Part shown: positions 1 to 64,000 of the stretch, piece by piece
Position numbering within the stretch: position 1 is the first letter of the stretch
Layout: each line of letters opens with the position of its first letter
Assembly (NCBI RefSeq): GCF_000069945.1
Contig: NC_010545.1
Location: forward strand, 2,108,001-2,172,000
Direction of reading: 5' to 3'
Length of the DNA: 64,000 bases
Source of the DNA: Corynebacterium urealyticum DSM 7109
GTDB lineage: Bacteria; Actinomycetota; Actinomycetes; Mycobacteriales; Mycobacteriaceae
Program-made: the position numbers and the translations under genes
Notes under the pieces: generated by a model
What the model was told of the DNA's origin: nothing
The model's database searches: none
Seen by the model: the letters and a program-made list of their open reading frames with translations, nothing else

Positions 1-616
1 CGATCTTTTCGACCAAGTACAGCAGGGAGGCCGGGGTCTGCTCCGCCGGCTTCAGGACGATGGCGTTACCGGCAGCCAACGCCGGTGCGATCTTCCAGGC
101 GGCCATGAGGATTGGGAAGTTCCATGGGATGATCTGCCCCACGACACCCAGTGGCTCGTTGAAGTGATAGGCGACGGTGTCGTCGTCGATCTGGGAGAGC
201 CTTCCCTCCTGGGCGCGCAGGGCACCGGCGAAGTAGCGGAAGTGGTCGACGGCCAGGGGAATGTCTGCGGCGAGGGTTTCGCGGACTGCCTTACCGTTAT
301 CCCAGGTATCCGCGACGGCGATTTCCTCGAGGTTCTCCTCGATACGGTCGGCGATGCGGTGCAGGATCAGGGCACGCTCGGCTGGGGAGGTCTTGCCCCA
401 GGCTGGCGCTGCCTTGTGCGCCGCGTCGAGCGCGAGCTCGATGTCTGCAGCCTTGCCGCGGGCCACCTGACAAAACACTTCACCGGTGACGGGGGTGACA
501 TTGTCCAGGTACTCACCATCGACTGGCGGGATCCACTCGCCGCCGATGAAGTTGTCGTAACGCTCACGGAAGTTGACGATCGAACCTTCGGTCCCTGGGT
601 TCGCATAAATAGTCAT
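1..616 (-). CDS. ald: NAD-dependent aldehyde dehydrogenase, N-terminal part (runs off window start)
   Basis: Reading leftward from ATG at 616, the translation begins [11 protein letters not shown] and gives about 205 residues of the aldehyde dehydrogenase superfamily before the window ends. It includes the segment [20 protein letters not shown] and the motif LKPAEQTP, both typical of the NAD-binding part. The catalytic Cys and Glu lie outside the window. The family oxidises aldehydes such as acetaldehyde to carboxylic acids in the cytoplasm. A GAAAGGG ribosome binding site sits just upstream of the ATG. In C. glutamicum an ald gene lies downstream of dnaK-grpE-dnaJ-hspR (recalled synteny); here it follows grpE directly. 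Substrate is not determinable from this fragment. Confidence 0.9.
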
Positions 617-870
617 GTACTGCCCTTTCTGGTTGAGCTCAGATGAGCTTGTGAGACACTTTACATTTGGACAGCAAAGTATGCCACTGTTTTTCTTCCC
701 TTTTCGCGTTTTCCCTTAATCGATCAACCTCGCCCCAGCTCCCACCCTTAGTTCACCCTCCCTTATAAAGCCTTGATTCACCACCGGAACACCGTCGCAG
801 GAGAGGAGTTTTATTAGAGCCGTGAGGCTGCTTTGGCGCTGGCCGAAGTAGATCCGGACCATAGACAGCA
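617..870. other. Intergenic region between ald and the grpE terminator
   Basis: About 250 bases that should carry the ald promoter. There is no ORF with family resemblance on either strand. In particular there is no remnant of dnaJ or hspR, which would be expected here in many actinobacteria. The stretch around 655-720 is AT-rich compared with its surroundings. Confidence 0.5.
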
Positions 871-903
871 AAAGACCCGGCCCCCGAATGAGTGCCGGGT
901 CTT
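871..903 (-). terminator. Rho-independent terminator after grpE
   Basis: A 10-bp perfect inverted repeat (872-881 with 894-903, AAGACCCGGC / GCCGGGTCTT). On the minus strand it is followed by TTTTGC. It lies 12 bases beyond the grpE stop codon and closes the dnaK-grpE unit. Confidence 0.85.
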
Positions 904-915
904 ATACCGCGGTTA

Positions 916-1578
916 TTACTGCGGATCCGCGATGACAACCATCGCGTGGCGGAGCACTCGCTCCCCCATGCGGTAGCCCTTGCGGAGCACGGTACCGACA
1001 GCCTTCTCGTCGCCAGAGGACATGTCCTGCACGGCCTCGTGAAGCTCCGGGTCGAAAGCATCACCCTCGGCGCCGAAGACCTCAACCTTGGCCCCGCGCA
1101 GAACCGTGTTCAGCTTGTCGGACATCGCCTTGAGCGGCCCGGTCAGGTCGCCGTGCTCGGCGGCCAGATCCAGGTCGTCCAGGATCGGCAGGAGGTCCGT
1201 GGCCAGGCCAGCCTTGGCTGCCTCCACCGCTGCCTCCCGGTCGCGTTCAGCGCGGCGACGGTAGTTGGCGTACTCGGCGGTGACCCGCTTCAGATCCTCG
1301 GTGCGCTCAGCCAGCTCAGCCTCGGCCGGGTTGGCGGCAGCCTCCGGGTCCAACGAAGGATCGACCGTCTCGTCGCCGTCGGCCAGGTCGGCCGCAGCGT
1401 CGTCGGCTGCTACCTCGGCGGCGTCGCGCTGGGCGTCCTCCTGGGCCTTCACGGCCGCTTCGGGGGATTCGCCCGGCACCTCGCCGGCATTGTCGACGGC
1501 CGCATCCGCCTCTGGGTCAGTGACCGCCGGATCACCTGGGTTATCCGGCATCTCGCCGGAGGTGTGTGCGTTCGTCAT
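916..1578 (-). CDS. grpE: GrpE nucleotide exchange factor
   Basis: A 220-aa protein. Residues 1-85 are acidic and Ala/Glu/Asp-rich and probably disordered. A helical stretch follows ([15 protein letters not shown]), then the compact GrpE beta domain with [19 protein letters not shown] at the C terminus. GrpE releases ADP from DnaK in the cytosolic Hsp70 cycle. Its ATG overlaps the dnaK stop codon by one base (TAATG), so translation is probably coupled. A strong terminator follows, so no dnaJ or hspR is co-transcribed at this locus. Confidence 0.97.
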
Positions 1579-3431
1579 TACTTCTTCTCATCCTCGCTGT
1601 CGTCCTCGTCGACAACCTCAGCGTCGACGACGTTCGGATCCTCGGAGCCTGCATCCTCAGCGCCGCCTGCCTCGCCAGCCTGGGCTGCCTCGGACTCGTA
1701 GATGGCCTTACCCATCTCCTGGGACTCCGCGGAGAGCTTCTCCATGGCGTCCTTGATGGCCTCGATATCCTCACCCTTCAGGGCCTCGTCGACAGCCTTG
1801 GCTGCCTCCTCGACCTTGTTCTGGATGTCCTCGGAGACCTTGTCCTTGTTGTCCTCGACGAACTTGCGGGTCTGGTAGACGGTGGACTCTGCGGAGTTAC
1901 GGACTTCCTGCTCCTCGCGGCGCTTCTTGTCCTCCTCAGCGTGAGCCTCGGCGTCCTTGATCATCTGGTCGATCTCGTCCTGGGAGAGGCCGGAGCCATC
2001 CTGGATCTTGATCGTGTTCTCCTTGCCAGTGCCCTTATCCTTCGCGGTGACGTGCACGATGCCGTTGGCGTCGATGTCGAAGGTCACCTCGATCTGCGGG
2101 ACACCGCGCGGGGCCGGAGCGATACCGCCGAGCTCGAAGGAGCCGAGCAGCTTGTTGTGCTGCGCCATCTCGCGCTCACCCTGGAACACCTGGATCTGCA
2201 CGGAAGGCTGATTGTCCTCAGCCGTGGTGAAGGTCTCGGAACGCTTCGTCGGGATGGTGGTGTTGCGCTCGATGAGCTTGGTCATCACGCCACCCTTGGT
2301 CTCGATACCGAGGGACAGCGGGGTGACGTCGAGCAGGAGGACGTCCTTAACCTCACCGCGCAGAACACCAGCCTGCAGCGCCGCACCGACAGCGACAACC
2401 TCGTCCGGATTCACGCCCTTGTTCGGCTCCTTGCCGCCGGTCAGCTCCTTGACCAGGTCGGTCACGGCTGGCATGCGGGTGGAACCACCGACCAGGACGA
2501 CGTGCTCAATCTCGTTGATATCGACGTCGGCGTCCTTGAGGACGGCCTGGAAAGGCTTCTTGGTGCGGTCCAGCAGGTCCTGGGTGATGCGCTGGAACTC
2601 GGTACGGCTCAGCGTCTCGTCCAGGAACAGCGGGTTCTTGTCGCCGTCGACGGTGATGTACGGCAGGTTGATGCTTGCCTGCTGGGAGCTGGAGAGCTCG
2701 ATCTTCGCCTTCTCAGCGGCCTCGCGGAGGCGCTGCAGGGCCATCTTGTCCTTGGTCAGGTCGATGCCGTTGGCGTTCTTGAACTTCTCGACCAACCAGT
2801 CGACGATCGCCTGGTCCCAGTCGTCACCGCCGAGCTTGTTGTCACCGGAGGTTGCACGGACCTCGACGACACCGTCGCCGATCTCCAGGAGGGAGACGTC
2901 GAAAGTACCGCCACCGAGGTCGAAGACCAGGATGGTCTGCTCCTTGTCGCCCTTCTCCAGGCCGTATGCCAGTGCTGCGGCAGTCGGCTCGTTGACGATA
3001 CGCAGGACGTTCAGGCCTGCGATCTGGCCGGCGTCCTTGGTTGCCTGGCGCTGGGAGTCGTTGAAGTAAGCCGGCACGGTGATGACCGCGTCGGTGACGT
3101 CCTCGCCCAGGTAGGACTCGGCGTCGCGCTTCAGCTTCATCAGCGTGCGTGCGGAGATCTCCTGTGCGGTGTACTTCTTGTCGTCGATTTCGACGTTCCA
3201 GCTGTCGTTGCCGATGTGGCGCTTGACGGAGCTGATGGTGCGGTCAACGTTGGTGACCGCCTGGTTCTTTGCGGACTGACCGACCAGAACCTCGCCGTTC
3301 TTAGCGAAGGCTACGACGGAAGGCGTGGTGCGTGCGCCCTCGGAGTTGGCGATAACGGTTGCCTCGCCACCCTCGAGCACCGACACCACAGAGTTCGTGG
3401 TTCCCAGGTCAATACCTACTGCGCGTCCCAT
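1578..3431 (-). CDS. dnaK: Molecular chaperone DnaK (Hsp70)
   Basis: A 617-aa Hsp70. The N-terminal ATPase opens with [11 protein letters not shown] and carries the phosphate loop [19 protein letters not shown] and the adenosine motif [13 protein letters not shown]. The substrate-binding domain is at about 385-500, followed by a helical lid and an acidic tail ([14 protein letters not shown]). It refolds client proteins with DnaJ and GrpE. The start is supported by AGGAGAAAAG upstream of ATG at 3431. It heads a dnaK-grpE transcript. A degenerate HspR-type operator lies about 60 bases upstream. Confidence 0.99.
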
Positions 3432-3491
3432 TGTCTTTTCTCCTTTTTGTTGTGGGTTTTATGTGCTGGCCCTTGCGAGCCTCTCACTAAG

Positions 3492-3512
3492 CCTTAGCGC
3501 CCTAGACTCAAG
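3492..3512 (-). promoter_or_regulatory. HAIR-like (HspR) operator, one half-site perfect
   Basis: The actinobacterial HAIR consensus is CTTGAGT-N7-ACTCAAG. On the plus strand 3506-3512 is a perfect ACTCAAG. Seven bases away, 3492-3498 reads CCTTAGC and matches the partner half-site at 4 of 7 positions. The position upstream of dnaK fits HspR control. That the site is functional is inference. Confidence 0.5.
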
Positions 3513-3715
3513 TTTTATTCCCAGCATTCGGAAAATCTTTTAAATTTCTCCGAAAACCAGCGATTTTCAGTTATTTTGAGCCCTTCGGTGGCCTCGGAGA
3601 CCCTGCATGAGCGCCAGCGCCTCAACTTCTGTAACCAAGTATCCAAAGATTTCATTCCCGGTCAAGCCAAGTTGAGTGCAATGCGCTCAGCTTCCATGAT
3701 TTTCGCAGGACAGAC

Positions 3716-3721
3716 TAGGCT
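3716..3721 (+). promoter_or_regulatory. Candidate -10 element, leaderless start
   Basis: TAGGCT ends 8 bases before the ATG at 3730, and there is no Shine-Dalgarno sequence in between. This geometry suggests transcription starting at or next to the start codon. Confidence 0.45.
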
Positions 3722-3729
3722 AAACAGTC

Positions 3730-4671
3730 ATGAGCCTGTCGATGCACATCGCCGCACTCTTCCCAGACCCGCGCGTTCAGCGCGCCAAAAAGCAAACCGG
3801 CATCGCCCGGAAGACTGCCATCGTGCCGGATCCACCCCACGAGGTGCGCCAGCACTATGCCGTCTTCGAGCGCTATCACGCAGGCTTTCCCATTTTCTCC
3901 ATCACCCAGATGGTCTTCGGAGACTCCCAGTCCGCCGAGGCGCAGGAGTACGACCCGAACGCGCCAGCCCTCGACGAGCTCACACCCCAACAGACCGCCA
4001 AGCGTGCCGTCCTCTATATCCCGGGTGGCGACTTCTCCGACTACATGCCAACCGCCGCCTGGCGCTTCGTCACCGACCTCGTGGACGCAGGCCTGCGCGT
4101 CGATATCCCACTTTCTGGTCGACTCCCGGACTACACCGCCCGGGAAGCCGTCCCCTTGGTGCGCCGGGCCTACCAGGATCTACTGAAGGAGCACGGGGCG
4201 GAAAACATCACGATCATCGCCGATGGTTCCGGTTCCGCACTCGCCCTCGGCAGCCTGCTGGCATTCCTGCCGGACGCATGCCCCTCCAACGTCATCCTCG
4301 CCGACCCCTGGTACGACCTCGTGGCCAGCGGCTGGCAACAGGAACACACGGGCAAAGTGGCGTCCTACCTCAAAGAGGTCTCCCATCGCTGGGCCGGCGG
4401 CCAGCTCAATAACGCGAAGGTCAACCCCGGCGTCATGGGACGCCAGGAGTGGCGCCAGTGGGCAGGCTCCGCCTTCCACATCTTTGTCGGCGGTCACAGC
4501 CAGCCAATGCGGGACGCGCGCCGACTCGAGAAGGATCTGAAGAACGCGGACGTGGCGGTAAACGTCACGCGCGTCGAGGGAACGGTCTACATGTACCACC
4601 TACACCGGACGAGCGAGGGCCGTCGCGACCGCCGTCAGATGATCCGCATCGCGCAGGGGCAGGAGAGCTAA
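3730..4671 (+). CDS. Alpha/beta-hydrolase-fold protein of the HSL/esterase type, nucleophile apparently lost
   Basis: A 313-aa protein without a signal peptide. LYIPGGDFSDY (about 95-105) matches the HGG oxyanion region of hormone-sensitive-lipase-like esterases. IIADGSGSALALGSL (about 158-172) sits where such enzymes have the GDSAGG nucleophile elbow, but Gly falls at the Ser position in the simplest alignment. A late HLH may be the catalytic His region. It is a single gene between dnaK (divergent) and the Fe-S reductase. It could be a non-enzymatic family member or use the adjacent Ser; the substrate is unknown. Confidence 0.65.
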   Translation: MSLSMHIAALFPDPRVQRAKKQTGIARKTAIVPDPPHEVRQHYAVFERYHAGFPIFSITQMVFGDSQSAEAQEYDPNAPALDELTPQQTAKRAVLYIPGGDFSDYMPTAAWRFVTDLVDAGLRVDIPLSGRLPDYTAREAVPLVRRAYQDLLKEHGAENITIIADGSGSALALGSLLAFLPDACPSNVILADPWYDLVASGWQQEHTGKVASYLKEVSHRWAGGQLNNAKVNPGVMGRQEWRQWAGSAFHIFVGGHSQPMRDARRLEKDLKNADVAVNVTRVEGTVYMYHLHRTSEGRRDRRQMIRIAQGQES

Positions 4672-4888
4672 ACCGCGACGCCAATGACCCTGTGTTCTGC
4701 ATCACTAGTGGTAGAGCGCTGATTCGTGAGCCAGGACACAAATTACGCAACATTTCTATTGCTTATTTCACCCCCGGGGCGGGGCCGAAAAAGTGTATAT
4801 ACCTGCGGTTAAGCTGCTAACGTACGCATAAAGTAACGGAATTATAGGTATCCAGCTCATCCGAGACTGGCTTATAAAGGAGTACTCT
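4672..4888 (+). promoter_or_regulatory. Upstream region of the Fe-S reductase
   Basis: Intergenic. The last 100 bases are AT-rich (TATATACC near 4795, ATTATAGGT near 4840) and are followed by a strong AAAGGAG ribosome binding site 8 bases before the ATG at 4889. No clear DtxR-type palindrome was seen. Confidence 0.4.
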
Positions 4889-7800
4889 ATGTACCTGCTT
4901 GCAGCAGGGCAGGCGACAAGCACTGACATTCCGTGGAATGTCACGGTTCCCCTGGGGATCATTGGCGCACTGCTCTCCATCCCAGCCTGGATTTTCTTCC
5001 TCCGCGGTGCCCTGCAGATCTTCAAGACGATCCGCTTGGGCCAGCCAGCGCTGAAGCGCACGGATAACCCGGGCGCCCGCCTCGGCAACCTGATCAAGGA
5101 AATCCTGGGCCACACGAAGATGGCCAAGAAGCCTGGGGTCGCTATCGCCCACTGGTTCGTCATGGTGGGCTTCCTCCTGGGCTCACTGGTCTGGTTCGAG
5201 GCCTACATCCAGACCTTCAACCCCGAGGGCGGCTGGCCGATCATCGGCAACTGGGCCGTCTACCACTTCGTTGACGAGATCCTGGGTATCGGCACCACGC
5301 TGGGCATCATCGCCCTGATCATCATCCGCCAGAACATCGGCGATAAGGAGCGCAAGGCACGCTTCTACGGCTCCAACGCCAAGGCCGCGTACTTCGTCGA
5401 GATCGTGGTCCTCCTTGAGGGCCTGGGCATGATGTTCGTGAAGGCCGGCAAGATCGCCACCTTCGCCAGCTACGAGGGTGGCCACGTCGCCACCGACTTC
5501 CTGACGATGCAGATCGCGAAGATCCTGCCGGAGTCCCCGCTGATGGTCTCCGTCTTCGCGCTGATCAAGCTGCTCTCTGGCATGGTCTGGCTGTTCATCG
5601 TGGGTCAGAACATCACCTGGGGTGTCGCATGGCACCGCTTCATGGCGTTCTTCAACATCTTCCTGAAGCGCAACTCCGACGGCCGTAACGCGCTCGGCGC
5701 GGCGAAGCCGATGACTTCCCAGGGTCGCATCCTGACTATGGAAAACGCCGACCCGGACACGGATAACATCGGCGCCGGCTCCATCGAGGACTTCACCTGG
5801 AAGGGCTGGATGGACTTCACCTCCTGTACCGAGTGTGGCCGCTGCCAGGAGCAGTGCCCGGCGTGGAACACGGAGAAGCCGCTGAGCCCGAAGAAGCTCA
5901 TCATGGACCTGCGCGACCACGCAGTCTCTTCTGCCCCGTACCTGCTGGAGAAGGCCTCCGCCCCTACCGGTGGCGGCCTGTTCACCGGTGACGCCACCGA
6001 GGCGGATCCGGCAGCCGAAGCGCACGCCGATATGCCGCTGCTGCAGCTGGTCGCCGAGGGCGAGATGGGTGTTATCGACCCGGACGTCCTGTGGTCCTGC
6101 ACCAACTGTGGCGCCTGTGTCGAGCAGTGCCCGGTGGACATCGAGCACATCGACCACATCGTCGACATGCGCCGCTACAAGGTGCTGGCTGAGTCCGAGT
6201 TCCCGACCGAGCTGGGTGGCCTGTTCAAGAACATGGAGACCAAGGGCAACCCTTGGGGCCAGAACAACAACCAGCGCTCCGACTGGATCCAGAAGGCGAA
6301 GGCCGACGGCATCGAGGTGCCGGTCTTCGGCGAGGACATCGAGAACTTCGACGACACCGAGTACCTGTTCTGGGTCGGTTGTGCCGGCGTCTACGACGAC
6401 AACGCCACCAAGACGACCCGCGCGGTCGCCGAGCTGCTGTACACCGCTGGTGTGAAGTTCGCCGTCCTGGGTGAGAACGAGGGCTGCACGGGTGACTCCG
6501 CCCGTCGCGCCGGTAACGAGTTCCTCTTCCAGATGCTGGCTGAGCAGAACATTGAGGTCCTGGACAACGCCTTCGAGGGCGTGCCGCCGAAGCAGCGCAA
6601 GATCGTGGTCACCTGTGCTCACTGCTTCAACTCTCTGCGTAACGAGTACCCAGAGATGGGCGGTAACTACGAGGTCATCCACCACACCCAGCTGCTGAAC
6701 AAGCTGGTTCAGAAGGGCTACCTGGAGCCGGTGAACACGCCGTCCTCCAGCCGTACCGTGACCTACCACGACCCGTGCTTCCTGGGCCGTCACAACAAGG
6801 TCTTCGACGCGCCGCGTGAACTGATCGGCGCCTCCGGTGCTGAGCTCACCGAGATGCCGCGCAACCGCAACACCGGCTTCTGCTGTGGTGCTGGTGGTGC
6901 CCGCATGTGGATGGAGGAGGACCTCGGTTCCCGCATCAACCTGAACCGCACCGACGAGGCGCTGGCCACCGGCGCGGACGCCATTGCGATTGGTTGCCCG
7001 TTCTGTAAGACGATGATCAACGACGGTGTGAACAACCGTCAGGCAGACATCGAGGACAAGAGCGAGCGCACCCAGGTTCTGGATATCGCTCAGATGTTCC
7101 GCGAGTCCATCCTGGTCGACGGCGAGCTGCCGGCACCGCGCTCCCCTGAGTTCCTGGCCGCCCCTGAGCGTGGCTGGGTCGATGAGGAGAAGCTGGCCCG
7201 CGAGGAGGCCGAGCGTAAGGCTGCGGAGGAAGAGAAGCGCCGCGCTGAAGAGGAGAAGAAGCGCAAGGCTGAGGCCAAGGCTGCCGAGGACAAGAAGAAG
7301 GCGGCTGCCGCTGCCGCCGGTGGCGCTGCAGCTGCGGGTACCGCGGGTGCCGCTGCCGCCGCTCCGGCTGCGCCTGGTGGTGCCCCGGCCGCTCCTTCTG
7401 CTCCGGCCGCACCAGGTGCTCCTACCGTTCCTGCTGCAGGTGTCCCGGCTGCCCCGGCTGCCCCAGCGGCACCAGGTGCTCCGGCCGCACCGTCGGCCCC
7501 TGCTGCACCATCTGCAGGCGCTCCGGCTGCTCCGGCCGCACCGTCGGCCCCGGGTGCTCCAGCAGCTCCTGCTGCTCCGGGCGCTTCCGCCCCAGCTGCA
7601 CCGAAGGCTCCTGCTGCTCCGGCAGCTCCAGGTGCCCCAGCGGCTCCGGGTGCTCCAGCGGCTCCTGCTGCACCGTCTGCAGGTGCCCCATCGGCCCCAG
7701 CAGCTCCTGCTGCACCGGGCGCTCCTGGTGCTCCAGGCGCACCGGGTGCTCCGGCGGCTCCGGGCGCTTCCGCCCCAGCTGCGCCAAAGGCTCCTGCCGC

Positions 7801-8503
7801 TCCGGGTGCTCCAGGCGCACCAGCAGCCCCGGGTGCCTCCGCTCCAGCGGCTCCGGCAAGCGAGGGCTCCGCTGCAGCTGAAAAGCCAGCAGCAGCACCG
7901 GCTGCGGAGAAGACCGAGTCCGGCGCCATCAAGCTGGGCAGCACCGCTCCGGGCGCACCAGGCGCTCCGGGTGCACCGGCTGCGCCGGCCGCAGCACCAG
8001 CGGCAGCTGCCCCTGCAGCAGCTCCAGCGGCTGAACCAGCTGAGGCTCCGACCGCCCCAGCAGCCGAGCAGAGCGAGCAGGCAGAGGCTCCAGCTGAGGC
8101 TACTGCCCCGGCAGCTGAGGCACCACAGGCTGCTGCACCAGCATCGGGTGCAACCGAGGAGGGAGGCGTGATCAAGCTCGCCGCCTCCACCCCGGGAGCT
8201 CCGGGTGCACCGGGCGCGCCAGCGGCTTCTGCTGCACCGGCTGCTGCCCCACAGGCTGCAGCGCCAGCTGCTCCGGCCCAGCCAGCAGCACCGCAGGCAC
8301 CTGCCGAAGAGCAGGCCGAGGCTCCAGCCGAGGAGGCTGGCGCTGAAGAGACCCCAGCCGAGGAAGCACCGAAGGCCGCTGAGGCTCCCGCCGCTCCGGC
8401 AGCGGATAAGCCAGCCAGTGGCGCGACCACCGAGGGTGGGGTCATCAAGCTGACCCGCAACACCCCGGGCGCACCGGGTGCCCCAGGCGCTCCTAACTCC
8501 TAA
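4889..8503 (+). CDS. Membrane-anchored 4Fe-4S / CCG-domain reductase with Ala/Pro/Gly repeat tail (Rv0338c type)
   Basis: A 1204-aa protein. Residues 1-250 hold several transmembrane helices. Two ferredoxin-type clusters follow: CTECGRCQEQCP near 312 and CTNCGACVEQCP near 404. Two cysteine-rich CCG domains follow, with TCAHCFNSL near 573 and CCGAGGARMW near 665. This is the architecture of M. tuberculosis Rv0338c and HdrD/GlpC-like oxidoreductases that move electrons at the membrane; the partner is unknown. A Lys/Glu-rich helical linker (about 770-815) leads into about 390 residues of PAAPGAP-type repeats with three IKL motifs (about 1012, 1092 and 1183). The tail makes it much longer than the mycobacterial protein (about 880 aa as recalled). 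Confidence 0.9.
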   Translation: MYLLAAGQATSTDIPWNVTVPLGIIGALLSIPAWIFFLRGALQIFKTIRLGQPALKRTDNPGARLGNLIKEILGHTKMAKKPGVAIAHWFVMVGFLLGSLVWFEAYIQTFNPEGGWPIIGNWAVYHFVDEILGIGTTLGIIALIIIRQNIGDKERKARFYGSNAKAAYFVEIVVLLEGLGMMFVKAGKIATFASYEGGHVATDFLTMQIAKILPESPLMVSVFALIKLLSGMVWLFIVGQNITWGVAWHRFMAFFNIFLKRNSDGRNALGAAKPMTSQGRILTMENADPDTDNIGAGSIEDFTWKGWMDFTSCTECGRCQEQCPAWNTEKPLSPKKLIMDLRDHAVSSAPYLLEKASAPTGGGLFTGDATEADPAAEAHADMPLLQLVAEGEMGVIDPDVLWSCTNCGACVEQCPVDIEHIDHIVDMRRYKVLAESEFPTELGGLFKNMETKGNPWGQNNNQRSDWIQKAKADGIEVPVFGEDIENFDDTEYLFWVGCAGVYDDNATKTTRAVAELLYTAGVKFAVLGENEGCTGDSARRAGNEFLFQMLAEQNIEVLDNAFEGVPPKQRKIVVTCAHCFNSLRNEYPEMGGNYEVIHHTQLLNKLVQKGYLEPVNTPSSSRTVTYHDPCFLGRHNKVFDAPRELIGASGAELTEMPRNRNTGFCCGAGGARMWMEEDLGSRINLNRTDEALATGADAIAIGCPFCKTMINDGVNNRQADIEDKSERTQVLDIAQMFRESILVDGELPAPRSPEFLAAPERGWVDEEKLAREEAERKAAEEEKRRAEEEKKRKAEAKAAEDKKKAAAAAAGGAAAAGTAGAAAAAPAAPGGAPAAPSAPAAPGAPTVPAAGVPAAPAAPAAPGAPAAPSAPAAPSAGAPAAPAAPSAPGAPAAPAAPGASAPAAPKAPAAPAAPGAPAAPGAPAAPAAPSAGAPSAPAAPAAPGAPGAPGAPGAPAAPGASAPAAPKAPAAPGAPGAPAAPGASAPAAPASEGSAAAEKPAAAPAAEKTESGAIKLGSTAPGAPGAPGAPAAPAAAPAAAAPAAAPAAEPAEAPTAPAAEQSEQAEAPAEATAPAAEAPQAAAPASGATEEGGVIKLAASTPGAPGAPGAPAASAAPAAAPQAAAPAAPAQPAAPQAPAEEQAEAPAEEAGAEETPAEEAPKAAEAPAAPAADKPASGATTEGGVIKLTRNTPGAPGAPGAPNS
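7320..8500 (+). repeat. Coding tandem Ala-Pro-Gly repeats (collagen-like)
   Basis: In-frame GCT/CCG/GGT-rich repeats encode GAPAAP, PGAPGAP and PGASAPAAPKAP units at the C terminus of the Fe-S reductase. Three longer modules end in a Gly-(Val)-Ile-Lys-Leu motif followed by PGAPGAPGAP, starting near 7921, 8163 and 8433. The last one forms the extreme C terminus. Length variation between strains is likely. Confidence 0.9.
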
Positions 8504-8535
8504 GGGTCAGGCAAGAGGCACGGCCCTCTGACCTA

Positions 8536-8573
8536 AAGAACCGCATCTGCTTCCCAGCAGGTGCGGTTCTTTC
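8536..8573 (+). terminator. Rho-independent terminator of the Fe-S reductase
   Basis: An inverted repeat AAGAACCGCA..CTGC / GCAG..TGCGGTTCTT with a short loop and a trailing TTTCT, 33 bases after the stop codon. The remaining bases to 8698 hold nothing recognisable. Confidence 0.85.
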
Positions 8574-8698
8574 TATGCGCCGCCTCGCGGCAATCCCCTT
8601 TGAAACGCAACAGTCCGTCGCGGACTACTCCAGCCCCTGCTAAAAACGGGACCTGCCGGTCAGCCCCAGCGCCCCACCACCAACAGTGAAGCGCCGAC

Positions 8699-9310
8699 CT
8701 AACCGCGTGGTCGGCCGCGCGGCGAGCTGACCGTCCGGTCACCCGGGATCCAGAAGCGCAGCGGGGCGGCGACATTCTTCGAAATCCCGATACGCGGCCC
8801 GGCGAAAAACTCCGCCCGCTCCGCCGGCGGTTGCAGGTACAGCACCCCCTCCTCGGGGTCAGTCACCCCCAGCGCGTCATCAACCTGGATCACCCGCGAA
8901 CCGTCGAGAGGCAGGTCGAAGCCCATGGCCTGGCCGAAATTTCCGGGACCGCGGGCCAGGTTCTCCTCGGCATGACTCTCCCCACGCCGCTGACGCGCGA
9001 GTTCCTTTCCCGCGATGACCTCCCCGGCGCGCAGCAGGATCCCTCCCGCCTCACCTTCCGGGTGACACACCAGGTTCCCGGCGCGGTGGATCCCGTAGCT
9101 GGCGTAAACGTAGAGCCTCTGCGGTGGGCCGAACATCGTTTCGCACCGGGGCGTGGGGCCGTTGTAGGCATGAGATGCGGGATCATTGCGCCCCACGTAG
9201 GCCTCGACTTCAGTGAGGCGTACCGCTACCTGCCCAAAGCGAAGCACCCCTCCCAATAGGAGGGGTGCGGTGTGTTCGGCAGATTGATGGAAGTCGAGGT
9301 GGATGGTCAT
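8699..9310 (-). CDS. mpg: DNA-3-methyladenine glycosylase (AAG/Mpg family)
   Basis: A 203-aa protein of normal length for the family. It has the catalytic segment RLTEVEAYVGRNDPASHAY with the active-site Glu, then the YVYASYGIHRAGNLVC strand and the LARGPGNFGQAMGFD motif near the C-terminal half. It excises alkylated purines in base-excision repair. ATG at 9310 is preferred over GTG at 9319 because AAGG is spaced 8 bases before it. A 10-bp perfect hairpin lies inside its 5' coding part. It lies downstream of the disrupted esterase on the same strand. Confidence 0.93.
   Translation of the reverse strand: MTIHLDFHQSAEHTAPLLLGGVLRFGQVAVRLTEVEAYVGRNDPASHAYNGPTPRCETMFGPPQRLYVYASYGIHRAGNLVCHPEGEAGGILLRAGEVIAGKELARQRRGESHAEENLARGPGNFGQAMGFDLPLDGSRVIQVDDALGVTDPEEGVLYLQPPAERAEFFAGPRIGISKNVAAPLRFWIPGDRTVSSPRGRPRG
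9244..9268 (-). terminator. Strong hairpin inside the mpg 5' coding region
   Basis: Perfect arms GCACCCCTCC (9244-9253) and GGAGGGGTGC (9259-9268) with a 5-nt loop. Reading on the minus strand it is followed by TTCGCTTT. It may end esterase read-through inside mpg or dampen mpg translation. It codes for conserved residues, so the CDS is genuinely translated there. Confidence 0.5.
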
Positions 9311-9359
9311 GCCCACCACCTTAGGTGGGTGCCTTCCTGCTCGCTTTTAGTCGCTGGTT

Positions 9360-10328
9360 TTAGAGGCGCTGGCGGCTCAGGAAGTTCCAGACTTCCTGGC
9401 TGGCATCCGGCACGCGGTTCCAGGTGTGGTTCTGCGGGTTGGTGATCAGCTGCGTCTCAGCGCGGGCGCAACGGTAGACGTGGCGCTTGCCGCCCGGGAC
9501 GTTGTGGATCGCTGGCTGCGGTGCACAGCCATTGCGGGCCTTGTAGCTGTTCATCAGGCGCGGGACGCTCAGGTACGGACGGCCGTGGCGGGTGCCGCCG
9601 TTGTAGCGCATCATCGTGTCGCCGGTGCCGTGCATCACGAGGATCGGGATCGGCAGGTTCTTACAGCCGGAGTTCACCGGGTTGTAGTAGGCACCGCCGA
9701 CGGACGCGACACCCGCGAAGACGTGCGGCAGGTGGCAGGCGACGACAGCGGTCATGCCGCCACCATTGGAGTGGCCGGTGGCGTAGATGCGGCGACGGTC
9801 GACGTTGTAGGTGCGGTCAATCTCGTCGATGATCTGGGTGACGAAGCGCAGGTCCTCGCCGCCACGGACGCTAGCGTACGGTGCACCCTCCCAGCCGTGG
9901 TTGATGGACTCCGGGTAGATGCGGATGGCCTCGCGTGCCGCACCAGTCTCGTGCAGGCGGGAGTAACGGCGGAAGTTCTCCGGGCTATCGCGCCAGCCAT
10001 CGAAGCCGAAGACCACCGGGGCGGGGCGGGCCGGGTTGTAGTGAGTCGGGACGTGCATGATGTACCGGCGGTTGCGGCCGGTGGACTTGGTGTACACGTT
10101 GATGGATTGGCCGTTGCCGATGTGCGGAGCTGGCTTCGCGTTATTCGGGCGCCCCTGCGGCGCCGGTGCCGGCGCGTCCGGCAGGCTGGAGCCCGCTGGG
10201 AGTGCGTCCTGCACCCGCTGGCCGTTCGGCAGGCGGATGTCGCCGAGGTTCGGCAACTGAACCTGTGGGAGCTGGAAGTCGGAAGACTGTGGGACGGCTG
10301 GCAGCGGTGGCAGCTGCGCCTCAGCCTT
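9360..10328 (-). pseudogene. Secreted PHB-depolymerase/LpqC-like esterase, main part, separated from its 5' end by an insertion
   Basis: About 319 residues of an esterase of the PHB-depolymerase / feruloyl-esterase type. A Pro-rich N-terminal linker is followed by VVFGFDGWRDSPENFRRYS, the nucleophile elbow GHSNGGGMTA, VMHGTGDTMM (Asp region) and NHTWNRVPD (His region). Cys pairs suggest an exported enzyme. The reading frame runs on into IS DNA (first about 17 codons to 10379), but that start is artificial. The true start and signal peptide are at 17884-17769. Joining the two parts with one copy of the 8-bp duplication gives an uninterrupted 358-aa precursor. As it stands the protein would lack its signal peptide and native promoter. 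Confidence 0.9.
10321..10328. repeat. 8-bp target site duplication, left copy
   Basis: TCAGCCTT directly abuts the left end (GAGGGTGTC) of the IS256-family element. The identical octamer follows the right end at 17769-17776. Confidence 0.92.
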
Positions 10329-10810
10329 GAGGGTGTCAGGAAGTTTGTGTGTGAGGCTCTGATTGAGAGGGAGTTTCACCGATAATGACTACGGTGTCAC
10401 CGAAGAAAGGCCATGACCCGGCGAGGGTCAACGAGATCAGCGAGAAGCTGATGGAAAATCCTGAGCTGGCTAGCCTGATCAGCGAGCTGTCGACCTCCGC
10501 TGATGATGCCAGCGAGCTGGTCAAAGGCCTGCTGCAGGCATCAATCAACGCTGGTCTGCAGGCGGAGATGGATGCGCATTTGGGCTATAGCCACTCCGAC
10601 CGCAAGTCCAAAGCCCAGGTTGAACCCGTGCACGGCGGCAATCACCGCAACGGGTCGTACACCAAGACCGTCAATTCTGGCTACGGCGCGGTGGAAGTGA
10701 CCGTGCCCAGGGATCGTGCTGGCACGTTTACTCCGAAGATGGTGCCCAAGGGCGCACGCCGGCTCACAGAACTCGACGACATGATCGTCTCGCTATACGC
10801 CGGCGGGATG
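10329..10810 (+). mobile_element. IS256-family element, left end remnant
   Basis: It begins with GAGGGTGTCAGGAAGTTTGT, an imperfect inverted match to the right end at 17768 (GAGAGTGTCCGATTCTTTGT when read inward). It contains the transposase 5' part and is cut at about 10810 by the IS3-family element. The outer boundaries are intact and the centre is replaced. Confidence 0.88.
10385..10810 (+). pseudogene. IS256-family transposase, N-terminal fragment
   Basis: About 142 residues from ATG 10385. They contain SASINAGLQAEMDAHLGY-like sequence, GNHRNGSYTKTV and VPRDRAGTFTPKMVPK, all hallmarks of the N-terminal region of IS256-type (mutator) transposases. The reading frame stops matching at SLYAGGM, where the inverted repeat of the next element begins. 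The C-terminal 85 residues are found 6.7 kb away at 17474-17733. The DDE core is missing. Confidence 0.9.
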
Positions 10811-10874
10811 GGGCCCGGCCCCCGGAAAGTAGACACCGTGGGGGTGAAATTATTGGCTTTACTCTAGCGCATTG

Positions 10875-11759
10875 TTAGGAAGCGTGAGATTCGTACTCAA
10901 TGGGTGTGAGGTACTTGCACCAGGAATGCCTTCGGGTGGTGTTGTAGCGCGCACACCATGCGAAGACGTCGCGTCGGCAGACTAGCTGATTGGAAAAGAC
11001 TTTCTGGTCTTTGAGCACTTCTCGTTTCAACGCCGCGTTAAACGACTCCGCGAGTGAATTATCAGCGCTGCTGCCAACTGCTCCCATCGACTGGGTGACG
11101 TTGAGTCTTCGGCAGACAGCCTGAAACTGCGATGAGGTATACACGCTGCCATGATCTGAGTGGAAGATCGCCCCGGAGAGACTGCCACGGGTACGGCGAG
11201 CATGCTCGAGCGCTTCTTCGACGAGGTCGGTGCGCATGTGGTCTGCGATCGCGAAGCCGACGAGCATCCGCGAGTAGCAGTCAATCACAGAAGCCAGATA
11301 CATATTCGACCCGTCTGCGATCGGCAGATAGGTAATATCGCCGACGAGGATCCTATTGGCAGCTGGCGCAGTGAAGTTCCGCTTGACCAGGTCAGCGAAT
11401 ATAAAGCGATGACGCTCACGCTGTGTTGTCGTGACCTTACGTTTTTTCGTGTAGCCGCGCAGCTGAAGCTTCCTCATAATCGGGGCGATGCGCTTATGGT
11501 TGACCGGTCCGGTGCTACTGTACGCATCGTTGAAAGTCAGCTCGGCGGCAATGCGTTTTGCGCCGTAGAGCTGCTTCTTGTCGTCGAAGATGGCCTGGAC
11601 CTTGGCTCCGAGTATGGCATCATCAACCAGTCTGCGGTGCCGCTGGGCGCTGCTAGCTTTCCATTTGTAGTAGGAGCTGCGGTTTAACCCGAGTACGGTG
11701 CACATCCGCTTGACCGAGTAATCGGTGCGGTGGTCATCAACGAACCGGAAGCGGATCAC
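10875..11759 (-). CDS. IS3-family transposase OrfB (element A)
   Basis: A 294-aa protein with an HTH_21-like start and an rve integrase core. Core signatures are VGDITYLPIADGSNMYLASVID (first Asp), FHSDHGSVYTSSQFQ (second Asp) and SADNSLAESFNAALKRE (Glu), so the DDE triad is complete. The likely start is the GTG at 11759, overlapping the orfA stop (GTGA). IS3 elements usually make OrfAB by -1 frameshifting; no obvious heptamer was seen here. Confidence 0.92.
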   Translation of the reverse strand: MIRFRFVDDHRTDYSVKRMCTVLGLNRSSYYKWKASSAQRHRRLVDDAILGAKVQAIFDDKKQLYGAKRIAAELTFNDAYSSTGPVNHKRIAPIMRKLQLRGYTKKRKVTTTQRERHRFIFADLVKRNFTAPAANRILVGDITYLPIADGSNMYLASVIDCYSRMLVGFAIADHMRTDLVEEALEHARRTRGSLSGAIFHSDHGSVYTSSQFQAVCRRLNVTQSMGAVGSSADNSLAESFNAALKREVLKDQKVFSNQLVCRRDVFAWCARYNTTRRHSWCKYLTPIEYESHAS

Positions 11760-12067
11760 CAGTTCGTCTCTTCCATGAAATATTTGGCTGCCTTACGCAA
11801 AATATCGCGTTCTTCTTTCAGGCGGGCGTTTTCCTGTTGCAGCTGACGTAGCTTCTCAGCATCGGTCAGTTGCCTCGCACGATCAGCACGTAAGCCCGCT
11901 GAAAGCTGGGGTTTCGTGCCAGTTCCGTACTTATCAACCCATACGCGAAGCGTGGAGCGGTTGATCCCTAAATCAGCGGCCGCAGCGTTCACCGACACCT
12001 GTGGATCGTTCTCGTACATCGCGACCGCGTCGCGCTTGAACTGATCCGAATAAACCTTCCTAGGCAT
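11756..12067 (-). CDS. IS3-family transposase OrfA (element A)
   Basis: A 103-aa protein, MPRKVYSDQFKRDAV, with an N-terminal helix-turn-helix (Tnp_1/IS3 group). It ends in a leucine-zipper-like helix LRQLQQENARLKEERDILRKA. It binds the terminal repeats in this family. It overlaps orfB by 4 bases. Confidence 0.92.
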   Translation of the reverse strand: MPRKVYSDQFKRDAVAMYENDPQVSVNAAAADLGINRSTLRVWVDKYGTGTKPQLSAGLRADRARQLTDAEKLRQLQQENARLKEERDILRKAAKYFMEETNW

Positions 12068-12166
12068 GGAGGTAGATTACCTTTCCCCGACTCAACACAG
12101 CCGGAATCAGAGGTGTCTACCAAACAGGGGTCAGGTCCGTCCTGAAGGTTTGGTTGACCTCCGGGT

Positions 12167-13051
12167 TTATGCCGCCAGTGTAGCGGCTGGGTTCATGATG
12201 AGTTCGAACTCGATGGGGGTGAGTTTCCCGAGTCGGCGTTGACGGCGTTTGCGGTGGTACTTGCCCTCGATCCAGGACACGATGGCCAGACGCAGTTCTT
12301 CTCGTGTGCCCCAGGATCGACGGTCGAGGACGTTCTTCTGCAGTAGCGCGAAGAACGACTCCATCGCGGCGTTATCGCCACATGCCCCGACCCTGCCCAT
12401 CGAGCCACGTAGCCTGTGGCGCTTCAGCGCTTTGCGGAAGCGGCGCGACCGGAATTGGGACCCTCGATCGGAATGGACGATCACCCCAGCGGGCCGGCCT
12501 CGGTGGACCACCGCCATCTCGAGCGCGTTGACGGCGATACGGGCCTTCATCCGTGAATCGATCGAGTAGCCCACGATCCGGTTGGAGAACACGTCCTTGA
12601 TCGCACACAGATACACCTTGCCCTCGCGGGTGCGGTGCTCGGTGATATCGGTCAGCCACACCTGGTTAGGTTCGTCAGCGGTGAACTGACGCTGCACCAG
12701 GTCATCGTGAACCGGTGCGCCGGCCTTCTTGTAGCGAGTCTTACGCCTGGCGCACACCGACTGGATCCCGGCGACCCGGCACAACTGCCACACTCTGCGC
12801 TCGGACAACTCGTAGCCCAACTCAGCGAGGTCGTCTGCCAGCACCCGGTAGCCGCCTTCCGGATCATCGGCGTGGAGTTCGCGCAGCACGGCGATCAACT
12901 CGCGTTCCTCGGCCTCACGGGCTGACACCGGTTGCTTGAGCCACTTGTAGTAGCCCTGTTTGGAGAATCCCAGTATCCGGCACGCGACCGCCACCGGCAC
13001 CCTCACCCGGCCACCGACCGCGGCCATCTCCTTCACGAGCGGATAGATCAT
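12167..13051 (-). CDS. IS3-family transposase OrfB (element B)
   Basis: A 294-aa DDE integrase-type protein. VWLTDITEHRTREGKVYLC carries the first Asp, IVHSDRGSQFRSRRF the second, and GDNAAMESFFALLQKN the Glu. The start ATG at 13051 overlaps the orfA stop (ATGA). It differs clearly from element A OrfB, so the two elements belong to different IS3 subgroups. Confidence 0.93.
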   Translation of the reverse strand: MIYPLVKEMAAVGGRVRVPVAVACRILGFSKQGYYKWLKQPVSAREAEERELIAVLRELHADDPEGGYRVLADDLAELGYELSERRVWQLCRVAGIQSVCARRKTRYKKAGAPVHDDLVQRQFTADEPNQVWLTDITEHRTREGKVYLCAIKDVFSNRIVGYSIDSRMKARIAVNALEMAVVHRGRPAGVIVHSDRGSQFRSRRFRKALKRHRLRGSMGRVGACGDNAAMESFFALLQKNVLDRRSWGTREELRLAIVSWIEGKYHRKRRQRRLGKLTPIEFELIMNPAATLAA

Positions 13052-13350
13052 TTTGGGGGCATGATGTGAGCCTGCGACAGATACGCCGCCGCGCGCCGCA
13101 GCACCTCGTTTTCTATCTCCAACTCCCGGATCCTGCGCAGCGCCTGCGACATGTCCTTGCGCGCCTCTGGATCGGTGGTCGGGGTCATCCCATGGGACTT
13201 GAACCTCGCGTCACGGATCCACGCCTGCAGCGTGGTCTTCGCGATACCGAGGTCCTTGACGACCTGCTTCTGCGGGATACCCGACTCGACCAACGCGACC
13301 GCGTCGCGCTTGAACTCGTCGGTGTAGGTGATCTTCGGCATGGTTGCCAT
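13048..13350 (-). CDS. IS3-family transposase OrfA (element B)
   Basis: A 100-aa protein, MPKITYTDEFKRDAVALVES, with a helix-turn-helix and a C-terminal helix RRIRELEIENEVLRRAAAYL. The upstream ATG (13350) or the ATG at codon 4 could initiate. A C-CCA-AAA slippery heptamer precedes its stop codon. Confidence 0.92.
   Translation of the reverse strand: MATMPKITYTDEFKRDAVALVESGIPQKQVVKDLGIAKTTLQAWIRDARFKSHGMTPTTDPEARKDMSQALRRIRELEIENEVLRRAAAYLSQAHIMPPK
13051..13057 (-). promoter_or_regulatory. Putative -1 frameshift heptamer C CCA AAA
   Basis: On the minus strand CCCAAAA is in the X-XXY-YYZ phase with respect to orfA, immediately before its TGA. OrfB is in the -1 frame. This fits production of an OrfAB fusion, the active transposase of IS3 elements. 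Confidence 0.55.
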
Positions 13351-13407
13351 CCTTTCAGCACGACGCCCTCTCAGGAATCATGCGGTCTTGGAGTCAACCA
13401 AACCTTC

Positions 13408-13837
13408 GGCAGTCCCCTGCGAGTAGTACGGCTGGAACGCTTCCAAGATCGTCTCAGGATCGTTGACGAAATCCACCACGAACGTCTTGGTTTTGTTTTT
13501 CGAAGGCATCGTCCTGTTAAGACGGGAAAGTGTCTGCACCGCCATCACGCCCGATAGTGGCTTGTCCACATACATCGCGGACAAGCGTGGCTCATCGAAT
13601 CCGGTCTGGTATTTATTCGCCACGATCAAAAACTTGTATGCAGCACCGTCGACCATCTTGGACGTTTCCATCCGGCGCTGTCCCTCGGGTGCGTTTTCGT
13701 TATTGAGCGAGGATTCGGTGACGATCTGCTCTACATCTTCGTCCTTGGACACCTCCAGGGAGCCAGAAAACGCCACGAGTGCTTCAAGCCCGTGGTACTT
13801 CGGGTTGGACTTGATCACGTCTTGGACTGCTCTAAAC
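13408..13837 (-). pseudogene. hsdR: Type I restriction endonuclease HsdR, internal fragment
   Basis: About 142 residues of the second helicase domain. The segments SNPKYHGLEALVAFSG and FLIVANKYQTGFDEPRLSAM, and then VMAVQTLSRLNRT, are the characteristic motifs V-VI region of HsdR. Both ends are cut, by the IS6-family copy (13838) and by IS3 element B (13408). No hsdM or hsdS is present in the window. This is a relic of a restriction-modification locus from elsewhere. Confidence 0.88.
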
Positions 13838-14683
13838 GGTGCTGTTGCAAAGTTCGGGCGACAGGAAGACCTGCGTGAAATAATCACAGCCATGGGCATC
13901 TTCTCCGGTCGTCATTTCCCCCGTGAAATCATCCTGTGGGCGGTGCGGTGGTACTGCCGCTACGGGGTGAGCTACCGAGATCTCGAAGAGATGATGACTT
14001 CAGCGGGGCGTGCCGGTTGATCACACCACGATTCTCACCCCTGGGTCCAGAAATACGCCCCTGAGCTGGACAAGCACACTTGGTGGTACCGACAAGTTCC
14101 TGACTGGCAGGCCCGGTCCTGGCGGGTGGACGAGACCTATATCCGGGTCGGGGGAAAGTGGTGCTACCTCTATCGGACCATCACCGCTGGCGGGCATACC
14201 CTGGATTTTTACCTGTCCCCAAAGCGTAACGTCGCCGCAGCGAAGCGTTTCCTGGCCAAGCCCCTGAGGACGAACACGATAACCGGGTTCCCGCGGGTGA
14301 TCAACACCGATAAAGCACCCTCCCTGGCCAGGGCAATCGCCGAGTTGAAGTCAGAGGGAATCTGCCCGCAGACCGTGGAACACCGGCAGGTGAAATACCT
14401 CAATAACGTCATTGAAGGAGATCATGGGCGGCTGAAACGGATCCTCGGACCGAAGGGGGCGTTCAAAAACCGGACCTCGGCGTACCGGACGTTGAAAGGG
14501 ATGGAAGCGATGCACTCATTACGGAAAGGCCAGGGCGCGATGTTTGCCTACGGGCAACCGAACCCGGATGCGGTGATCGTCAGCCGGGTGTTCGAGGCTG
14601 CCTGAGAACGCCGACCCGCAGCGAGCATCAGAGGATGAAGACTGGGTCGTCACGGCTCTCCGCCTGAAGTTTGCAACAGCACC
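13838..14683 (+). mobile_element. IS6-family (IS1628-like) element, copy 1
   Basis: 846 bp with terminal inverted repeats GGTGCTGTTGCAAAGTTC (left) and its near-perfect complement ending in GCAACAGCACC (right). It is nearly identical to copy 2 (16628-17473) in the opposite orientation. The flanking octamers (CTCTAAAC left, GGATGTAG right) do not match, so this copy is no longer flanked by its own duplication. Confidence 0.92.
13892..14605 (+). pseudogene. IS6-family transposase (copy 1), internally frame-disrupted
   Basis: Start ATG 13892 and stop 14605 are in the same frame and would give 237 aa, the usual length. The middle is out of phase. After DLEEMMTSAGRAG the frame hits TGA at 14018. 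The next homologous stretch VDHTTI is in a second frame, and HPWVQKYAPELDKHTWWYRQ returns to the first frame. The simplest reading is one extra base near 13999 and two extra (or one missing) near 14033. DDE residues are present (WRVDETYIRVGG, INTDKAP, KYLNNVIEGDHG). The same lesions occur in copy 2. Confidence 0.85.
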
Positions 14684-15141
14684 GGATGTAGGGGTTGTCC
14701 CAGGTGCCGGTGGCGTTGAGGACGATGTCGGCGGTGAAGGTGGTGCCGTCGGCGAGTGTGATCCGCAGCGGGGAGGCGGGGTCCGTGGTGGTCGGTTCGA
14801 CGCGGTGGACGGCGGCTGGGCGGGCGACGTCGAGATTGAAGGTGTCCTCGTAGGCTCCGTAGTAGTCGGTGACCAGCCGGGAGGCGGGGACGTCCGGGTC
14901 GGGGCGGTCCATGGCAGGCCCGGCAGGTCCGCGATGCCGTGCGCCCTGCCGAGGGTGAGGGAGTCCCAGCGGTGGCACCACGCGCCCCGGGGCCGTCGTT
15001 CGCATCGAGAACCACCATGTCGTCCCGCCGGGTCCCGCGGCGGAGGGGCTCGTGGGCGGCGGACAGCCCGGCCTGGCCCGCGCCGATGATGACGGCGGGG
15101 ATGTGGCGGTGCTGCAGGTCAGCGGGGTTCATGGCTGTCAT
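14684..15141 (-). pseudogene. FAD/NAD(P)-dependent monooxygenase (CzcO-like), truncated and frameshifted
   Basis: From ATG 15141 (MTAMNPADLQHRHIPAVIIG) comes the Rossmann dinucleotide motif IIGAGQAGLSAA. The frame then shifts within a G/C run near 14984-14992 to WCHRWDSLTLGRAHGIADLPG, and again near 14897-14906 to SRLVTDYYGAYEDTF. The last frame continues to NATGTWDNPYI, where IS6 copy 1 cuts the gene. This is the pattern of CzcO/flavin monooxygenase proteins. Two frameshifts plus truncation make it inactive. It is divergent from adh and probably came with it. Confidence 0.82.
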
Positions 15142-15288
15142 CCTACGCCTGTTATATGACATGTCAGCAAGGTATGTGTCATGACCACTGTAATGGGAAC
15201 TATACTCATTACGAAAAGTGATGGACGTCGTAGGTTCTGTTATGTACAGTGAAACCACCCCCGGCCCCCCCCCAACGATTGGATACCC
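15142..15288. promoter_or_regulatory. Divergent control region of monooxygenase remnant and adh
   Basis: Contains the palindrome TGACATGTCA (15157-15166) and, further on, ATGTGTCAT, together forming an inverted repeat (ATGACAT..ATG-TCAT) of the kind bound by dimeric repressors. A run of nine C's precedes the adh start. The regulator is not identifiable. Confidence 0.4.
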
Positions 15289-16317
15289 ATGACTGACACA
15301 ACGTTCCGCGCCGCCGTCGTTGAGGACTTCGGTCCCGAACTCAACCTCCGCGACGTCGAGATGCCCACGCCCGGCCGCAACCAGGCGCTGGTGAAGCTGC
15401 AGGCCTCCGGCATCTGCCACACCGACCTCCATGCCGCCGAGGGTGACTGGCCCGTCAAGCCCGAGCCGCCCTTCGTTCCCGGCCACGAGGGTGTCGGCGA
15501 GGTCGTCGAACTCGGCCCCGGTGACCACTCCGTCAAGGTCGGCGACATCGTCGGCAACGTCTGGCTCTGGTCCGCCTGCGGTGAGTGCGAGTACTGCCGC
15601 ACCGGATGGGAGACCCTGTGCAACCAGGCCGAGTACGGCGGCTACACCGTCAACGGCTCCTTCGGCACCTACATGCTCGTGGATACCCGCTACTGCGCCC
15701 GCATCCCCGAGGGCTCCGACCCCGTCGAGGTCGCCCCGATCCTGTGCGCCGGCGTCACCGTCTACAAGGGGCTGAAGGTCTCCGAGACCAAGCCCGGTCA
15801 GTTCATGGTCATCTCCGGCGTCGGCGGCCTCGGCCACATCGCCGTCCAGTACGCCGTGGCCATGGGTATGCGCGTCATCGCCGTCGACATCGCCGACGAG
15901 AAGCTCGAGCTGGCCAAGAAGCACGGCGCGGAGTTCACCGTCAACGCCAAGCACGCCGACCCGGCCGAGGCGGTCCAGGAGTTCACCGACGGCGGCGCCC
16001 ACGGTGTCCTGGTCACCGCGGTCCACCCGCAGGCGTTCGGCCAGGCGGTCGGCATGGCCCGCAAGGGCGGCACCATCGTGTTCAACGGCCTGCCCCCGGG
16101 GGACTTCCCGGCCCCGATCTTCGAGATCGTGTTCAAGGCCCTGACCATCCGCGGCTCCCTCGTGGGTACCCGCCAGGACCTGGCCGAGGCGCTCGACTTC
16201 TACGCCCGCGGCCTGATCAAGCCGACCGTGTCCGAGTGCTCCCTCGACGACGTCAACGCCGTCTTCGAGGAACTGCGCCACGGCAAGGTCGACGGCCGCA
16301 TGTCCATCCGCTACTAG
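15289..16317 (+). CDS. adhA: Zinc-dependent alcohol dehydrogenase (AdhA/AdhP type)
   Basis: A 342-aa medium-chain dehydrogenase. Catalytic zinc ligands lie in SGICHTDLH and PGHEGVGEVVELG. Structural zinc cysteines lie in ACGECEYCRTGWETLC. The NAD-binding motif is SGVGGLGHIAVQYA. It should interconvert primary alcohols and aldehydes with NAD(H), so it could supply the substrate of an aldehyde dehydrogenase. It is the only intact cargo gene between the two IS6-family copies. Codon third positions are strongly C/G, somewhat unlike the adjacent IS genes, consistent with capture from another high-GC corynebacterium. A strong terminator follows. Confidence 0.96.
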   Translation: MTDTTFRAAVVEDFGPELNLRDVEMPTPGRNQALVKLQASGICHTDLHAAEGDWPVKPEPPFVPGHEGVGEVVELGPGDHSVKVGDIVGNVWLWSACGECEYCRTGWETLCNQAEYGGYTVNGSFGTYMLVDTRYCARIPEGSDPVEVAPILCAGVTVYKGLKVSETKPGQFMVISGVGGLGHIAVQYAVAMGMRVIAVDIADEKLELAKKHGAEFTVNAKHADPAEAVQEFTDGGAHGVLVTAVHPQAFGQAVGMARKGGTIVFNGLPPGDFPAPIFEIVFKALTIRGSLVGTRQDLAEALDFYARGLIKPTVSECSLDDVNAVFEELRHGKVDGRMSIRY

Positions 16318-16334
16318 CGGCCGCCGGCACCTGA

Positions 16335-16373
16335 CCCCGCCATCCCCGACCGCCCGGGTCGGGGATGGCGGGG
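16335..16373 (+). terminator. Terminator hairpin after adhA
   Basis: 17-bp GC-rich perfect arms CCCCGCCATCCCCGACC and complement, with a short loop, 17 bases after the stop. The T-tract is weak (GTTG). Confidence 0.7.
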
Positions 16374-16471
16374 TTGACGGGTTAAGGTAACTGCACACCC
16401 GTACAACTGCATCAGCGCAGCGTACACCCCACCCGGTGGCCGGTGCGTACCGGAAGGAAGTGAACGGCGCC

Positions 16472-16627
16472 ATGGATTACACCCCGTACAGCCTGCTTAT
16501 CGACGTCGGCTGGATCTCCCTGCTCATGGTCATCGGCAACGTCCTGCGCCGCAAGGTGGGCCTGTTCCAGTGCCTGCTCATGCCGGCCTCGATCACCGCC
16601 GGCCTCCTCGGCCTGATCAACTTCTCC
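16472..16627 (+). pseudogene. Sodium/glutamate symporter (GltS-like), N-terminal fragment
   Basis: From ATG 16472, preceded by GGAAGGAAG, come 52 codons: MDYTPYSLLIDVGWISLLMV, then RRKVGLFQCLLMPASITAGLLG. This resembles the start of GltS-family Na+/glutamate symporters. IS6 copy 2 truncates it at 16628. Identification rests on one segment, so the family call is moderate. Confidence 0.65.
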
Positions 16628-17473
16628 GGTGCTGTTGCAAACTTCAGGCGGAGAGCCGTGACGACCCAGTCTTCATCCTCTGATGCTCGCTGCGGGTCGG
16701 CGTTCTCAGGCAGCCTCGAACACCCGGCTGACGATCACCGCATCCGGGTTCGGTTGCCCGTAGGCAAACATCGCGCCCTGGCCTTTCCGTAATGAGTGCA
16801 TCGCTTCCATCCCTTTCAACGTCCGGTACGCCGAGGTCCGGTTTTTGAACGCCCCCTTCGGTCCGAGGATCCGTTTCAGCCGCCCATGATCTCCTTCAAT
16901 GACGTTATTGAGGTATTTCACCTGCCGGTGTTCCACGGTCTGCGGGCAGATTCCCTCTGACTTCAACTCGGCGATTGCCCTGGCCAGGGAGGGTGCTTTA
17001 TCGGTGTTGATCACCCGCGGGAACCCGGTTATCGTGTTCGACCTCAGGGTCTTGGCCAGGAAACGCTTCGCTGCGGCGACGTTACGCTTTGGGGACAGGT
17101 AAAAATCCAGGGTATGCCCGCCAGCGGTGATGGTCCGATAGAGGTAGCACCACTTTCCCCCGACCCGGATATAGGTCTCGTCCACCCGCCAGGACCGGGC
17201 CTGCCAGTCAGGAACTTGTCGGTACCACCAAGTGTGCTTGTCCAGCTCAGGGGCGTATTTCTGGACCCAGGGGTGAGAATCGTGGTGTGATCAACCGGCA
17301 CGCCCCGCTGAAGTCATCATCTCTTCGAGATCTCGGTAGCTCACCCCGTAGCGGCAGTACCACCGCACCGCCCACAGGATGATTTCACGGGGGAAATGAC
17401 GACCGGAGAAGATGCCCATGGCTGTGATTATTTCACGCAGGTCTTCCTGTCGCCCGAACTTTGCAACAGCACC
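16628..17473 (-). mobile_element. IS6-family (IS1628-like) element, copy 2
   Basis: 846 bp, same length as copy 1 and inverted relative to it, with the same GGTGCTGTTGCAAA terminal repeats. The transposase differs from copy 1 at only a couple of visible codons (AKTLRSN versus AKPLRTN). The two copies bound a 3.6-kb segment (13838-17473) resembling a composite transposon. No matching octamers flank it. Confidence 0.92.
16706..17419 (-). pseudogene. IS6-family transposase (copy 2), internally frame-disrupted
   Basis: Same 714-bp start-to-stop span as copy 1, with the same two compensating frame breaks around AGRAG-stop and VDHTTI. Sharing identical lesions means one copy derives from the other after the damage. 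Either the protein was supplied in trans or by recoding, or the copies spread by recombination. Confidence 0.85.
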
Positions 17474-17733
17474 TTCAATCGAGTCGCTCAACGCTTAAAC
17501 TGCGTAAAGCTACCCGTAACCGCGGGCAATTCCCGAACGATACCGCGGCGCTGAAAACGCTGTGGCTGATGATCTGCAACATCGAAGACAAGCGCGCTGC
17601 CCAGCGAGCGAAGAATGCAAAGCGCGACATCGAATGCAACGGCTATGTTGAAGGGGTGAAAGCCACCGGGTGGAAACAGGCCATCAACCAACTAGCTGTG
17701 GCACACCCCGACCGATTCGCGGACTACTTGTAA
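17474..17733 (+). pseudogene. IS256-family transposase, C-terminal fragment
   Basis: Encodes LRKATRNRGQFPNDTAALKT, then LMICNIEDKRAAQRAK and GWKQAINQLAVAHPDRFADYL with a TAA stop at 17731, which is the conserved C terminus of IS256-type transposases. Just upstream, IESLNA is in another frame (one extra base near 17492), so this end is also damaged. Confidence 0.85.
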
Positions 17734-17768
17734 ACCAAGCCCCCGCACACAAAGAATCGGACACTCTC
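17474..17768 (+). mobile_element. IS256-family element, right end remnant
   Basis: Contains the transposase 3' end and the right terminal repeat ending GACACTCTC at 17768. It is followed directly by the TCAGCCTT duplication. Together with 10329-10810 it defines the outermost insertion. Confidence 0.88.
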
Positions 17769-17776
17769 TCAGCCTT
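17769..17776. repeat. 8-bp target site duplication, right copy
   Basis: TCAGCCTT, identical to 10321-10328. It keeps the esterase frame (..TPKAE | AQLPPL..) when one copy is removed. Confidence 0.92.
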
Positions 17777-17884
17777 TGGTGTGGTGGGCAGTTCTCCCAG
17801 GCCCAAGCCTAGCACCAGTAGCCCGCTAAAAGCGACGACGGCGGCGCGCTTGAACCCACGGCGAGCTCTAAGGTTTTTCAGCAT
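17769..17884 (-). pseudogene. Esterase 5' end: start codon and signal peptide of the split gene
   Basis: ATG at 17884, preceded by AAGGTAAGAG, encodes MLKNLRARRGFKRAAVVAFS, then GLLVLGLGLGELPTTPKAE. This is a classic Sec signal peptide: basic n-region, hydrophobic core, and a likely cleavage near AEA once joined to AQLPPLPAV at 10320. On its own the frame runs into IS256 DNA after AE. It matches 9360-10328 in frame and strand. Confidence 0.9.
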
Positions 17885-18060
17885 TCTCTTACCTTACATC
17901 AAGGAAGAAAGAAGTCACATGAATAACACCGGTAACATTTACAATGTGACACCACCCCTCCAATAAGCGACCTACCTGCACGATTGTCGGCACGGAATCG
18001 GAGAACATAAACTTCAGTCCTAACCCCCCGCCGTCCCCCCCTACGTAAGAAGGCGAGCTA
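17885..18060. promoter_or_regulatory. Divergent promoter region with GTCACAT/ATGTGAC inverted repeat
   Basis: Lies between the esterase start and the next gene. Arms GTCACAT (17914-17920) and ATGTGAC (17944-17950) are separated by 23 bases. The spacing does not fit a GlxR site (TGTGA-N6-TCACA). The downstream gene has a GAAGGCGAGCTA ribosome binding site. Confidence 0.4.
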
Positions 18061-18927
18061 ATGACGACCCCCGGCAACTCTGAGCGAGACGTCGCACGGT
18101 CAGGCACGCCCGCAACCGACGCGGAGATGTCTGAGGCCACGACCGACGGCGCTACCCCGGCGCCGCATGAGCCAACGGAAAACACCCCGCAGGACAACGC
18201 GCAGGGCGACGTCGACACCGACCCGAACGCCGACACCGCAGCCTCCCCCGTCGCGGACAACTCCCCCGAGGCAACGGACGAGGATGGTACCGAGGCCGAA
18301 CAGGACCCCGAGGAACTGGAGGAGGACGACCGCCCGTGGCGCCAAAACCTCGCCGCGGACATGAAATCCCCCATGGGCAAGCTCCCCACCTGGGGCTGGA
18401 TGGCAATCATCCTGACCGTGGCGGTCATCGCTGCCATCGCCTTCGGAATCCTCTTCATGGGTAAGGCGAAGACCACCGCGGAGGCTAACGAGTCCCCCAC
18501 CGGCGCGATCACCCCATCCCGCCCGGCGGCAACCACGACCAGCAAGTACGAGCGCGACCCGAACGCCGGGGCGCCCAACGGCGGCTACGTGAACCCGGGA
18601 TACGTCGACCCCGGATACTACGAGCCCGCCCCAGAGCCGGAGGAGACGACCACGGACCCCTCCGAGGAAACCACGAGCAAAACCCCAAGCTCGAAGCGCA
18701 AGCCCTCCTCGGACACTCCAAAGCCACCAGCCCAGGGCGATAACGGAAACACCGAGCCGAAGCCGAACCCCGGCACCGGCAATAACGGCGGAAACGAGGG
18801 AGTCCTCCCTAACCCCGGCGACGTCATCGACCAACTCACCGGTGAGGACGACAGCGGCACCGGCGGTGGTAACCGCGGTGGCGGGAACACCGGCGGAGCG
18901 GGAACCGGAAACGGCGGGCGGAACTAG
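18061..18927 (+). CDS. Single-pass membrane protein with low-complexity flanks, unknown function
   Basis: A 288-aa protein. Residues 1-98 are acidic and Pro/Thr-rich and predicted disordered and cytoplasmic. One transmembrane helix follows (about 115-137, WGWMAIILTVAVIAAIAFGI). The extracytoplasmic tail is rich in Pro, Gly, Asn, Ser and Thr, has short Tyr repeats GGYVNPGYVDPGYYEPAPEP and ends in Gly/Asn. No family is recognised. The Gly/Pro-rich tail could cross the cell wall. It lies 45 bases upstream of alaT on the same strand. Confidence 0.75.
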   Translation: MTTPGNSERDVARSGTPATDAEMSEATTDGATPAPHEPTENTPQDNAQGDVDTDPNADTAASPVADNSPEATDEDGTEAEQDPEELEEDDRPWRQNLAADMKSPMGKLPTWGWMAIILTVAVIAAIAFGILFMGKAKTTAEANESPTGAITPSRPAATTTSKYERDPNAGAPNGGYVNPGYVDPGYYEPAPEPEETTTDPSEETTSKTPSSKRKPSSDTPKPPAQGDNGNTEPKPNPGTGNNGGNEGVLPNPGDVIDQLTGEDDSGTGGGNRGGGNTGGAGTGNGGRN

Positions 18928-18972
18928 CCGAAATGCTGGCGAAACGTTTGCCACCCTGGCAAGGTTTGAAGA

Positions 18973-20217
18973 ATGAGTAAGCCCCTACGCCCCAGCGAAT
19001 TGCGCCACCTGAACCAATCTTCGAAGCTGGCTAACGTTCTCTACGAGATCCGCGGCCCAGTCAACGCGGAAGCCGAGCGCATGGCCGCCGACGGCCACCG
19101 GATCCTCAAGCTGAACACCGGCAACCCCGCCGAGTTCGGCTTCGAGGCCCCGGATGTGATCATGCGCGACATGATCTCCGCTCTGCCGCACGCGCAGGGT
19201 TACTCCACCTCCAAGGGCATCATCTCCGCCCGCCGCGCGATCGTCGCCCGCTACGAGGTCATCCCCGGCTTCCCGGAGTTCGACGTCGAGGACGTCTTCC
19301 TGGGTAACGGTGTCTCCGAGCTGATCACGATGACGATGCAGGCCCTGCTCGACGACGGCGACGAGGTCCTCATCCCGTCCCCCGACTACCCGCTGTGGAC
19401 GGCGTCGACGTCCCTGTCCGGCGGTAAGCCGGTGCACTACCTGTGCGACGAGGAGGACAACTGGAACCCCTCCATCGAGGACATCCGCTCCAAGGTCACC
19501 GAGCGCACCAAGGCCATCGTGGTGATCAACCCGAATAACCCGACCGGCGCGGTGTATTCCAAGGAGATCCTGCAGCAGATCGTGGATGTGGCCCGCGAGC
19601 ATTCTCTGCTCATCCTGGCCGACGAGATCTACGACAAGATCCTGTACGACGACGCCAAGCACATCAACATCGCGAGCCTCTGCCCGGACCTGCTGTGCCT
19701 GACCTTCAACGGCCTCTCCAAGGCCTACCGGGTCGCCGGTTACCGCTCCGGCTGGATGGTCATCACCGGCCCGAAGGGGCACGCGGAGGGCTTCCTGGAG
19801 GGCCTGACGATGCTCGCCGGGACGCGGCTGTGCCCGAATGTTCCGGCCCAGCACGCCATCCAGGTGGCGATCTCCGGCCGTCAGTCCATCGACGGCCTCG
19901 TGCTGCCAGGTGGCCGTCTGCTGGAGCAGCGCAATATGGCGTGGGAGAAGCTCAACGAGATCCCGGGCGTGAGCTGCGTGAAGCCGATGGGCGCGCTCTA
20001 CGCTTTCCCGAAGCTGGACCCGAACGTCCACGAGATCCACGACGATGAAAAGCTCATGTTCGATCTGCTCCGCGCGGAGAAGATTCACCTGGTTCAGGGC
20101 ACGGGTTTCAACTGGCCGACCCCGGATCACTTCCGCATGGTTACCCTGCCGTGGGCCCGCGATATCAAGGACGCCATCGAGCGGCTGGGGAACTTCCTCG
20201 CCAGCTACCGCCAGTAG
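18973..20217 (+). CDS. alaT: Alanine/aspartate-type aminotransferase (AlaT/AspC)
   Basis: A 414-aa fold-type I PLP aminotransferase. Visible motifs are LNTGNPAEFGFEAPD, the NPNNPTGAVYSKE segment, DEIYDKILYD and the PLP lysine in TFNGLSKAYRVAGYRSGW. It matches the class of corynebacterial AlaT and mycobacterial AspC (Rv0337c), which transfer the amino group between alanine or aspartate and 2-oxo acids. AAGGTTTGAAGA precedes the ATG. In M. tuberculosis this gene is adjacent to the Rv0338c Fe-S reductase; here the island and one gene separate them. Confidence 0.93.
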   Translation: MSKPLRPSELRHLNQSSKLANVLYEIRGPVNAEAERMAADGHRILKLNTGNPAEFGFEAPDVIMRDMISALPHAQGYSTSKGIISARRAIVARYEVIPGFPEFDVEDVFLGNGVSELITMTMQALLDDGDEVLIPSPDYPLWTASTSLSGGKPVHYLCDEEDNWNPSIEDIRSKVTERTKAIVVINPNNPTGAVYSKEILQQIVDVAREHSLLILADEIYDKILYDDAKHINIASLCPDLLCLTFNGLSKAYRVAGYRSGWMVITGPKGHAEGFLEGLTMLAGTRLCPNVPAQHAIQVAISGRQSIDGLVLPGGRLLEQRNMAWEKLNEIPGVSCVKPMGALYAFPKLDPNVHEIHDDEKLMFDLLRAEKIHLVQGTGFNWPTPDHFRMVTLPWARDIKDAIERLGNFLASYRQ

Positions 20218-20300
20218 GCCCGGCCCCTGCGGCGGACCCCCGCTGCCCGTGCCGACTCAAGGCAGGCAGCCGGGCACAGCCCCCCGGTGCGGAGGCGACT

Positions 20301-21761
20301 TTAGGCGAGCGTGCGGCTGCGGCCGAGTGCGAGCACCCGCCAGCCGGCATCCTCCCAGGACTGCTGGTCCAGGCAATTGCGCCCATCGATCACGGTGGGC
20401 GCCTTCTTTTTCTTCTTCTCCCCCGGCGCTACTCCTGCCCCGGGGGGCGGACCGGCCTGCACCGCATCCAGCGCCTCGGCCGGCTTCAGACGTCGGAACT
20501 TCGGCCACTCGGTAGCCACAATCACCAGCTCCGCTCCCTGCAGGGCCTCGGGCAGCGTGGGGGCGTGCTGCAGCTCGGGAGCCGCCAGGCGGGCAGTTTT
20601 CTTCGCCTTCGGGTCGTAGATGCGCACGTGAGCCCCGGCCTGGTAGAGCCGCATCGCGATATCCACGCCCGGTGCCTCGCGCACATCATCACTGCGAGGC
20701 TTGAAGGCTGCGCCTAGCACGGTGATGCTCCGGCCGGTGACGTCCCCACCGAAGACCTCGTGGGCCATGTGTTCCACCTTGTCGCGGCGGGAGTTGTTGA
20801 TCGCGTCCACCTGGCTCAGCAGGCCGCTGGCCCCGGTCGCGCCGAGCTCTTCGGCGGTGGTCATGAACGCACGGACGTCCTTCGGCAGGCAACCACCACC
20901 GAATCCGAGACCGGCGTGGAGGAAAGACTTGCCGATGCGACGGTCCGCACCCAGGGCCGCGGCGAGTGCCGTGACGTCCCCACCGGAGGCGTCGCAGAGA
21001 TCGGCGACCGCATTGATGAAGCTGATCTTGGTGGCGAGGAAGGAGTTCGCGCTCGTCTTCACCAGCTCCGCGGTGGCGGGGTCCATCATCATCAGTGGTG
21101 ACCCCTCGGCCAGGGGTTCGGCGTAGATCTCCCGGACGAGCTTTTCGACCTTCTCGCGGTCCTCGTCCCGCGCTCCGACGACGATGCGGTCAGGGTGCAG
21201 GGTGTCGTCCACTGCGGTGGATTCGCGGAGAAACTCGGGGTTCCATGCGACGGTGCAGCTCGCCACCGGGGCGGAATCCTTCTTAGCCTTCGAGCCTTTC
21301 TTGCTGCCGGTTTTCTTGGCTGCTGCCTGCGCCGCCGCGGCGTGGATGAGCCGGTCCATCCGTTCCTGCAGCACCGGGGTGGTCCCGACGGGGACGGTGG
21401 ACTTACCCAACAGGACGTGATCGCCGCGTAGTAGCGGGGCCAAGGCGTCGACGACGGCGTAGATCTGGCTGAGGTCGGCCCCCGCACCGCCGGCCTGCTG
21501 CGGGGTGCCGACGCAGAGGAAGTGAGTCTTGGCGAACTCGGCGGCTTCCGCCGGGTCGGTGGTGAAGCGCAGTTTTCCTGCGCTGACCCCCCGTTTCAAA
21601 AGTTTCTTTAATCCCGGTTCGTAGAACGGGGATTTGCCAGCGTTGAGCCTTTCGACTTTCGCTGGATCGGTATCCACCCCCAGCACGTCATGGCCGAGCT
21701 CGGCCATGCACGCTGCGTGTGTTGCTCCCAAGTAGCCGGTGCCGACAACAGTCATCCGCAT
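20301..21761 (-). CDS. ugd: UDP-glucose 6-dehydrogenase with Lys-rich insertions
   Basis: 486 aa from ATG 21761 (MRMTVVGTGYLGATHAACMA); an upstream ATG at 21779 is less likely. It has the N-terminal Rossmann fold, FLCVGTPQ, the catalytic cysteine in GLGFGGGCLPKD, and the C-terminal UDP-binding domain with AAFKPRSDDVREAPG. It oxidises UDP-glucose to UDP-glucuronate for cell-surface glycans. Two low-complexity insertions stand out: KKTGSKKGSKAKKDS (about 158-172) and PPPGAGVAPGEKKKKK near the C terminus. It lies 69 bases downstream of dcd, as in M. tuberculosis dcd-udgA. Confidence 0.93.
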   Translation of the reverse strand: MRMTVVGTGYLGATHAACMAELGHDVLGVDTDPAKVERLNAGKSPFYEPGLKKLLKRGVSAGKLRFTTDPAEAAEFAKTHFLCVGTPQQAGGAGADLSQIYAVVDALAPLLRGDHVLLGKSTVPVGTTPVLQERMDRLIHAAAAQAAAKKTGSKKGSKAKKDSAPVASCTVAWNPEFLRESTAVDDTLHPDRIVVGARDEDREKVEKLVREIYAEPLAEGSPLMMMDPATAELVKTSANSFLATKISFINAVADLCDASGGDVTALAAALGADRRIGKSFLHAGLGFGGGCLPKDVRAFMTTAEELGATGASGLLSQVDAINNSRRDKVEHMAHEVFGGDVTGRSITVLGAAFKPRSDDVREAPGVDIAMRLYQAGAHVRIYDPKAKKTARLAAPELQHAPTLPEALQGAELVIVATEWPKFRRLKPAEALDAVQAGPPPGAGVAPGEKKKKKAPTVIDGRNCLDQQSWEDAGWRVLALGRSRTLA

Positions 21762-21829
21762 GCCCCACACAATACGCACGGATTCGGTTGCGTGACGGGC
21801 AGCGCGTCAGCGACGCCGGATCGGGGCCG

Positions 21830-22396
21830 CTACTTGCGGAAGTTCAGATAAGCCTTCGACGGAGTCGGACCGCGCTGGCCCTGGTACTTCGAGCCCACCG
21901 CACCCGAACCATAGGGGTTCTCGGCGGGGCTGGAGAGCTTGAAAATAGCCAGCTGACCGACCTTCATCCCCGGGTACAGGGCGATCGGCAGGTTCGAGGT
22001 ATTGGAAAGCTCCAGGGTGATGTGACCGGAGAAACCCGGGTCGATGAAGCCCGCGGTGGAGTGGGTCAGCAGCCCCAGGCGCCCCAGCGAGGACTTGCCC
22101 TCCAGGCGGCCTGCCAGGTGATCGGGGATCGTGAACTTCTCAAGCGTCGCGCCGAGGACGAACTCCCCCGGGTGCAGGATGAAGGGCTCCTCGCCTTCCA
22201 CCTCCACGAGGGTGGTGAGCTCCTCCTGCGGCAGCTTCGGGTCGATGTGGGTGTACCGGGAGTTATTGAACACCCGGAACAGGCTATCCAGCCGCACGTC
22301 CACAGAGGAGGGCTGCACCATCGAGGCATCAAAAGGCTCGATGCCGAGCTGACCGGCGGCGATTTCTGAACGGAGGTCACGATCTGAAAGAAGCAC
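21830..22396 (-). CDS. dcd: dCTP deaminase
   Basis: 188 aa starting at GTG 22396 ([20 protein letters not shown]). It has [11 protein letters not shown], the catalytic region [24 protein letters not shown] split over the active site, and the C-terminal [16 protein letters not shown]. The actinobacterial enzyme may also hydrolyse dUTP. The start is fixed by comparison with the family and by a TAGACT box exactly 7 bases upstream, implying a leaderless mRNA. Longer readings of the frame have no support. Confidence 0.95.
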
Positions 22397-22403
22397 GTCT
22401 CCC

Positions 22404-22409
22404 AGTCTA
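22404..22409 (-). promoter_or_regulatory. dcd -10 element (TAGACT-N7-GTG)
   Basis: TAGACT on the minus strand, 7 bases before the dcd GTG. Confidence 0.6.
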
Positions 22410-22550
22410 ACCGAGCAACCCGCGCCGAACCCCCACACCACTGAGCGGGGCTCAGATTGGGCCACCGAGCGACAGCCGGATCGAGCCACCGAGCGACAGC
22501 CGGGTTAAACCATTGTGCAGCGGCCGACGCGACGCTAACGGCCTGGCCTT

Positions 22551-22580
22551 TTGGCTGCTCCCCGACGCGTGCCCTATACT
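22551..22580 (+). promoter_or_regulatory. tRNA-Gly promoter
   Basis: TTGGCT (22551-22556), 18-base spacer, TATACT (22575-22580); the mature tRNA begins 26 bases later. Confidence 0.65.
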
Positions 22581-22606
22581 TAATCGCTAGTGTCCAGGAC
22601 ACATTT

Positions 22607-22677
22607 GCCGATGTAATTCAATGGTAGAATGTCAGCTTCCCAAGCTGAATACGCGGGTTCGATTCCCGTCATCGGCT
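22607..22677 (+). tRNA. tRNA-Gly (anticodon CCC)
   Basis: A 71-nt cloverleaf. Acceptor GCCGATG pairs with CATCGGC. The anticodon loop TTCCCAA gives anticodon CCC. The T arm contains GGTTCGATTCC. The discriminator is T and CCA is not encoded. It is followed by its own terminator. Confidence 0.96.
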
Positions 22678-22684
22678 CAGATTC

Positions 22685-22714
22685 CCCCGGTGGGCATATG
22701 CGCACCGGGGTTTT
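22685..22714 (+). terminator. Terminator after tRNA-Gly
   Basis: CCCCGGTG / CACCGGGG hairpin followed by TTTT. Confidence 0.85.
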
Positions 22715-22866
22715 CGCTATCCCGAGCCATAAAATCCACCCCTCCCCGCTACACTCATATCCACCATCACCCTGCCGAATCCCTACCGGCAGGCCGGGCG
22801 CCGGGGCGAGGTTGACGTCCTAAAACTAAAGAGCGCCCCTGGGGCGGAGAAGGAAGGACCACGACG

Positions 22867-24318
22867 ATGGCGCAGCAAGCCAGTCGGCAGGCCGACGAGC
22901 ATGCCAGCGGGCAGGGACTGACGCGGATCAGCGACCAGGAGAACCCCTACCCGGTACCGGAGAAATACCCGGAGTATCAGCCGAAGAACGATACGACGAA
23001 GGGGCAGCGCAAGCTCTCCGTCTACACCGCTATCGACGCCCTCTTCATCATCGTCACCCTCGCCCTGACCGCCTGGTACCTGGCGCTGATGATCCTCAAC
23101 GGCTTCAACATGGAAACCAAGAGCCTGATCTGGGTGATCTGGTGGTTCCTCGTGCTCGCGTACCTCTCGCTGCCGCGCATGCACCAGCTGTTCACCTTCG
23201 TCTACGTGCCGGACTACTTCGTCGCCCGCGCGCGCACCTCCGATGGGCTGCTGGGCGATCCGGTGAATATTGCGCTGCACGGCTCGGAGGAGGACATCCA
23301 CGCGGTGCTGCTGGCCGCGGGTTGGACGAAGGCAGACAAGATCACGCTGCGTTCCAGCTGGAAGATTGCCGTATCCAGCGTGTTCCGGAAGTCCTACCCG
23401 GCGGCACCGGTCAGCCCGCTGGTGATTTTCAAGCGCTCGCAGGCCTTCGCCTATCAGCAGGAGGATTCCGGCAGTGCATCCAAGCGCCACCACGTGCGGC
23501 TGTGGCGCACCCCGGATGATTGGGCGCTGCCCGGCGGGGAGAAGGTCGCCTGGATGGCCGGCGCAACCTACGACCGGGGCGTGGGGCTGTCCAGCTTCAC
23601 CGGCCAGATCACCCACAAGATCGACGAGGACACGGACGCCGAACGCGACTACCTCATCGGCACCCTGCAGTACGTCGACCCAAAGATCACCGTCAAGGTG
23701 CTGCCGGACTTCTCCTCGCCGTATATCTGCCACAACGGCGGCGGAGACAAGATCGTCACGGATGGTGACCTTCCGATTGTCGACGTCACCGGCGCGGCCG
23801 AAAGGCTCGCTGACGTCCCCAAAGTGCGCGACGGCGTGCAGGCGCGCAAGGAGGAAGAAGAGGCCAGCCGCAAGCGGGACAAGGAGCTGCCACCGGCTGA
23901 GATGAATATCGTCGGTGCGCTGACCGCCATCGTGGCGATCTTCACCGCGTGGCGTTCCGGCACCCAGCTGGCGAGTATCGGCTGGGTGACTGGTTCGCTG
24001 AAGCAGACCTGGGTGCTCTACGGGCACTTCGTCGGGTCGCTAGCGGCACTGCTGCTCCTGGTCCTGACCTTCATGCGCATCCGGTGGGCGCGTGTGCTGC
24101 TGATGGTCACGATCACGCTGATCTCCATCGGCGACCTCTTGGCCGCCGCAACCTCCGAGCACCACGTGGCCAGCAACCTCTTCATGGTGGCGGTCGCGCT
24201 GGTGCTGGTGATGAGTATTTCCTCCGAGAGTTCCAGGCGCTGGGTCAGCGGCGGCCGGGAGGACAAGGTGGTCAGTTACAACCTGCGCCACCCCAACCGC
24301 GGGCTATCCGTGGAGTAG
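22867..24318 (+). CDS. Membrane protein with LssY-C-like domain
   Basis: A 483-aa protein. Two N-terminal transmembrane helices (about 55-77 and 88-105) precede a soluble domain whose segments GDPVNIALHGSEEDIHAVLL, then AGWTKADKITLRSSWKI and KRHHVRLWRTPD, resemble the LssY C-terminal domain associated with lipid carriers. A charged linker (EEEEASRKRDKE) leads to about four C-terminal helices. It probably acts at the cytoplasmic membrane; the substrate is unknown. GGAAGGA precedes the ATG. It is followed by ramB on the same strand after 105 bases. Confidence 0.75.
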   Translation: MAQQASRQADEHASGQGLTRISDQENPYPVPEKYPEYQPKNDTTKGQRKLSVYTAIDALFIIVTLALTAWYLALMILNGFNMETKSLIWVIWWFLVLAYLSLPRMHQLFTFVYVPDYFVARARTSDGLLGDPVNIALHGSEEDIHAVLLAAGWTKADKITLRSSWKIAVSSVFRKSYPAAPVSPLVIFKRSQAFAYQQEDSGSASKRHHVRLWRTPDDWALPGGEKVAWMAGATYDRGVGLSSFTGQITHKIDEDTDAERDYLIGTLQYVDPKITVKVLPDFSSPYICHNGGGDKIVTDGDLPIVDVTGAAERLADVPKVRDGVQARKEEEEASRKRDKELPPAEMNIVGALTAIVAIFTAWRSGTQLASIGWVTGSLKQTWVLYGHFVGSLAALLLLVLTFMRIRWARVLLMVTITLISIGDLLAAATSEHHVASNLFMVAVALVLVMSISSESSRRWVSGGREDKVVSYNLRHPNRGLSVE

Positions 24319-24423
24319 GAAGCGCCACCCGCGCTCGACATTCGAGCAGGAACGCGCCCGGGAAACGCCCCGCACCGGAACGTCTCCGCGACAGAACGCC
24401 TCCGCAACGAAGAAAGGTTCAGC

Positions 24424-25968
24424 ATGGCCGACGCACCGTCCCCCGGTTCCCGGGGTGTCCGGAGCACCCAGGGTGCCCGAGCTTCCCAGAGCCCCCGCAC
24501 GCCGGACGAGACGAACCGGAACTTCGTGGGCTCCCGCCTGCGCCAGCTGCGCAAGGAGCGGGATATCTCGCAGGCCCAGCTCGCCACGACCCTGGGGCTG
24601 TCCGCGAGTTACGTGAACCAGATCGAGCACGATCAGCGCCCCCTGACCCTGGCGGTGCTGCAGAAGATCACCAGGGCCTTCGGTGTGGACGCCACCTTCT
24701 TCGCCAACGAGGACTCCCTCCGCCTGCTCGCCGAGGTTCAGGACGTCATGGCCGATCGCGATATCTGGCCCACTCCGGTGGACGTCACCGAATTGGCCGA
24801 GCTGGTGCGCCACCACCCCGCGATCGCCCGCGCCATGGTGGACATGCACAGCCGCTACCGGAACGTCTCTGACAAGCTCACGCTGGCCACCGAGGAGCGC
24901 CTGCAGGGTTCTGCGGTGCTGTCCATTACCCCTCGTGGCGAGCTCTTCGGGCGCGCCTCCGGGCCGGAGGCCTTCTCCATGCCGCACGAGGAGGTCCGGG
25001 ACTACTTCTACGCCCGGCAGAACTACGTGGACGTCCTGGACGTACAGGCCGAGAAGCTCGCGAAAAAGCTGAACCTCGGGGCCACGCAGATCCGCCACGC
25101 GGAAGCGATCCTCGTCGACCGACTCACGGATAAGCACAACGTGACGGTCACCTACTCCCGGGACATGGGCGACACGCAGCACAGCTTCGACCCAGAGACG
25201 AAGCGGCTGTACGTCTCCGCCATGATGCGGCCAGGGCAGATCGCGTTCCGCCTGGCCACCGAGCTGGCCTACCTGGAGGCCGGCCCGACCATCCGTTCCC
25301 TGGTGGAGCTGGGCAACTTCACCTCTGATGCCTCCCGCAGGCTGGCCTCCCGTGGCTTGGCCACTTACTGGGCGGCGGCCCTGCTGATGCCCTACGGGCA
25401 GTTCCACGCCTCCGCTGAAGAATCCCGCTACGACCTGGAGTTCCTCATGCGTGAGTACGGGGTGGGTTATGAGACGGTCTGCCACCGGCTCTCCACCCTG
25501 CAGCGCCCCAGCCTGCGCGGCGTGCCCTTCACCTTCGTGCGGGTGGACCGAGCGGGGAATATGTCTAAGCGGCAGAGCGCCTCTGGCCTGCACCTGTCGG
25601 GCTCGGGCGGTACCTGCCCACTGTGGAATGTCTACGAGACCTTCAGCTACCCGGGCAAGATCATGCGGCAGATCGCCCAGATGCCGGACGGTCGCACGTA
25701 CCTGTGGGTCGCCCGAACAGTGAATCACCACCGCTCGGCGTGGGGGAACCCGGGCAAGATGTTCGCCATCGGCCTGGGCTGCGAACTGCGGCACGCGCAG
25801 CGCACCGTGTACGCCGATGGCTTGGACTTGGAGGACACCTCCGCGGCCACCCCGATCGGTTCGGGTTGCCGCCTGTGCCCGAGGACGACCTGCCCGCAGC
25901 GCGCGTTCCCGCCGATCGACCGCCAGGTGGACATCGACGCCCACCGTTCCTCGGTCTCGCCGTACTAG
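24424..25968 (+). CDS. ramB: RamB, XRE-family regulator of acetate/glyoxylate metabolism
   Basis: A 514-aa protein. A 30-residue Ser/Pro-rich extension precedes the helix-turn-helix [20 protein letters not shown] / [17 protein letters not shown] middle IrrE-like domain follows, then the C-terminal ScfR-type domain with [16 protein letters not shown]. In C. glutamicum RamB represses aceA, aceB, pta-ack and related genes on glucose. In the middle domain the expected HExxH position reads TELAY, so the metallopeptidase site is absent. GAAAGG precedes the ATG. ramB lies close to lpd, as in C. glutamicum. Confidence 0.93.
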
Positions 25969-26057
25969 CGGCGTTCGGACGCGGGCGGATTGTCCCAGGA
26001 CGTTGCCCCCGCGACGCTCGCGCCGCCGCGTGGCTAGTAGCGCCGCTAGTGGTGTGC

Positions 26058-27179
26058 CTAGTCGCGTGGCGGCGTGATGTCTAGCGAGGTATCGGTGTTG
26101 TAGTAACCGAAGCCCGGCTCTTCGCGGTCGAAGAGTCCGATCTGCGCGCGGCGCTCCAGCTCGCGGCGGTTATAAGTGGCCTGCTGGATCGCCTCCTCCG
26201 AGTCGAAGCCGGATCCCAGAGCGCCGGCGATCATGCCGAGCGACGCAGCGAACCACGCCAACAGCAGGTAATTCCACGGCTGAACCGGGTGGCCAATCTG
26301 CAGGCTGAAGTACTTCACCGGCACGATCGCTGCCGCCAGCATGAGCAGCACACCAATGAGGAGCAGGTACATCAACAGCGAGGAAATCGCCACAGTCACG
26401 AGCGTGGCGTAATTATCCCACCGGGCACGCCACCACCCCACCGAGTCGTAGCGGAATTTCGAGGAGCGGGGGTTCCACAGGCTGTTGTTGTAGATCAGCC
26501 AGAAGGTCATCCCGCAGATCGCGAGAATGCTGATGAGGATCAGTCGCCAGATCGGCATCAGAGAGCTCATCAGCCAGATCGAACCGAAAAACACACCGAA
26601 GGCACCACTGGCCACGCCAAGGGCGATGGACCCGGAAAGCACCCGCAGCAGGGCCACCGGCCTGTTGCAGCGAATCATGCCGAGCAGCAGGCGGAGGGTG
26701 CGGCCGCGCCCCTCCAGCACGCGAGTGGTATCCGCTCGGACGTCGCCGCCCGCGATGTCTTCGTAGCCGTCGATGTTCTCTTCGGGCACGCCCGCACCGG
26801 CCATCTTGCCCTGCACCAGGCGGGTCATCTCCTGCCTCAGGCCGAGCTTTGCGCGCAGCAGGCCGAAGGCGGGGAGGCAGAGCATAGTGGCTTTGCCGTT
26901 CTGGATGCACTGGCTGATCACCGGCCGGCGGGTGCTGAGCGGCAAGTCGGTGAGATAGATCAACCGGTCCCACTGGTACTTCTCGAGCACCTCGATGGTG
27001 TTGTCGTGCAGCTCCACGGTTCCACGAGAACTCATCGGGAAGGAGCCGATGCGCAAGAAGAGCTCGGCAGGCTCCCCGGTGCGGTGGTCCTTGGCTGCTG
27101 CTTGGAGATCCGCGAAGAGCGCTTTAGCGCGCCGTTCTGGCAGGCCGGGGTCTGCCACGATGCCGATGCGGGTGGTCAT
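26058..27179 (-). CDS. Conserved actinobacterial membrane protein, unknown function
   Basis: 373 aa from ATG 27179 (MTTRIGIVADPGLPERRAKA); the frame is open another 50 codons upstream without support. An alpha/beta-like cytoplasmic domain (about 1-170, WDRLIYLTDLPLSTRRPV) is followed by about four transmembrane helices between 200 and 340 and a charged C terminus ending DITPPRD. No enzyme motif is recognised. It is flanked by ramB (convergent) and lpd (same strand, separated by a strong terminator), so it is probably monocistronic. Confidence 0.8.
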   Translation of the reverse strand: MTTRIGIVADPGLPERRAKALFADLQAAAKDHRTGEPAELFLRIGSFPMSSRGTVELHDNTIEVLEKYQWDRLIYLTDLPLSTRRPVISQCIQNGKATMLCLPAFGLLRAKLGLRQEMTRLVQGKMAGAGVPEENIDGYEDIAGGDVRADTTRVLEGRGRTLRLLLGMIRCNRPVALLRVLSGSIALGVASGAFGVFFGSIWLMSSLMPIWRLILISILAICGMTFWLIYNNSLWNPRSSKFRYDSVGWWRARWDNYATLVTVAISSLLMYLLLIGVLLMLAAAIVPVKYFSLQIGHPVQPWNYLLLAWFAASLGMIAGALGSGFDSEEAIQQATYNRRELERRAQIGLFDREEPGFGYYNTDTSLDITPPRD

Positions 27180-27308
27180 GGGTGCTTCGTTTTTCCTTGC
27201 CTCAGGAGGGATTGTGGACTGCCCGCAGCGCGTGGAGGACCGTGCGAGATCACCTGTATTTGCGCTGGGTGGGGTGGATTTTACGGTGAGTGGCCCTAGC
27301 GCAGCAAA

Positions 27309-27351
27309 GCGCGCCCCCGAACCGGTCATTGTCGCCGGTTCGGGGGCGCGC
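27309..27351 (-). terminator. lpd terminator
   Basis: 17-bp perfect arms (GCGCGCCCCCGAACCGG and complement) with a 9-base loop, followed on the minus strand by TTTGCT. It lies 65 bases past the lpd stop. Confidence 0.88.
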
Positions 27352-27415
27352 TGTTCAGCTTCTCGGCTGGTCTCTAAACCCAGCCAGGCGGGGCGATAGC
27401 ACCCCCGGGAACCTG

Positions 27416-28840
27416 TTAGAGGTTGATCATGTGGCCGCCGATACCGTGGGCGGCTTCCTTCATGGCCTCAGACAGGGTCGGGTGCGTGTGCACGTTGCGG
27501 GAGATCTCGTCCGCGGTGAGGTCGAAACGCTGCGCCAGGGTGAGCTCCGGCAGGAGCTCGGAGACGTCCGGGCCGACCATGTGACCGCCGAGCAGCTCGC
27601 CGAACTCTGCGTCCGCGATGAGCTTGACGAAGCCCACTGCGTTGCCGAGGCCCTGAGCCTTGCCGTTGGCGGTGTACGGGAAGGTCGCGACCTTGATCTC
27701 GCGGCCGTCCTCCTCTGCCTTCTTGCGGGCTGCTTCCTCGGTGTAACCGAAGGATGCGACCTGCGGGTTGCAGAAGGTAGCGCGCGGCATCATCTGGTAA
27801 TCGCCCAGCTCCTGGGTCTCCGCGCCAGCGATGGTCTCTGCTGCGACAACGCCCTGCGCCTCAGCGACGTGGGCTAGCTGCAGCTTCGCAGTGACGTCGC
27901 CGATTGCGTAGATGTTCTTCGCGGAGGTGCGCATGCGCTCGTCGATGACGATCTCGCCGCGCTCGCCCAGCTCGACGCCGGCCTTGTCCAGGCCGAGGCC
28001 CTCGGTGCGCGGGGCGAAGCCGATGGAGACCATGACGCGGTCCGCCTTGAGGGTTTCGGACTTCTTGCCGTCGGCGGACTCGATGTCCACCTCGACGCCC
28101 TTGCCCTCGCCCAGGTCACGAACCTCGGTGGTCTTGTGACCGGTCTTGAGGTTCACGCCGAGGCGCTTGTACTGCTTCGCGATCTCGCGGGAGACGTCCT
28201 TGTCCTCGTTCGGCAGGACGCGGTCCATGAACTCGACGACGGTGATGTCCACGCCGAAGTTGGAGAGCACGTAGGCGAACTCCATGCCGATGGCGCCGGC
28301 ACCGATGATGACCATGGACTTCGGGGCGTTCTCGTCGAGGATCTGCTCCTCGTAGGAGACGATGTTGCCGCCGATCTCAACGCCCGGCAGGGACTTAACG
28401 ACCGAGCCGGTGGCGATGATGGCGTTATCGAAGGTGATCTTCTTGCCCTTATCGTCGCCGTCGACGATGGAGATCTCCTTGTCGGAGACGAACTCGCCGC
28501 GACCGTTGATCTCCTGGATCTTGTTCTTCTTCATCAGGTAGTGAACACCCTTGACGATGGAAGAAGAGACCTTGCGGGAACGCTTGTGCGCTGCACCGAA
28601 GTCCATGGAGATGTTATCGCCGGTAATTCCGAACGTCTTCGCTTCCTTGGTGATGGTGTGCGCCAGCTCCGCGTTACGGATCAGAGCCTTCGAGGGGATA
28701 CAACCCACGTTGAGGCACACGCCACCCCAGTACTGCTTCTCGACAACTGCGGTCTTGAGGCCCAGCTGCGCCGCGCGAATTGCGGCGACGTACCCGCCAG
28801 GGCCTGCACCGATTACTACTACGTCATAATGTTCAGCCAC
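27416..28840 (-). CDS. lpd: Dihydrolipoyl dehydrogenase (E3)
   Basis: A 474-aa flavoprotein. It has the FAD motif [19 protein letters not shown], the redox disulfide [12 protein letters not shown], the NAD motif [18 protein letters not shown], an FAD-binding IYAIGDV and the active-site His in [10 protein letters not shown]. It reoxidises dihydrolipoamide for pyruvate and 2-oxoglutarate dehydrogenase. A 36-codon ORF ends 16 bases upstream and may be co-transcribed. Confidence 0.98.
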
Positions 28841-28856
28841 GGCCCCAACCTTATAG

Positions 28857-28967
28857 CTAAATAGAGCCCAGAGCCAGCTTCAGGTTCGAGAAAGCGTCCG
28901 CGCTGCCGTGGACGAATCCACCCAGGAAGTCGGTGATGACGAGGATGATCTGGTCGATGAACTGCAT
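28857..28967 (-). CDS. Small amphipathic/membrane peptide, 36 aa
   Basis: ATG 28967, preceded by AAGGACC 9 bases upstream, encodes [20 protein letters not shown] followed by [16 protein letters not shown] and TAG at 28857. It is mostly hydrophobic with three Asp, one His and one Lys, and is predicted to be an amphipathic or membrane-inserted helix. Size and character resemble corynebacterial outer-membrane peptides (PorA/PorH class, 40-60 aa) or modulin-like peptides, but no sequence identity is claimed. The ribosome binding site and position make translation plausible. Confidence 0.55.
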
Positions 28968-29231
28968 GTCTGGTGGTCCTTAAAGTTCCGAGGGAAAAAT
29001 CTGAAGTTTCTTGGCTTTCACGTGCTGCGATGCCAGAGGAATGGGAACGGCCTGTCCACTTCCTGCATTAGTTCTAGCAGCTTTATGGGCAAAAATACTA
29101 AGAAAAGCTGGCATTTACTTTCCCTTGTCTCATAATCATGGCTACTATCTAGCTGGTAGATTCCCAGCCGCTGGTCGGACCGGGGACAGAAAACCGCCGA
29201 TCACCACAGCTGATACACGAAGGACAATTCG
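28968..29231. promoter_or_regulatory. Divergent region between the small ORF/lpd and the mycolyltransferase
   Basis: A 264-base AT-rich stretch, noticeably poorer in GC than its flanks. Possible -10 elements are TACTAT (29143-29148, plus) and TAGTAT (near 29097, minus). GAAGGA precedes the mycolyltransferase ATG. No operator is assigned. Confidence 0.4.
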
Positions 29232-30356
29232 ATGAAGAAGTACCTCGCCCGTGGCCTTGCCGCATCCCTCGCGGCCCTCATGCCACTGTCCATGGCCACC
29301 CACACCGCATCCTCTGCCTCGGCTGTGCCGGTGAGCGCCCAGGCCGTCGCTGACAATGCGAAGGCTGCGGAGCTGTACTGGGACGAGCTGCCGGGGACCG
29401 TGAACCCGAGCACCAACGGTCGCTGGGTCAACAAGGTTAAGGAGCTGAAGCGCGCGGGTCACAACGTCAGCTATGCCATCGCGACCTCCCCGGCCATGGG
29501 TGGCCTGGAAATCCCGCTGGTCGTCATCGGCCCGAAGGGTAAGAAGCTGCGCGAAACCGCCGGCCTACCAACCCTGTACATGCTCAATGGCGCCGACGGC
29601 GGCGAGGGCCGGGCGAACTGGATCAACCAGTCGGACATCATCGATTACTACGGCGAGAACCTCAACGCCAACATCGTCATCCCGATGTCTGGCGCGTTCA
29701 GCTACTACACCGACTGGGTGAGCAAGTACAACAAAGCTGGCTACAAGCCGATGTGGGAGACCTTCCTGACCAAGGAGCTGCCGCAGACCATCGAGAAGGA
29801 ACTGAAGGCCAACGGCAAGCGCGCCATCGCGGGCATGTCCATGTCCGCCACTTCCTCGCTGAACCTGGCCGCGCACAACCAGGGTTTCTATGACTCCGTT
29901 GGCTCCTTCTCCGGCTGCGCGTCGACCACCAAGGGTCTGGCCCCGGCCTTCATCGGCATCACCCTGGCCCGCGGCGGGACCAACGTCAACGAGATGTGGG
30001 GCGGTTCCCACACCCCGGCAGCCCTCCGCGACGATGCCCTGGTCAACGCGAAGAACCTGGTCAAGCAGCCGAACCTGTACGTCTCCAACGCCTCTGGGTT
30101 GGTTGGCAAGCACGATGTGCTGAGCTCCGAGCGCGTGAGGGGCGACCTGTCCGCGGCCACGACCGTGGCTGTGGAGGGTGGCGTCATCGAAGCCGCCACC
30201 AATGGCTGCACCCACGACCTGGACGTGAAGCTGCGCTCCCTGGGTAAGAAGGACGCCACCTTCAACTTCCGCAACACCGGCACCCACCAGTGGGGCTACT
30301 GGCAGGACGACCTGCGCGACTACCTGCCGGTCCTGAACAAGGCCTTCGGGAACTAA
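29232..30356 (+). CDS. Secreted trehalose mycolyltransferase (antigen 85/Cmt family)
   Basis: A 374-aa protein with a signal peptide (KKYLARGLAASLAALMPLSM; cleavage probably near ASA). The esterase fold carries the nucleophile elbow AIAGMSMSATSSLNLAAH (Ser), GEGRANWINQSD early in the domain, and the terminal His region NTGTHQWGYWQDDL. It transfers corynomycolates between trehalose monomycolate and trehalose, arabinogalactan or proteins outside the cytoplasm. The exact cmt paralogue cannot be assigned without alignment. A terminator follows at 30384. Confidence 0.93.
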   Translation: MKKYLARGLAASLAALMPLSMATHTASSASAVPVSAQAVADNAKAAELYWDELPGTVNPSTNGRWVNKVKELKRAGHNVSYAIATSPAMGGLEIPLVVIGPKGKKLRETAGLPTLYMLNGADGGEGRANWINQSDIIDYYGENLNANIVIPMSGAFSYYTDWVSKYNKAGYKPMWETFLTKELPQTIEKELKANGKRAIAGMSMSATSSLNLAAHNQGFYDSVGSFSGCASTTKGLAPAFIGITLARGGTNVNEMWGGSHTPAALRDDALVNAKNLVKQPNLYVSNASGLVGKHDVLSSERVRGDLSAATTVAVEGGVIEAATNGCTHDLDVKLRSLGKKDATFNFRNTGTHQWGYWQDDLRDYLPVLNKAFGN

Positions 30357-30383
30357 CGCTTTCGGGAACCAAGAACCCACACC

Positions 30384-30407
30384 GCCCGGCCCTGCTGAGG
30401 GCCGGGC
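30384..30407 (+). terminator. Terminator after the mycolyltransferase
   Basis: Perfect 10-bp arms GCCCGGCCCT / AGGGCCGGGC with a 4-base loop, followed by TTAAT. Confidence 0.7.
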
Positions 30408-30435
30408 TTAATGCACAGCCGGAGGTGCGGCCCCG

Positions 30436-31764
30436 ATGCGCGCACTGAGCATCGCCACTGTCTTCGTCGCCGCCGCAGGCTACCTGGTTATCTGGATCGC
30501 CTCCAAGGCCCTGCCGCCCGCAGGCTACGTGGACTTCATGGTCTTCTGGGGGCTGTTCTTCGCCCTCACCGGGCTCATCGACGGCCTCATGCAGGAGACC
30601 GCCCGCGGCGTGACCGCTGCCCGGCACAACCGCGAGGGCACCGAACCGCAGGAGACGGTCGCCGATCGCGGATCGGCCCGCCCCTTTGCGTTGGCGGGCG
30701 GTTTTGCCCTCGCCTTCGGGCTACTTTCCCTGGTTTCTGCCCCACTGTGGGCAGCCAGCGTGAGCCCCGCCCACCCCCTGTGGGCTGCCATTCTCACCGC
30801 CACGGGGCTCGCGAGTTTCGCCTTCCAAGCCATCCTCTGCGGGCTGATCTCCGCGGCCTCCCGCTGGCGCGAGTTCGCCTGGCTCATCGGCATCGATTCC
30901 GGGATCCGCCTACTGCTCGCGGCGCTCGCCTGGTGGCTGGGTTGGGGCGTGGTCTCCTTCTTCATCATCACCGTCATCGGCGCGGGCACCTGGGCCGCAT
31001 TCGCACTGCTCCCCGGGGTGCGCCCACTGCTGAGCCACCGCGCGGACATCCCCGCCCGGGCCTTCGTGCAGCGCGGCCTGAAAGCGATGCTGGCCTCCGG
31101 GGCGAACGCCGTGCTCATCACCGGCTTCCCCGTACTGCTGCGCGCCACCACCGACCTAGACTTCGCTGGCGCCAGCGGCACCGGCGAGGAGCTCAGCTCC
31201 GCCGGAGGCGCCGCCGAGGCGGGCGCTGTGCTCGCCGGGACGATCACGGCCGTCACCCTCACCCGCGCCCCGCTGCTCGTCCCCCTGCAGCGCTTCCAGC
31301 CGGCACTGATCGTGCACTTCACCAAACACCGCGAGCAGGTTCTGCGCGCCGCGACCGCTCCCGCGCTGGCGATCATCGCCATCGGCGCCGTGGGCGGGGT
31401 GGCTGCCTACCTCGTGGGGCGCCCGATTATGGCTTTGCTCTTCGACGAGGCCTACCTGGTCTCCCCCGCAGCCCTCGGCCTGCTGACCTTCGCCTCCACC
31501 GGCACCGCACTACTCATGGTCACCGGCTCCGCAGCCCTCGCCGCTGGCCGCCACGACCTGTACTGGTTCGGCTGGGCCATCGCCACCGTCGCAGCGGTGG
31601 GCCTGTTGCTGGTGGATACCACCCCAGAACTCCGCTCGGTGCTCGCCCTAGGGATCGGCCCGCTGGTCGGTGTAGCCCTCCAGCTCTGGCGGCTCCAGCG
31701 CCTACCGAACCGGCCCAGTCGAGCCGAGGCCAGCGAGGGCGACGTCGTGAAAGAAAAGGCCTAG
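30436..31764 (+). CDS. Polytopic membrane protein, flippase-like (MATE/Wzx fold)
   Basis: A 442-aa protein with about 12 hydrophobic segments. The start ALSIATVFVAAAGYLVIWIA, the Gly/Pro-poor loops and the late segment FDEAYLVSPAALGLLTFAST resemble polysaccharide or lipid-linked precursor flippases. An internal loop carries an insertion near 250-260 (GASGTGEELSSAGGAAEAG). GGAGG lies 12 bases before the ATG. The stop overlaps the convergent MFS gene by 4 bases. Substrate unknown; the envelope neighbourhood fits a glycan or lipid precursor. Confidence 0.68.
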   Translation: MRALSIATVFVAAAGYLVIWIASKALPPAGYVDFMVFWGLFFALTGLIDGLMQETARGVTAARHNREGTEPQETVADRGSARPFALAGGFALAFGLLSLVSAPLWAASVSPAHPLWAAILTATGLASFAFQAILCGLISAASRWREFAWLIGIDSGIRLLLAALAWWLGWGVVSFFIITVIGAGTWAAFALLPGVRPLLSHRADIPARAFVQRGLKAMLASGANAVLITGFPVLLRATTDLDFAGASGTGEELSSAGGAAEAGAVLAGTITAVTLTRAPLLVPLQRFQPALIVHFTKHREQVLRAATAPALAIIAIGAVGGVAAYLVGRPIMALLFDEAYLVSPAALGLLTFASTGTALLMVTGSAALAAGRHDLYWFGWAIATVAAVGLLLVDTTPELRSVLALGIGPLVGVALQLWRLQRLPNRPSRAEASEGDVVKEKA

Positions 31765-33020
31765 CTCTCCGCCGGGATGAACTTCCGGGAGAACACCGTG
31801 ATCAGGGCCAGGTTTAGGACCGCAGCCACCACGCCCGCGAGAAGCATGACCGGGTAGCTGAACCACTCGGACAGGCGGGTCAGGATCATCGGGAAGAAGA
31901 AGCCCACGTAGGTGAACACGTAATAGATCGCGGTCAGGCCACCCAGCTCGTCCGGGCTGGCCAGTCGCTGCACCTCCGTCAGGCCCGTCAGCAGCGTGAT
32001 GCCGTAGCCCAGCCCCAGGACGACTGCGACGATCAACGCGCCCGCCAGGGAGACGGTCTTTGCGGTCCAGGCAGCGACGAGCATGCCGATGATCACGATG
32101 ACCAGACCGATCTGCTGGCCGAACGCGGAATTATTACGCCAGTACAGGTCCGGGAACTGCTGAATACCAAAGCCGAAAGCCAGCGCCAGGGCGGTGATAC
32201 CCGCGGTGATGGCGATCGGATTGCCATAAGAATTCTGAATCAGAGCAGGCATGATCGCGTAGGCCACGCCGGTGCAGCCGAAGACCCACGGCGCCAGCGG
32301 CAGCACGACCAGCAGGAAGCGCGGGTGCTTCGCGGAGGGGGATGCCAGGTCGCTCAGAAACGAGCCCTTGACCTTCAGGTGTGCGCTCTGGCGGGTCTCC
32401 GGCACCGTCATCAGGCCCACGATCGTCACGATCGAGAGGACCACGTGGATCATGTACGGCAGCTGGCCGGGGATCGGACCCCACTGAGCAAGCAGGCCTG
32501 CGATCAACGCACCCACCGCGAAACCGCCGGTCATGGCCATCGCGGAACGCTTCGCCCCGGAGTTCGGCTTGGCGGTGGGATCGAAGGCAGGACTGGAGAG
32601 CTCCTTAATCCAGGAACCGCCAGCGGTCATCGCCATGCCCAGCGCCAAGCCGGAGAGCATGCGGCCAGTAAAGATGATCGGCTCGCTGGTCTCGCCCATC
32701 GCGATGAGGACGGACCCAATCAGCGCAACGATCGGGGCAGGCAGCATGACGACGCGGCGTCCATAACGGTCGGACAGTGGCCCGGCGACCAGCAGGCCGA
32801 TGGCGATACCTACCGCGTAGAAGGCCAGCAGGGCATCCACGAACACCGGGGAGAAGACGTCCTCCCCGCGGTAGAAGACCATCATCGGGGTGAACTCGTT
32901 GCCGCCCCAAGCGACGATAAATACCGCCAACGCAACCATGAGCCACGCTCGCGAACCCTTGTACTTCGAGCCTCGCGAGTCGATGTTGAGATTGGTTGGG
33001 GTATCGGAGCTTCGTGACAT
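31761..33020 (-). CDS. Major facilitator superfamily transporter
   Basis: 419 aa from ATG 33020 (MSRSSDTPTNLNIDSRGSKY), 12 transmembrane segments. The loop 2-3 signature GPLSDRYGRRVVMLPAP is present, and later VYAIMPALIQ-type helices follow. The family exports drugs or moves small metabolites by ion coupling; no substrate can be assigned. A TAACAT box 8 bases before the ATG suggests a leaderless transcript. It is divergent from the acyl-CoA oxidase gene. Confidence 0.88.
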   Translation of the reverse strand: MSRSSDTPTNLNIDSRGSKYKGSRAWLMVALAVFIVAWGGNEFTPMMVFYRGEDVFSPVFVDALLAFYAVGIAIGLLVAGPLSDRYGRRVVMLPAPIVALIGSVLIAMGETSEPIIFTGRMLSGLALGMAMTAGGSWIKELSSPAFDPTAKPNSGAKRSAMAMTGGFAVGALIAGLLAQWGPIPGQLPYMIHVVLSIVTIVGLMTVPETRQSAHLKVKGSFLSDLASPSAKHPRFLLVVLPLAPWVFGCTGVAYAIMPALIQNSYGNPIAITAGITALALAFGFGIQQFPDLYWRNNSAFGQQIGLVIVIIGMLVAAWTAKTVSLAGALIVAVVLGLGYGITLLTGLTEVQRLASPDELGGLTAIYYVFTYVGFFFPMILTRLSEWFSYPVMLLAGVVAAVLNLALITVFSRKFIPAES

Positions 33021-33125
33021 GGCTACCAATGTTAATCCTCGGCATCTCGCCGCCATACTCGAATGCGGGTTAAGCGGAAATCGCGAATTGGCTGTGGCCT
33101 TCGCCACATTGCGTACCCTTGGGTC

Positions 33126-35210
33126 ATGGCACAGAACTCACCAAAGAATAAGCAGCTTGGAGAGGACATCCCCCGTCGCTCCAAGGCCCCCAACCCCCTG
33201 CCGACCACCCCGAATCCGGCGATCCTCCCGGAGCTCAGGCGGGTGCTCGACGGCCAATTTGGCGAGGCACGGGACAACATTCGCGAGGTACTCAAGGACG
33301 ATCAGTTCCGGCCCGCGGTGGGGCTCAGCCTGGAAGAAGCCCGCGCCCGCACCACCGCCCAGCTGCAGTCGGTGCTGGATTCGGGCCTGCCGCACGGCGC
33401 GTTCCGCGAGGAGCAGGGCGGCACCGGGGAGACCGGCGCGACCCTGGCCAGCATCGAGATGCTCGGCATGGCGGATCTCTCCCTGATGGTGAAATCCGGC
33501 GTGCAGTGGGGGCTGTTCGGCGGCGCTGTGGGCAACCTCGGCACCGAGCGCCACCATGACCTGGTTAAGGACCTGATCGAGCTGCGAGCGCTGGGCTGCT
33601 TCGCGATGACGGAGCGCGGCCACGGTTCCGACGTCCAGAGCCTGGAGACCACCGCGACCTACGACCCGGAGACCCAGGAGTTCATCATCAACTCCCCCAC
33701 CGCGTCTTCGGAGAAGTGGTACATCGGCAACGCCGCCCGCGACGGCCGCTTTGCCGCGGTCTTCGCGCAGCTCTACACCCCGGGTGTGGAGGAGTCGCAC
33801 GGCGTGCACTGCCTCGTCGCCCGCATCCGCGAGGACGACGGCTCCCCGGTCGAGGGCGTGCGCCTGGGCGATCACGGCTACAAGGGCGGGCTGCCCGGCG
33901 TGGACAACGGCACCCTGGTCTTCGAGAACTACCGCGTGCCGCGCGAGAACCTACTCAACCGCTTCGCAGACGTGGACGAAGAGGGCAATTACACCTCGCC
34001 GATCGAGAACCCGAACCGCCGCTTCTTCACGATGCTCGGCGCACTGGTCCGCGGGCGCGTGACGGTGGGTGCCGCCGCCGGTGCTGCGGCGCGAACCGCC
34101 CTGGATATCGGGGTGCGCTACGCCAACCTGCGCAAGCAGTTCGCGCCCAGCGATGACCTGCCGGAAAATACCCTCATCCAGCACCGCAAGCACCGGCTGC
34201 GCCTCATCCCTCGGGTGGCGCGCGCCTACGCACTGCAGCTGGCGACGAACGAGCTGATTTCCGGGCTGCACGACCTCGAGGCACGCGGCGTCGACCCCGT
34301 GAACGCCACGAAGGAGGAACAAGCCGACCAGCGCGAGATCGAGGCGCACGCTGCCGCCCTGAAGGCCGCGAATACCGCGCACGCCACCGACACCATCCAG
34401 GAGATGCGCGAGGCCTGCGGCGGCTACGGCTACATGGCCGAGAACTTGCTGACCAGCCTGAAGGCGGATTCGGATATCTTCACCACCTTCGAGGGTGACA
34501 ACGTGGTGATGATGCAGCTGGCAGGTAAGGAGCTGATGACCGGCTTCTCCAAGGAGATCGGTAGTTTCAACCCGCTGGAAATGGTCCGTTTCGGGTTGGA
34601 TAACTTCTCCACCCTGCTGCGCCGCCGCACCGCCGCGGATGCCCTGGTCCAGAATTTGAAGGACACCTTCTCCGATAGCGAGGAAGCCACTCTCTTCGAC
34701 CCGGCAAGCCAAGTGCGCCTGATTTCGGAGCGCGAGCGCCGCCTCATGGTATCCCTGGGCCGCCGCCTGCGGGTGGCCAAGGACATGCCGGTGGAGAAGG
34801 CCGCAAAGGTCGTCGACCGGGCACAGGACCACCTGCTGGAGGTCGCGTGGGCGCACGTGGACCGCATCCTCCTCGAAGCCATGCTGGAGGCGGAAGCGAC
34901 GCTGACCAGCGACACCGCCCGCCATGTGATGGAGCAGGTCCGCGACGTTTACTTCCTGGACCTCATCGTCCGCAACGGCAGCTGGTACCTGGAGCAGAAC
35001 CTGCTCACGGGTACGCGCACCAAGGCGGCGCGTGCCGCGCTCAACGACCTGGTGGACTCTCTTGGTCCGTGGTCGGAGCTGCTGGTGGACGCCTTCGGGG
35101 TGCCGTCGGAGATCACCTCTGTCAACCTCATGCGGCGCTATGAGGACATGGTCACCAAGGCCGAGTCCGACCCAGCGGTCGGCCAGCCAGGCCGCTGGCG
35201 GGAGGACTAA
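33126..35210 (+). CDS. Acyl-CoA oxidase/dehydrogenase family protein
   Basis: 694 aa from ATG 33126. The peroxisomal-type acyl-CoA oxidase layout is visible: FAMTERGHGSDVQSLETTAT (FAD/substrate region), LGDHGYKGGLPGVDNG, YRVPRENLLNRFADV, and FTTFEGDNVVMMQLAGKEL with the catalytic Glu. A C-terminal helical domain extends to the end. It introduces the trans-2 double bond in acyl-CoA during beta-oxidation. The electron acceptor (O2 or ETF) cannot be decided. A weak TACCCT lies 6 bases before the ATG and no ribosome binding site is seen. It fits a lipid-consuming organism. Confidence 0.9.
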   Translation: MAQNSPKNKQLGEDIPRRSKAPNPLPTTPNPAILPELRRVLDGQFGEARDNIREVLKDDQFRPAVGLSLEEARARTTAQLQSVLDSGLPHGAFREEQGGTGETGATLASIEMLGMADLSLMVKSGVQWGLFGGAVGNLGTERHHDLVKDLIELRALGCFAMTERGHGSDVQSLETTATYDPETQEFIINSPTASSEKWYIGNAARDGRFAAVFAQLYTPGVEESHGVHCLVARIREDDGSPVEGVRLGDHGYKGGLPGVDNGTLVFENYRVPRENLLNRFADVDEEGNYTSPIENPNRRFFTMLGALVRGRVTVGAAAGAAARTALDIGVRYANLRKQFAPSDDLPENTLIQHRKHRLRLIPRVARAYALQLATNELISGLHDLEARGVDPVNATKEEQADQREIEAHAAALKAANTAHATDTIQEMREACGGYGYMAENLLTSLKADSDIFTTFEGDNVVMMQLAGKELMTGFSKEIGSFNPLEMVRFGLDNFSTLLRRRTAADALVQNLKDTFSDSEEATLFDPASQVRLISERERRLMVSLGRRLRVAKDMPVEKAAKVVDRAQDHLLEVAWAHVDRILLEAMLEAEATLTSDTARHVMEQVRDVYFLDLIVRNGSWYLEQNLLTGTRTKAARAALNDLVDSLGPWSELLVDAFGVPSEITSVNLMRRYEDMVTKAESDPAVGQPGRWRED

Positions 35211-35313
35211 CTCCAGGGGCAACGTGCAGCCGCGCGACAGAAAGCCGTGGCGGGCGGAAAGTACCGGCCACGGCTGCCTGAACCCCTGCACATTTCGCGC
35301 AAAACCCGCGCGC

Positions 35314-35319
35314 TAGACT
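35314..35319 (+). promoter_or_regulatory. -10 element of the FUSC gene (TAGACT-N7-GTG)
   Basis: TAGACT exactly 7 bases before the GTG at 35327; no Shine-Dalgarno sequence. Confidence 0.55.
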
Positions 35320-35326
35320 CGACTGA

Positions 35327-37162
35327 GTGACAGTTTCGGGAGATCAGAATAGGCAGGGCCCGCCAGCAGCGGGCAAAAGTTCAGTCGACCGTATCTTCGG
35401 CACGGATGCCGATTCCTTCGGCGTCCGCGCCCTCCCCGATGCCCCCTCCCCGCCCTCGATGCGGGCGATGCTGCTGACCTTCAACTCCTTCCGCCACCAC
35501 ATTCCCCGCGCGACCCGCGCTGCCCTGGCGATCCTCATCCCGGGAATCATTGGCTACCTTTTGGGCTTCGGTCCCGAACTGCTGCTCGTCTCCGCGGGGG
35601 CTGTGCTCCTCATCAATGGTGAAAACAAGCCCTATCGCGAGCGCTGGAAGTCCCTGCTGCGCTATGGGTTGTTATTCACCAGCCTGACCCTGGGATTCCG
35701 TCTGCTCGGCATCTGGAGCCATTCCCACGGGCAGATGGATTTTTCCGAAGGACTTGGCGGGGTCATCGCCAACCCGCGTGGCGCGCTCATCGCCTACCTG
35801 CCGCTGCTACTCTTCCTCTCCGTCTGTGTGGTCTGTGTCTACGTGACGATGTGTCTGCGCCTGACCCCACCGGGGCCGTATTTGATGTTGTTCGTCACCG
35901 GCGGGCTGATGGTCAACAAGATTTCCATCTCCCTCTCCGCCACCCTGACCTGGTCCATCATCGGCGCGGTCTCCGGGTTCATCATCAGCATGTCTGGATG
36001 GCTGGTCGACAAACACGGGCCGGAACGTAAGGCGGTGGAGGACGCCGAGGCCGCCGTCGCCGACTATCTGGAAGCCCGAGCCAAGGAGGCCCCAGCCGAA
36101 TACGAGTCCCTCAAGCTCACCGCCGCCGGGGCGATCCACCGCGCCTGGTCGATGCTCGCCCACGCGGGTGCCATCCGCGGCGGAACGATCACCCCGGAGG
36201 CCCAGGGCACCAGGCGCGAGGAGCTCGTGCACCGCATGCTCAGCGCGCAACACCGCTGGGCCACCGCCGATCCTGAGGCCCAGGCGCAGCGCAATTCTCC
36301 CTCCGACCGACGCACGATCCCGCTCGCCTCTCCTGGGGCGTGGGCCAAGCTGAAGCGGCAGTGGCACCGGGATTCACACCCAGTGGTCACCGCACAGCGC
36401 GTCGCACTCGCGGGCCTGGGCGTGTCCATCCTCTCTACGGTGCTTGGCTTGGGACGACCGGACTGGGCGATTACCTCCGTGATGCTGTTGCTCGGCCAAG
36501 GGCCCTACCGCATGGCGGGCACGGTGCGCTGTATCCACCGCATCGCTGGCTCCGTCATTGGCATCCTGCTGTACCTGGCCTTCTACCAGCTGCACCCGGG
36601 CATCCTGATGGATCTCTTCGGCCTGGCGGTGGCCATGGCCTGCACGGAGCTTTTCATCGCCGCGAACTACGGGCTGGCGATGGTCTTCACCGCCCCGCTG
36701 GGGCTCATGATGGCTGGCCTGGGCAGCGCCCCCATCGGCCAGACGGCTATGGACCGTGGCGCGGAGCTGGTGATTGCCTCCCTGCTCTCCGTCCTGGCCA
36801 TCTGGCTTTTCCGCCCCAATAACCTCCAGAACACCGCCGAGCTCAACTACGCGTACCTGCTGACGTCGATAAAGAAGATGATCGCCAGCCTACGAACCAG
36901 CCCGATCGACGACGCCATCCTGGACCGCCGCGAGCTGCGTTACGAGCTCAACGAGTCACGTGCGGTGACGAATGCGTGCGCCAACGAGTCCTATGAGTGG
37001 CGGCAAGAACAGTGGGATCACCACGCCGCCGCGCAACTGGTCGCCCACGAGGTACTGCGGGTAGGTGCGACGGCCGCGCACTCCGACCTGGACAAGGTTC
37101 CGGGCGGCGACGTCGAGAAACTAGCCGCAATGTACGGCCGACTCGCCCCGGCTAGCGTGTAG
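35327..37162 (+). CDS. FUSC-family membrane protein (aromatic acid exporter-like)
   Basis: A 611-aa protein with two hydrophobic blocks. Residues about 60-210 carry five to six helices and 355-500 another set. Between them lies a cytoplasmic helical region (EAAVADYLEARAKEAPAEYE). This duplicated arrangement is typical of fusaric acid resistance/AaeB-like transporters. The motif DWAITSVMLLLGQGPYRMAG in the second block resembles the FUSC core. GTG start with leaderless geometry. Substrate unknown. Confidence 0.8.
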   Translation: MTVSGDQNRQGPPAAGKSSVDRIFGTDADSFGVRALPDAPSPPSMRAMLLTFNSFRHHIPRATRAALAILIPGIIGYLLGFGPELLLVSAGAVLLINGENKPYRERWKSLLRYGLLFTSLTLGFRLLGIWSHSHGQMDFSEGLGGVIANPRGALIAYLPLLLFLSVCVVCVYVTMCLRLTPPGPYLMLFVTGGLMVNKISISLSATLTWSIIGAVSGFIISMSGWLVDKHGPERKAVEDAEAAVADYLEARAKEAPAEYESLKLTAAGAIHRAWSMLAHAGAIRGGTITPEAQGTRREELVHRMLSAQHRWATADPEAQAQRNSPSDRRTIPLASPGAWAKLKRQWHRDSHPVVTAQRVALAGLGVSILSTVLGLGRPDWAITSVMLLLGQGPYRMAGTVRCIHRIAGSVIGILLYLAFYQLHPGILMDLFGLAVAMACTELFIAANYGLAMVFTAPLGLMMAGLGSAPIGQTAMDRGAELVIASLLSVLAIWLFRPNNLQNTAELNYAYLLTSIKKMIASLRTSPIDDAILDRRELRYELNESRAVTNACANESYEWRQEQWDHHAAAQLVAHEVLRVGATAAHSDLDKVPGGDVEKLAAMYGRLAPASV

Positions 37163-37287
37163 CGCGCGCCTTCAGAATGGCCGTGAGGGTCGCGATCGTG
37201 CAGAACGCCCAGGTACGGACAGCCCTCTCGGCCAGATAGAGCTCGGCCGAATGGACAGCCTGGGCACAGCGTAGTGGTGAAATGCGA

Positions 37288-37326
37288 AACGGTCACTACC
37301 GCTTGCGCTGGTAGTGACCGTTTTTT
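37288..37326. terminator. Terminator between the FUSC gene and tRNA-Thr
   Basis: 13-bp perfect arms AACGGTCACTACC / GGTAGTGACCGTT with a 9-base loop. Six T's follow on the plus strand. On the minus strand it is just beyond the tRNA and is followed by TTTCGCATTT, so it can serve both directions. Confidence 0.85.
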
Positions 37327-37330
37327 GGTG

Positions 37331-37403
37331 AGCCGCCTGCGAGAATCGAACTCGCGACCTTTTCATTACGAGTGAAACGCTCTGCCGACTGAGCTAAGGC
37401 GGC
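37331..37403 (-). tRNA. tRNA-Thr (anticodon CGT)
   Basis: A 73-nt cloverleaf read from 37403. Acceptor GCCGCCT pairs with AGGCGGC. Anticodon arm TTTCA-CTCGTAA-TGAAA gives CGT. T arm GCGAG-TTCGATT-CTCGC. Discriminator T; CCA not encoded. Confidence 0.96.
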
Positions 37404-37490
37404 GCGCAAAAACCCAGAGCCTAAAGCTCAAGCATTCTTACGGAGGATCATCGTAGCGGACAGCAGCACGAAGACACAAAACCGAGCGCG

Positions 37491-38786
37491 CTAACTCACC
37501 CGGCACGCTTCCCGCAGCGCACCGCCCAGTGCGTCGAGCGCGACCTCCGGTTTCACGTTCATCCCCAGGGTCTCCCGGCAGGCCGACACCGCGTCGATAC
37601 AGCGGACCAGCGCTTCCGGGGAGTTCCGGCGCGCGAGCTCGCCCGAGGTGGCGCGCATATCCGGGTGTTGGAACCCACCCACGGGCTGCAGACCATGGGC
37701 CGCGGCCGCGGTGCCGTCGGTGTCGCCTGTGGCCACCTCGGCGGCGTCAGCCGAACCACCCACCGGCTCCACCGCGCCCGCCGCCTGCAGCATCGCGTCG
37801 CGGTACAAACCCACAACGTCGATCAAGGCTAGGTCCAGCGCGTCGCGCACCATCCGGGTCCGGCGGTTCTTCTGCTCCCGTTCCAGCTCCTTCATCTGCC
37901 CTGCCGAGCCGCGCTGCGCCTTCGCAGCGCCACGGCCCTTCGCCCCCACGCCCAGGGACTCCTCCAGCGCCTCGCGTTCCTTCGCCTCGACCGCCTCCAC
38001 CTGGGCGGCGACCTCCTCAGTCGCCTTCGCCACCAGCTGGGAGGTGAAGCTGAACAGGCGCGCGCCCTCGTAGACCATCTGCGGCAGCTTCAGCGCCGTC
38101 GCCCGCTTCGTCCGGGCTGCCTCGTCACGCGCCAGGTGCCGGGCTCGGCCAATGTGTCCACCGGACACCCCAGCGGCCCATCGCGCCTGCTCCTGCGTAA
38201 TGCCCAGGGAGGCGTCCTGAAGAAGAACATCCTCCACCTGCTGCGGCGACGGGGTCGGGATGTAGACGTGGCGGCAGCGGGAACGCAGCGTGATCGAGAT
38301 GTCCAGCGGGTCGGTGGACGGGGCGCAGAGCACGAACACGGTGTGCGCGGGCGGCTCCTCGACGGACTTCAGCAGCGCATTCGAACCGGCCTCGTTGAGG
38401 CGATCGGCGTCCTCAACAACGACGACCCGCCACCGGGAAACGGTGGGCATCGACGCGGCGGAACTAATGACCTCCCGGACGTCCTCGACGGGGATGACGG
38501 AGCCGGTCGTCGCGATCCACACGATGTCCGGGTGCGTGCCGGTGGCCGCGGACTGGCACTGCTCGCACTCCCCGCAGCCCCCGTTCGGGCACACCAGCCC
38601 GGTGGCGAAGGCCTTGGCCGCGATCGAGCGCCCCGAGCCGGGCGGGCCGGTGAATAGCCAGGAGTGCGTCATCGCCTGCGGGTTCGCCACCGCGCCCGCG
38701 AGCAGCTCCCGAACCGGCTGGGCGGTGATCTTGCGCCACACGCCACCGCCGGCCACGGGGTCGAATCCAGAGCTATCCACGTTCAC
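37491..38786 (-). CDS. holB: DNA polymerase III delta-prime subunit
   Basis: 431 aa from GTG 38786 (MNVDSSGFDPVAGGGVWRKI). It has Walker A WLFTGPPGSGRSIAAKAFA, zinc cysteines CPNGGCGECEQC, VVVVEDADRLNEAGSNALLK (Walker B region) and ITLRSRCRHVYI (SRC motif). It is part of the clamp loader. The C-terminal half has a charged low-complexity insertion (LGVGAKGRGAAKAQRGSAG). The start is fixed by TAGACT exactly 7 bases upstream; readings from 38837 lack support. The divergent adenylate cyclase and then topA reproduce M. tuberculosis Rv3644c-Rv3646c. Confidence 0.92.
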   Translation of the reverse strand: MNVDSSGFDPVAGGGVWRKITAQPVRELLAGAVANPQAMTHSWLFTGPPGSGRSIAAKAFATGLVCPNGGCGECEQCQSAATGTHPDIVWIATTGSVIPVEDVREVISSAASMPTVSRWRVVVVEDADRLNEAGSNALLKSVEEPPAHTVFVLCAPSTDPLDISITLRSRCRHVYIPTPSPQQVEDVLLQDASLGITQEQARWAAGVSGGHIGRARHLARDEAARTKRATALKLPQMVYEGARLFSFTSQLVAKATEEVAAQVEAVEAKEREALEESLGVGAKGRGAAKAQRGSAGQMKELEREQKNRRTRMVRDALDLALIDVVGLYRDAMLQAAGAVEPVGGSADAAEVATGDTDGTAAAAHGLQPVGGFQHPDMRATSGELARRNSPEALVRCIDAVSACRETLGMNVKPEVALDALGGALREACRVS

Positions 38787-38793
38787 GAAGCAC

Positions 38794-38799
38794 AGTCTA
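38794..38799 (-). promoter_or_regulatory. holB -10 element (TAGACT-N7-GTG)
   Basis: TAGACT on the minus strand, 7 bases before the holB GTG. Confidence 0.55.
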
Positions 38800-38822
38800 G
38801 CCCCCGCTGTAGACGGGTTCGA

Positions 38823-38828
38823 TAATGT
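38823..38828 (+). promoter_or_regulatory. cyaB -10 element (TAATGT-N7-ATG)
   Basis: TAATGT exactly 7 bases before the ATG at 38836, with no Shine-Dalgarno sequence between. Confidence 0.5.
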
Positions 38829-38835
38829 AATACCC

Positions 38836-40362
38836 ATGCAACAATTCGCGCGCTACTTGAAATGGGTCTGGGGCACCTACTGGCCCTTGTATGCCGCGAT
38901 GATTCTGATGACGAACGTGGTCGGCGCGATCGCCGTCGCGACCTTCCTGCGCTTCCTCATCCCGCTGCGCGGTGCACGCGAGCTGACCAGCCCAAACACC
39001 GTCACCTCGATTGCCTATTTGAGTTATTTCATCTTCGCGATCGTGGCCGGCGTGGTGTTCACGCTGATCTTCTTCGCCCCCGTTCTCCGCTGGCAACGCA
39101 ACCCCGATGCCTATGACCCCAACATGATCCGGCATCTGGTGCTGCGCATCCCCTTCCTGCAGTCCGTGACGGGTGCGGTGCTGTGGGCCATCGGCGTGGT
39201 GATCTTCACGACGGTGGCCGCGCAGTTCTCCTCGCGGTGGGCAATTACGGTTGCCGTGACCGCCGTGTTGGGCGGGTTGATGGTGACGTTGATGACGTAC
39301 ATGGAGGCCGAACGGCTGGTTCGTCCCGTCGCCGCCCGCGCCCTCGAGCAGGGTTCCCTGGAGCAGTCCTCCCTCTCGCCGATGTCCACCCGCCTCATGG
39401 CCACCTGGGTGCTGACCAACGCGGTGCCGGTGCTGGGCATCCTGCTGCTGATTTTCGCGCAGGCCAGAAACTTCTTCGACGGCTCGATGGAGGACCTGAT
39501 CCCCGCGCTCGTGGCGCTCGCCGCCACCGCCCTGCTCACCGGTTTCCTGGGCGCACGGTTGAGCGCGATGAGTGTGGTGGACCCGGTGCGCGAGCTGCAG
39601 TTCGCCATCAACCAGGTGCGTCGCGGAAACCTGGAAACCACGGTGCGCATCTATGATTCCTCTGAGATCGGCGTGGTGCAGGCCGGCTTCAACGAGATGA
39701 TGCGTGGCCTGCAGGAACGCCAGCAGGTCTCGGACCTCTTCGGCCGCTACGTCGGTACTGAGGTTGCCCGTCGCGCGCTGGAGGAGGACCCGGAGCTGGG
39801 CGGCGAGTCCCGCGACGTCGCGGTGCTGTTCGTGGACGTCATCGGTTCCACTGGCTTCGCCACGCAGCGTTCCCCGGAGCACGTGGTGTCCGCCCTCAAC
39901 GAGTTCTTCGACCGCGTCGTGGAGGTCGTCCACGAGCACAAGGGCATCATCAATAAGTTCCAGGGCGATGCCGCCCTCGCCGTCTTCGGTGCTCCGCTGC
40001 CCCTTGAGGACGCCGCTGGCCACGCGCTGGCTGCCGCCCGGGAGATGCACTCCAAGCTCACGGATCTGGAGTTCGAAGCGGGCGTTGGCGTGGCTGCGGG
40101 TTCGGTCGTCGCCGGTCACATCGGCGCGAAGGATCGCTTCGAGTACACCGTCATTGGCGACGCCGTGAACCAGGCGTCCCGCCTGACGGACTTGGCGAAG
40201 GACACTCCAGGTCGCGTGCTGACGAGTGCTGCGACGGTGCGGCTGGCCAATGAGGCAGAGCAGCGTCGCTGGACGATGCTGAAGTCTGTGGAGCTGCGCG
40301 GCCGCCGCCAGATGACGCAGCTGGCCCGCCCGGTGCGCGCCACTCTCGCGGACCGCCACTAG
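38836..40362 (+). CDS. cyaB: Membrane class III adenylate cyclase
   Basis: 508 aa from ATG 38836 (MQQFARYLKWVWGTYWPLYA). Six transmembrane helices lie within about 1-250. A HAMP linker (VDPVRELQFAINQVRRGNLE) follows, then a class III cyclase domain. VLFVDVIGSTGFA and NKFQGDAALAVFGAPL carry the two metal-binding Asp, and VIGDAVNQASRL the transition-state region. It makes cAMP from ATP at the membrane. It is the counterpart of Rv3645 and of C. glutamicum CyaB. GlxR, the cAMP receptor, is encoded 20 kb away. Confidence 0.95.
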   Translation: MQQFARYLKWVWGTYWPLYAAMILMTNVVGAIAVATFLRFLIPLRGARELTSPNTVTSIAYLSYFIFAIVAGVVFTLIFFAPVLRWQRNPDAYDPNMIRHLVLRIPFLQSVTGAVLWAIGVVIFTTVAAQFSSRWAITVAVTAVLGGLMVTLMTYMEAERLVRPVAARALEQGSLEQSSLSPMSTRLMATWVLTNAVPVLGILLLIFAQARNFFDGSMEDLIPALVALAATALLTGFLGARLSAMSVVDPVRELQFAINQVRRGNLETTVRIYDSSEIGVVQAGFNEMMRGLQERQQVSDLFGRYVGTEVARRALEEDPELGGESRDVAVLFVDVIGSTGFATQRSPEHVVSALNEFFDRVVEVVHEHKGIINKFQGDAALAVFGAPLPLEDAAGHALAAAREMHSKLTDLEFEAGVGVAAGSVVAGHIGAKDRFEYTVIGDAVNQASRLTDLAKDTPGRVLTSAATVRLANEAEQRRWTMLKSVELRGRRQMTQLARPVRATLADRH

Positions 40363-40422
40363 GCGGCAGACTGGTTGCTTGGCGGCGGGCTTTAAATCTT
40401 CTTGACTGCTGCGAGGGGGCAT

Positions 40423-40486
40423 CTTCTCACTCATCTTCGTAGTTACTTCTCACTGTACGAAGATGAGTACGAAGTTATGTGAGAAG
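40423..40486. repeat. Nested inverted and direct repeats after cyaB
   Basis: Perfect 13-bp arms ACTCATCTTCGTA (40429-40441) and TACGAAGATGAGT (40456-40468) enclose a 14-base loop. CTTCTCAC occurs at 40423-40430 and again inside the loop (40447-40454), and GTGAGAAG (40479-40486) can pair with either. TACGAAG is also repeated at 40468-40474. Alternative hairpins are therefore possible. The stretch is AT-richer than its surroundings. Confidence 0.85.
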
Positions 40487-40524
40487 TTCATGCCTGAGCC
40501 AGCAGCCACAACGCACAGCAGAAA

Positions 40525-40563
40525 GCCCGGGTGGCGGCTCCTTCTGGGAGCTACCACCCGGGC
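40525..40563 (-). terminator. topA terminator
   Basis: Long hairpin: arms GCCCGGGTGG..GCTCC and GGAGC..CCACCCGGGC. On the minus strand it is followed by TTTCT, 50 bases beyond the topA stop. Confidence 0.78.
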
Positions 40564-40612
40564 CTAGCACTACTTAAGCCCTAGACTTAGGTGCCCTAGC
40601 ACCGCTTGAGGC

Positions 40613-43546
40613 CTAAGCCTTCTTGGCCGCTTTCTTCGCGGCCTTCTTCGCGGTCTTCTTGGTGCTACGCTTCGTCGCCTTCTTAGCTGCCTTCTTTGCA
40701 GTCTTCTTCGTGCTCTTACGGGTGGACTTCGCCGGCCCGGCGGCAGCCTTCTCGGCGTCCTTCGCCCGGCGTTCCGAAAGCAGCTCATTGGCCCGCGCGT
40801 CCGTCAGGGTCTCCGGGGTGTCCCCGCGGCGCAGCGACGCATTGGTCGTGCCATCGGTGACATAAGGCCCGAATCGACCCTCCTTAACGGACATCGGCTT
40901 ACCGGAGACGTCGTTGTCCCCCAGACGCTTCAACGGCGGCTTCGCGGCAGCGCGGCCGCGACGCTTCGGCTCCGCGTAGATGCGACGCGCCTCGTCGAGC
41001 GTGATGTTGAACAGCTCCTCCTCGCTGCCCAGGGAGCGCGAGTCCCAGCCCTTCTTCAGGTACGGGCCATAGCGGCCGTTCTGCGCGGTGATGACCTCCC
41101 CGTCGGCGGGGTCCACGCCGACCTCGCGAGGCAGGCTCATCAGCTTCAGCGCATCCTCGAGGGTGACGGTGGCCGGCTCCATGCTGGCGAACAGCGAAGC
41201 CGTCTTCGGCTTCAGGGTCTCCTCGAGGATCTCCTTGATCCGCTTGGCCTTCTTATTCTCGAAGGTCTTGGTCCCGCGCGACAGGGGCTTCTTGCCCTCC
41301 TTCGCGCGCTCGGCGTCCTCCTCATCGCGCTCGGCGAGGAAGACCTTCTCCGCCTTCGCGGTGACCTCGGCCTCCTCGTCCTCGCCCAGCACCTCGGTGA
41401 CGTACGGGCCGAAGCGGCCCTCGCGGGCCACGATCATGCGCCCGTTCTCCGGGTTGCGGCCCAGCTCGCGGCCGGACTGCGGGGTGGCGAAGAGCTTCTC
41501 GGCGACCTCCAGGGTCAGCTCATCCGGGGTCATGGACTCCGGCAGATTCGCGCGCTGCGCTTCCTCCTCGCCCTTATCGTTTTTCACCATGCGCTCGAGG
41601 TACGGACCGTAACGACCAACACGGACGACGATCGGCACGCCGTTGGCGTCGTCGAAAAGGTGCAGGGAGTTCACGCGGCGGGCGTCGATGCTCTCCAGGT
41701 TCTGGGCGACCACATTCTTCAGGCCGTAGTTCTGGGAGCTGGTGCCGCCGCCGAAGTAGAAGCCCTCCAGCCACTTCGTGCGGTCCTCGTTGCCCTCGGC
41801 GATGGCGTCGAGCTGGTCCTCCATCGCGGAGGTGAAATCGTAGTCCACCAGCGCGCCGAAGTTCTGCTCCAGCAGGCCAACGACCGCGAAGGCCACCCAG
41901 CTGGGGACCAACGCATTGCCGCGGGGCAGGACGTAACCACGGTCCTGGATGGTGCGGATGATCGACGCGTAGGTCGACGGGCGCCCGATGCCGAGCTCCT
42001 CCATCTTCCGCACGAGGCTGGCCTCGGTATAACGGGCCGGCGGGGTCGTCGTGTGACCATCGGCGGTGACGTCCTCCGCAGTGAGGAACACGCCCTCGGT
42101 GACCTGCGGGAGGCGCTTCTCCGCGTTATCGGCGACGTCCTTACCTTCCGCGGTGCGGGAGACCTCGACGTAGGCCTTCAAAAAGCCCGGGAAGGTGACG
42201 GTGCGGCCGGTGGCGGTGAACTCCACCTCGGTGCCCGCCTCCGGCTCACCGGAGGTGCCCGCGATGGTGACCTTCATGGAGGTACCGCGGGCGTCGGCCA
42301 TCTGGGAGGCGACGGTGCGCTGCCAGATCAGCTCGTAGAGCTTGAACTCCTCGGCATCCAGCTTCTGAGCCAGCTGGCCTGGGGTCTGGAAACGCTCGCC
42401 AGCTGGGCGGATCGCCTCGTGGGCCTCCTGGGAGTTCTTCACCTTGCGGGTGTACTGGCGCGGGCCATCCGCGACGAACTGCTGGCCGTACAGCTGGGCG
42501 GCCTGCGCGCGGGCGGCGTTGATGCCGGCGGTGGACAGCGTCGTGGAGTCCGTACGCATATAAGTGATGTAGCCGTTTTCGTACAGGCGCTGCGCGATGC
42601 GCATCGTGCGCTCCGAGGTGAAGCGCAGCTTCCGGCCGGCCTCCTGCTGCAGGGTGGAGGTCATAAACGGCGGGTACGGGCGGCGGGTGTAGGGCTTTTC
42701 CTCCACATTTGCGACGTGCAGTTCCTCGCCCTTAATTCCGGACGCCAGCTGCTTCGCACGCTGTTCGTCCAGGACCAGCGGGGCGCCAGACTTGCTGGCC
42801 TTGAGTGTTGCGTCGTCCTTAAAGTCGCGGCCCTGCGCGATGCGCTGGCCTCCCACGGTGGCGAGCTTGGCCTGGAAGGACGCCGGATCGCCGTCCAACC
42901 GGGCGGCGGGATCGATCGTGAGCTCGGCGGTCAGATCCCAGTAGTCGGCGGCGCGGAAAGCCATGCGCTCGCGCTCGCGCTCGACGATCACGCGGGTGGC
43001 GACGGACTGCACACGCCCTGCGGACAGGCGCGGCATGACCTTCTTCCACAGCACCGGGGAGACCTCGTAGCCGTACAGGCGGTCGAGCACACGGCGGGAT
43101 TCCTGAGCATCAACGAGGTTGTAATCCAGCTCGCGGGTATTTTCTACGGCCTCGAGGATCGCGGACTTGGTGATCTCGTGAAAGACCATGCGACGGACCG
43201 GGACCTTGGGCTTCAGGACCTCCAGCAGGTGCCAGGCGATGGCCTCGCCCTCACGGTCGGGGTCTGTTGCGAGCAGCAGCTCGTCGACCTGCTTAAGCTT
43301 GGCGCGCAGGTCGGCGACGCGCTTCTTCTTATCCGGGGAGACCACATAGAGGGCCTCGAAGCCCTTGTCCACGTTCACGCCGAGGCGCGCCCACGGCTCC
43401 TTCTTATACTTCGCCGGAACGTCCGCAGCACCGCGTGGGAGGTCACGAATATGTCCAACTGAAGCCTCGACGATGTAATCGGACCCCAGCATTGGGGCGA
43501 TCTTCTTGGCCTTAGTTGCAGACTCGACAATGACTAAACGCTTCAC
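40613..43546 (-). CDS. topA: DNA topoisomerase I
   Basis: A 977-aa type IA enzyme. The Toprim domain starts VIVESATKAKKI and has ATDPDREGEAIAWHLLE. The catalytic Tyr is in GYITYMRTDSTTLS. The C-terminal repeats are of the actinobacterial type (GRYGPYLERMVK, GRFGPYVTEVLG and similar) without zinc fingers, ending in a Lys/Ala tail (KKTAKKAAKKATKRSTKKTA). It relaxes negative supercoils. GTG start at 43546 with GGAGG upstream. Confidence 0.98.
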   Translation of the reverse strand: MKRLVIVESATKAKKIAPMLGSDYIVEASVGHIRDLPRGAADVPAKYKKEPWARLGVNVDKGFEALYVVSPDKKKRVADLRAKLKQVDELLLATDPDREGEAIAWHLLEVLKPKVPVRRMVFHEITKSAILEAVENTRELDYNLVDAQESRRVLDRLYGYEVSPVLWKKVMPRLSAGRVQSVATRVIVERERERMAFRAADYWDLTAELTIDPAARLDGDPASFQAKLATVGGQRIAQGRDFKDDATLKASKSGAPLVLDEQRAKQLASGIKGEELHVANVEEKPYTRRPYPPFMTSTLQQEAGRKLRFTSERTMRIAQRLYENGYITYMRTDSTTLSTAGINAARAQAAQLYGQQFVADGPRQYTRKVKNSQEAHEAIRPAGERFQTPGQLAQKLDAEEFKLYELIWQRTVASQMADARGTSMKVTIAGTSGEPEAGTEVEFTATGRTVTFPGFLKAYVEVSRTAEGKDVADNAEKRLPQVTEGVFLTAEDVTADGHTTTPPARYTEASLVRKMEELGIGRPSTYASIIRTIQDRGYVLPRGNALVPSWVAFAVVGLLEQNFGALVDYDFTSAMEDQLDAIAEGNEDRTKWLEGFYFGGGTSSQNYGLKNVVAQNLESIDARRVNSLHLFDDANGVPIVVRVGRYGPYLERMVKNDKGEEEAQRANLPESMTPDELTLEVAEKLFATPQSGRELGRNPENGRMIVAREGRFGPYVTEVLGEDEEAEVTAKAEKVFLAERDEEDAERAKEGKKPLSRGTKTFENKKAKRIKEILEETLKPKTASLFASMEPATVTLEDALKLMSLPREVGVDPADGEVITAQNGRYGPYLKKGWDSRSLGSEEELFNITLDEARRIYAEPKRRGRAAAKPPLKRLGDNDVSGKPMSVKEGRFGPYVTDGTTNASLRRGDTPETLTDARANELLSERRAKDAEKAAAGPAKSTRKSTKKTAKKAAKKATKRSTKKTAKKAAKKAAKKA

Positions 43547-43745
43547 GTGACCTCCGCATGGATTTGCTCCTTAGATTGCCACAATAGGCAAGTGATACCT
43601 GCTTAGTGGAAATCGGGCGGTGTGTTATCCCCACCTTTTAGGCAGTTCCCCACCCCTGTTGCAACCCCACCGGATGGTGCGGCAAGCCCGAGACAGGTTC
43701 TTGCTGCCGTTGGGGACTGAGGTTAGCGGTTGGTGCAGACACGGG
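43547..43745. promoter_or_regulatory. topA upstream region
   Basis: Holds the topA ribosome binding site and a possible minus-strand -10 TATTGT (43581-43586). No other gene is visible up to the csp terminator. Confidence 0.4.
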
Positions 43746-43747
43746 GG

Positions 43748-43785
43748 TGGAGAAAAGCAAAAGGGACGGTGGAAACCACCGCCCC
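43748..43785 (-). terminator. csp terminator
   Basis: GGGACGGTGG / CCACCGCCCC hairpin (63-72 and 76-85 of the 43700 block), followed on the minus strand by TTTTGCTTTT. Confidence 0.8.
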
Positions 43786-43850
43786 GGGGCGTTTGCTCTT
43801 CGCTGTGCCTACTGCCTAGTTGGCAGCCGGCTGCAGCTCATACTCGCTGC

Positions 43851-44054
43851 TTACAGCGGCTGAACGTTCTGAGCCTGCGGGCCCTTCGCGCCTTCGCCGA
43901 CCTCGAACTCGACCTTCTGATCCTCCTCGAGAGTGCGGAAGCCGCTGCTCTGGATTTCGGAGTAGTGGACGAAAAGGTCCGCGGAGCCATCTTCTGGGGC
44001 AATGAATCCATAGCCCTTCTCCGCGTTAAACCACTTCACAGTTCCCTGCGCCAT
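43851..44054 (-). CDS. cspA: Cold-shock protein (CspA type)
   Basis: 67 aa from ATG 44054 ([20 protein letters not shown]). RNP1 KGYGFI and RNP2 DLFVHY are intact. It is a single-stranded nucleic acid chaperone. The spacing to the next gene leaves about 200 bases of leader, as is common for csp genes. It is placed as in M. tuberculosis, between topA and the helicase. Confidence 0.95.
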
Positions 44055-44267
44055 TTTCAAACAACCTATCTTTCTTGGCGTACCAGCCCCGCCAACTTTC
44101 GGCGGAGCAGGGCCTTCACCGCCACATCAACGGTTGACACCGCGCATGGGATTGGGACCACACACCAGTGTGCCATGTTTCTTTCGCCACCGATAGGGGT
44201 TAAAGATGAACAATCGGTCGAACGCTTAATGCAGCACTCCCGCAGACTCCGTGTCTGGCGGTCGGGC

Positions 44268-44273
44268 TAGACT
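44268..44273 (+). promoter_or_regulatory. Candidate -10 of the helicase gene
   Basis: TAGACT ends 9 bases before the ATG at 44283; no Shine-Dalgarno sequence. Confidence 0.45.
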
Positions 44274-44282
44274 GCCCTCATC

Positions 44283-46721
44283 ATGGCTGAGCAGTCCACC
44301 ACCCCCACCTCCGGCGCAGGCAGCGCGCCCACTTCACCCGGCGCGGGCAGTGCACCGAATTCACTCGGCGCCGAACTCATCGAGGACCTGCGCACGGCCA
44401 TGCCGAACTCCACCGTCACGCATATCCGCCACGTCCCGGCGCGCCTGTCCACCCCCGCGGACTGGCCCGAATGGATGCTCCCCTCGCTTAAGCAGACGCT
44501 GCGCCGAGGCGGCGTCCTAAAACCCTGGTCCCACCAGGCCGAAACTGCTCAGCATGCGTGGGAGGGTAGGGACGTCATCGTCGCGACCGGGACCGCATCC
44601 GGAAAGTCGCTGGGCTACCAGCTGCCGATCCTCACCGCGCTGGCCGAGGACCCGACCGCCACTGCGGTGTACCTGGCCCCGACGAAGGCACTGGCGCAGG
44701 ACCAGATGCAGTCCCTGGCCCGGCTGTGCGCTGCCACCCCGGAGCTCGCGGACGTCATGGTCGCCACCTACGACGGTGACACCCCGCCCGAGGCCCGGCG
44801 CGCGATCCGGGAGCAGGCACGGATCATCGTGACGAACCCAGATATGCTGCACGCCTCGATTCTCGGCAATCCGAAGCGGTGGACGCGGCTACTGAAAACC
44901 CTGCGCTACCTGGTGGTTGACGAGTGCCATGTCTACCGCGGGGTGTTCGGCGCGCACGTGGCGATGGTGCTGCGACGGCTGCTGCGGCTCGTTCCGGGGG
45001 CTGGTTCGGTCGCTGGTCCATCGTCGGTAGCGAGCGCAGAATGTGGGACGTCAGGACCCACCGTGATCATGGCCTCCGCGACCAGTGTGGATCCCGCGGC
45101 GCATGCGCGTCGGCTGACCGGGCGGGCGGAGGTCACGGCGGTAACGGATGACGGCTCGCCGGCGGGTGAGCGCACGATCGCGTTGTGGGAACCCGGATTC
45201 CTGGAGGGTGTGGAGGGCGAGCACGGCGCGCCGGTGCGGCGCAGCGCCAACTCAGAAGCCGCGGAGGTCATGGCCCGGGTCATCGCAGCAGGTGCGCGGA
45301 CCTTGAGCTTCGTGCGTTCCCGGCGCGGGGCGGAGATCGTGGCCCTGGCTGCCGCGGAGGAGCTCGGCGGGATGGGCCGGGCGGAGGATGCTGCGCGGGT
45401 GGCCGCCTACCGGGCCGGATACACCCCAGAGGACCGCCGCTACCTGGAAAAGGCCCTGGATGAAGGCGAGCTGCTGGGGGTAGCCGCAACCAACGCACTG
45501 GAGCTCGGAATCGACGTGGGCGGGTTGGATGCCGTCGTCGCCGCCGGATTCCCCGGCACCATCGCGAGCTTCCGGCAGCAGGCTGGGCGCGCGGGGCGGC
45601 GCGGGCAGGGGGCACTGGTGGTGCTGGTTGGGGCGGACGACCCGATGGATACTTACCTCATCCACCACCCGTCGGATCTGCTGGACCGGGAGGTGGAGAA
45701 TACGGTCTTCGACCCGCACAATCCTTATGTTCTGGCTGATCACCTGGTGTGCGCGGCTGCGGAGCGCGCGCTGAGCGATGCGGAGATCGCGGCCTGGCAC
45801 GGCGAAGCGGTGGCTGATCACCTGATCTCCCGCGGGGTGCTGCGGCGGCGGCCGCACGGGGTATTCGCGGACCTGCAGGCAGCGGAGCAGATCCACGCGC
45901 AGGTGTCGATCCGCGGCGGGGCGGCAGGTCAGGTGGCGATCGTGGAGTCGGAGTCGGGGCGCATGCTCGGCACGGTGGATGAGGCCCGCGCAGTGTCGGA
46001 TGTCCACCCTGGCGCGGTCTATGTGCACCAGGGGGAGACCTACCTGGTGGATGACCTGGATCTTTCCGCGGGCGTGGCGTGGCTGCATCAAGCGAGCCCG
46101 GAGTACAGCACGCGGGTGAAGCGGGATACGGATATCCAGATTCTGCGCACCCGGGGCACCCGCCAGCTGGCGGACGGTGTGTGGTTGGCGGACCTGAATG
46201 TGGAGGTCTCGCACACCGTGACTGGTTTTACCAAGCGGCTGCCGGGCGGGGAAATCATCGATAACGTGCCGCTGGACTACCCGCCGGAGCGGCTGCGCAC
46301 GCGGGCGGTGGCATACACGGTCGCGCCTGATGTGCTGCTTGACCTGGGACTTCCGGAGCCGACATGGCCAGGGACCTTGCATGCGGCGGAGCATGCGGCG
46401 ATCGGTTTGTTGCCGCTGATCGCAACGTGCGACCGGTGGGATATCGGTGGGGTGTCGATCGTGCAGCACCCGGATACGGGGTTGCCCACGGTGTTCGTGT
46501 ACGACGGCTATACCGGCGGGGCGGGGTTCGCGGAGAAGGGCTTCGCAGATTTTGGCCGGTGGATGGCTGCGACCGCGGAGGCCGTGGGGGCGTGCGAGTG
46601 CGAGTCCGGATGCCCGTCGTGCGTGCAGTCCCCGAAGTGTGGCAATGGCAATGACCCGCTGTTCAAAACGGGCGCACTGGAGCTGCTGCGCTTCCTGGCC
46701 GCCGCGACGGCGCAGGACTAG
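44283..46721 (+). CDS. DEAD/DEAH-box helicase with DUF1998 (MrfA-like)
   Basis: An 812-aa superfamily 2 helicase, the counterpart of Rv3649. A repeat-like N terminus (GAGSAPTSPGAGSAPNSLG) precedes Walker A VATGTASGKSLGYQ, YLAPTKALAQDQ, the DECH box VVDECHVYRG, MASATSVDP and motif VI FRQQAGRAGRRGQGA. The C-terminal four-cysteine zinc site is CECESGCPSCVQSPKC. The B. subtilis relative MrfA acts in mitomycin C damage repair, so a DNA repair role is likely. It probably starts leaderless. Confidence 0.93.
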   Translation: MAEQSTTPTSGAGSAPTSPGAGSAPNSLGAELIEDLRTAMPNSTVTHIRHVPARLSTPADWPEWMLPSLKQTLRRGGVLKPWSHQAETAQHAWEGRDVIVATGTASGKSLGYQLPILTALAEDPTATAVYLAPTKALAQDQMQSLARLCAATPELADVMVATYDGDTPPEARRAIREQARIIVTNPDMLHASILGNPKRWTRLLKTLRYLVVDECHVYRGVFGAHVAMVLRRLLRLVPGAGSVAGPSSVASAECGTSGPTVIMASATSVDPAAHARRLTGRAEVTAVTDDGSPAGERTIALWEPGFLEGVEGEHGAPVRRSANSEAAEVMARVIAAGARTLSFVRSRRGAEIVALAAAEELGGMGRAEDAARVAAYRAGYTPEDRRYLEKALDEGELLGVAATNALELGIDVGGLDAVVAAGFPGTIASFRQQAGRAGRRGQGALVVLVGADDPMDTYLIHHPSDLLDREVENTVFDPHNPYVLADHLVCAAAERALSDAEIAAWHGEAVADHLISRGVLRRRPHGVFADLQAAEQIHAQVSIRGGAAGQVAIVESESGRMLGTVDEARAVSDVHPGAVYVHQGETYLVDDLDLSAGVAWLHQASPEYSTRVKRDTDIQILRTRGTRQLADGVWLADLNVEVSHTVTGFTKRLPGGEIIDNVPLDYPPERLRTRAVAYTVAPDVLLDLGLPEPTWPGTLHAAEHAAIGLLPLIATCDRWDIGGVSIVQHPDTGLPTVFVYDGYTGGAGFAEKGFADFGRWMAATAEAVGACECESGCPSCVQSPKCGNGNDPLFKTGALELLRFLAAATAQD

Positions 46722-46779
46722 CGGGGCGGGACTAGCGGCGCAGGACTAGCGGGGCGGGGACTAGCGGTGCGGGACTAGC
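46709..46779 (+). repeat. Five tandem 14-15 bp repeats spanning the helicase stop
   Basis: Units GGCGCAGGACTAGC, GGGGCGGGACTAGC, GGCGCAGGACTAGC, GGGGCGGGGACTAGC and GGTGCGGGACTAGC. The first contains the in-frame TAG stop. Copy-number change would leave the helicase C terminus unaltered. Confidence 0.9.
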
Positions 46780-47142
46780 CGGCGCGCTGAACGCCCCATC
46801 GATACGTTTTGCAGAGTTTGATGCCGTTTTTCACCCGATTTCCGGCATCAAACTCTGCAAAACACGCTGAGGGAAGCCGGGGAGAAGCCGCAGACAGGCC
46901 TAGCGGGACGGCGCGGCCTACGCCAATCCCCACAACTCCCTCTGCGACCTGCCCAGCGCCCACGATGCACGGCGCCAGCGCTCCAGACCAGAGCGCGAGG
47001 GCGCAATGCAATGGCACAGCGCGAAACCACCGGACATCGCGAACCTTTCAGCGAAACCGGCGAAGCAGACAAACCGGGGCAGCTACTGTGATGATCACCA
47101 AGTATTTTTGCTCCCGAAGCTAATGACCTGGAAGGAACGCCG
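46780..47142. other. Intergenic region before the lipase
   Basis: Contains hairpin repeat copy 1 (46806-46863), then about 240 bases with no recognisable gene, and near the end the palindrome GTGAT-G-ATCAC and GAAGGA before the lipase ATG. No conventional promoter can be assigned with confidence. Confidence 0.5.
46806..46863. repeat. Long hairpin repeat, copy 1
   Basis: Arms of 21 bp (46806-46826 and 46843-46863) are perfectly complementary around a 16-base loop. The core reads TTTTGCAGAGTTTGATGCC. A second copy lies on the other side of the lipase. Confidence 0.93.
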
Positions 47143-48606
47143 ATGCCCGCCTTTCCTCGCTCACTGAGCACTCGCACCCGCCGAACCACCGCCGCGCTGA
47201 GCGCCGCAACCCTGGCATTCGGGGTTCTTGCCGCGGGGAGCGGGGCCGCCTCCGCTGCCCCTGGCTCCTCCACTGGCGGGGCCGGGAATCCCAACGCGGG
47301 CTCCTCTCAGGTCTTCGGCTCCATCGCGGACACCACCCCGCGCCCGCTGGTCAACCTCGGCGATCCAATGCGCGACCCAGCCCCGTACACCAAGCCCACT
47401 GCGGATTCCGGCCTCACGTGGAGCTCGGTCCCGGCAACCCCGGGCGAGCACATCGCGCAGGTCCCGCTTGACGAGTCCCTGCGCCTGGCCAACGCGGGCG
47501 CCCAGTACCGCGTCGCCCACTCCACCACTGACCAGCACGGAAAGGTCGTGGCCTCCACGGGGGCGATCTTCCTCCCCAAGGGCACCCCGCCCGAGGGCGG
47601 CTGGCCGGTACTCGCCTGGGCCCACGGCACGGTGGGGATGGACGACGTCTGCGCACCCAGCATCAACGACCGCGGCGAGCGCGATAGCGCGTACCTCAAT
47701 CACTGGCTTTCCCAGGGCTATGCCATCGTCGCCACGGACTACGCGGGTCTCGGCACCCCGGGACTCATGAGCTACCTCAACTCGCAGGCCACCGCGGATT
47801 CCGTCGTTGACTCCGTGATCGCCGCCCACAAGGCCGATCTTTCTGAAGCGCTGCCTACAGAGAACAAGGGCCAACCCGTGCTCTCCAAGAAGTGGGCCGT
47901 CATCGGCCAGTCCCAGGGCGGTGGCGCGGCACTGAACGTGGCACACGGTGCGACGTCCCGCTCCCAGCCAGCGGGCCTGGACTTCCGGGGCGCCGTCGCC
48001 ACCGGCGCGCCCGCTTATATCGAGGAGATCGTGCTCGCCGGCGGCCCGACCTTCCCGGCTATCCCGCTGCCAGCGGGCCTGAACAGCTACGCGCTGTACA
48101 TTCTCGCCGGATTCCGCGAGGCCAACCCCGATATCGACGTCGACTCCGCGCTGACCGAGGAGGGCCGCAAGATGGTCGACGCCTCCCTGAAGAGCTGCCT
48201 CTCCGAGACCGCCGACGCCGTCCGCGGCACCAACCTCGCCCGAGCCTTCAAGAAGCCGTTGCGGGCCGTCCCTGGCCTACCGGAGGCACTGCGGAAGTAC
48301 ATGGCAACCCCGACCACCGGCTACGACCGGCCGGTCTTCCTCGGCCACGGCCTGGCGGACATGGACGTCCCCACCCCGATCGGGCTCTCCCTGAACACAG
48401 AAATGTGGCTCAAGCAGTTCTCCGGCAGCCCCCGCAATGCGCGCGTGGAGGTCCGCTGGTACCCGACGGACCACGGTGGCACGGTGCCGGCGTCCCAGGT
48501 TCACTCCACCCCGTTCCTGAAGTCCATCTTCGACGACGACGCCGCTGCCGGCCCCGTCGGCTCGCTCGGTTCCGCAGAGCCGTCGGGCACCCCCGCGAAG
48601 TCCTAG
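47143..48606 (+). CDS. Secreted lipase (LIP family triacylglycerol lipase)
   Basis: A 487-aa protein. The signal peptide ends near ASAAPG (about residue 38). The alpha/beta-hydrolase core has WAHGTVGMDDVCAPS (oxyanion region), WAVIGQSQGGGAALNVAH (nucleophile Ser), FLGHGLADMDVPTPIG (Asp) and YPTDHGGTVPAS (His), so the triad is complete. This is the secretory lipase family common in lipid-requiring corynebacteria, releasing fatty acids from triglycerides. GAAGGA lies upstream of the ATG. Two copies of a long hairpin repeat flank the gene. Confidence 0.93.
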   Translation: MPAFPRSLSTRTRRTTAALSAATLAFGVLAAGSGAASAAPGSSTGGAGNPNAGSSQVFGSIADTTPRPLVNLGDPMRDPAPYTKPTADSGLTWSSVPATPGEHIAQVPLDESLRLANAGAQYRVAHSTTDQHGKVVASTGAIFLPKGTPPEGGWPVLAWAHGTVGMDDVCAPSINDRGERDSAYLNHWLSQGYAIVATDYAGLGTPGLMSYLNSQATADSVVDSVIAAHKADLSEALPTENKGQPVLSKKWAVIGQSQGGGAALNVAHGATSRSQPAGLDFRGAVATGAPAYIEEIVLAGGPTFPAIPLPAGLNSYALYILAGFREANPDIDVDSALTEEGRKMVDASLKSCLSETADAVRGTNLARAFKKPLRAVPGLPEALRKYMATPTTGYDRPVFLGHGLADMDVPTPIGLSLNTEMWLKQFSGSPRNARVEVRWYPTDHGGTVPASQVHSTPFLKSIFDDDAAAGPVGSLGSAEPSGTPAKS

Positions 48607-48638
48607 GCCGTAGCGCCGGCGCCCCGCCGCATCGATGC

Positions 48639-48696
48639 GTTTTGCAGAGTTTAATGCCGCTTTTCAGCCAATTTCCGGCATCAAACTCTGCAAAAC
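48639..48696. repeat. Long hairpin repeat, copy 2
   Basis: Same element as at 46806-46863: arms 48639-48659 and 48676-48696 with a 16-base loop. One arm base differs (TTTAATGCC instead of TTTGATGCC). Homology continues slightly outside the arms (ATCGATGCG before, ACACTGAGG after). Same orientation as copy 1. Confidence 0.93.
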
Positions 48697-48799
48697 ACAC
48701 TGAGGGGCGGTGCCCTTGGGGCCCCACGGGGCGCGGGGTTCCCGCGAGGGGCGTCGCGAGGATGTTGGGGGCGCGAGGTTCCCGCGGCCCCCACGAGGC

Positions 48800-49105
48800 T
48801 CACATCGGGCCTGCCACCGCCGAGGCGTGCCGCCCCTTCACTGAAACTTCCACGCCCACGGTGTCCGGCCCCTCCGGCCCCACCTGACAGCCCACCAGCT
48901 CCGCGGCATTCGCCTGCGCGAAGATCTCAGCAATCCCGCAAGCATCCGCGTCGCCGGCCACGTGCGCCTGCGCAGCAGACAGCGCCACCAAGTCGGCGGC
49001 CACCACCGCCCGCTGGTGCGCGTCTATCTGCCCGAATCCCAGCACGATCACCCCGCACAGGGCGATGAGCCCCAGGACGGAGCTAACTCCCGCTGCTGTC
49101 GGCAT
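48800..49105 (-). CDS. TadE-like pseudopilin (Rv3654c type)
   Basis: A 101-aa protein with an N-terminal hydrophobic helix (GVSSVLGLIALCGVIVLGFG), then QIDAHQRAVVAADLVALSAA, typical of the helicase/secretion-neighbourhood TadE-like family. Two Cys in the exported part (DACGIAE, VGCQVG) could pair. GGAGGAG lies 5 bases before the ATG. It overlaps the upstream tadE-like gene by 23 bases. Last gene of the tad operon. Confidence 0.82.
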   Translation of the reverse strand: MPTAAGVSSVLGLIALCGVIVLGFGQIDAHQRAVVAADLVALSAAQAHVAGDADACGIAEIFAQANAAELVGCQVGPEGPDTVGVEVSVKGRHASAVAGPM

Positions 49106-49403
49106 CAGGCTCCTCCAGGATCGATTCCTCCACGGTGACGTCGAACAGCGGGGCCTGCTTTGTCAGCCGCACCGTCACCTTGGACCACGGTGTTTCCCCC
49201 ACGGGCGAGCGCGTGATCTCCACCGTCTCCCCCTCGCGGCCGGTGAGTTCGCCATCGTCCACCCCGAGGGCCGCCATGCGCGCAACATCCCGGGCGCTCG
49301 AGTGCGCCGCCATGCTGGTCGCTAGCGTGCTGAGCCCCGCGACCAGCAGGCCGACGGTCACGGCGATGGCGGTCAACACGGATGCCCCCTCCACCGTGTT
49401 CAT
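49083..49403 (-). CDS. TadE-family minor pilin (Rv3655c type)
   Basis: A 106-aa protein. It starts MNTVEGASVLTAIAVTVGLL, a short leader with a Glu followed by a transmembrane helix, as in TadE proteins. The exported domain ends EEPDADSSGS. It starts immediately after the upstream pilin stop codon (TAG-ATG), implying coupled translation. Confidence 0.82.
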   Translation of the reverse strand: MNTVEGASVLTAIAVTVGLLVAGLSTLATSMAAHSSARDVARMAALGVDDGELTGREGETVEITRSPVGETPWSKVTVRLTKQAPLFDVTVEESILEEPDADSSGS

Positions 49404-49679
49404 CTACTTACCTTCGCTTAGGGCCCGCTCGAAGATGCCGCTGAGCGCGCTCTCCACTGCATCCGACGTCACCACCGTGTACAGCAGCGCTCCGAGCGCC
49501 GCGGCAGCCACGCACCCCAGCGCGTATTCAATCGTGCTCATCCCAGACTCGTCCTCGTACTGCGCCCTCGCAGCACCCCGAATCCACAGCTCCACGCGCT
49601 GAAACGCACTCAGCCCGCTGGACGTCTCCGCAACCACGATCTCCGGTTGCGCGGCATTGTTCTTGGTGTTCATGGTCAT
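49404..49679 (-). CDS. Flp-like prepilin (DUF4244, Rv3656c type)
   Basis: A 91-aa protein. A 40-residue hydrophilic leader ends in DESG, followed by MSTIEYALGCVAAAALGALL, matching the prepilin cleavage pattern G|x4-E-Y of Flp/type IVb pilins. It is likely the major pilin. No prepilin peptidase gene is in the window. AAAGGGAAAG precedes the ATG. Confidence 0.85.
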   Translation of the reverse strand: MTMNTKNNAAQPEIVVAETSSGLSAFQRVELWIRGAARAQYEDESGMSTIEYALGCVAAAALGALLYTVVTSDAVESALSGIFERALSEGK

Positions 49680-49830
49680 TGTTCTTTCCCTTTCGGTGTC
49701 ATTTCCTCGGTGTATTTTCTTTGGCGTTCTTGTGTCGCGTTGTGCGTATGCCTATTTCCCTCATGCCTTCATGCTTTGCCCTCGTTTTGATCCCCCTCCT
49801 TTTTTGTTTTCGACGTCGCCCCCGCCGGCC

Positions 49831-50991
49831 TTAGAACCCCGCCAGCCCGATGACCAGTGGCACCAAACCGATGAGCACGAATGCCGGCAGGAAACACAGG
49901 GTCAGCGGTGCGGCGACAGCGATGAGCACGCGTTCCGCACCCGCCTCGACCTGGTTCAGGCTGTGCTGACGGATGCGCCGAGCCTGGGCCTTTGCGCCTT
50001 CGGCCAGCCTGGTCCCGGCCCTGGTCTGCTGAAGCGCCTGGCGTGCCACGGGGCCGTAGTGCTCGTGGCTTTTCAGTGGCTCCCAGGCCGCCGGGCCTGC
50101 CCCCAGCTGGAGCAGCGGCTCGACATCGTGGGCCGGCCCCTCCCCTGGCCCGACCGCTACTCCCCATGCTTTGGCCACCGGCAGCCCTGCAGCCAGGGCC
50201 AGCGCAAAGATGTCCAGGTGCCGGGCGACGACCAGAGCCTGGCCGGTGGGCCCGGCGCGCCGGCCCACCCCACCCAGCACCTTGGCGGTCAGCGCCTCGG
50301 TCCACAGCACACCAGTACAGGCGAGCATCGCCCCAACAAGCAGGAGGCCAAGCCCGATCACGCTGCCGAAAAGTATGCCGCCAGGATCCAGCCCCATGCT
50401 CTGGCCAATACCCACCGCCCCCACGGGCATCGCGAGCAGCAGCACCTCCGTGAGCCGGGCCCCGGCCATCGCCGCTGCGGTTTTCTCCTGCTGGGCAGAG
50501 TGCGCTTCCAGATCCGCGACGATACTGTCCGCCAGTGGCGCGAAGCTCATGCCCGTGCGCTCGGCAAGCTCCCATAGCTCGCAGAACTCCTCAACGTCCT
50601 GGGCCACCAGCTCAGCAGAGCCATTCCCCGTGCTTGCCCCATCTCTGTCGCCCTCGGAGCCGACCTCTCCCCGGTCCCGCAGCGCCGCCGTGGGGAGAGC
50701 GCCTAGGCGGACCTGGGCCGCAACAAGTGCCAGCTGCCCGCCGAGCCTCGTCCCGGTATCTCCCTCCGCGTCGGCCTCGTCCCCCTCGCAGTCCGCAGCC
50801 GCGGACTCCACCGCGTCCGCCACCCGAGCCCCGGCGGCGACCTCCCGGGCGCAGCTGTCTGCGAGATCCCGGAACAGCTCTAGCTGCCGGCGTTGGACCC
50901 GCCCGTCGCGGATCCGTACGCCCACCCGGTAGCCGGTGAACGCCCCCATCGAGCCGACGGCGGTCAGCGTCAACACGATCAATAAGGTCAT
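49831..50991 (-). CDS. Fused TadB/TadC-like type II secretion F-domain protein
   Basis: 386 aa from ATG 50991. It has an N-terminal helix, a first cytoplasmic helical region (FRDLADSCAREVAAGARVAD) that includes ELWELAERTGMSFAPLADSI, then transmembrane helices (about 195-245). A second F-like segment, LDIFALALAAGLPVAKAWGV, and a last pair of helices complete it. M. tuberculosis has two separate genes for these halves (Rv3657c, Rv3658c); here they form one polypeptide. It would be the inner-membrane platform of the pilus system. Its ATG overlaps the tadA stop (ATGA). Confidence 0.85.
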   Translation of the reverse strand: MTLLIVLTLTAVGSMGAFTGYRVGVRIRDGRVQRRQLELFRDLADSCAREVAAGARVADAVESAAADCEGDEADAEGDTGTRLGGQLALVAAQVRLGALPTAALRDRGEVGSEGDRDGASTGNGSAELVAQDVEEFCELWELAERTGMSFAPLADSIVADLEAHSAQQEKTAAAMAGARLTEVLLLAMPVGAVGIGQSMGLDPGGILFGSVIGLGLLLVGAMLACTGVLWTEALTAKVLGGVGRRAGPTGQALVVARHLDIFALALAAGLPVAKAWGVAVGPGEGPAHDVEPLLQLGAGPAAWEPLKSHEHYGPVARQALQQTRAGTRLAEGAKAQARRIRQHSLNQVEAGAERVLIAVAAPLTLCFLPAFVLIGLVPLVIGLAGF

Positions 50992-52286
50992 GGCAGCCCC
51001 TCCCAACCGTCGCGGGGACGCCCGTGCCACACCGGCCGAAGCCGCAGCTCACGGGGCTTATGCTCTTCCGGCGCCGTTCCCGACGCTCCCGCTGCTAGCC
51101 CGCCTTTCACCTCTTCCTGTGCCCTCTCCGCCACCGCGATCGTGGCCACTTGCCGCCGCCCACCAGCTCGTTCCAGGTGAATAACCACGTCAATCCCGTC
51201 GGCAGCCTGCGCGTGCAGCGCCTGCGGGCTCATCCCCGCCATCGCCCCGAGCGCGGCCAGCCGCCCCGGCACCGCAGCCACCGAGTTGGCGTGCATCGTG
51301 CCGGCCGACCCGGCGTGCCCCGTATTCAGCGCAATCAATAGGTCCGCGACCTCCGCGCCACGGACCTCACCCACGACGATCCGGTCCGGCCTCATGCGCA
51401 GGCACTGCCGCAACAACAGCTGCATCCCGATCTCGCCCGCACCATCAGCGTTTCCTTCGCGCGCAGCCAGGGCCACGACGTGCGGATGGGTCGGCATGAG
51501 CTCCGGGGTATCCTCCACCACCACGATGCGCTCATGCTCAGGAACCTCGCCCAGCAGAGCGGCGAGCAAGGTCGTCTTCCCCGTACCCGTACCACCCGTG
51601 ACCAGCAGATTCTTGCGCGCGAGCACGAGCCTGCGCAGCATGTCGCCCACTTCGGCGGGCATCATTCCTGCCTCGCAGAGATCCTCCAGCCTCAGGCGCC
51701 CCCTCGTCAGTGTCCGCAGGCTCACACACGCTCCACCTCGCGCTGGCGGCGAAAGCATCGCATGCACCCGCAGGGCCGCCGCTGGAATCCCGGGCGGCAG
51801 GTCGTCGATGATGCCGTCGGCGAATGGCCGCGCGTCGTCCAGCCGCACCCCGCACACTGCGGCGAGGCGAACCGCGAGTTCCCGCACCTCGGGAGGTGCG
51901 AGGCTCACCGGGGTGCGCTCGACGCCGTGCCCCCGATCAGCCCACACCGCACCGTCGGGATTGACCACCACATCGGTCACGCCTGGCTCCGCAAGCACCT
52001 CGGTCAACACGCCCAGGCCGGACAGTTCCCGCTGGATATCCTGCAGTTGCCGCACGGTATCCGGGATGTTTTTATACGACGCCGCCCCGGTCACCGCCTC
52101 CATCGCGCTCAGGATCTCGGCCTCGCTGGCCTGCCTGGCACCCTGCACTGCGAGCTGGTGGCGCACCTTATCCAGAAAAGAATGATCGGCGGCCACCGTT
52201 GTCGCAGCGCCCGGCTCCCCGGCTGAATCTGCCGCAGCCTCTCCCGGGATCAGGCGCAGCTTGTTGAGCCCGTCAGCAATCCACAT
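50988..52286 (-). CDS. tadA: TadA/CpaF-type secretion ATPase
   Basis: 432 aa from ATG 52286 (MWIADGLNKLRLIPGEAAAD). Walker A is NLLVTGGTGTGKTTLLAALL. VVVEDTPELMPTHPHVVAL holds the Asp-box region. LRMRPDRIVVGEVRGAEVAD is Walker B, and GHAGSAGTMHANS the His box. It powers Flp pilus assembly. The frame is open far upstream but overlaps the ssd-like gene; GGGGAG 8 bases before ATG 52286 decides the start. Confidence 0.92.
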   Translation of the reverse strand: MWIADGLNKLRLIPGEAAADSAGEPGAATTVAADHSFLDKVRHQLAVQGARQASEAEILSAMEAVTGAASYKNIPDTVRQLQDIQRELSGLGVLTEVLAEPGVTDVVVNPDGAVWADRGHGVERTPVSLAPPEVRELAVRLAAVCGVRLDDARPFADGIIDDLPPGIPAAALRVHAMLSPPARGGACVSLRTLTRGRLRLEDLCEAGMMPAEVGDMLRRLVLARKNLLVTGGTGTGKTTLLAALLGEVPEHERIVVVEDTPELMPTHPHVVALAAREGNADGAGEIGMQLLLRQCLRMRPDRIVVGEVRGAEVADLLIALNTGHAGSAGTMHANSVAAVPGRLAALGAMAGMSPQALHAQAADGIDVVIHLERAGGRRQVATIAVAERAQEEVKGGLAAGASGTAPEEHKPRELRLRPVWHGRPRDGWEGLP

Positions 52287-53391
52287 CGCGTCCACTCCCC
52301 CACGCGCTCGCTCCCGGCAGGTGCCCCAAGATGCGCACGCCGAGCTGCAGGTCTTGGACGCTCGCCTCTCCCGCACACCCCTCCAGCGGTTCCGCGGCGA
52401 TCGCCCCGTCCCACGGCCACAATTCCACTGGCTGCCTGCCCAGCATCTGCCGCAGCGCGATCGGAGTCTCCAGCCCCGCTTCCTCCCGTAGGACGCCCAC
52501 CGCCGGCACATCCACTGCGTCCAGTTCCGCCAGGCGGCGGCCCAGCGCATGCACCCCCGCGACGGTCGGGCGAGTCACGCACACCACGAGGTCAGCAGCC
52601 CCGTTGCTCGCACTCACTCCGTCGTCCTCCGGCGCTGAAGCACCCTCCCGCACATCCGCCATCGGGTTCACTCGCCCGCGGTCCACCACCGCGACTCCTC
52701 TTAGGGGATAGTCCGCAGTTCCCGCTGTGGGGCGATCCAGCCCACGGTCCGTGTTGGGTTCCGGACGACCACCCGCAGCATCGAGCCGCTGCGAGCGGAA
52801 CCTCAGTCCCGACCCGCCCGGCGCGACCGGCCATCCCTCTACTGGAATGCCCTCGCCGCCGCGCGCACCGAGGCCGCGCTCACCGATGCCTCGCTCACCC
52901 AGCCGCCGCCCCGGCACGCCTTCCCAGCCACACAGCAGGTCGAGCCCCACCGAATCCGGATCGGCGTCCACCAGGCTCACCGGGGTGGCGTCCTGAGAAA
53001 GGCAGTGCGCCAGGGCCAGCGCGAGATGTACCGCGAGGCTGCTGGTGCCCGCCCCACCTTGGACGCCGTGGACGTGGACGCGGGGAGTGTCGATCACTCC
53101 CAGCTCCTCGGCAAGTTCCAGCGCCCCACCAGCGGTCACGGGCTCGCTCAAAGCGCCGAGCAGGGCGTCGTCGATGCGGCGCAGCCAGAGGTGTTGACCG
53201 TTCGGAAACTTAGACTCTGCTTCGTCCTGGCGTAGCTGTTCCCGCCCGGTCGCCGCGACAGCCATGGCCACGGCATCAGCACTATCGTGGTCGGCCACGT
53301 CCACGATCACCGGCGTGCGCAGCATGCCCCGCAGCGCCTCAGCGTGCCGCGCTCGGTCTGATCGAAGTAGCTTGCTCCCCCATGCATTCAT
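52273..53391 (-). CDS. Ssd/CpaE-like P-loop ATPase
   Basis: 372 aa from ATG 53391 (MNAWGSKLLRSDRARHAEAL). An N-terminal receiver-like part (TPVIVDVADHDSADAVAMAV) precedes a MinD/ParA-type core with the deviant Walker A VHGVQGGAGTSSLAVHLALA and VSLVDADPDSVGLDLL. An Arg/Gly-rich linker (about 195-225) is unusual. It is the counterpart of Rv3660c (septum site-determining protein) and the first gene of the tad operon. It probably localises the secretion ATPase. It overlaps tadA by 14 bases. Confidence 0.87.
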   Translation of the reverse strand: MNAWGSKLLRSDRARHAEALRGMLRTPVIVDVADHDSADAVAMAVAATGREQLRQDEAESKFPNGQHLWLRRIDDALLGALSEPVTAGGALELAEELGVIDTPRVHVHGVQGGAGTSSLAVHLALALAHCLSQDATPVSLVDADPDSVGLDLLCGWEGVPGRRLGERGIGERGLGARGGEGIPVEGWPVAPGGSGLRFRSQRLDAAGGRPEPNTDRGLDRPTAGTADYPLRGVAVVDRGRVNPMADVREGASAPEDDGVSASNGAADLVVCVTRPTVAGVHALGRRLAELDAVDVPAVGVLREEAGLETPIALRQMLGRQPVELWPWDGAIAAEPLEGCAGEASVQDLQLGVRILGHLPGASAWGSGRDVDC

Positions 53392-53616
53392 GGCTTCACT
53401 CTCACACGCAGGCACCGGGCACCGACAGGCCCGCGAACAGTCTGTGGATAGCCGTCCGCCGGGCCCGCTTTGCACCCCACTGCAGCCCCCAGGACCCGAT
53501 TTTTCTGTGGACAACCCCGCCCGGCCACACCACCCGCTCCTCAGCCCACCGCGTCGCGCGCCCGCAACAGCCCACCAACACTGTGAAAACTGTGGACTTT
53601 TGTGAATATTGATACC

Positions 53617-53622
53617 TAGAAT
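53617..53622 (+). promoter_or_regulatory. -10 element of the HAD phosphatase gene (TAGAAT-N7-GTG)
   Basis: TAGAAT exactly 7 bases before the GTG at 53630. Confidence 0.55.
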
Positions 53623-53629
53623 TGAGGCC

Positions 53630-54526
53630 GTGACGCCTCTACCCAGGATCAGCAACCGCACAGCGAGCCGCCGGACAGCCCCAGGGCGCTCGGCCCGGCG
53701 CACGCTCGCGGTGTTCGACCTGGATAAAACCATCGTGGACACCAGCGCCTCCATGGCCTACGGTCGCCCGATGGCCAAGCGCGGGATCATCACCACGGGG
53801 GAAATGTTGCGCATCGGCGCAATGCTGTTCAGCTACATGCTGACCACCCACACGGATGAGAACCTGGACGCCACCAAGGACGCCCTGTCTTCCATGATCC
53901 GCAACCGCCCCGCGGCCTCCCTGCGTGCCATCGCGGAGGACGCCCTGCAGGAGGTGCTGATCCCGTACGTCTACGCCGAGGCCCGCGACTTCATCTTCGA
54001 GCACCACAAGTTGGGTCACGACGTCGCCATCATCACCGCATCCGCCCGCGTCCTGGTGGACCCCATCGCCCGCGAGCTCCAGGCGGACTATCTGATCGCC
54101 ACCGAGCTCGAGGAGATCGACGGCACGTATACCGGCAAGGTCCTGCACTTCAACAAGGGCCAGGCGAAGGTGGACAAGCTGATGGAGCTCGTCGAACGCG
54201 GCGGCTACGACCTCTCCCGCAGCTACGCCTACACGGATTCCCACACCGACCTGCCGCTCCTTGAGGCGGTCGGCCACCCCTATGCGATCAACCCGGACCG
54301 CCAGCTGCGAAAGATCGCCCGCGAGCGGGACTGGCCGATCGAGTATTTCAGCAAGCCCGAGCCCCTCTTCAAGCCGGGGAAGGTCCTGGCAGGCGCGGGG
54401 ACGCTCGCGTTCCTCGGTGCGGCCGCCACCGGCGTAGTCCTGTGGTTGCGCCAACGTGCTCAGGACGTCGGTTCCGCCAGCGCCTCGCCGCTCCTGGCGC
54501 GCCTCATGCCACGCCGCGCCTCATAG
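53630..54526 (+). CDS. HAD-superfamily IB phosphatase (SerB-like, Rv3661 type)
   Basis: 298 aa from GTG 53630. Motif I is VFDLDKTIVDTS with both Asp. The cap region follows, then motif II ITASARVLVDPIA, and motif IV SYAYTDSHTDLPLLEAVG. A C-terminal hydrophobic helix (GAGTLAFLGAAATGVVLWLR) may anchor it to the membrane. It resembles phosphoserine-phosphatase-like enzymes; the substrate is not known. Divergent from the ssd-like gene, as in M. tuberculosis. Confidence 0.9.
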   Translation: MTPLPRISNRTASRRTAPGRSARRTLAVFDLDKTIVDTSASMAYGRPMAKRGIITTGEMLRIGAMLFSYMLTTHTDENLDATKDALSSMIRNRPAASLRAIAEDALQEVLIPYVYAEARDFIFEHHKLGHDVAIITASARVLVDPIARELQADYLIATELEEIDGTYTGKVLHFNKGQAKVDKLMELVERGGYDLSRSYAYTDSHTDLPLLEAVGHPYAINPDRQLRKIARERDWPIEYFSKPEPLFKPGKVLAGAGTLAFLGAAATGVVLWLRQRAQDVGSASASPLLARLMPRRAS

Positions 54527-54555
54527 AACCAGCTGGGAGCACCCCAACCAGGCAG

Positions 54556-55350
54556 CTACTGCTTCGCGTCGGCGATGGACTTCGCCTCCAGCGAGCCCTC
54601 TGCCAACCCCTCGGCGTGGAAGATGATCCATTCGGCCATCGCCTCCGAACCACCCTTCGCGAACGCCGCGGCCTTCGCGCGGTACTCATCGCGGTGGCGG
54701 TTCCACCACACCTCCGGCACGCCCAGCCCGCGCGGGTCCAGGCCGCCGGTGATGGTCGCCAGCCGGGAGCAGGCGCGGGCCGTGACCCCGTTGGCGTCGG
54801 CGAAGGGCTCCAGGGTGAGCAGTTCGCCGTGGATGATGGCGGAGAGCACCACGGAATTAACCTTCGTACCCCCGGCGATGAGGGAACCGAGCAGCTGCAG
54901 GCGGCCATCAGTGGCGCGCTTCGGACGGCCCGGCACGAGGAACTCCGCATTGTGGGCGGCCTTCGCGCGGAAGTTCTCATCCGACATCTGTGGCGAAGCC
55001 ACCGCGTTGATCTTCGCGATCACCTGCATCGGGGCGCGCTGCCAGGTGGTGCGGGTCTCCGCGATGCCATCCGGGGCGAGCAGCTCTGCGGCACGCAGGG
55101 AACCAGCCAGGATTGGGTCTTCCACCTGGCCGTCCTCGGGCAGACGCGGGGTGCCGCCATCCAGCTGGGCGGAAGCACGCGCCCCACGCAGCACGGACTC
55201 GGAGCCGGTGACGTCCCAGCCGCGCAGGTTGGCGGGGTGACGGTGCGCGCGGGCGATGAAGTCGGAGGCCCTCTCGACGGCCTCGGGCACCCCGGGCAGC
55301 TCGGCGAGTGGGGCGAGGGGATCGGTAGTGAAACGACCTTCAGCAGACAT
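54556..55350 (-). CDS. Fic-fold-like protein with degenerate active-site motif (Rv3662c type)
   Basis: 264 aa from ATG 55350 (MSAEGRFTTDPLAPLAELPG). The helical region IIHGELLTLEPFADANGVTARACSRL aligns by eye with the Fic motif HxFx(D/E)GNGRxxR, but His is replaced by Glu and the first Gly by Ala, and GNGR is DANGVTAR. AMP-transfer activity is therefore doubtful. ESVLRGARASAQLDGG may be the glycine-rich start of the domain. A TATTGT box 7 bases before the ATG indicates a leaderless mRNA. The role is unknown. Confidence 0.6.
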   Translation of the reverse strand: MSAEGRFTTDPLAPLAELPGVPEAVERASDFIARAHRHPANLRGWDVTGSESVLRGARASAQLDGGTPRLPEDGQVEDPILAGSLRAAELLAPDGIAETRTTWQRAPMQVIAKINAVASPQMSDENFRAKAAHNAEFLVPGRPKRATDGRLQLLGSLIAGGTKVNSVVLSAIIHGELLTLEPFADANGVTARACSRLATITGGLDPRGLGVPEVWWNRHRDEYRAKAAAFAKGGSEAMAEWIIFHAEGLAEGSLEAKSIADAKQ

Positions 55351-55461
55351 GGCCACCACAATAATTCACCCCACCGCCCCACGCTGACCAATGGTCTGGC
55401 AAAATGGTGTGCAGTAATTTCTGCGCAGAATATTGACCGTTAATTGTCAGGAGTATCGATC

Positions 55462-55980
55462 ATGAGCAATAAGAGCGAAGGCCTATTCACCGATAGCGAT
55501 AGCTTTAACCCTCATGTCAACGCTATCCCGCTGTCCGACGTGGACACCCGCCCGAAGGGGCAGGGGAGCATCGGCGACCTGGTGAAGGACGCCACCGCAC
55601 AAGCCTCCTCCCTCATCCGCTCCGAGGTGGAGCTCGCGAAGACCGAGATCGCACAGTCCGGCAAGAAGGTCGGCCTGGGCGTGGGCCTGTTCGCCGCGGC
55701 CGGCGTGATCATCGCCTACTCCTCCTTCTTCCTCTTCCTCGCCCTGGCGTGGCTGCTGGATCACTTCATGCCACGCTCCCTGGCCTTCCTCGTGGTCTTC
55801 CTGATCATGGCTGTGCTCACCGCGATCCTGGCGCTGGTCGGCGTGAAGCAGCTCAAGGGCGCGAAGAAGCCAGAGAAGACGATCAACTCCCTGGGCGAGC
55901 TCAAGCAGCTGACCCCGGATAAGGAGCGCTACACCGAGAGCAACGCCGTGGCCACCAAGGAGCCGGGCCTGTTCACCTAG
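55462..55980 (+). CDS. Actinobacterial holin-3-like membrane protein (Rv3669 type)
   Basis: 172 aa from ATG 55462 with GGAG 8 bases upstream. A hydrophilic N terminus is followed by a helical segment DLVKDATAQASSLIRSEVEL and two transmembrane helices (GVGLFAAAGVIIAYSSFFLF and LAFLVVFLIMAVLTAILALV). The C terminus is charged. This matches the Act_PhageHolin3/DUF1469 family, which is chromosomal and not evidence of a prophage. It is followed 22 bases later by the hydrolase gene. Confidence 0.85.
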   Translation: MSNKSEGLFTDSDSFNPHVNAIPLSDVDTRPKGQGSIGDLVKDATAQASSLIRSEVELAKTEIAQSGKKVGLGVGLFAAAGVIIAYSSFFLFLALAWLLDHFMPRSLAFLVVFLIMAVLTAILALVGVKQLKGAKKPEKTINSLGELKQLTPDKERYTESNAVATKEPGLFT

Positions 55981-56002
55981 GCCCCCACACGCGTAGCTTC
56001 CC

Positions 56003-56938
56003 GTGAGCACTCCCTCCCCGAACACCCCGCAGCACACATTCGTGCATTCGCGGGGTGTTCGTTTGCATGTGTTGCTCCAGGGGCCGGTCAAGCCCGAGGG
56101 ATCAACCGAGCGGAACCCACTGGTGCTGTTCATCCACGGCTTTGGCGGTGGCTACTTCGACTTCGAACCGCTCTTCGCCCAGCTGGAGGGCGCCCCGCTG
56201 CGGCTGGCTGCGGTGGATCTTCGGGGTTACGGCCGCTCGGATAAAACGCCCCGCGGCTACGATCTGACGACCGCCGCATCCGACATGGCCGGTGTGATCC
56301 GCCGCCTGGGGTACAGCAGCGCGCACGTCGTGGGCCACGGCTACGGCGGGCTCGTCGCCTGGACGATGGCCGCCCACGAGCCAGAGCGCATCGACCGGCT
56401 GATCACACTCTCCTCCGCCCACCCCACCGAGCAAGCGAAGTTCCTATTCTCTCGCCCGCTACAGCGCTGGCGGCACACGCGGGGCACCCTGTTTGCGCAG
56501 CTCCCCCGCCTCCCGGAACGCGCGTTGACCAAGGACGGCGCCGCCACGGCCGAGAAGATCTTCCGCACCGGCGTGGCACCGGGCTTCCGCGACACCCCCA
56601 TCTACCGCGAGTTCGCCATCAAGCGCCGCGAAGCGATGCAGGTGGATAAGGTCGCGCACCTGGCCAGCGAATACCGCCGCTGGGCGTTCCGCTCCCGGTT
56701 CCGCCCCGAGGGTCGGATCTTCGACCGCACGATCCCGCGCCGCATCGAGGCCCAGGTGTTAGCAATCGACGGGTCGATGGACCCGAACTACTCCCCCGAA
56801 CTCGCGGCCCGCTCACTGGAGCGCGGCGCGGCGGGCTCCCGGGCTGAGCTGATCTACGGCGTCGGCCACTACCCGCACATCGAGGACCCCGTCACAGTCG
56901 CAGAACTGCTCCGCGCCGAGCTGCTCACCACCGACTAA
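56003..56938 (+). CDS. Alpha/beta hydrolase, EphE-like, non-canonical nucleophile elbow
   Basis: 311 aa from GTG 56003. LFIHGFGGGYFDFEPLFAQL is the oxyanion region and DLRGYGRSDKTPRGYD is typical of epoxide hydrolase-like proteins. The elbow reads VVGHGYGGLVAW, where epoxide hydrolases have GHDWGG, so Gly replaces the nucleophile Asp or Ser. A late His is in GVGHYPHIED. By position it corresponds to Rv3670 (ephE). It may be catalytically altered; no clear ribosome binding site. Confidence 0.8.
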   Translation: MSTPSPNTPQHTFVHSRGVRLHVLLQGPVKPEGSTERNPLVLFIHGFGGGYFDFEPLFAQLEGAPLRLAAVDLRGYGRSDKTPRGYDLTTAASDMAGVIRRLGYSSAHVVGHGYGGLVAWTMAAHEPERIDRLITLSSAHPTEQAKFLFSRPLQRWRHTRGTLFAQLPRLPERALTKDGAATAEKIFRTGVAPGFRDTPIYREFAIKRREAMQVDKVAHLASEYRRWAFRSRFRPEGRIFDRTIPRRIEAQVLAIDGSMDPNYSPELAARSLERGAAGSRAELIYGVGHYPHIEDPVTVAELLRAELLTTD

Positions 56939-56980
56939 CCGCGCGCCTCAGCGGCTCAACAACACTTAAGCAACTGCGCC

Positions 56981-58174
56981 CTAGTCAGCCACGCAGCTGC
57001 GCGTATCCACCGGCGAGCTCCACCGGGCAGTATCCCCCACGCGCTCCAGCACTTCCTTCTTCGTCAGTGCGTAGCCGGTGTCCGCCTCATTCGAGTCCGC
57101 ACCGAAGATCAGCCCCAGCACCTCCCCATTCGGGGCGACCAGAGGCCCGCCGGAGTTACCCTGCACGATTTTGCCGCGCAGCGAGTACGCCTCGCGCTCA
57201 ACCCGCTGGTTGGCGTAGATATTCGGTCCCGCGATCCGCATCTGCTCACGCACGCGAACCGGGGCCGCTTTGAAGGGCCCACCCAGCGGGTAGCCCAGGG
57301 CGATGGCGTCGTCCCCGGAAACGGCGGGCTTATCCGCCCAGCGCAACGGCTGCAGCGGCAGCTCCCCGGTGGCCCGCAGCAACGCGATATCGTGCTCCGG
57401 ATCGTAGAAGACGACGTCCGTGTCCACCGGACCGTTGACCGTGGACAGGGTGACCTTGTTCGTCCCCGCGACGACGTGCGCGTTCGTCATCACCACTCCC
57501 GGTTCGACGACGAATCCGGTGCCTTGCTGCATCCGGCTGCACTGCTCCGCGATTCCCTCGACCTTGACGACGGACGGCCCGATGGCGGCGACGTCCGGAA
57601 GGTCCTGCAGTGCGGGGTCCGGCGGCTGGACCTCGCGCTTCGTGACTGAGGCGAAGGGGTCGGTGACCGCGGGGATCTCGCTGCGGTTGATCAGGGCGTT
57701 GATGCGAGCAGGCAGGGTGCGCATCCAGTTGGGCGCGACCTCGCCGATGGTGGCGATGATGCGAGAATCCTGCGCCTCGCGGGCGATGCGGGAGTCCTGG
57801 CTGCTGAGCACGGGCACCGCGATCATCCACATCACCACCATGGCGGTGACGACGGCGACCAAGGAGCCCACGGCGGAATCTGCCCGGTAGAGCTGGCGCG
57901 TGCGGATGTTGTCGCGGATTCGCTGCCCGATGCCGGAACCCAGGAGGTAACCGATCACCACGCAGGCAGCGAGGGTGAGCAGCGCAATGACCAGGCGGGA
58001 GCCTTCCGTGCCCTCATCCTGGATAAGCCGGACAACCGGCCCCACGGCCTGCAGCCCCAGATAGCCACCGATCAGCACGCCCGCCAGGCTCAGCAGCGCG
58101 GCCACCCCGCCTTGCCGCAGCCCGGAGAAAAAGGCGGCGAGGGCGCAGATCACGAGCGCGATATCAACGATCAT
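56981..58174 (-). CDS. marP: MarP-like membrane serine protease
   Basis: A 397-aa protein. Four N-terminal transmembrane helices of the CvpA type (IVDIALVICALAAFFSGLRQ onward) anchor a periplasmic trypsin-like domain. The triad is visible: TNAHVVAG (His), DPEHDIALLR (Asp) and VQGNSGGPLVAPNGE (Ser). Two Cys (EQCSRMQQG and the C-terminal RSCVAD) could form the redox disulfide known for MarP. In M. tuberculosis MarP supports acid and oxidative stress resistance. It is the last gene of a probable nth-trx-nudix-marP operon, 11 bases after the Nudix gene. Confidence 0.93.
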   Translation of the reverse strand: MIVDIALVICALAAFFSGLRQGGVAALLSLAGVLIGGYLGLQAVGPVVRLIQDEGTEGSRLVIALLTLAACVVIGYLLGSGIGQRIRDNIRTRQLYRADSAVGSLVAVVTAMVVMWMIAVPVLSSQDSRIAREAQDSRIIATIGEVAPNWMRTLPARINALINRSEIPAVTDPFASVTKREVQPPDPALQDLPDVAAIGPSVVKVEGIAEQCSRMQQGTGFVVEPGVVMTNAHVVAGTNKVTLSTVNGPVDTDVVFYDPEHDIALLRATGELPLQPLRWADKPAVSGDDAIALGYPLGGPFKAAPVRVREQMRIAGPNIYANQRVEREAYSLRGKIVQGNSGGPLVAPNGEVLGLIFGADSNEADTGYALTKKEVLERVGDTARWSSPVDTRSCVAD

Positions 58175-58185
58175 GGGTGGGGTTT

Positions 58186-58998
58186 CTACTCTCCTGTGTC
58201 CTTCTTACCCTCGGCAACGAAGTGCGCGCGCAGGGCGCGAGATTCGCCGTTACGGGATTGTTCCAGGGTACGGAAAAGATCGAATTGGGTCTCCTCGTCC
58301 CAGTCCTCGTGCCAGCCCGCGAGGCGCAGCAGGGCGTCGAGCACCCCGGCGGTGAAGCCCCACAGCACCATCCCGGAGACGTCGAAGGCGGGCCCTGACC
58401 AGCCGGCAAAGCCCAGCTTGAAGCGGTAATCCGGGTGGACGAGCTCCCGGATGGCCACGGGCTGGACCCAGTCGTTTTCCACGGTGGCGGGGTGGACGGG
58501 CGAGAACTCCCGCCAGTAGGCGATCACCGGCACGACCGCGAAGTTCGTGCGGTCGATGTACACCGGGTCCATCACGGCCACGGGTTCCACGCCCTCGGGG
58601 TTGAGGCCGGTTTCCTCGACGGCCTCGCGGACAGCGGTGTCGATCGGGGTGGCGTCCTGGGGCTCCCAAGCGCCGCCGGGGAAGGCCATCTGCCCGGAGT
58701 GGTTGCGCATGTCCACCCCGCGGTGGGTCAGGACGACGGTGGCGTCCTCCGGGAAGGGGTGGATCGCGGTGGGGCGGTAGTCGGGGTCCCCGCCGAGCAG
58801 GATCAGCACGGCGGAGTAGCGCGGCGGCACGCCGTCCTCGTTGGTTTCCGGGACGTGGCGCGCGGGATCATTGAGCGCCTCGTGGACGCTGCCGCTGCGC
58901 GCGGCGGTGGCCAGCCTGGTGAGCCATTCGGGCAGGTCAGCGGCGAGTGGCGGTTGGGTGGCGATGGCGGCGCGCCAGTCTTCGAAGGGATAGGGCAT
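58186..58998 (-). CDS. Nudix hydrolase, CoA pyrophosphatase type
   Basis: A 270-aa protein. VVLTHRGVDMRNHSGQMAFPGG carries the CoA-pyrophosphatase prefix; the Nudix box REAVEETGLNPEGV is preceded by GAWEPQDATPIDTA with the spacing of this subfamily. It hydrolyses CoA or related nucleotides. Its ATG lies 4 bases after the thioredoxin-like stop codon. It corresponds to Rv3672c. Confidence 0.9.
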   Translation of the reverse strand: MPYPFEDWRAAIATQPPLAADLPEWLTRLATAARSGSVHEALNDPARHVPETNEDGVPPRYSAVLILLGGDPDYRPTAIHPFPEDATVVLTHRGVDMRNHSGQMAFPGGAWEPQDATPIDTAVREAVEETGLNPEGVEPVAVMDPVYIDRTNFAVVPVIAYWREFSPVHPATVENDWVQPVAIRELVHPDYRFKLGFAGWSGPAFDVSGMVLWGFTAGVLDALLRLAGWHEDWDEETQFDLFRTLEQSRNGESRALRAHFVAEGKKDTGE

Positions 58999-59002
58999 GG
59001 TA

Positions 59003-59852
59003 TTAATTCTGCCCGTTCAGGGCGGCATTCACAGCGGCTTCGAGTTCCTCGTAGTCGCGGAAGACTTGGGGGTACATCTGCGCGCGGGTGCCGTCCGCCC
59101 GGTAGACCACCGTGATGGGGACGACCTTCGGCAGGCTGGTTGCGGTGTCGAAACGGTGGCTGCGGTCGGCGTAGACGGGCATGGTCGTGACATTCAGCTC
59201 GTCCAGGAAGTCAGCCCCTGCCTGGGATTTTTTGTCCAGGTGGACGCCGGCGACGTTCCACTCCGGGTGCTGCTTGGCGAGCTTGTCGAAGTGGGGCAGC
59301 TCGCGGCGGCAGGGCTCGCACCACCAGGCCCACACGTTGATGATCGTGGGTTTACCGGCCAAGGCTGCGCCAAGGTCGGCGGTCTCATTCTTGCCGCTGC
59401 TGAGGCAGGGCAGCTCGATGCCGGTGAGCTCGGAGTCTGGGGCGGGGTGCGCTCCGCTGCCCGGGGCGGGACAGTTTCGGGGGTTTTTTGATGCTAACTG
59501 GCTGTTCGGGGCCGGGGTCCGCGTCCGCGTCACCCTCGCCGCCGGGGTCACCTGGAGCACCGGAGACCGAGCCGGCGCCGCCGACCATGCCCGGTTCGGC
59601 CTGCTGCTGGGACTGTGCGCCGGATTGGTCCTCACCGCCACTCATCACTCCCGCGACCAGTGGGATTGCAGCGACGAGGAGGCCGATAATGATGGCGATA
59701 ACGAGCAGGAGGACACGCGGACGCGACGCGTCGGCATCGTCCCCGGAACCGCGGGTGACGTCGACGTCTTCGCTGGTCTCGGCGTTTCCGTCGGACGCAC
59801 CGTGACCTGGAGCAGTGCCGTGGGGATGGGAAGACGAAGGGGTGGTGGCCAT
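59003..59852 (-). pseudogene. Membrane-anchored thioredoxin-like (TlpA) protein with a single frameshift
   Basis: Two frames form one gene. From ATG 59852 (MATTPSSSHPHGTAPGHGAS) the first frame gives a disordered N terminus, a transmembrane helix (VLLLVIAIIIGLLVAAIPLV) and an acidic linker to SIKKP. The +1 frame then continues NCPAPGSGAHPAPDSELTGI into a thioredoxin fold with the redox motif WAWWCEPCRRELPHFDKL and the cis-Pro region VVPITVVYRADG. The switch falls in an A6C5 tract (59479-59489 on the plus strand); removing one C restores a single frame. It could be a true mutation, phase variation, recoding or a sequencing error. It corresponds to Rv3673c. Confidence 0.85.
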
Positions 59853-59856
59853 GGCG

Positions 59857-60654
59857 TTAATCCTCTCCGAATCCGGCCAGGGCGAGCAGGTGTTCGCGGT
59901 CTGGCGAGGTGATGCGGGTCATCGCTTCCTCCGGGTCCGGCGTGCCGGCCAGCCCGAAGCTGGGGCATTGCCAGGCCAGGAAGCAGGCGCCACAGGCTGG
60001 CTTGCGGGAGTGGCAGACGCGGCGGCCGTGGAAGATGGCGCGGTGGCTGAACATGGTCCACTCCTTGGGCTCGATGAGTTCCATGAGTTCGCGTTCCACC
60101 TTGACGGGGTCCTCCTGGTCAGTGAGCTTCCAACGGCGCACAAGGCGACCCAGGTGGGTGTCCACGGTGATGCCGGGCACGCCGAAGGCATTGCCGAGCA
60201 CAACGTTTGCGGTCTTTCGGCCCACCCCCGGCAGGGCGACGAGTTCCTCGAGGGTGCGGGGGACCTCGCCACCGTGCTTCTCGGCGATGGCCGTGCCGAG
60301 CCCGATGAGGGAACGGGTCTTGGCCTGGTAAAAACCCGTTGGCCGGATGACCTCGGCGAGTTCCTCGGGGTCCGCAGCGGCGTAGTCGGCTGCGGTGGGA
60401 TATAACGAAAATAGGACCGGCGTCACACTATTTACCCGCACATCGGTACACTGTGCAGATAGGACTGTTGCTACGAGAAGCTCCAGTGGCGTCGAAAAGT
60501 CGAGCTCCGCATGAGCATCGGGATAGCCAAGCGCGAGCGTGCGGTTGAGTTTCCTCGCTCGGCGCTTGAGTGCCAGCGGGGTTTCCACATGCGAAGGATC
60601 TGCGGCGCGATGGCTGCCAGGTTTCGGCAAGCGAGGCGCTGAGGTTTTCGGCAT
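59857..60654 (-). CDS. nth: Endonuclease III
   Basis: 265 aa from ATG 60654 ([20 protein letters not shown]). It has helix-hairpin-helix [18 protein letters not shown] with the catalytic Lys, [12 protein letters not shown] with the catalytic Asp, and a 4Fe-4S cluster [17 protein letters not shown]. It removes oxidised pyrimidines and cuts AP sites. The ATG has a TACAGT box exactly 7 bases upstream and no Shine-Dalgarno sequence, so a leaderless start is likely. Divergent from glxR; heads the trx-nudix-marP unit. Confidence 0.96.
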
Positions 60655-60661
60655 GGCTACT

Positions 60662-60667
60662 ACTGTA
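60662..60667 (-). promoter_or_regulatory. nth -10 element (TACAGT-N7-ATG)
   Basis: TACAGT on the minus strand, 7 bases before the nth ATG. It lies inside the palindromic CTACTGTAG between nth and glxR. Confidence 0.55.
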
Positions 60668-60712
60668 GTGTGAGTCCGGTTAAACGTCGTCAAGTGGGAG
60701 TGTAAGGAACAG

Positions 60713-61396
60713 ATGGCAGAGAACACCGAGATTCTGTCCCGCGCTGGAATCTTTCAAGGGGTAGACCCCGAGGCCGTGCAGGCTCTGGTTGAGCAGCTGG
60801 AGACCGTCGACTTCCCGCGCGGAACCACAATCTTCGAGGAGGGTGAGCAGGGCGACACCCTGTACATCATCACCTCCGGCAAGGTGAAGCTGGCGCGTCA
60901 CTCCGCGGACGGCCGCGAGAACCTGCTGACCGTCATGGGCCCTTCGGACATGTTCGGTGAACTCTCGATCTTCGACCCGGGCCCACGTACCTCCTCGGCA
61001 GTGTGCGTCACGAAGGTCTCCGCTGGCGTGATGACCTCCCAGATGCTGCACGACTGGATCGCCGATCACCCGGGCATCACTGAACAGCTGCTGCGCGTGC
61101 TGGCCCGCCGCCTGCGCCGCACAAATAACAGCCTCGCAGACATGATCTTCACGGATGTTCCGGGCCGCGTGGCCAAGGCGCTGCTGCAGCTGGCCAACCG
61201 CTTCGGCATCCAGGAAAACGGCATGCTGCGTGTGCACCACGACCTCACCCAGGAGGAGATCGCCCAGCTGGTGGGCGCCTCCCGCGAGACCGTGAACAAG
61301 GCACTGGCGGAGTTTGCCCAGCGCGGCTGGATCCGCCTGGAAGGCAAGTCGGTTCTCATCGCGGACACCGAGCGCCTCGCACGCCGCGCACACTAA
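60713..61396 (+). CDS. glxR: GlxR, cAMP-responsive global regulator (Crp family)
   Basis: A 227-aa protein. The cyclic-nucleotide domain has [18 protein letters not shown], with the Glu and Arg that hold cAMP. The long dimerisation helix is followed by a winged helix with recognition helix [16 protein letters not shown]. It is the corynebacterial Crp orthologue controlling carbon metabolism, respiration and other functions. AAGGA precedes the ATG. A TGTGA half-site lies upstream (near 60669), compatible with weak autoregulation, but no full TGTGA-N6-TCACA is present. The likely cAMP source, CyaB, is in this window. Confidence 0.96.
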
Positions 61397-61503
61397 CTCT
61401 CCGGCGCCGGGCCATAATCGCACCGGTGCCGCCTGGCGCACCACAACGGCACCAGCTCCCCGCGCCGGATCTGCAGCGACCCGCACGGCCGGCGCATAAA
61501 AAA

Positions 61504-61522
61504 GACCAGCCCGTGGCTGGTC
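61504..61522 (+). terminator. Hairpin downstream of glxR
   Basis: GACCAGCC / GGCTGGTC with a 3-base loop, preceded by AAAAAA and therefore also able to work on the minus strand. Confidence 0.55.
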
Positions 61523-61532
61523 ACCCCGCATC

Positions 61533-61565
61533 AATGCCTAGCGAGTTTTCCACTCGCTAGGCATT
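61533..61565. terminator. Shared terminator between glxR and the MBL gene
   Basis: 14-bp perfect arms AATGCCTAGCGAGT / ACTCGCTAGGCATT with a 5-base loop between convergent genes; T's follow on the plus side (ATCGCTTTT). Confidence 0.8.
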
Positions 61566-61572
61566 ATCGCTT

Positions 61573-62436
61573 TTACTGCTGCTTCTTCAGGTAGTCGATC
61601 GTCACGCGGGTGGACTGTGCAGCGGCATCGCGCAGCACCGGGTCCACGTCCGTGTAGATCTCGTCGACAACATCCATGACGTCGGCGTCCTCGCCGAGCT
61701 TGGCCAGCGCCTCACGGACTTGCTCGAGGCGGTGCTGACGGCGCTCGATGTAGCGCTCGGCGAGCTCGCTGGTGTCCTCACGGTCCGGGCCGTGGCCCGG
61801 TAGTAGCGGCACACCAACACCGCGGCGCTTCAGCTCCTGGAGGGACTCGATGTAGAGCCCAAGGTCGCCGTCGGTCTCGGAGATCATGGTGGTGTGGCGG
61901 CCGGCGATGGTGTCGCCGGTGATGATCGCCTCCACGTCCGAGTCATCGGAGCCACCCTTGGAGTGGATGAGGAAGCACACGGAGTCGGAGGTGTGCCCCG
62001 GGGTGTGCAGGACCTCGATCGTCGGGGTGAGCCCCTCGATGCGGATGATCTCGCCATCCTTCAGCGGCTCGGCGGCGATGCAGTTGTGCTCGTCGAAGGC
62101 GCGAACCGGTGCGCCAGAGAGCTGACGGAAGCGCTGAGCACCGTTGGAGTGGTCGTTGTGACGGTGCGTGAGGAGCACGAGGCCGATGGTGGCCTGCGGG
62201 CCTTCCTCGCCGCTGGTTCCAGCGCCAATACTTTCCCCCACCGCCTTGCTGTGCAGGACGTTGAGGTGCCCCTCGTCCTGCGGACCCGGATCGATGACGA
62301 CCGAGACCGGGTCCCCCGGGCCGCGAACTACCCAAGAGTTCGTGCCTTCGAGCGCTGCATAGCTGGGGTTTGGCGCCAACACCACACCGACATTCTCGGT
62401 GACCGGGCGAAGCTGACTGTACGCGGGATGTTGCAT
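61573..62436 (-). CDS. Metallo-beta-lactamase-fold hydrolase (Rv3677c type)
   Basis: 287 aa from ATG 62436 (MQHPAYSQLRPVTENVGVVL). The metal motif LLTHRHNDHSNGAQRF gives HxHxDH. HTPGHTSDSVC and ITGDTIAGRHTTM supply further ligands, and LLPGHGPDRED the last His. It resembles MBLAC2/LACTB2-like hydrolases; substrate unknown (RNA, thioester or lactone are family options). TAGAAT exactly 7 bases before the ATG suggests a leaderless start; the frame is open upstream but unsupported. Confidence 0.9.
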   Translation of the reverse strand: MQHPAYSQLRPVTENVGVVLAPNPSYAALEGTNSWVVRGPGDPVSVVIDPGPQDEGHLNVLHSKAVGESIGAGTSGEEGPQATIGLVLLTHRHNDHSNGAQRFRQLSGAPVRAFDEHNCIAAEPLKDGEIIRIEGLTPTIEVLHTPGHTSDSVCFLIHSKGGSDDSDVEAIITGDTIAGRHTTMISETDGDLGLYIESLQELKRRGVGVPLLPGHGPDREDTSELAERYIERRQHRLEQVREALAKLGEDADVMDVVDEIYTDVDPVLRDAAAQSTRVTIDYLKKQQ

Positions 62437-62443
62437 AACTCTA

Positions 62444-62449
62444 ATTCTA
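62444..62449 (-). promoter_or_regulatory. -10 element of the MBL gene (TAGAAT-N7-ATG)
   Basis: TAGAAT on the minus strand, 7 bases before the ATG at 62436. Confidence 0.55.
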
Positions 62450-62470
62450 CGAAAACTCGCGGCTAAAGGC

Positions 62471-62959
62471 CTATTGACGTACCTGAACGATGATCTCGAT
62501 TTCCACTGGGGAGCCCAGTGGCAGCTCTGCGACACCGACGGCGGCGCGGGCGTGCTGGCCAGCGTCACCGAAAATCTCACCGAGGATGTCGCTCGCTCCG
62601 TTGACGACGCCAGGCTGACCGCCGAAGCCGGTGGCGGAAGCGACGTATCCCGTGACCTTCACGATGCGTTCGATGTTCTCGAGGCCGACCTCTGCGGCGG
62701 CGGCTGCCACGGCGTTGAGCACGGCGATGCGGGCCAGTTCGTAGGCCTCTTCCGGGCTGACCTGGGCTCCCGTGTGGGTGCCGATCTCGCCGACGAGGCC
62801 GAGCTTCGGCAGCTCACCGTTAACGAAAGGCAGCTGACCGGAGGTGTAGACGACGTCGCCGCAGCGGACGGCGGGGACATAAGACGCGACGGCGGCCGCG
62901 ACGGGCGGCAGCTCGATGCCGAGCTCGTCGAGCCGAGCTGGAACCTGAGACTTGGCCAT
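62471..62959 (-). CDS. ridA: RidA/YjgF-family protein
   Basis: 162 aa from ATG 62959 (MAKSQVPARLDELGIELPPV). It has VYTSGQLPFVNGE, KVTGYVASATGFGGQP, HARAAVGVAELPLGSPVEIE with the conserved Arg of enamine/imine deaminases, and a family-typical C terminus. It clears reactive 2-aminoacrylate-like intermediates. It starts 2 bases after the DUF4177 stop, so the two genes are co-translated. Counterpart of Rv3678c. Confidence 0.92.
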   Translation of the reverse strand: MAKSQVPARLDELGIELPPVAAAVASYVPAVRCGDVVYTSGQLPFVNGELPKLGLVGEIGTHTGAQVSPEEAYELARIAVLNAVAAAAAEVGLENIERIVKVTGYVASATGFGGQPGVVNGASDILGEIFGDAGQHARAAVGVAELPLGSPVEIEIIVQVRQ

Positions 62960-62961
62960 GG

Positions 62962-63117
62962 TTAGTCCAGCTCTCGCTTCATGTAGGCGACGTGCTGCTC
63001 GCCGGTCGGACCTGGCAGGACGGAGACAAGCTCCCAACCATCCTGGCCCCAGTTATCGAGGATCTGCTTGGTCGCGTGGGTGAGCAGTGGCACGGTGACA
63101 TATTCCCATTTCTTCAT
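62962..63117 (-). CDS. DUF4177 small protein, 51 aa
   Basis: ATG 63117 encodes MKKWEYVTVPLLTHATKQIL, then DNWGQDGWELVSVLPGPTGE and a short charged end with TAA at 62962. WEYVTVPL and NWGQDGWELVSV are the signatures of the DUF4177 family of about 50 aa that accompanies ridA in actinobacteria. TATGCT sits exactly 7 bases before the ATG, so a leaderless start is predicted. Function unknown. Confidence 0.88.
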   Translation of the reverse strand: MKKWEYVTVPLLTHATKQILDNWGQDGWELVSVLPGPTGEQHVAYMKRELD

Positions 63118-63124
63118 GCCCTCG

Positions 63125-63130
63125 AGCATA
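63125..63130 (-). promoter_or_regulatory. -10 element of the DUF4177-ridA operon (TATGCT-N7-ATG)
   Basis: TATGCT on the minus strand, 7 bases before the ATG at 63117. Confidence 0.55.
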
Positions 63131-63182
63131 GCGATCGCGCGCGAGTTATGGCGCGGACGAGCTGGGGACTATAGACAGAAAA

Positions 63183-63221
63183 ATCCCCGGCCGGGGAGGT
63201 TTTAGAACCTCTCCCGCCGGG
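63183..63221 (-). terminator. Terminator of the WhiB gene
   Basis: Imperfect long hairpin CCCCGGC..GGGGAGGTT / AACCTC..CCGCCGGGG; on the minus strand ATTTTTCT follows. About 80 bases past the WhiB stop. Confidence 0.7.
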
Positions 63222-63301
63222 GGGAGCTGCAGGCACATCGGTTAGCTTCCAGCTACTGCGAAACTATGACGGGCCGGGGTGTGGCCCTATTGAGAGGAGG
63301 C

Positions 63302-63685
63302 TTAGTCCTGCCCCTCGGCCTCGCGCTGCGCGGCGGCAGCTTCGAGCTGGCCAGCGAAGAAGTCGGCCCAATCGGTGACATCCGGACGGCGACGCAGCAG
63401 GGCACGGCGCTGGCGCTCCGTCATGCCACCCCAGACACCGAACTCCACCTTGTTATCGAGGGCATCGGCGCGGCACTGCAGAACGACGGGGCAGTGACGG
63501 CAGATAGCGACAGCCTTGCGCTGTGCTGCACCCTTCACAAAAAGCTCTTCTGGGTCCACGCTGCGGCAGTGTGCGTGGGTAATCCATTCACCGCGGTTCT
63601 TGAAAGACTCGCGGGTCGTCAGCTGCTTCACGGTCTGACGCACGGGCTTTGCTGCTGGTCGGGACTGGGAGCGGGATTCAGCCAT
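63302..63685 (-). CDS. whcA: WhiB-family Fe-S regulator (WhiB4/WhcA position)
   Basis: 127 aa from ATG 63685 (MAESRSQSRPAAKPVRQTVK). The four cluster cysteines are in THAHCRSVDPEELF and AICRHCPVVLQC (C..CxxCx5C). GVWGGMTERQRRALLRR is the family turn and basic DNA/sigma-contact region. It senses O2/NO/redox through a 4Fe-4S cluster. The location next to ridA matches M. tuberculosis whiB4 (Rv3681c) and C. glutamicum whcA; the symbol rests on that synteny. GGAGG precedes the ATG. Confidence 0.88.
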   Translation of the reverse strand: MAESRSQSRPAAKPVRQTVKQLTTRESFKNRGEWITHAHCRSVDPEELFVKGAAQRKAVAICRHCPVVLQCRADALDNKVEFGVWGGMTERQRRALLRRRPDVTDWADFFAGQLEAAAAQREAEGQD

Positions 63686-64000
63686 TCTTCGCCTCCAAGC
63701 TGGATCTAACGTTCTTCGTTTCGATGTTCTTTGGGGAACTGATGTGCTTGCTCTTTCCTCAGCGATCAACAGGATGTGTTGCATAGCCTGTCGAAGCATT
63801 GCCCAGAATGTTACGGGGGTCACATTTTGGATGTCTAATGCACAACAGGGCCGGGGGTACTTCAGCGAAGCAAAACTTTTCATAGGTCACGCACGACTAG
63901 CACAACTCGCGCAAACAGCCTCGACAGACCGCAGGAACACACCGTGCATATGGCGCGAAAATAGGTCATGGCCGGTTTATGCACGTCAGGACAGAGTTTT
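63686..64000. promoter_or_regulatory. Long upstream region of the WhiB gene to the window end
   Basis: 315 bases without an ORF of recognisable family. It is AT-richer than the coding parts and should carry the WhiB promoter. In related genomes a penicillin-binding protein gene is divergent here (recalled synteny), and its start may lie just beyond 64000. Confidence 0.45.

What the first reader, a model, noticed from the sequence alone, without database searches (positions are those of the whole stretch)
9360..17884. A secreted esterase gene is split in its signal-peptide region by a 7.4-kb nested insertion with an exact target duplication
The esterase body (9360-10328) and an orphan signal peptide (17769-17884) are on the same strand. 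Both abut TCAGCCTT octamers next to the two ends of one IS256-family element. Removing 10329-17768 with one octamer gives 1077 bases, a multiple of three, and the continuous sequence ..TTPKAE|AQLPPL... The enzyme should therefore have been inactivated recently: no frame damage is visible in either half.
Basis: partly seen in the sequence, partly recalled or inferred. Interest (0 to 1): 0.75.

Follow-up and report, generated by a model that had tools for sequence, protein, structure and literature searches.

The report
Esterase gene split by loaded IS256
In what is likely the urinary-tract bacterium Corynebacterium urealyticum, a gene for a predicted secreted esterase is cut in two by 7.4 kb of nested mobile DNA lying between two exact copies of an 8-base sequence, which likely switched the enzyme off fairly recently; the process is ordinary, although the element may have jumped in already broken and loaded.

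Summary
The esterase body (9360-10328, minus) and its signal peptide (17769-17884, minus) each end in TCAGCCTT at the outer ends of an IS256-family element. In two sister genomes the two parts lie side by side and share that octamer once: an empty site with the predicted junction. The genome has seven full IS256 copies, five with exact 8-base duplications and a sixth with 9 bases. The window copy keeps only its ends (482 and 295 bases); 665 bases of its middle are replaced by two IS3 elements, an hsdR fragment and an inverted IS6 pair around an adhP segment 93-94% identical to two other Corynebacterium genomes.

Recency is supported: 5 replacement and 16 silent changes in the body, against 14 and 39 in the sisters. 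A decay contrast points the same way only weakly (P 0.06-0.09). No second copy of the nest was seen. Ordinary IS biology, unusually well resolved.

The parts
9360..10328 (-). Body of a secreted-type alpha/beta-hydrolase esterase (PF00756), cut off from its signal peptide; Ser, Asp and His of the presumed triad are present
   Evidence: (PF00756 35.4 bits, cut-off 22)
10321..10328 (.). Left copy of the 8-base target duplication TCAGCCTT
10329..10810 (+). Left 482 bases of an IS256-family element, with the first part of the transposase (from 10385)
10811..12138 (-). IS3-family element a (orfA 11756-12067, orfB 10875-11759); 98-99% identical to full-length matches in three other Corynebacterium genomes
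   Evidence: limits from the match ends
12140..13415 (-). IS3-family element b (orfA 13048-13350, orfB 12167-13051); limits approximate
13416..13837 (-). Fragment of a type I restriction subunit gene (hsdR); 77-85% DNA identity to loci in five other genomes
13838..14683 (+). IS6-family element, left copy (closest named relative seen: ISCef5); transposase frame stopped at its codon 43 (14018-14020)
14684..16627 (.). Cargo: 5' fragment of an oxidoreductase-like gene (-; label by eye), intact adhP (15289-16317 +), 5' fragment of a membrane-protein-like gene (from about 16473 +; label by eye); contiguous at 93-94% in G095 and G213
16628..17473 (-). IS6-family element, right copy, inverted; 2 of 846 bases differ from the left copy; frame stopped at the same codon 43
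17474..17768 (+). Right 295 bases of the same IS256-family element, with a 1-base insertion relative to the seven full copies
17769..17776 (.). Right copy of the 8-base target duplication TCAGCCTT
17769..17884 (-). Start codon and signal-peptide part of the esterase gene; its frame now runs into the IS end and stops at 17684

Best explanation
An IS256-family element whose middle has been replaced by about 6.7 kb of other mobile and foreign DNA sits inside an esterase gene between two exact copies of an 8-base sequence, and it likely inserted there by IS256 transposition and likely stopped the enzyme from being exported. Shown: the split gene, the octamers, the empty site in two sister genomes, seven full-length IS256 copies with open transposase frames in the same genome, and the make-up of the insert. 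Inferred: the element was probably already gutted and loaded, in a lineage close to the unnamed species G095, when it landed, and was moved in trans by transposase from full copies. Inferred: the signal-peptide fragment makes at most a short dead-end peptide, and the body, if translated at all from a start inside the IS end, lacks its export signal. The insertion itself I hold at about 0.95; the figure below is for the whole statement, including arrival as a loaded unit.
For: Empty site with a single octamer in the two sister genomes that align across it. Duplications of 8 bases at 5 of 7 full copies and 9 bases at a sixth. All 7 full copies have an open 449-codon transposase frame. The remnant has 15 states that none of the 7 full copies share (they have 0-3 private ones each); the five in the left arm are all found in the IS256 copy of G095, two of them in that copy alone among 20 other-species matches, and four in the right arm are found in 7 of 20, 12 of 20, 21 of 22 and 10 of 23 such matches. 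The coding ones among the shared states, five, are all silent. Among 242 genomes G095 also has the best match other than the own one to the cargo (94%) and to the hsdR fragment (85%), and a 99% match to 928 bases of IS3a. IS3a, IS3b, the IS6 pair, cargo and hsdR fragment showed no other close copy in the own genome (in 15 and 16 only two candidates per genome were scored). The esterase body has 5 replacement and 16 silent changes on its branch against 14 and 39 on the two sisters (Fisher P = 1).
Against: No listed match spans a junction of the nest in 242 Corynebacterium genomes (two candidates scored per genome and long lists cut) or in plasmids. At 22 of 32 sites where the G095 copy differs from most own copies, the remnant follows the own copies, not G095, so its lineage is mixed. 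The decay argument is weak: five substitutions and one insertion seem unique, all in the right arm (0.003-0.008 by chance if both arms decayed alike), and an extra base at the insertion place also appears in some other-species alignments. Pyrosequencing errors could add to them. No promoter-like site facing the esterase was found at the IS end.
Confidence: 0.45

Rival explanations
1. In-place assembly: a full IS256 element landed in the esterase first; IS3a, IS3b, the IS6-flanked cargo with hsdR and the loss of 665 bases came later at the same spot.
For: Dead genes tolerate further insertions, and the outer octamers do not tell the order. No second copy of the nest was seen. IS-in-IS nesting is seen elsewhere in this genome: the IS256 copy at G000:1919376 lies between pieces related to IS3a. 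The left IS arm shows no unique change at all.
Against: Needs several further events within a short time after gene loss. If five or six unique changes in the IS ends date from after the insertion, 11-12 replacement changes are expected in the esterase body and 5 are seen (P = 0.06-0.09). Parts of the nest point to one outside lineage, G095.
Confidence: 0.33
2. Import by recombination: a plain IS256 sat in the esterase, and homologous exchange within its two arms swapped in the interior of a related, loaded IS256 from incoming DNA.
For: The remnant is a mixture: in the left arm it follows the G095 copy at bases 36-65 and 443-476 and the own copies at 12 sites between 81 and 323; in the right arm it follows G095 at 4 of 14 sites. 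Cargo and hsdR are closest to G095.
Against: G095-type states reach to base 36 from the left end, outside a block of own-type states, which needs more than one exchange or later changes in G095; no donor with the nest was found.
Confidence: 0.18
3. Assembly artefact: IS-rich contigs of the genome were joined wrongly at this place.
For: The genome was established by pyrosequencing (title of the genome paper as cited), and seven near-identical IS256 copies exist.
Against: Both flanks are syntenic with the sisters on either side of the octamer, and a wrong join would not give an exact 8-base duplication at the ends.
Confidence: 0.03

Closest known systems
IS256 family insertion sequences (Mutator-type transposase, 8-base target duplications)
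   Same: Transposase_mut domain, imperfect terminal inverted repeats, 8-base duplication, seven full relatives in the same genome
   Different: The window copy has lost 665 bases and its working transposase; it spans 7,440 bases because of foreign DNA inside it
Transporter ISs / mobile insertion cassettes (IS ends carrying passenger genes; passages of PMC3129680 seen)
   Same: IS ends, a passenger gene (adhP), no own working transposase, related full copies present that could act in trans
   Different: The passenger arrived as a stack of other ISs; movement as a unit is inferred, not shown
IS6/IS26 pseudo-compound transposons (passages of PMC7986276 seen)
   Same: Two near-identical IS6 copies around a chromosomal passenger segment
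   Different: Copies are inverted, whereas the review calls direct repeats invariable; no 8-base duplication outside the pair; transposase frame stopped in both copies. The same review says that transposition within one replicon can leave an inverted pair
CE1-like / PHB-depolymerase-type esterases (PF00756; solved relatives named feruloyl esterase, 9j07, 8jh8)
   Same: alpha/beta-hydrolase with GHSNGG motif; presumed Ser-Asp-His present in 15 of 15 relatives compared (triad assignment recalled)
   Different: Below the NCBIfam cut-offs for PHB depolymerase; substrate unknown

Membership tests
IS256 family (the window remnant) | Mutator-type transposase domain | tested here: met
   PF00872, 78.8 bits against cut-off 21, first part only; NCBIfam NF033543 59.8 bits, below its cut-off of 150, as expected for a fragment
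IS256 family (the window remnant) | 8-base target duplication | tested here: met
   TCAGCCTT on both sides; empty site with one copy in L088 and L089; 5 of 7 full copies likewise, one with 9 bases, one with none
IS256 family (the window remnant) | Terminal inverted repeats shared with full copies | tested here: met
   Left 26 bases identical to all seven full copies; right end differs from them at one base within the last 26
Transporter IS / mobile insertion cassette | IS ends around passenger DNA with related transposase in trans | tested here: met
Transporter IS / mobile insertion cassette | Moves as one unit (copies at more than one site) | tested here: inconclusive
   No listed match spans a nest junction in 242 genomes or in plasmids; one genome per species, two candidates scored per genome, lists cut
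IS6 pseudo-compound transposon | Flanking IS copies in direct repeat | tested here: not met
   The two copies are inverted
IS6 pseudo-compound transposon | 8-base duplication outside the pair | tested here: not met
   CTCTAAAC on the left; on the right CGATTGAA when read on the other strand
PHB depolymerase (NCBIfam TIGR01840, NF050058) | Score above the curated cut-off | tested here: not met
   Intact relative P0003: 56.2 against 107.85 and 110.9 against 150
Putative esterase, PF00756 | Score above the gathering cut-off | tested here: met
   35.4 bits against 22

The most novel reading that the evidence does not exclude
A dead IS256, gutted and refilled with two IS3 elements, a restriction-gene fragment and an IS6-bracketed alcohol dehydrogenase segment from another species, behaves as a 7.4-kb transposon powered in trans by intact IS256 copies, and its jump into the esterase is a caught-in-the-act case of a nested IS pile moving as one piece between species and sites.
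Probability: 0.37. Interest if true: 0.45.

Novelty: new member of a known kind. Interest (0 to 1): 0.3.

Why it matters
It shows a clean gene loss with an identifiable empty site and halves that can be dated against sister genomes, so the order of events in a nested IS pile can be tested rather than guessed. If the loaded element moved as one unit, fossil IS ends in IS-rich genomes would be live cargo carriers as long as one intact relative supplies transposase, and counts of 'dead' IS copies would understate mobility. For the bacterium itself the loss of one esterase, with two related genes still present, is probably a small matter.

Tried and rejected
Considered and rejected: that the octamer is a chance repeat (empty site in two genomes); that the esterase decayed long ago; that the IS6 pair is a standard pseudo-compound transposon (inverted, no outer duplication). 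That the two IS arms come from unrelated copies is not favoured, since both carry states absent from the seven full copies but present in other species' copies; best hits of the two arms to different own copies gave that first impression.

Corrected on the way: which compared only 10 left and 11 right arms, I counted eight unique changes and modelled them (P 0.03-0.09). One search, with 20 left and 23 right matches including the left arm of G095, leaves five substitutions and one insertion, all in the right arm; one search gives P = 0.06-0.09 and shows that this unevenness is itself unlikely under plain decay. At the insertion, treated the neighbouring substitution by one of two possible alignments; both alter the residue.

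Led nowhere: plasmid searches for the nest or its junctions; a promoter scan of the IS end; paper searches, of which only listings with abstract starts were seen. The genome paper of the species (10.1016/j.jbiotec.2008.02.009) is not held. PMC4460590, a comparison of two strains, has no occurrence of esterase, insertion, pseudogene or IS256 in its main text (passages only). PMC3662823 was read whole; PMC2408644, PMC7986276 and PMC3129680 as passages. The insertion could not be looked for in other strains of the species: the genome collections hold one genome per species, and the 180-member protein cluster behind P0003 shows only its representative.

The numbers 0.75 for the neutral replacement fraction and 720 replacement sites are my assumptions. 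In one search a pattern for one loop matched 1 of 30 relatives and was replaced by an alignment of 15 relatives.
Full report
Where it is. The window is G000:C1:2108001-2172000 of a single-contig genome of 2,369,219 bases. That is exactly the length given for Corynebacterium urealyticum AM942444 in a published table (PMC2408644, passage); the name therefore rests on length plus relatedness, not on a label.

What is in the sequence. The minus-strand frame 9360-10328 encodes the body of an alpha/beta-hydrolase esterase (PF00756, 35.4 bits against a cut-off of 22), and 17769-17884 on the same strand encodes a start codon and what looks like a typical signal peptide (no signal-peptide predictor was run). 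Each stops at TCAGCCTT, at 10321-10328 and 17769-17776. Between them lie 10329-17768, whose outer ends are GAGGGTGTC... and ...GACACTCTC. The octamer occurs at no other place on this strand of the window.

The empty site. I gave the two flanks as separate queries against eleven relatives' loci. In Corynebacterium sp. HMSC27B11 (L088) the body part matches down to base 5001 and the signal-peptide part up to base 5008; the same numbers come from Candidatus C. intestinavium (L089). The parts are therefore adjacent and share one octamer. The other nine loci match only in the body or further upstream. HMSC27B11 and the database protein P0003 (359 aa, a cluster of 180 sequences) read through in one frame. 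L089, a metagenome assembly, has a one-base shift in the signal-peptide part, which does not touch the junction. In the genus search of 242 genomes, 11 besides the own one carry a relative at 69% identity or more, and in 11 of 11 the matched frame holds no stop.

The interrupting element. Left bases 10329-10810 and right bases 17474-17768 match seven full 1441-base copies in the same genome at 97-99% and 93-97%. All seven have an open 449-codon transposase frame. Five have exact 8-base duplications, a sixth (L036) an exact 9-base one, and L035 none. The window copy lacks element bases 483-1147. In their place stand, in order: an IS3-family element (10811-12138), a second IS3-family element (about 12140-13415), an hsdR fragment (13416-13837), an IS6-family copy (13838-14683), 1.9 kb of cargo, and a second, inverted IS6 copy (16628-17473) that differs from the first at 2 of 846 bases. 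The IS6 transposase frame is stopped at codon 43 in both copies.

Where the parts come from. The cargo matches two other Corynebacterium genomes, G095 and G213, as one contiguous stretch at 94% and 93%. In G095 the gene at each edge continues as a long open frame beyond the stretch (I listed frames for G095 only). So the cargo is a slice of another species' chromosome with one complete gene, adhP (NCBIfam NF006940, 353 bits against a cut-off of 344). The names I give the two cut genes are by eye; the NCBIfam scan returned nothing for the frames tried. IS3a is 98-99% identical over its length to copies in G009, G010 and G035, and 99% over 928 bases in G095. The best hsdR match is also in G095, at 85%, with 82-83% in three further genomes. 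No other close copy of these pieces appeared in the own genome (searches scored only two candidates per genome).

The IS ends. The remnant has 15 states that none of the seven full copies share; those copies have 0 to 3 private ones each. All five in the left arm are found in the IS256 copy of G095, two of them in that copy alone among 20 other-species matches; four in the right arm are found in 7 of 20, 12 of 20, 21 of 22 and 10 of 23 matches. The five shared coding changes are all silent. This speaks for a separate, once-living lineage shared with species such as that of G095. It is not a plain G095 copy: at 18 left and 14 right sites where the G095 copy differs from most own copies, the remnant follows G095 at 6 and 4 and the own copies at 12 and 10. 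Left over are five substitutions and one insertion, all in the right arm; the substitutions occur in none of 20-23 matches, while an extra base at the insertion place is seen in a few. Four of the five substitutions alter the residue, as in a dead element, but an even decay of both arms would hardly put all of them on one side (0.003-0.008).

How old. The esterase body shows 5 replacement and 16 silent changes on its own branch, against 6 and 14 on L088 and 8 and 25 on L089; four further codons differ in all three and were left out. The difference from the sisters is nil (Fisher P = 1), and with an assumed neutral replacement fraction of 0.75 the gene was unconstrained for at most about 36% of the branch, one-sided 95%. 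The body is one residue shorter than P0003. If the five or six unique IS changes had accumulated after the insertion, 11-12 replacement changes would be expected in the body where 5 are seen (P = 0.06-0.09). This leans towards an element that was broken before it arrived, but weakly.

Reading. Shown directly: a gene split by an IS256-ended insert at an 8-base duplication, with the empty site in sister genomes. Inferred: loss of enzyme export, because the signal-peptide frame now runs into the IS end and stops at 17684, and the body is left with only an IS-borne start at 10379. Inferred with modest support: the element was already gutted and loaded, in a G095-like lineage, when it arrived, and full copies supplied the transposase. 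Assembly in place and import by recombination remain open. Against the loaded hop stands that no listed match spans a nest junction in 242 genomes of the genus, one per species (two candidates scored per genome, lists cut), or in plasmids.

What was lost. Solved relatives by sequence are called feruloyl esterase or PHB-depolymerase-family esterase; the presumed Ser, Asp and His (assignment recalled, not shown by a structure) are present in 15 of 15 relatives compared. The PHB-depolymerase models are not met, so the substrate is open. Two more distant relatives (39-40% identity) remain in the genome.

Verdict. The kind of event is ordinary. The added point, that the insert may have been built elsewhere and hopped in whole, is a small but testable surprise.

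Noticed in passing
13838-14683 and 16628-17473: Two inverted IS6-family copies, 2 of 846 bases apart, with the transposase frame stopped at codon 43 in both; they are the only close copies in the genome, so a dead IS6 seems to have been duplicated or imported as a pair.
   Followed up: partly
14684-16627: A slice of another Corynebacterium chromosome with intact adhP, 93-94% identical to G095 and G213; G095 also has a close match to IS3a, the best match to the hsdR fragment and the odd states of the IS256 left arm, so it may resemble the donor.
   Followed up: partly
8604-8616 against L088:6710-7894: HMSC27B11 has about 1.2 kb between the genes flanking this point that the window lacks; either an insertion there or a deletion here.
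   Followed up: no
4889-8503: Iron-sulphur oxidoreductase-like protein (label by eye) with a long C-terminal tail made mostly of Ala, Pro and Gly.
   Followed up: no
G000:C1:1919376-1920816 (L040): A full IS256 copy with duplication ACCGCTGA lies between pieces related to IS3a at 66-67% identity: another IS-in-IS nest in the same genome.
   Followed up: no
L035 and L039 flanks: The right flank of the IS256 copy at 422687, which lacks a duplication, shares nine bases with the reverse complement of the left flank of the copy at 2247773 (compared by eye); perhaps a trace of exchange between copies, perhaps chance.
   Followed up: no
L126 (G095:C77:110988-112714): The IS256 copy of G095 has 951 bases between the two arms where full copies here have 665, so it too carries extra or altered sequence inside.
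   Followed up: no
L089:4892-5010: The metagenome-assembled sister carries a one-base shift in the signal-peptide part of the otherwise uninterrupted esterase gene; assembly error or an independent loss.
   Followed up: no
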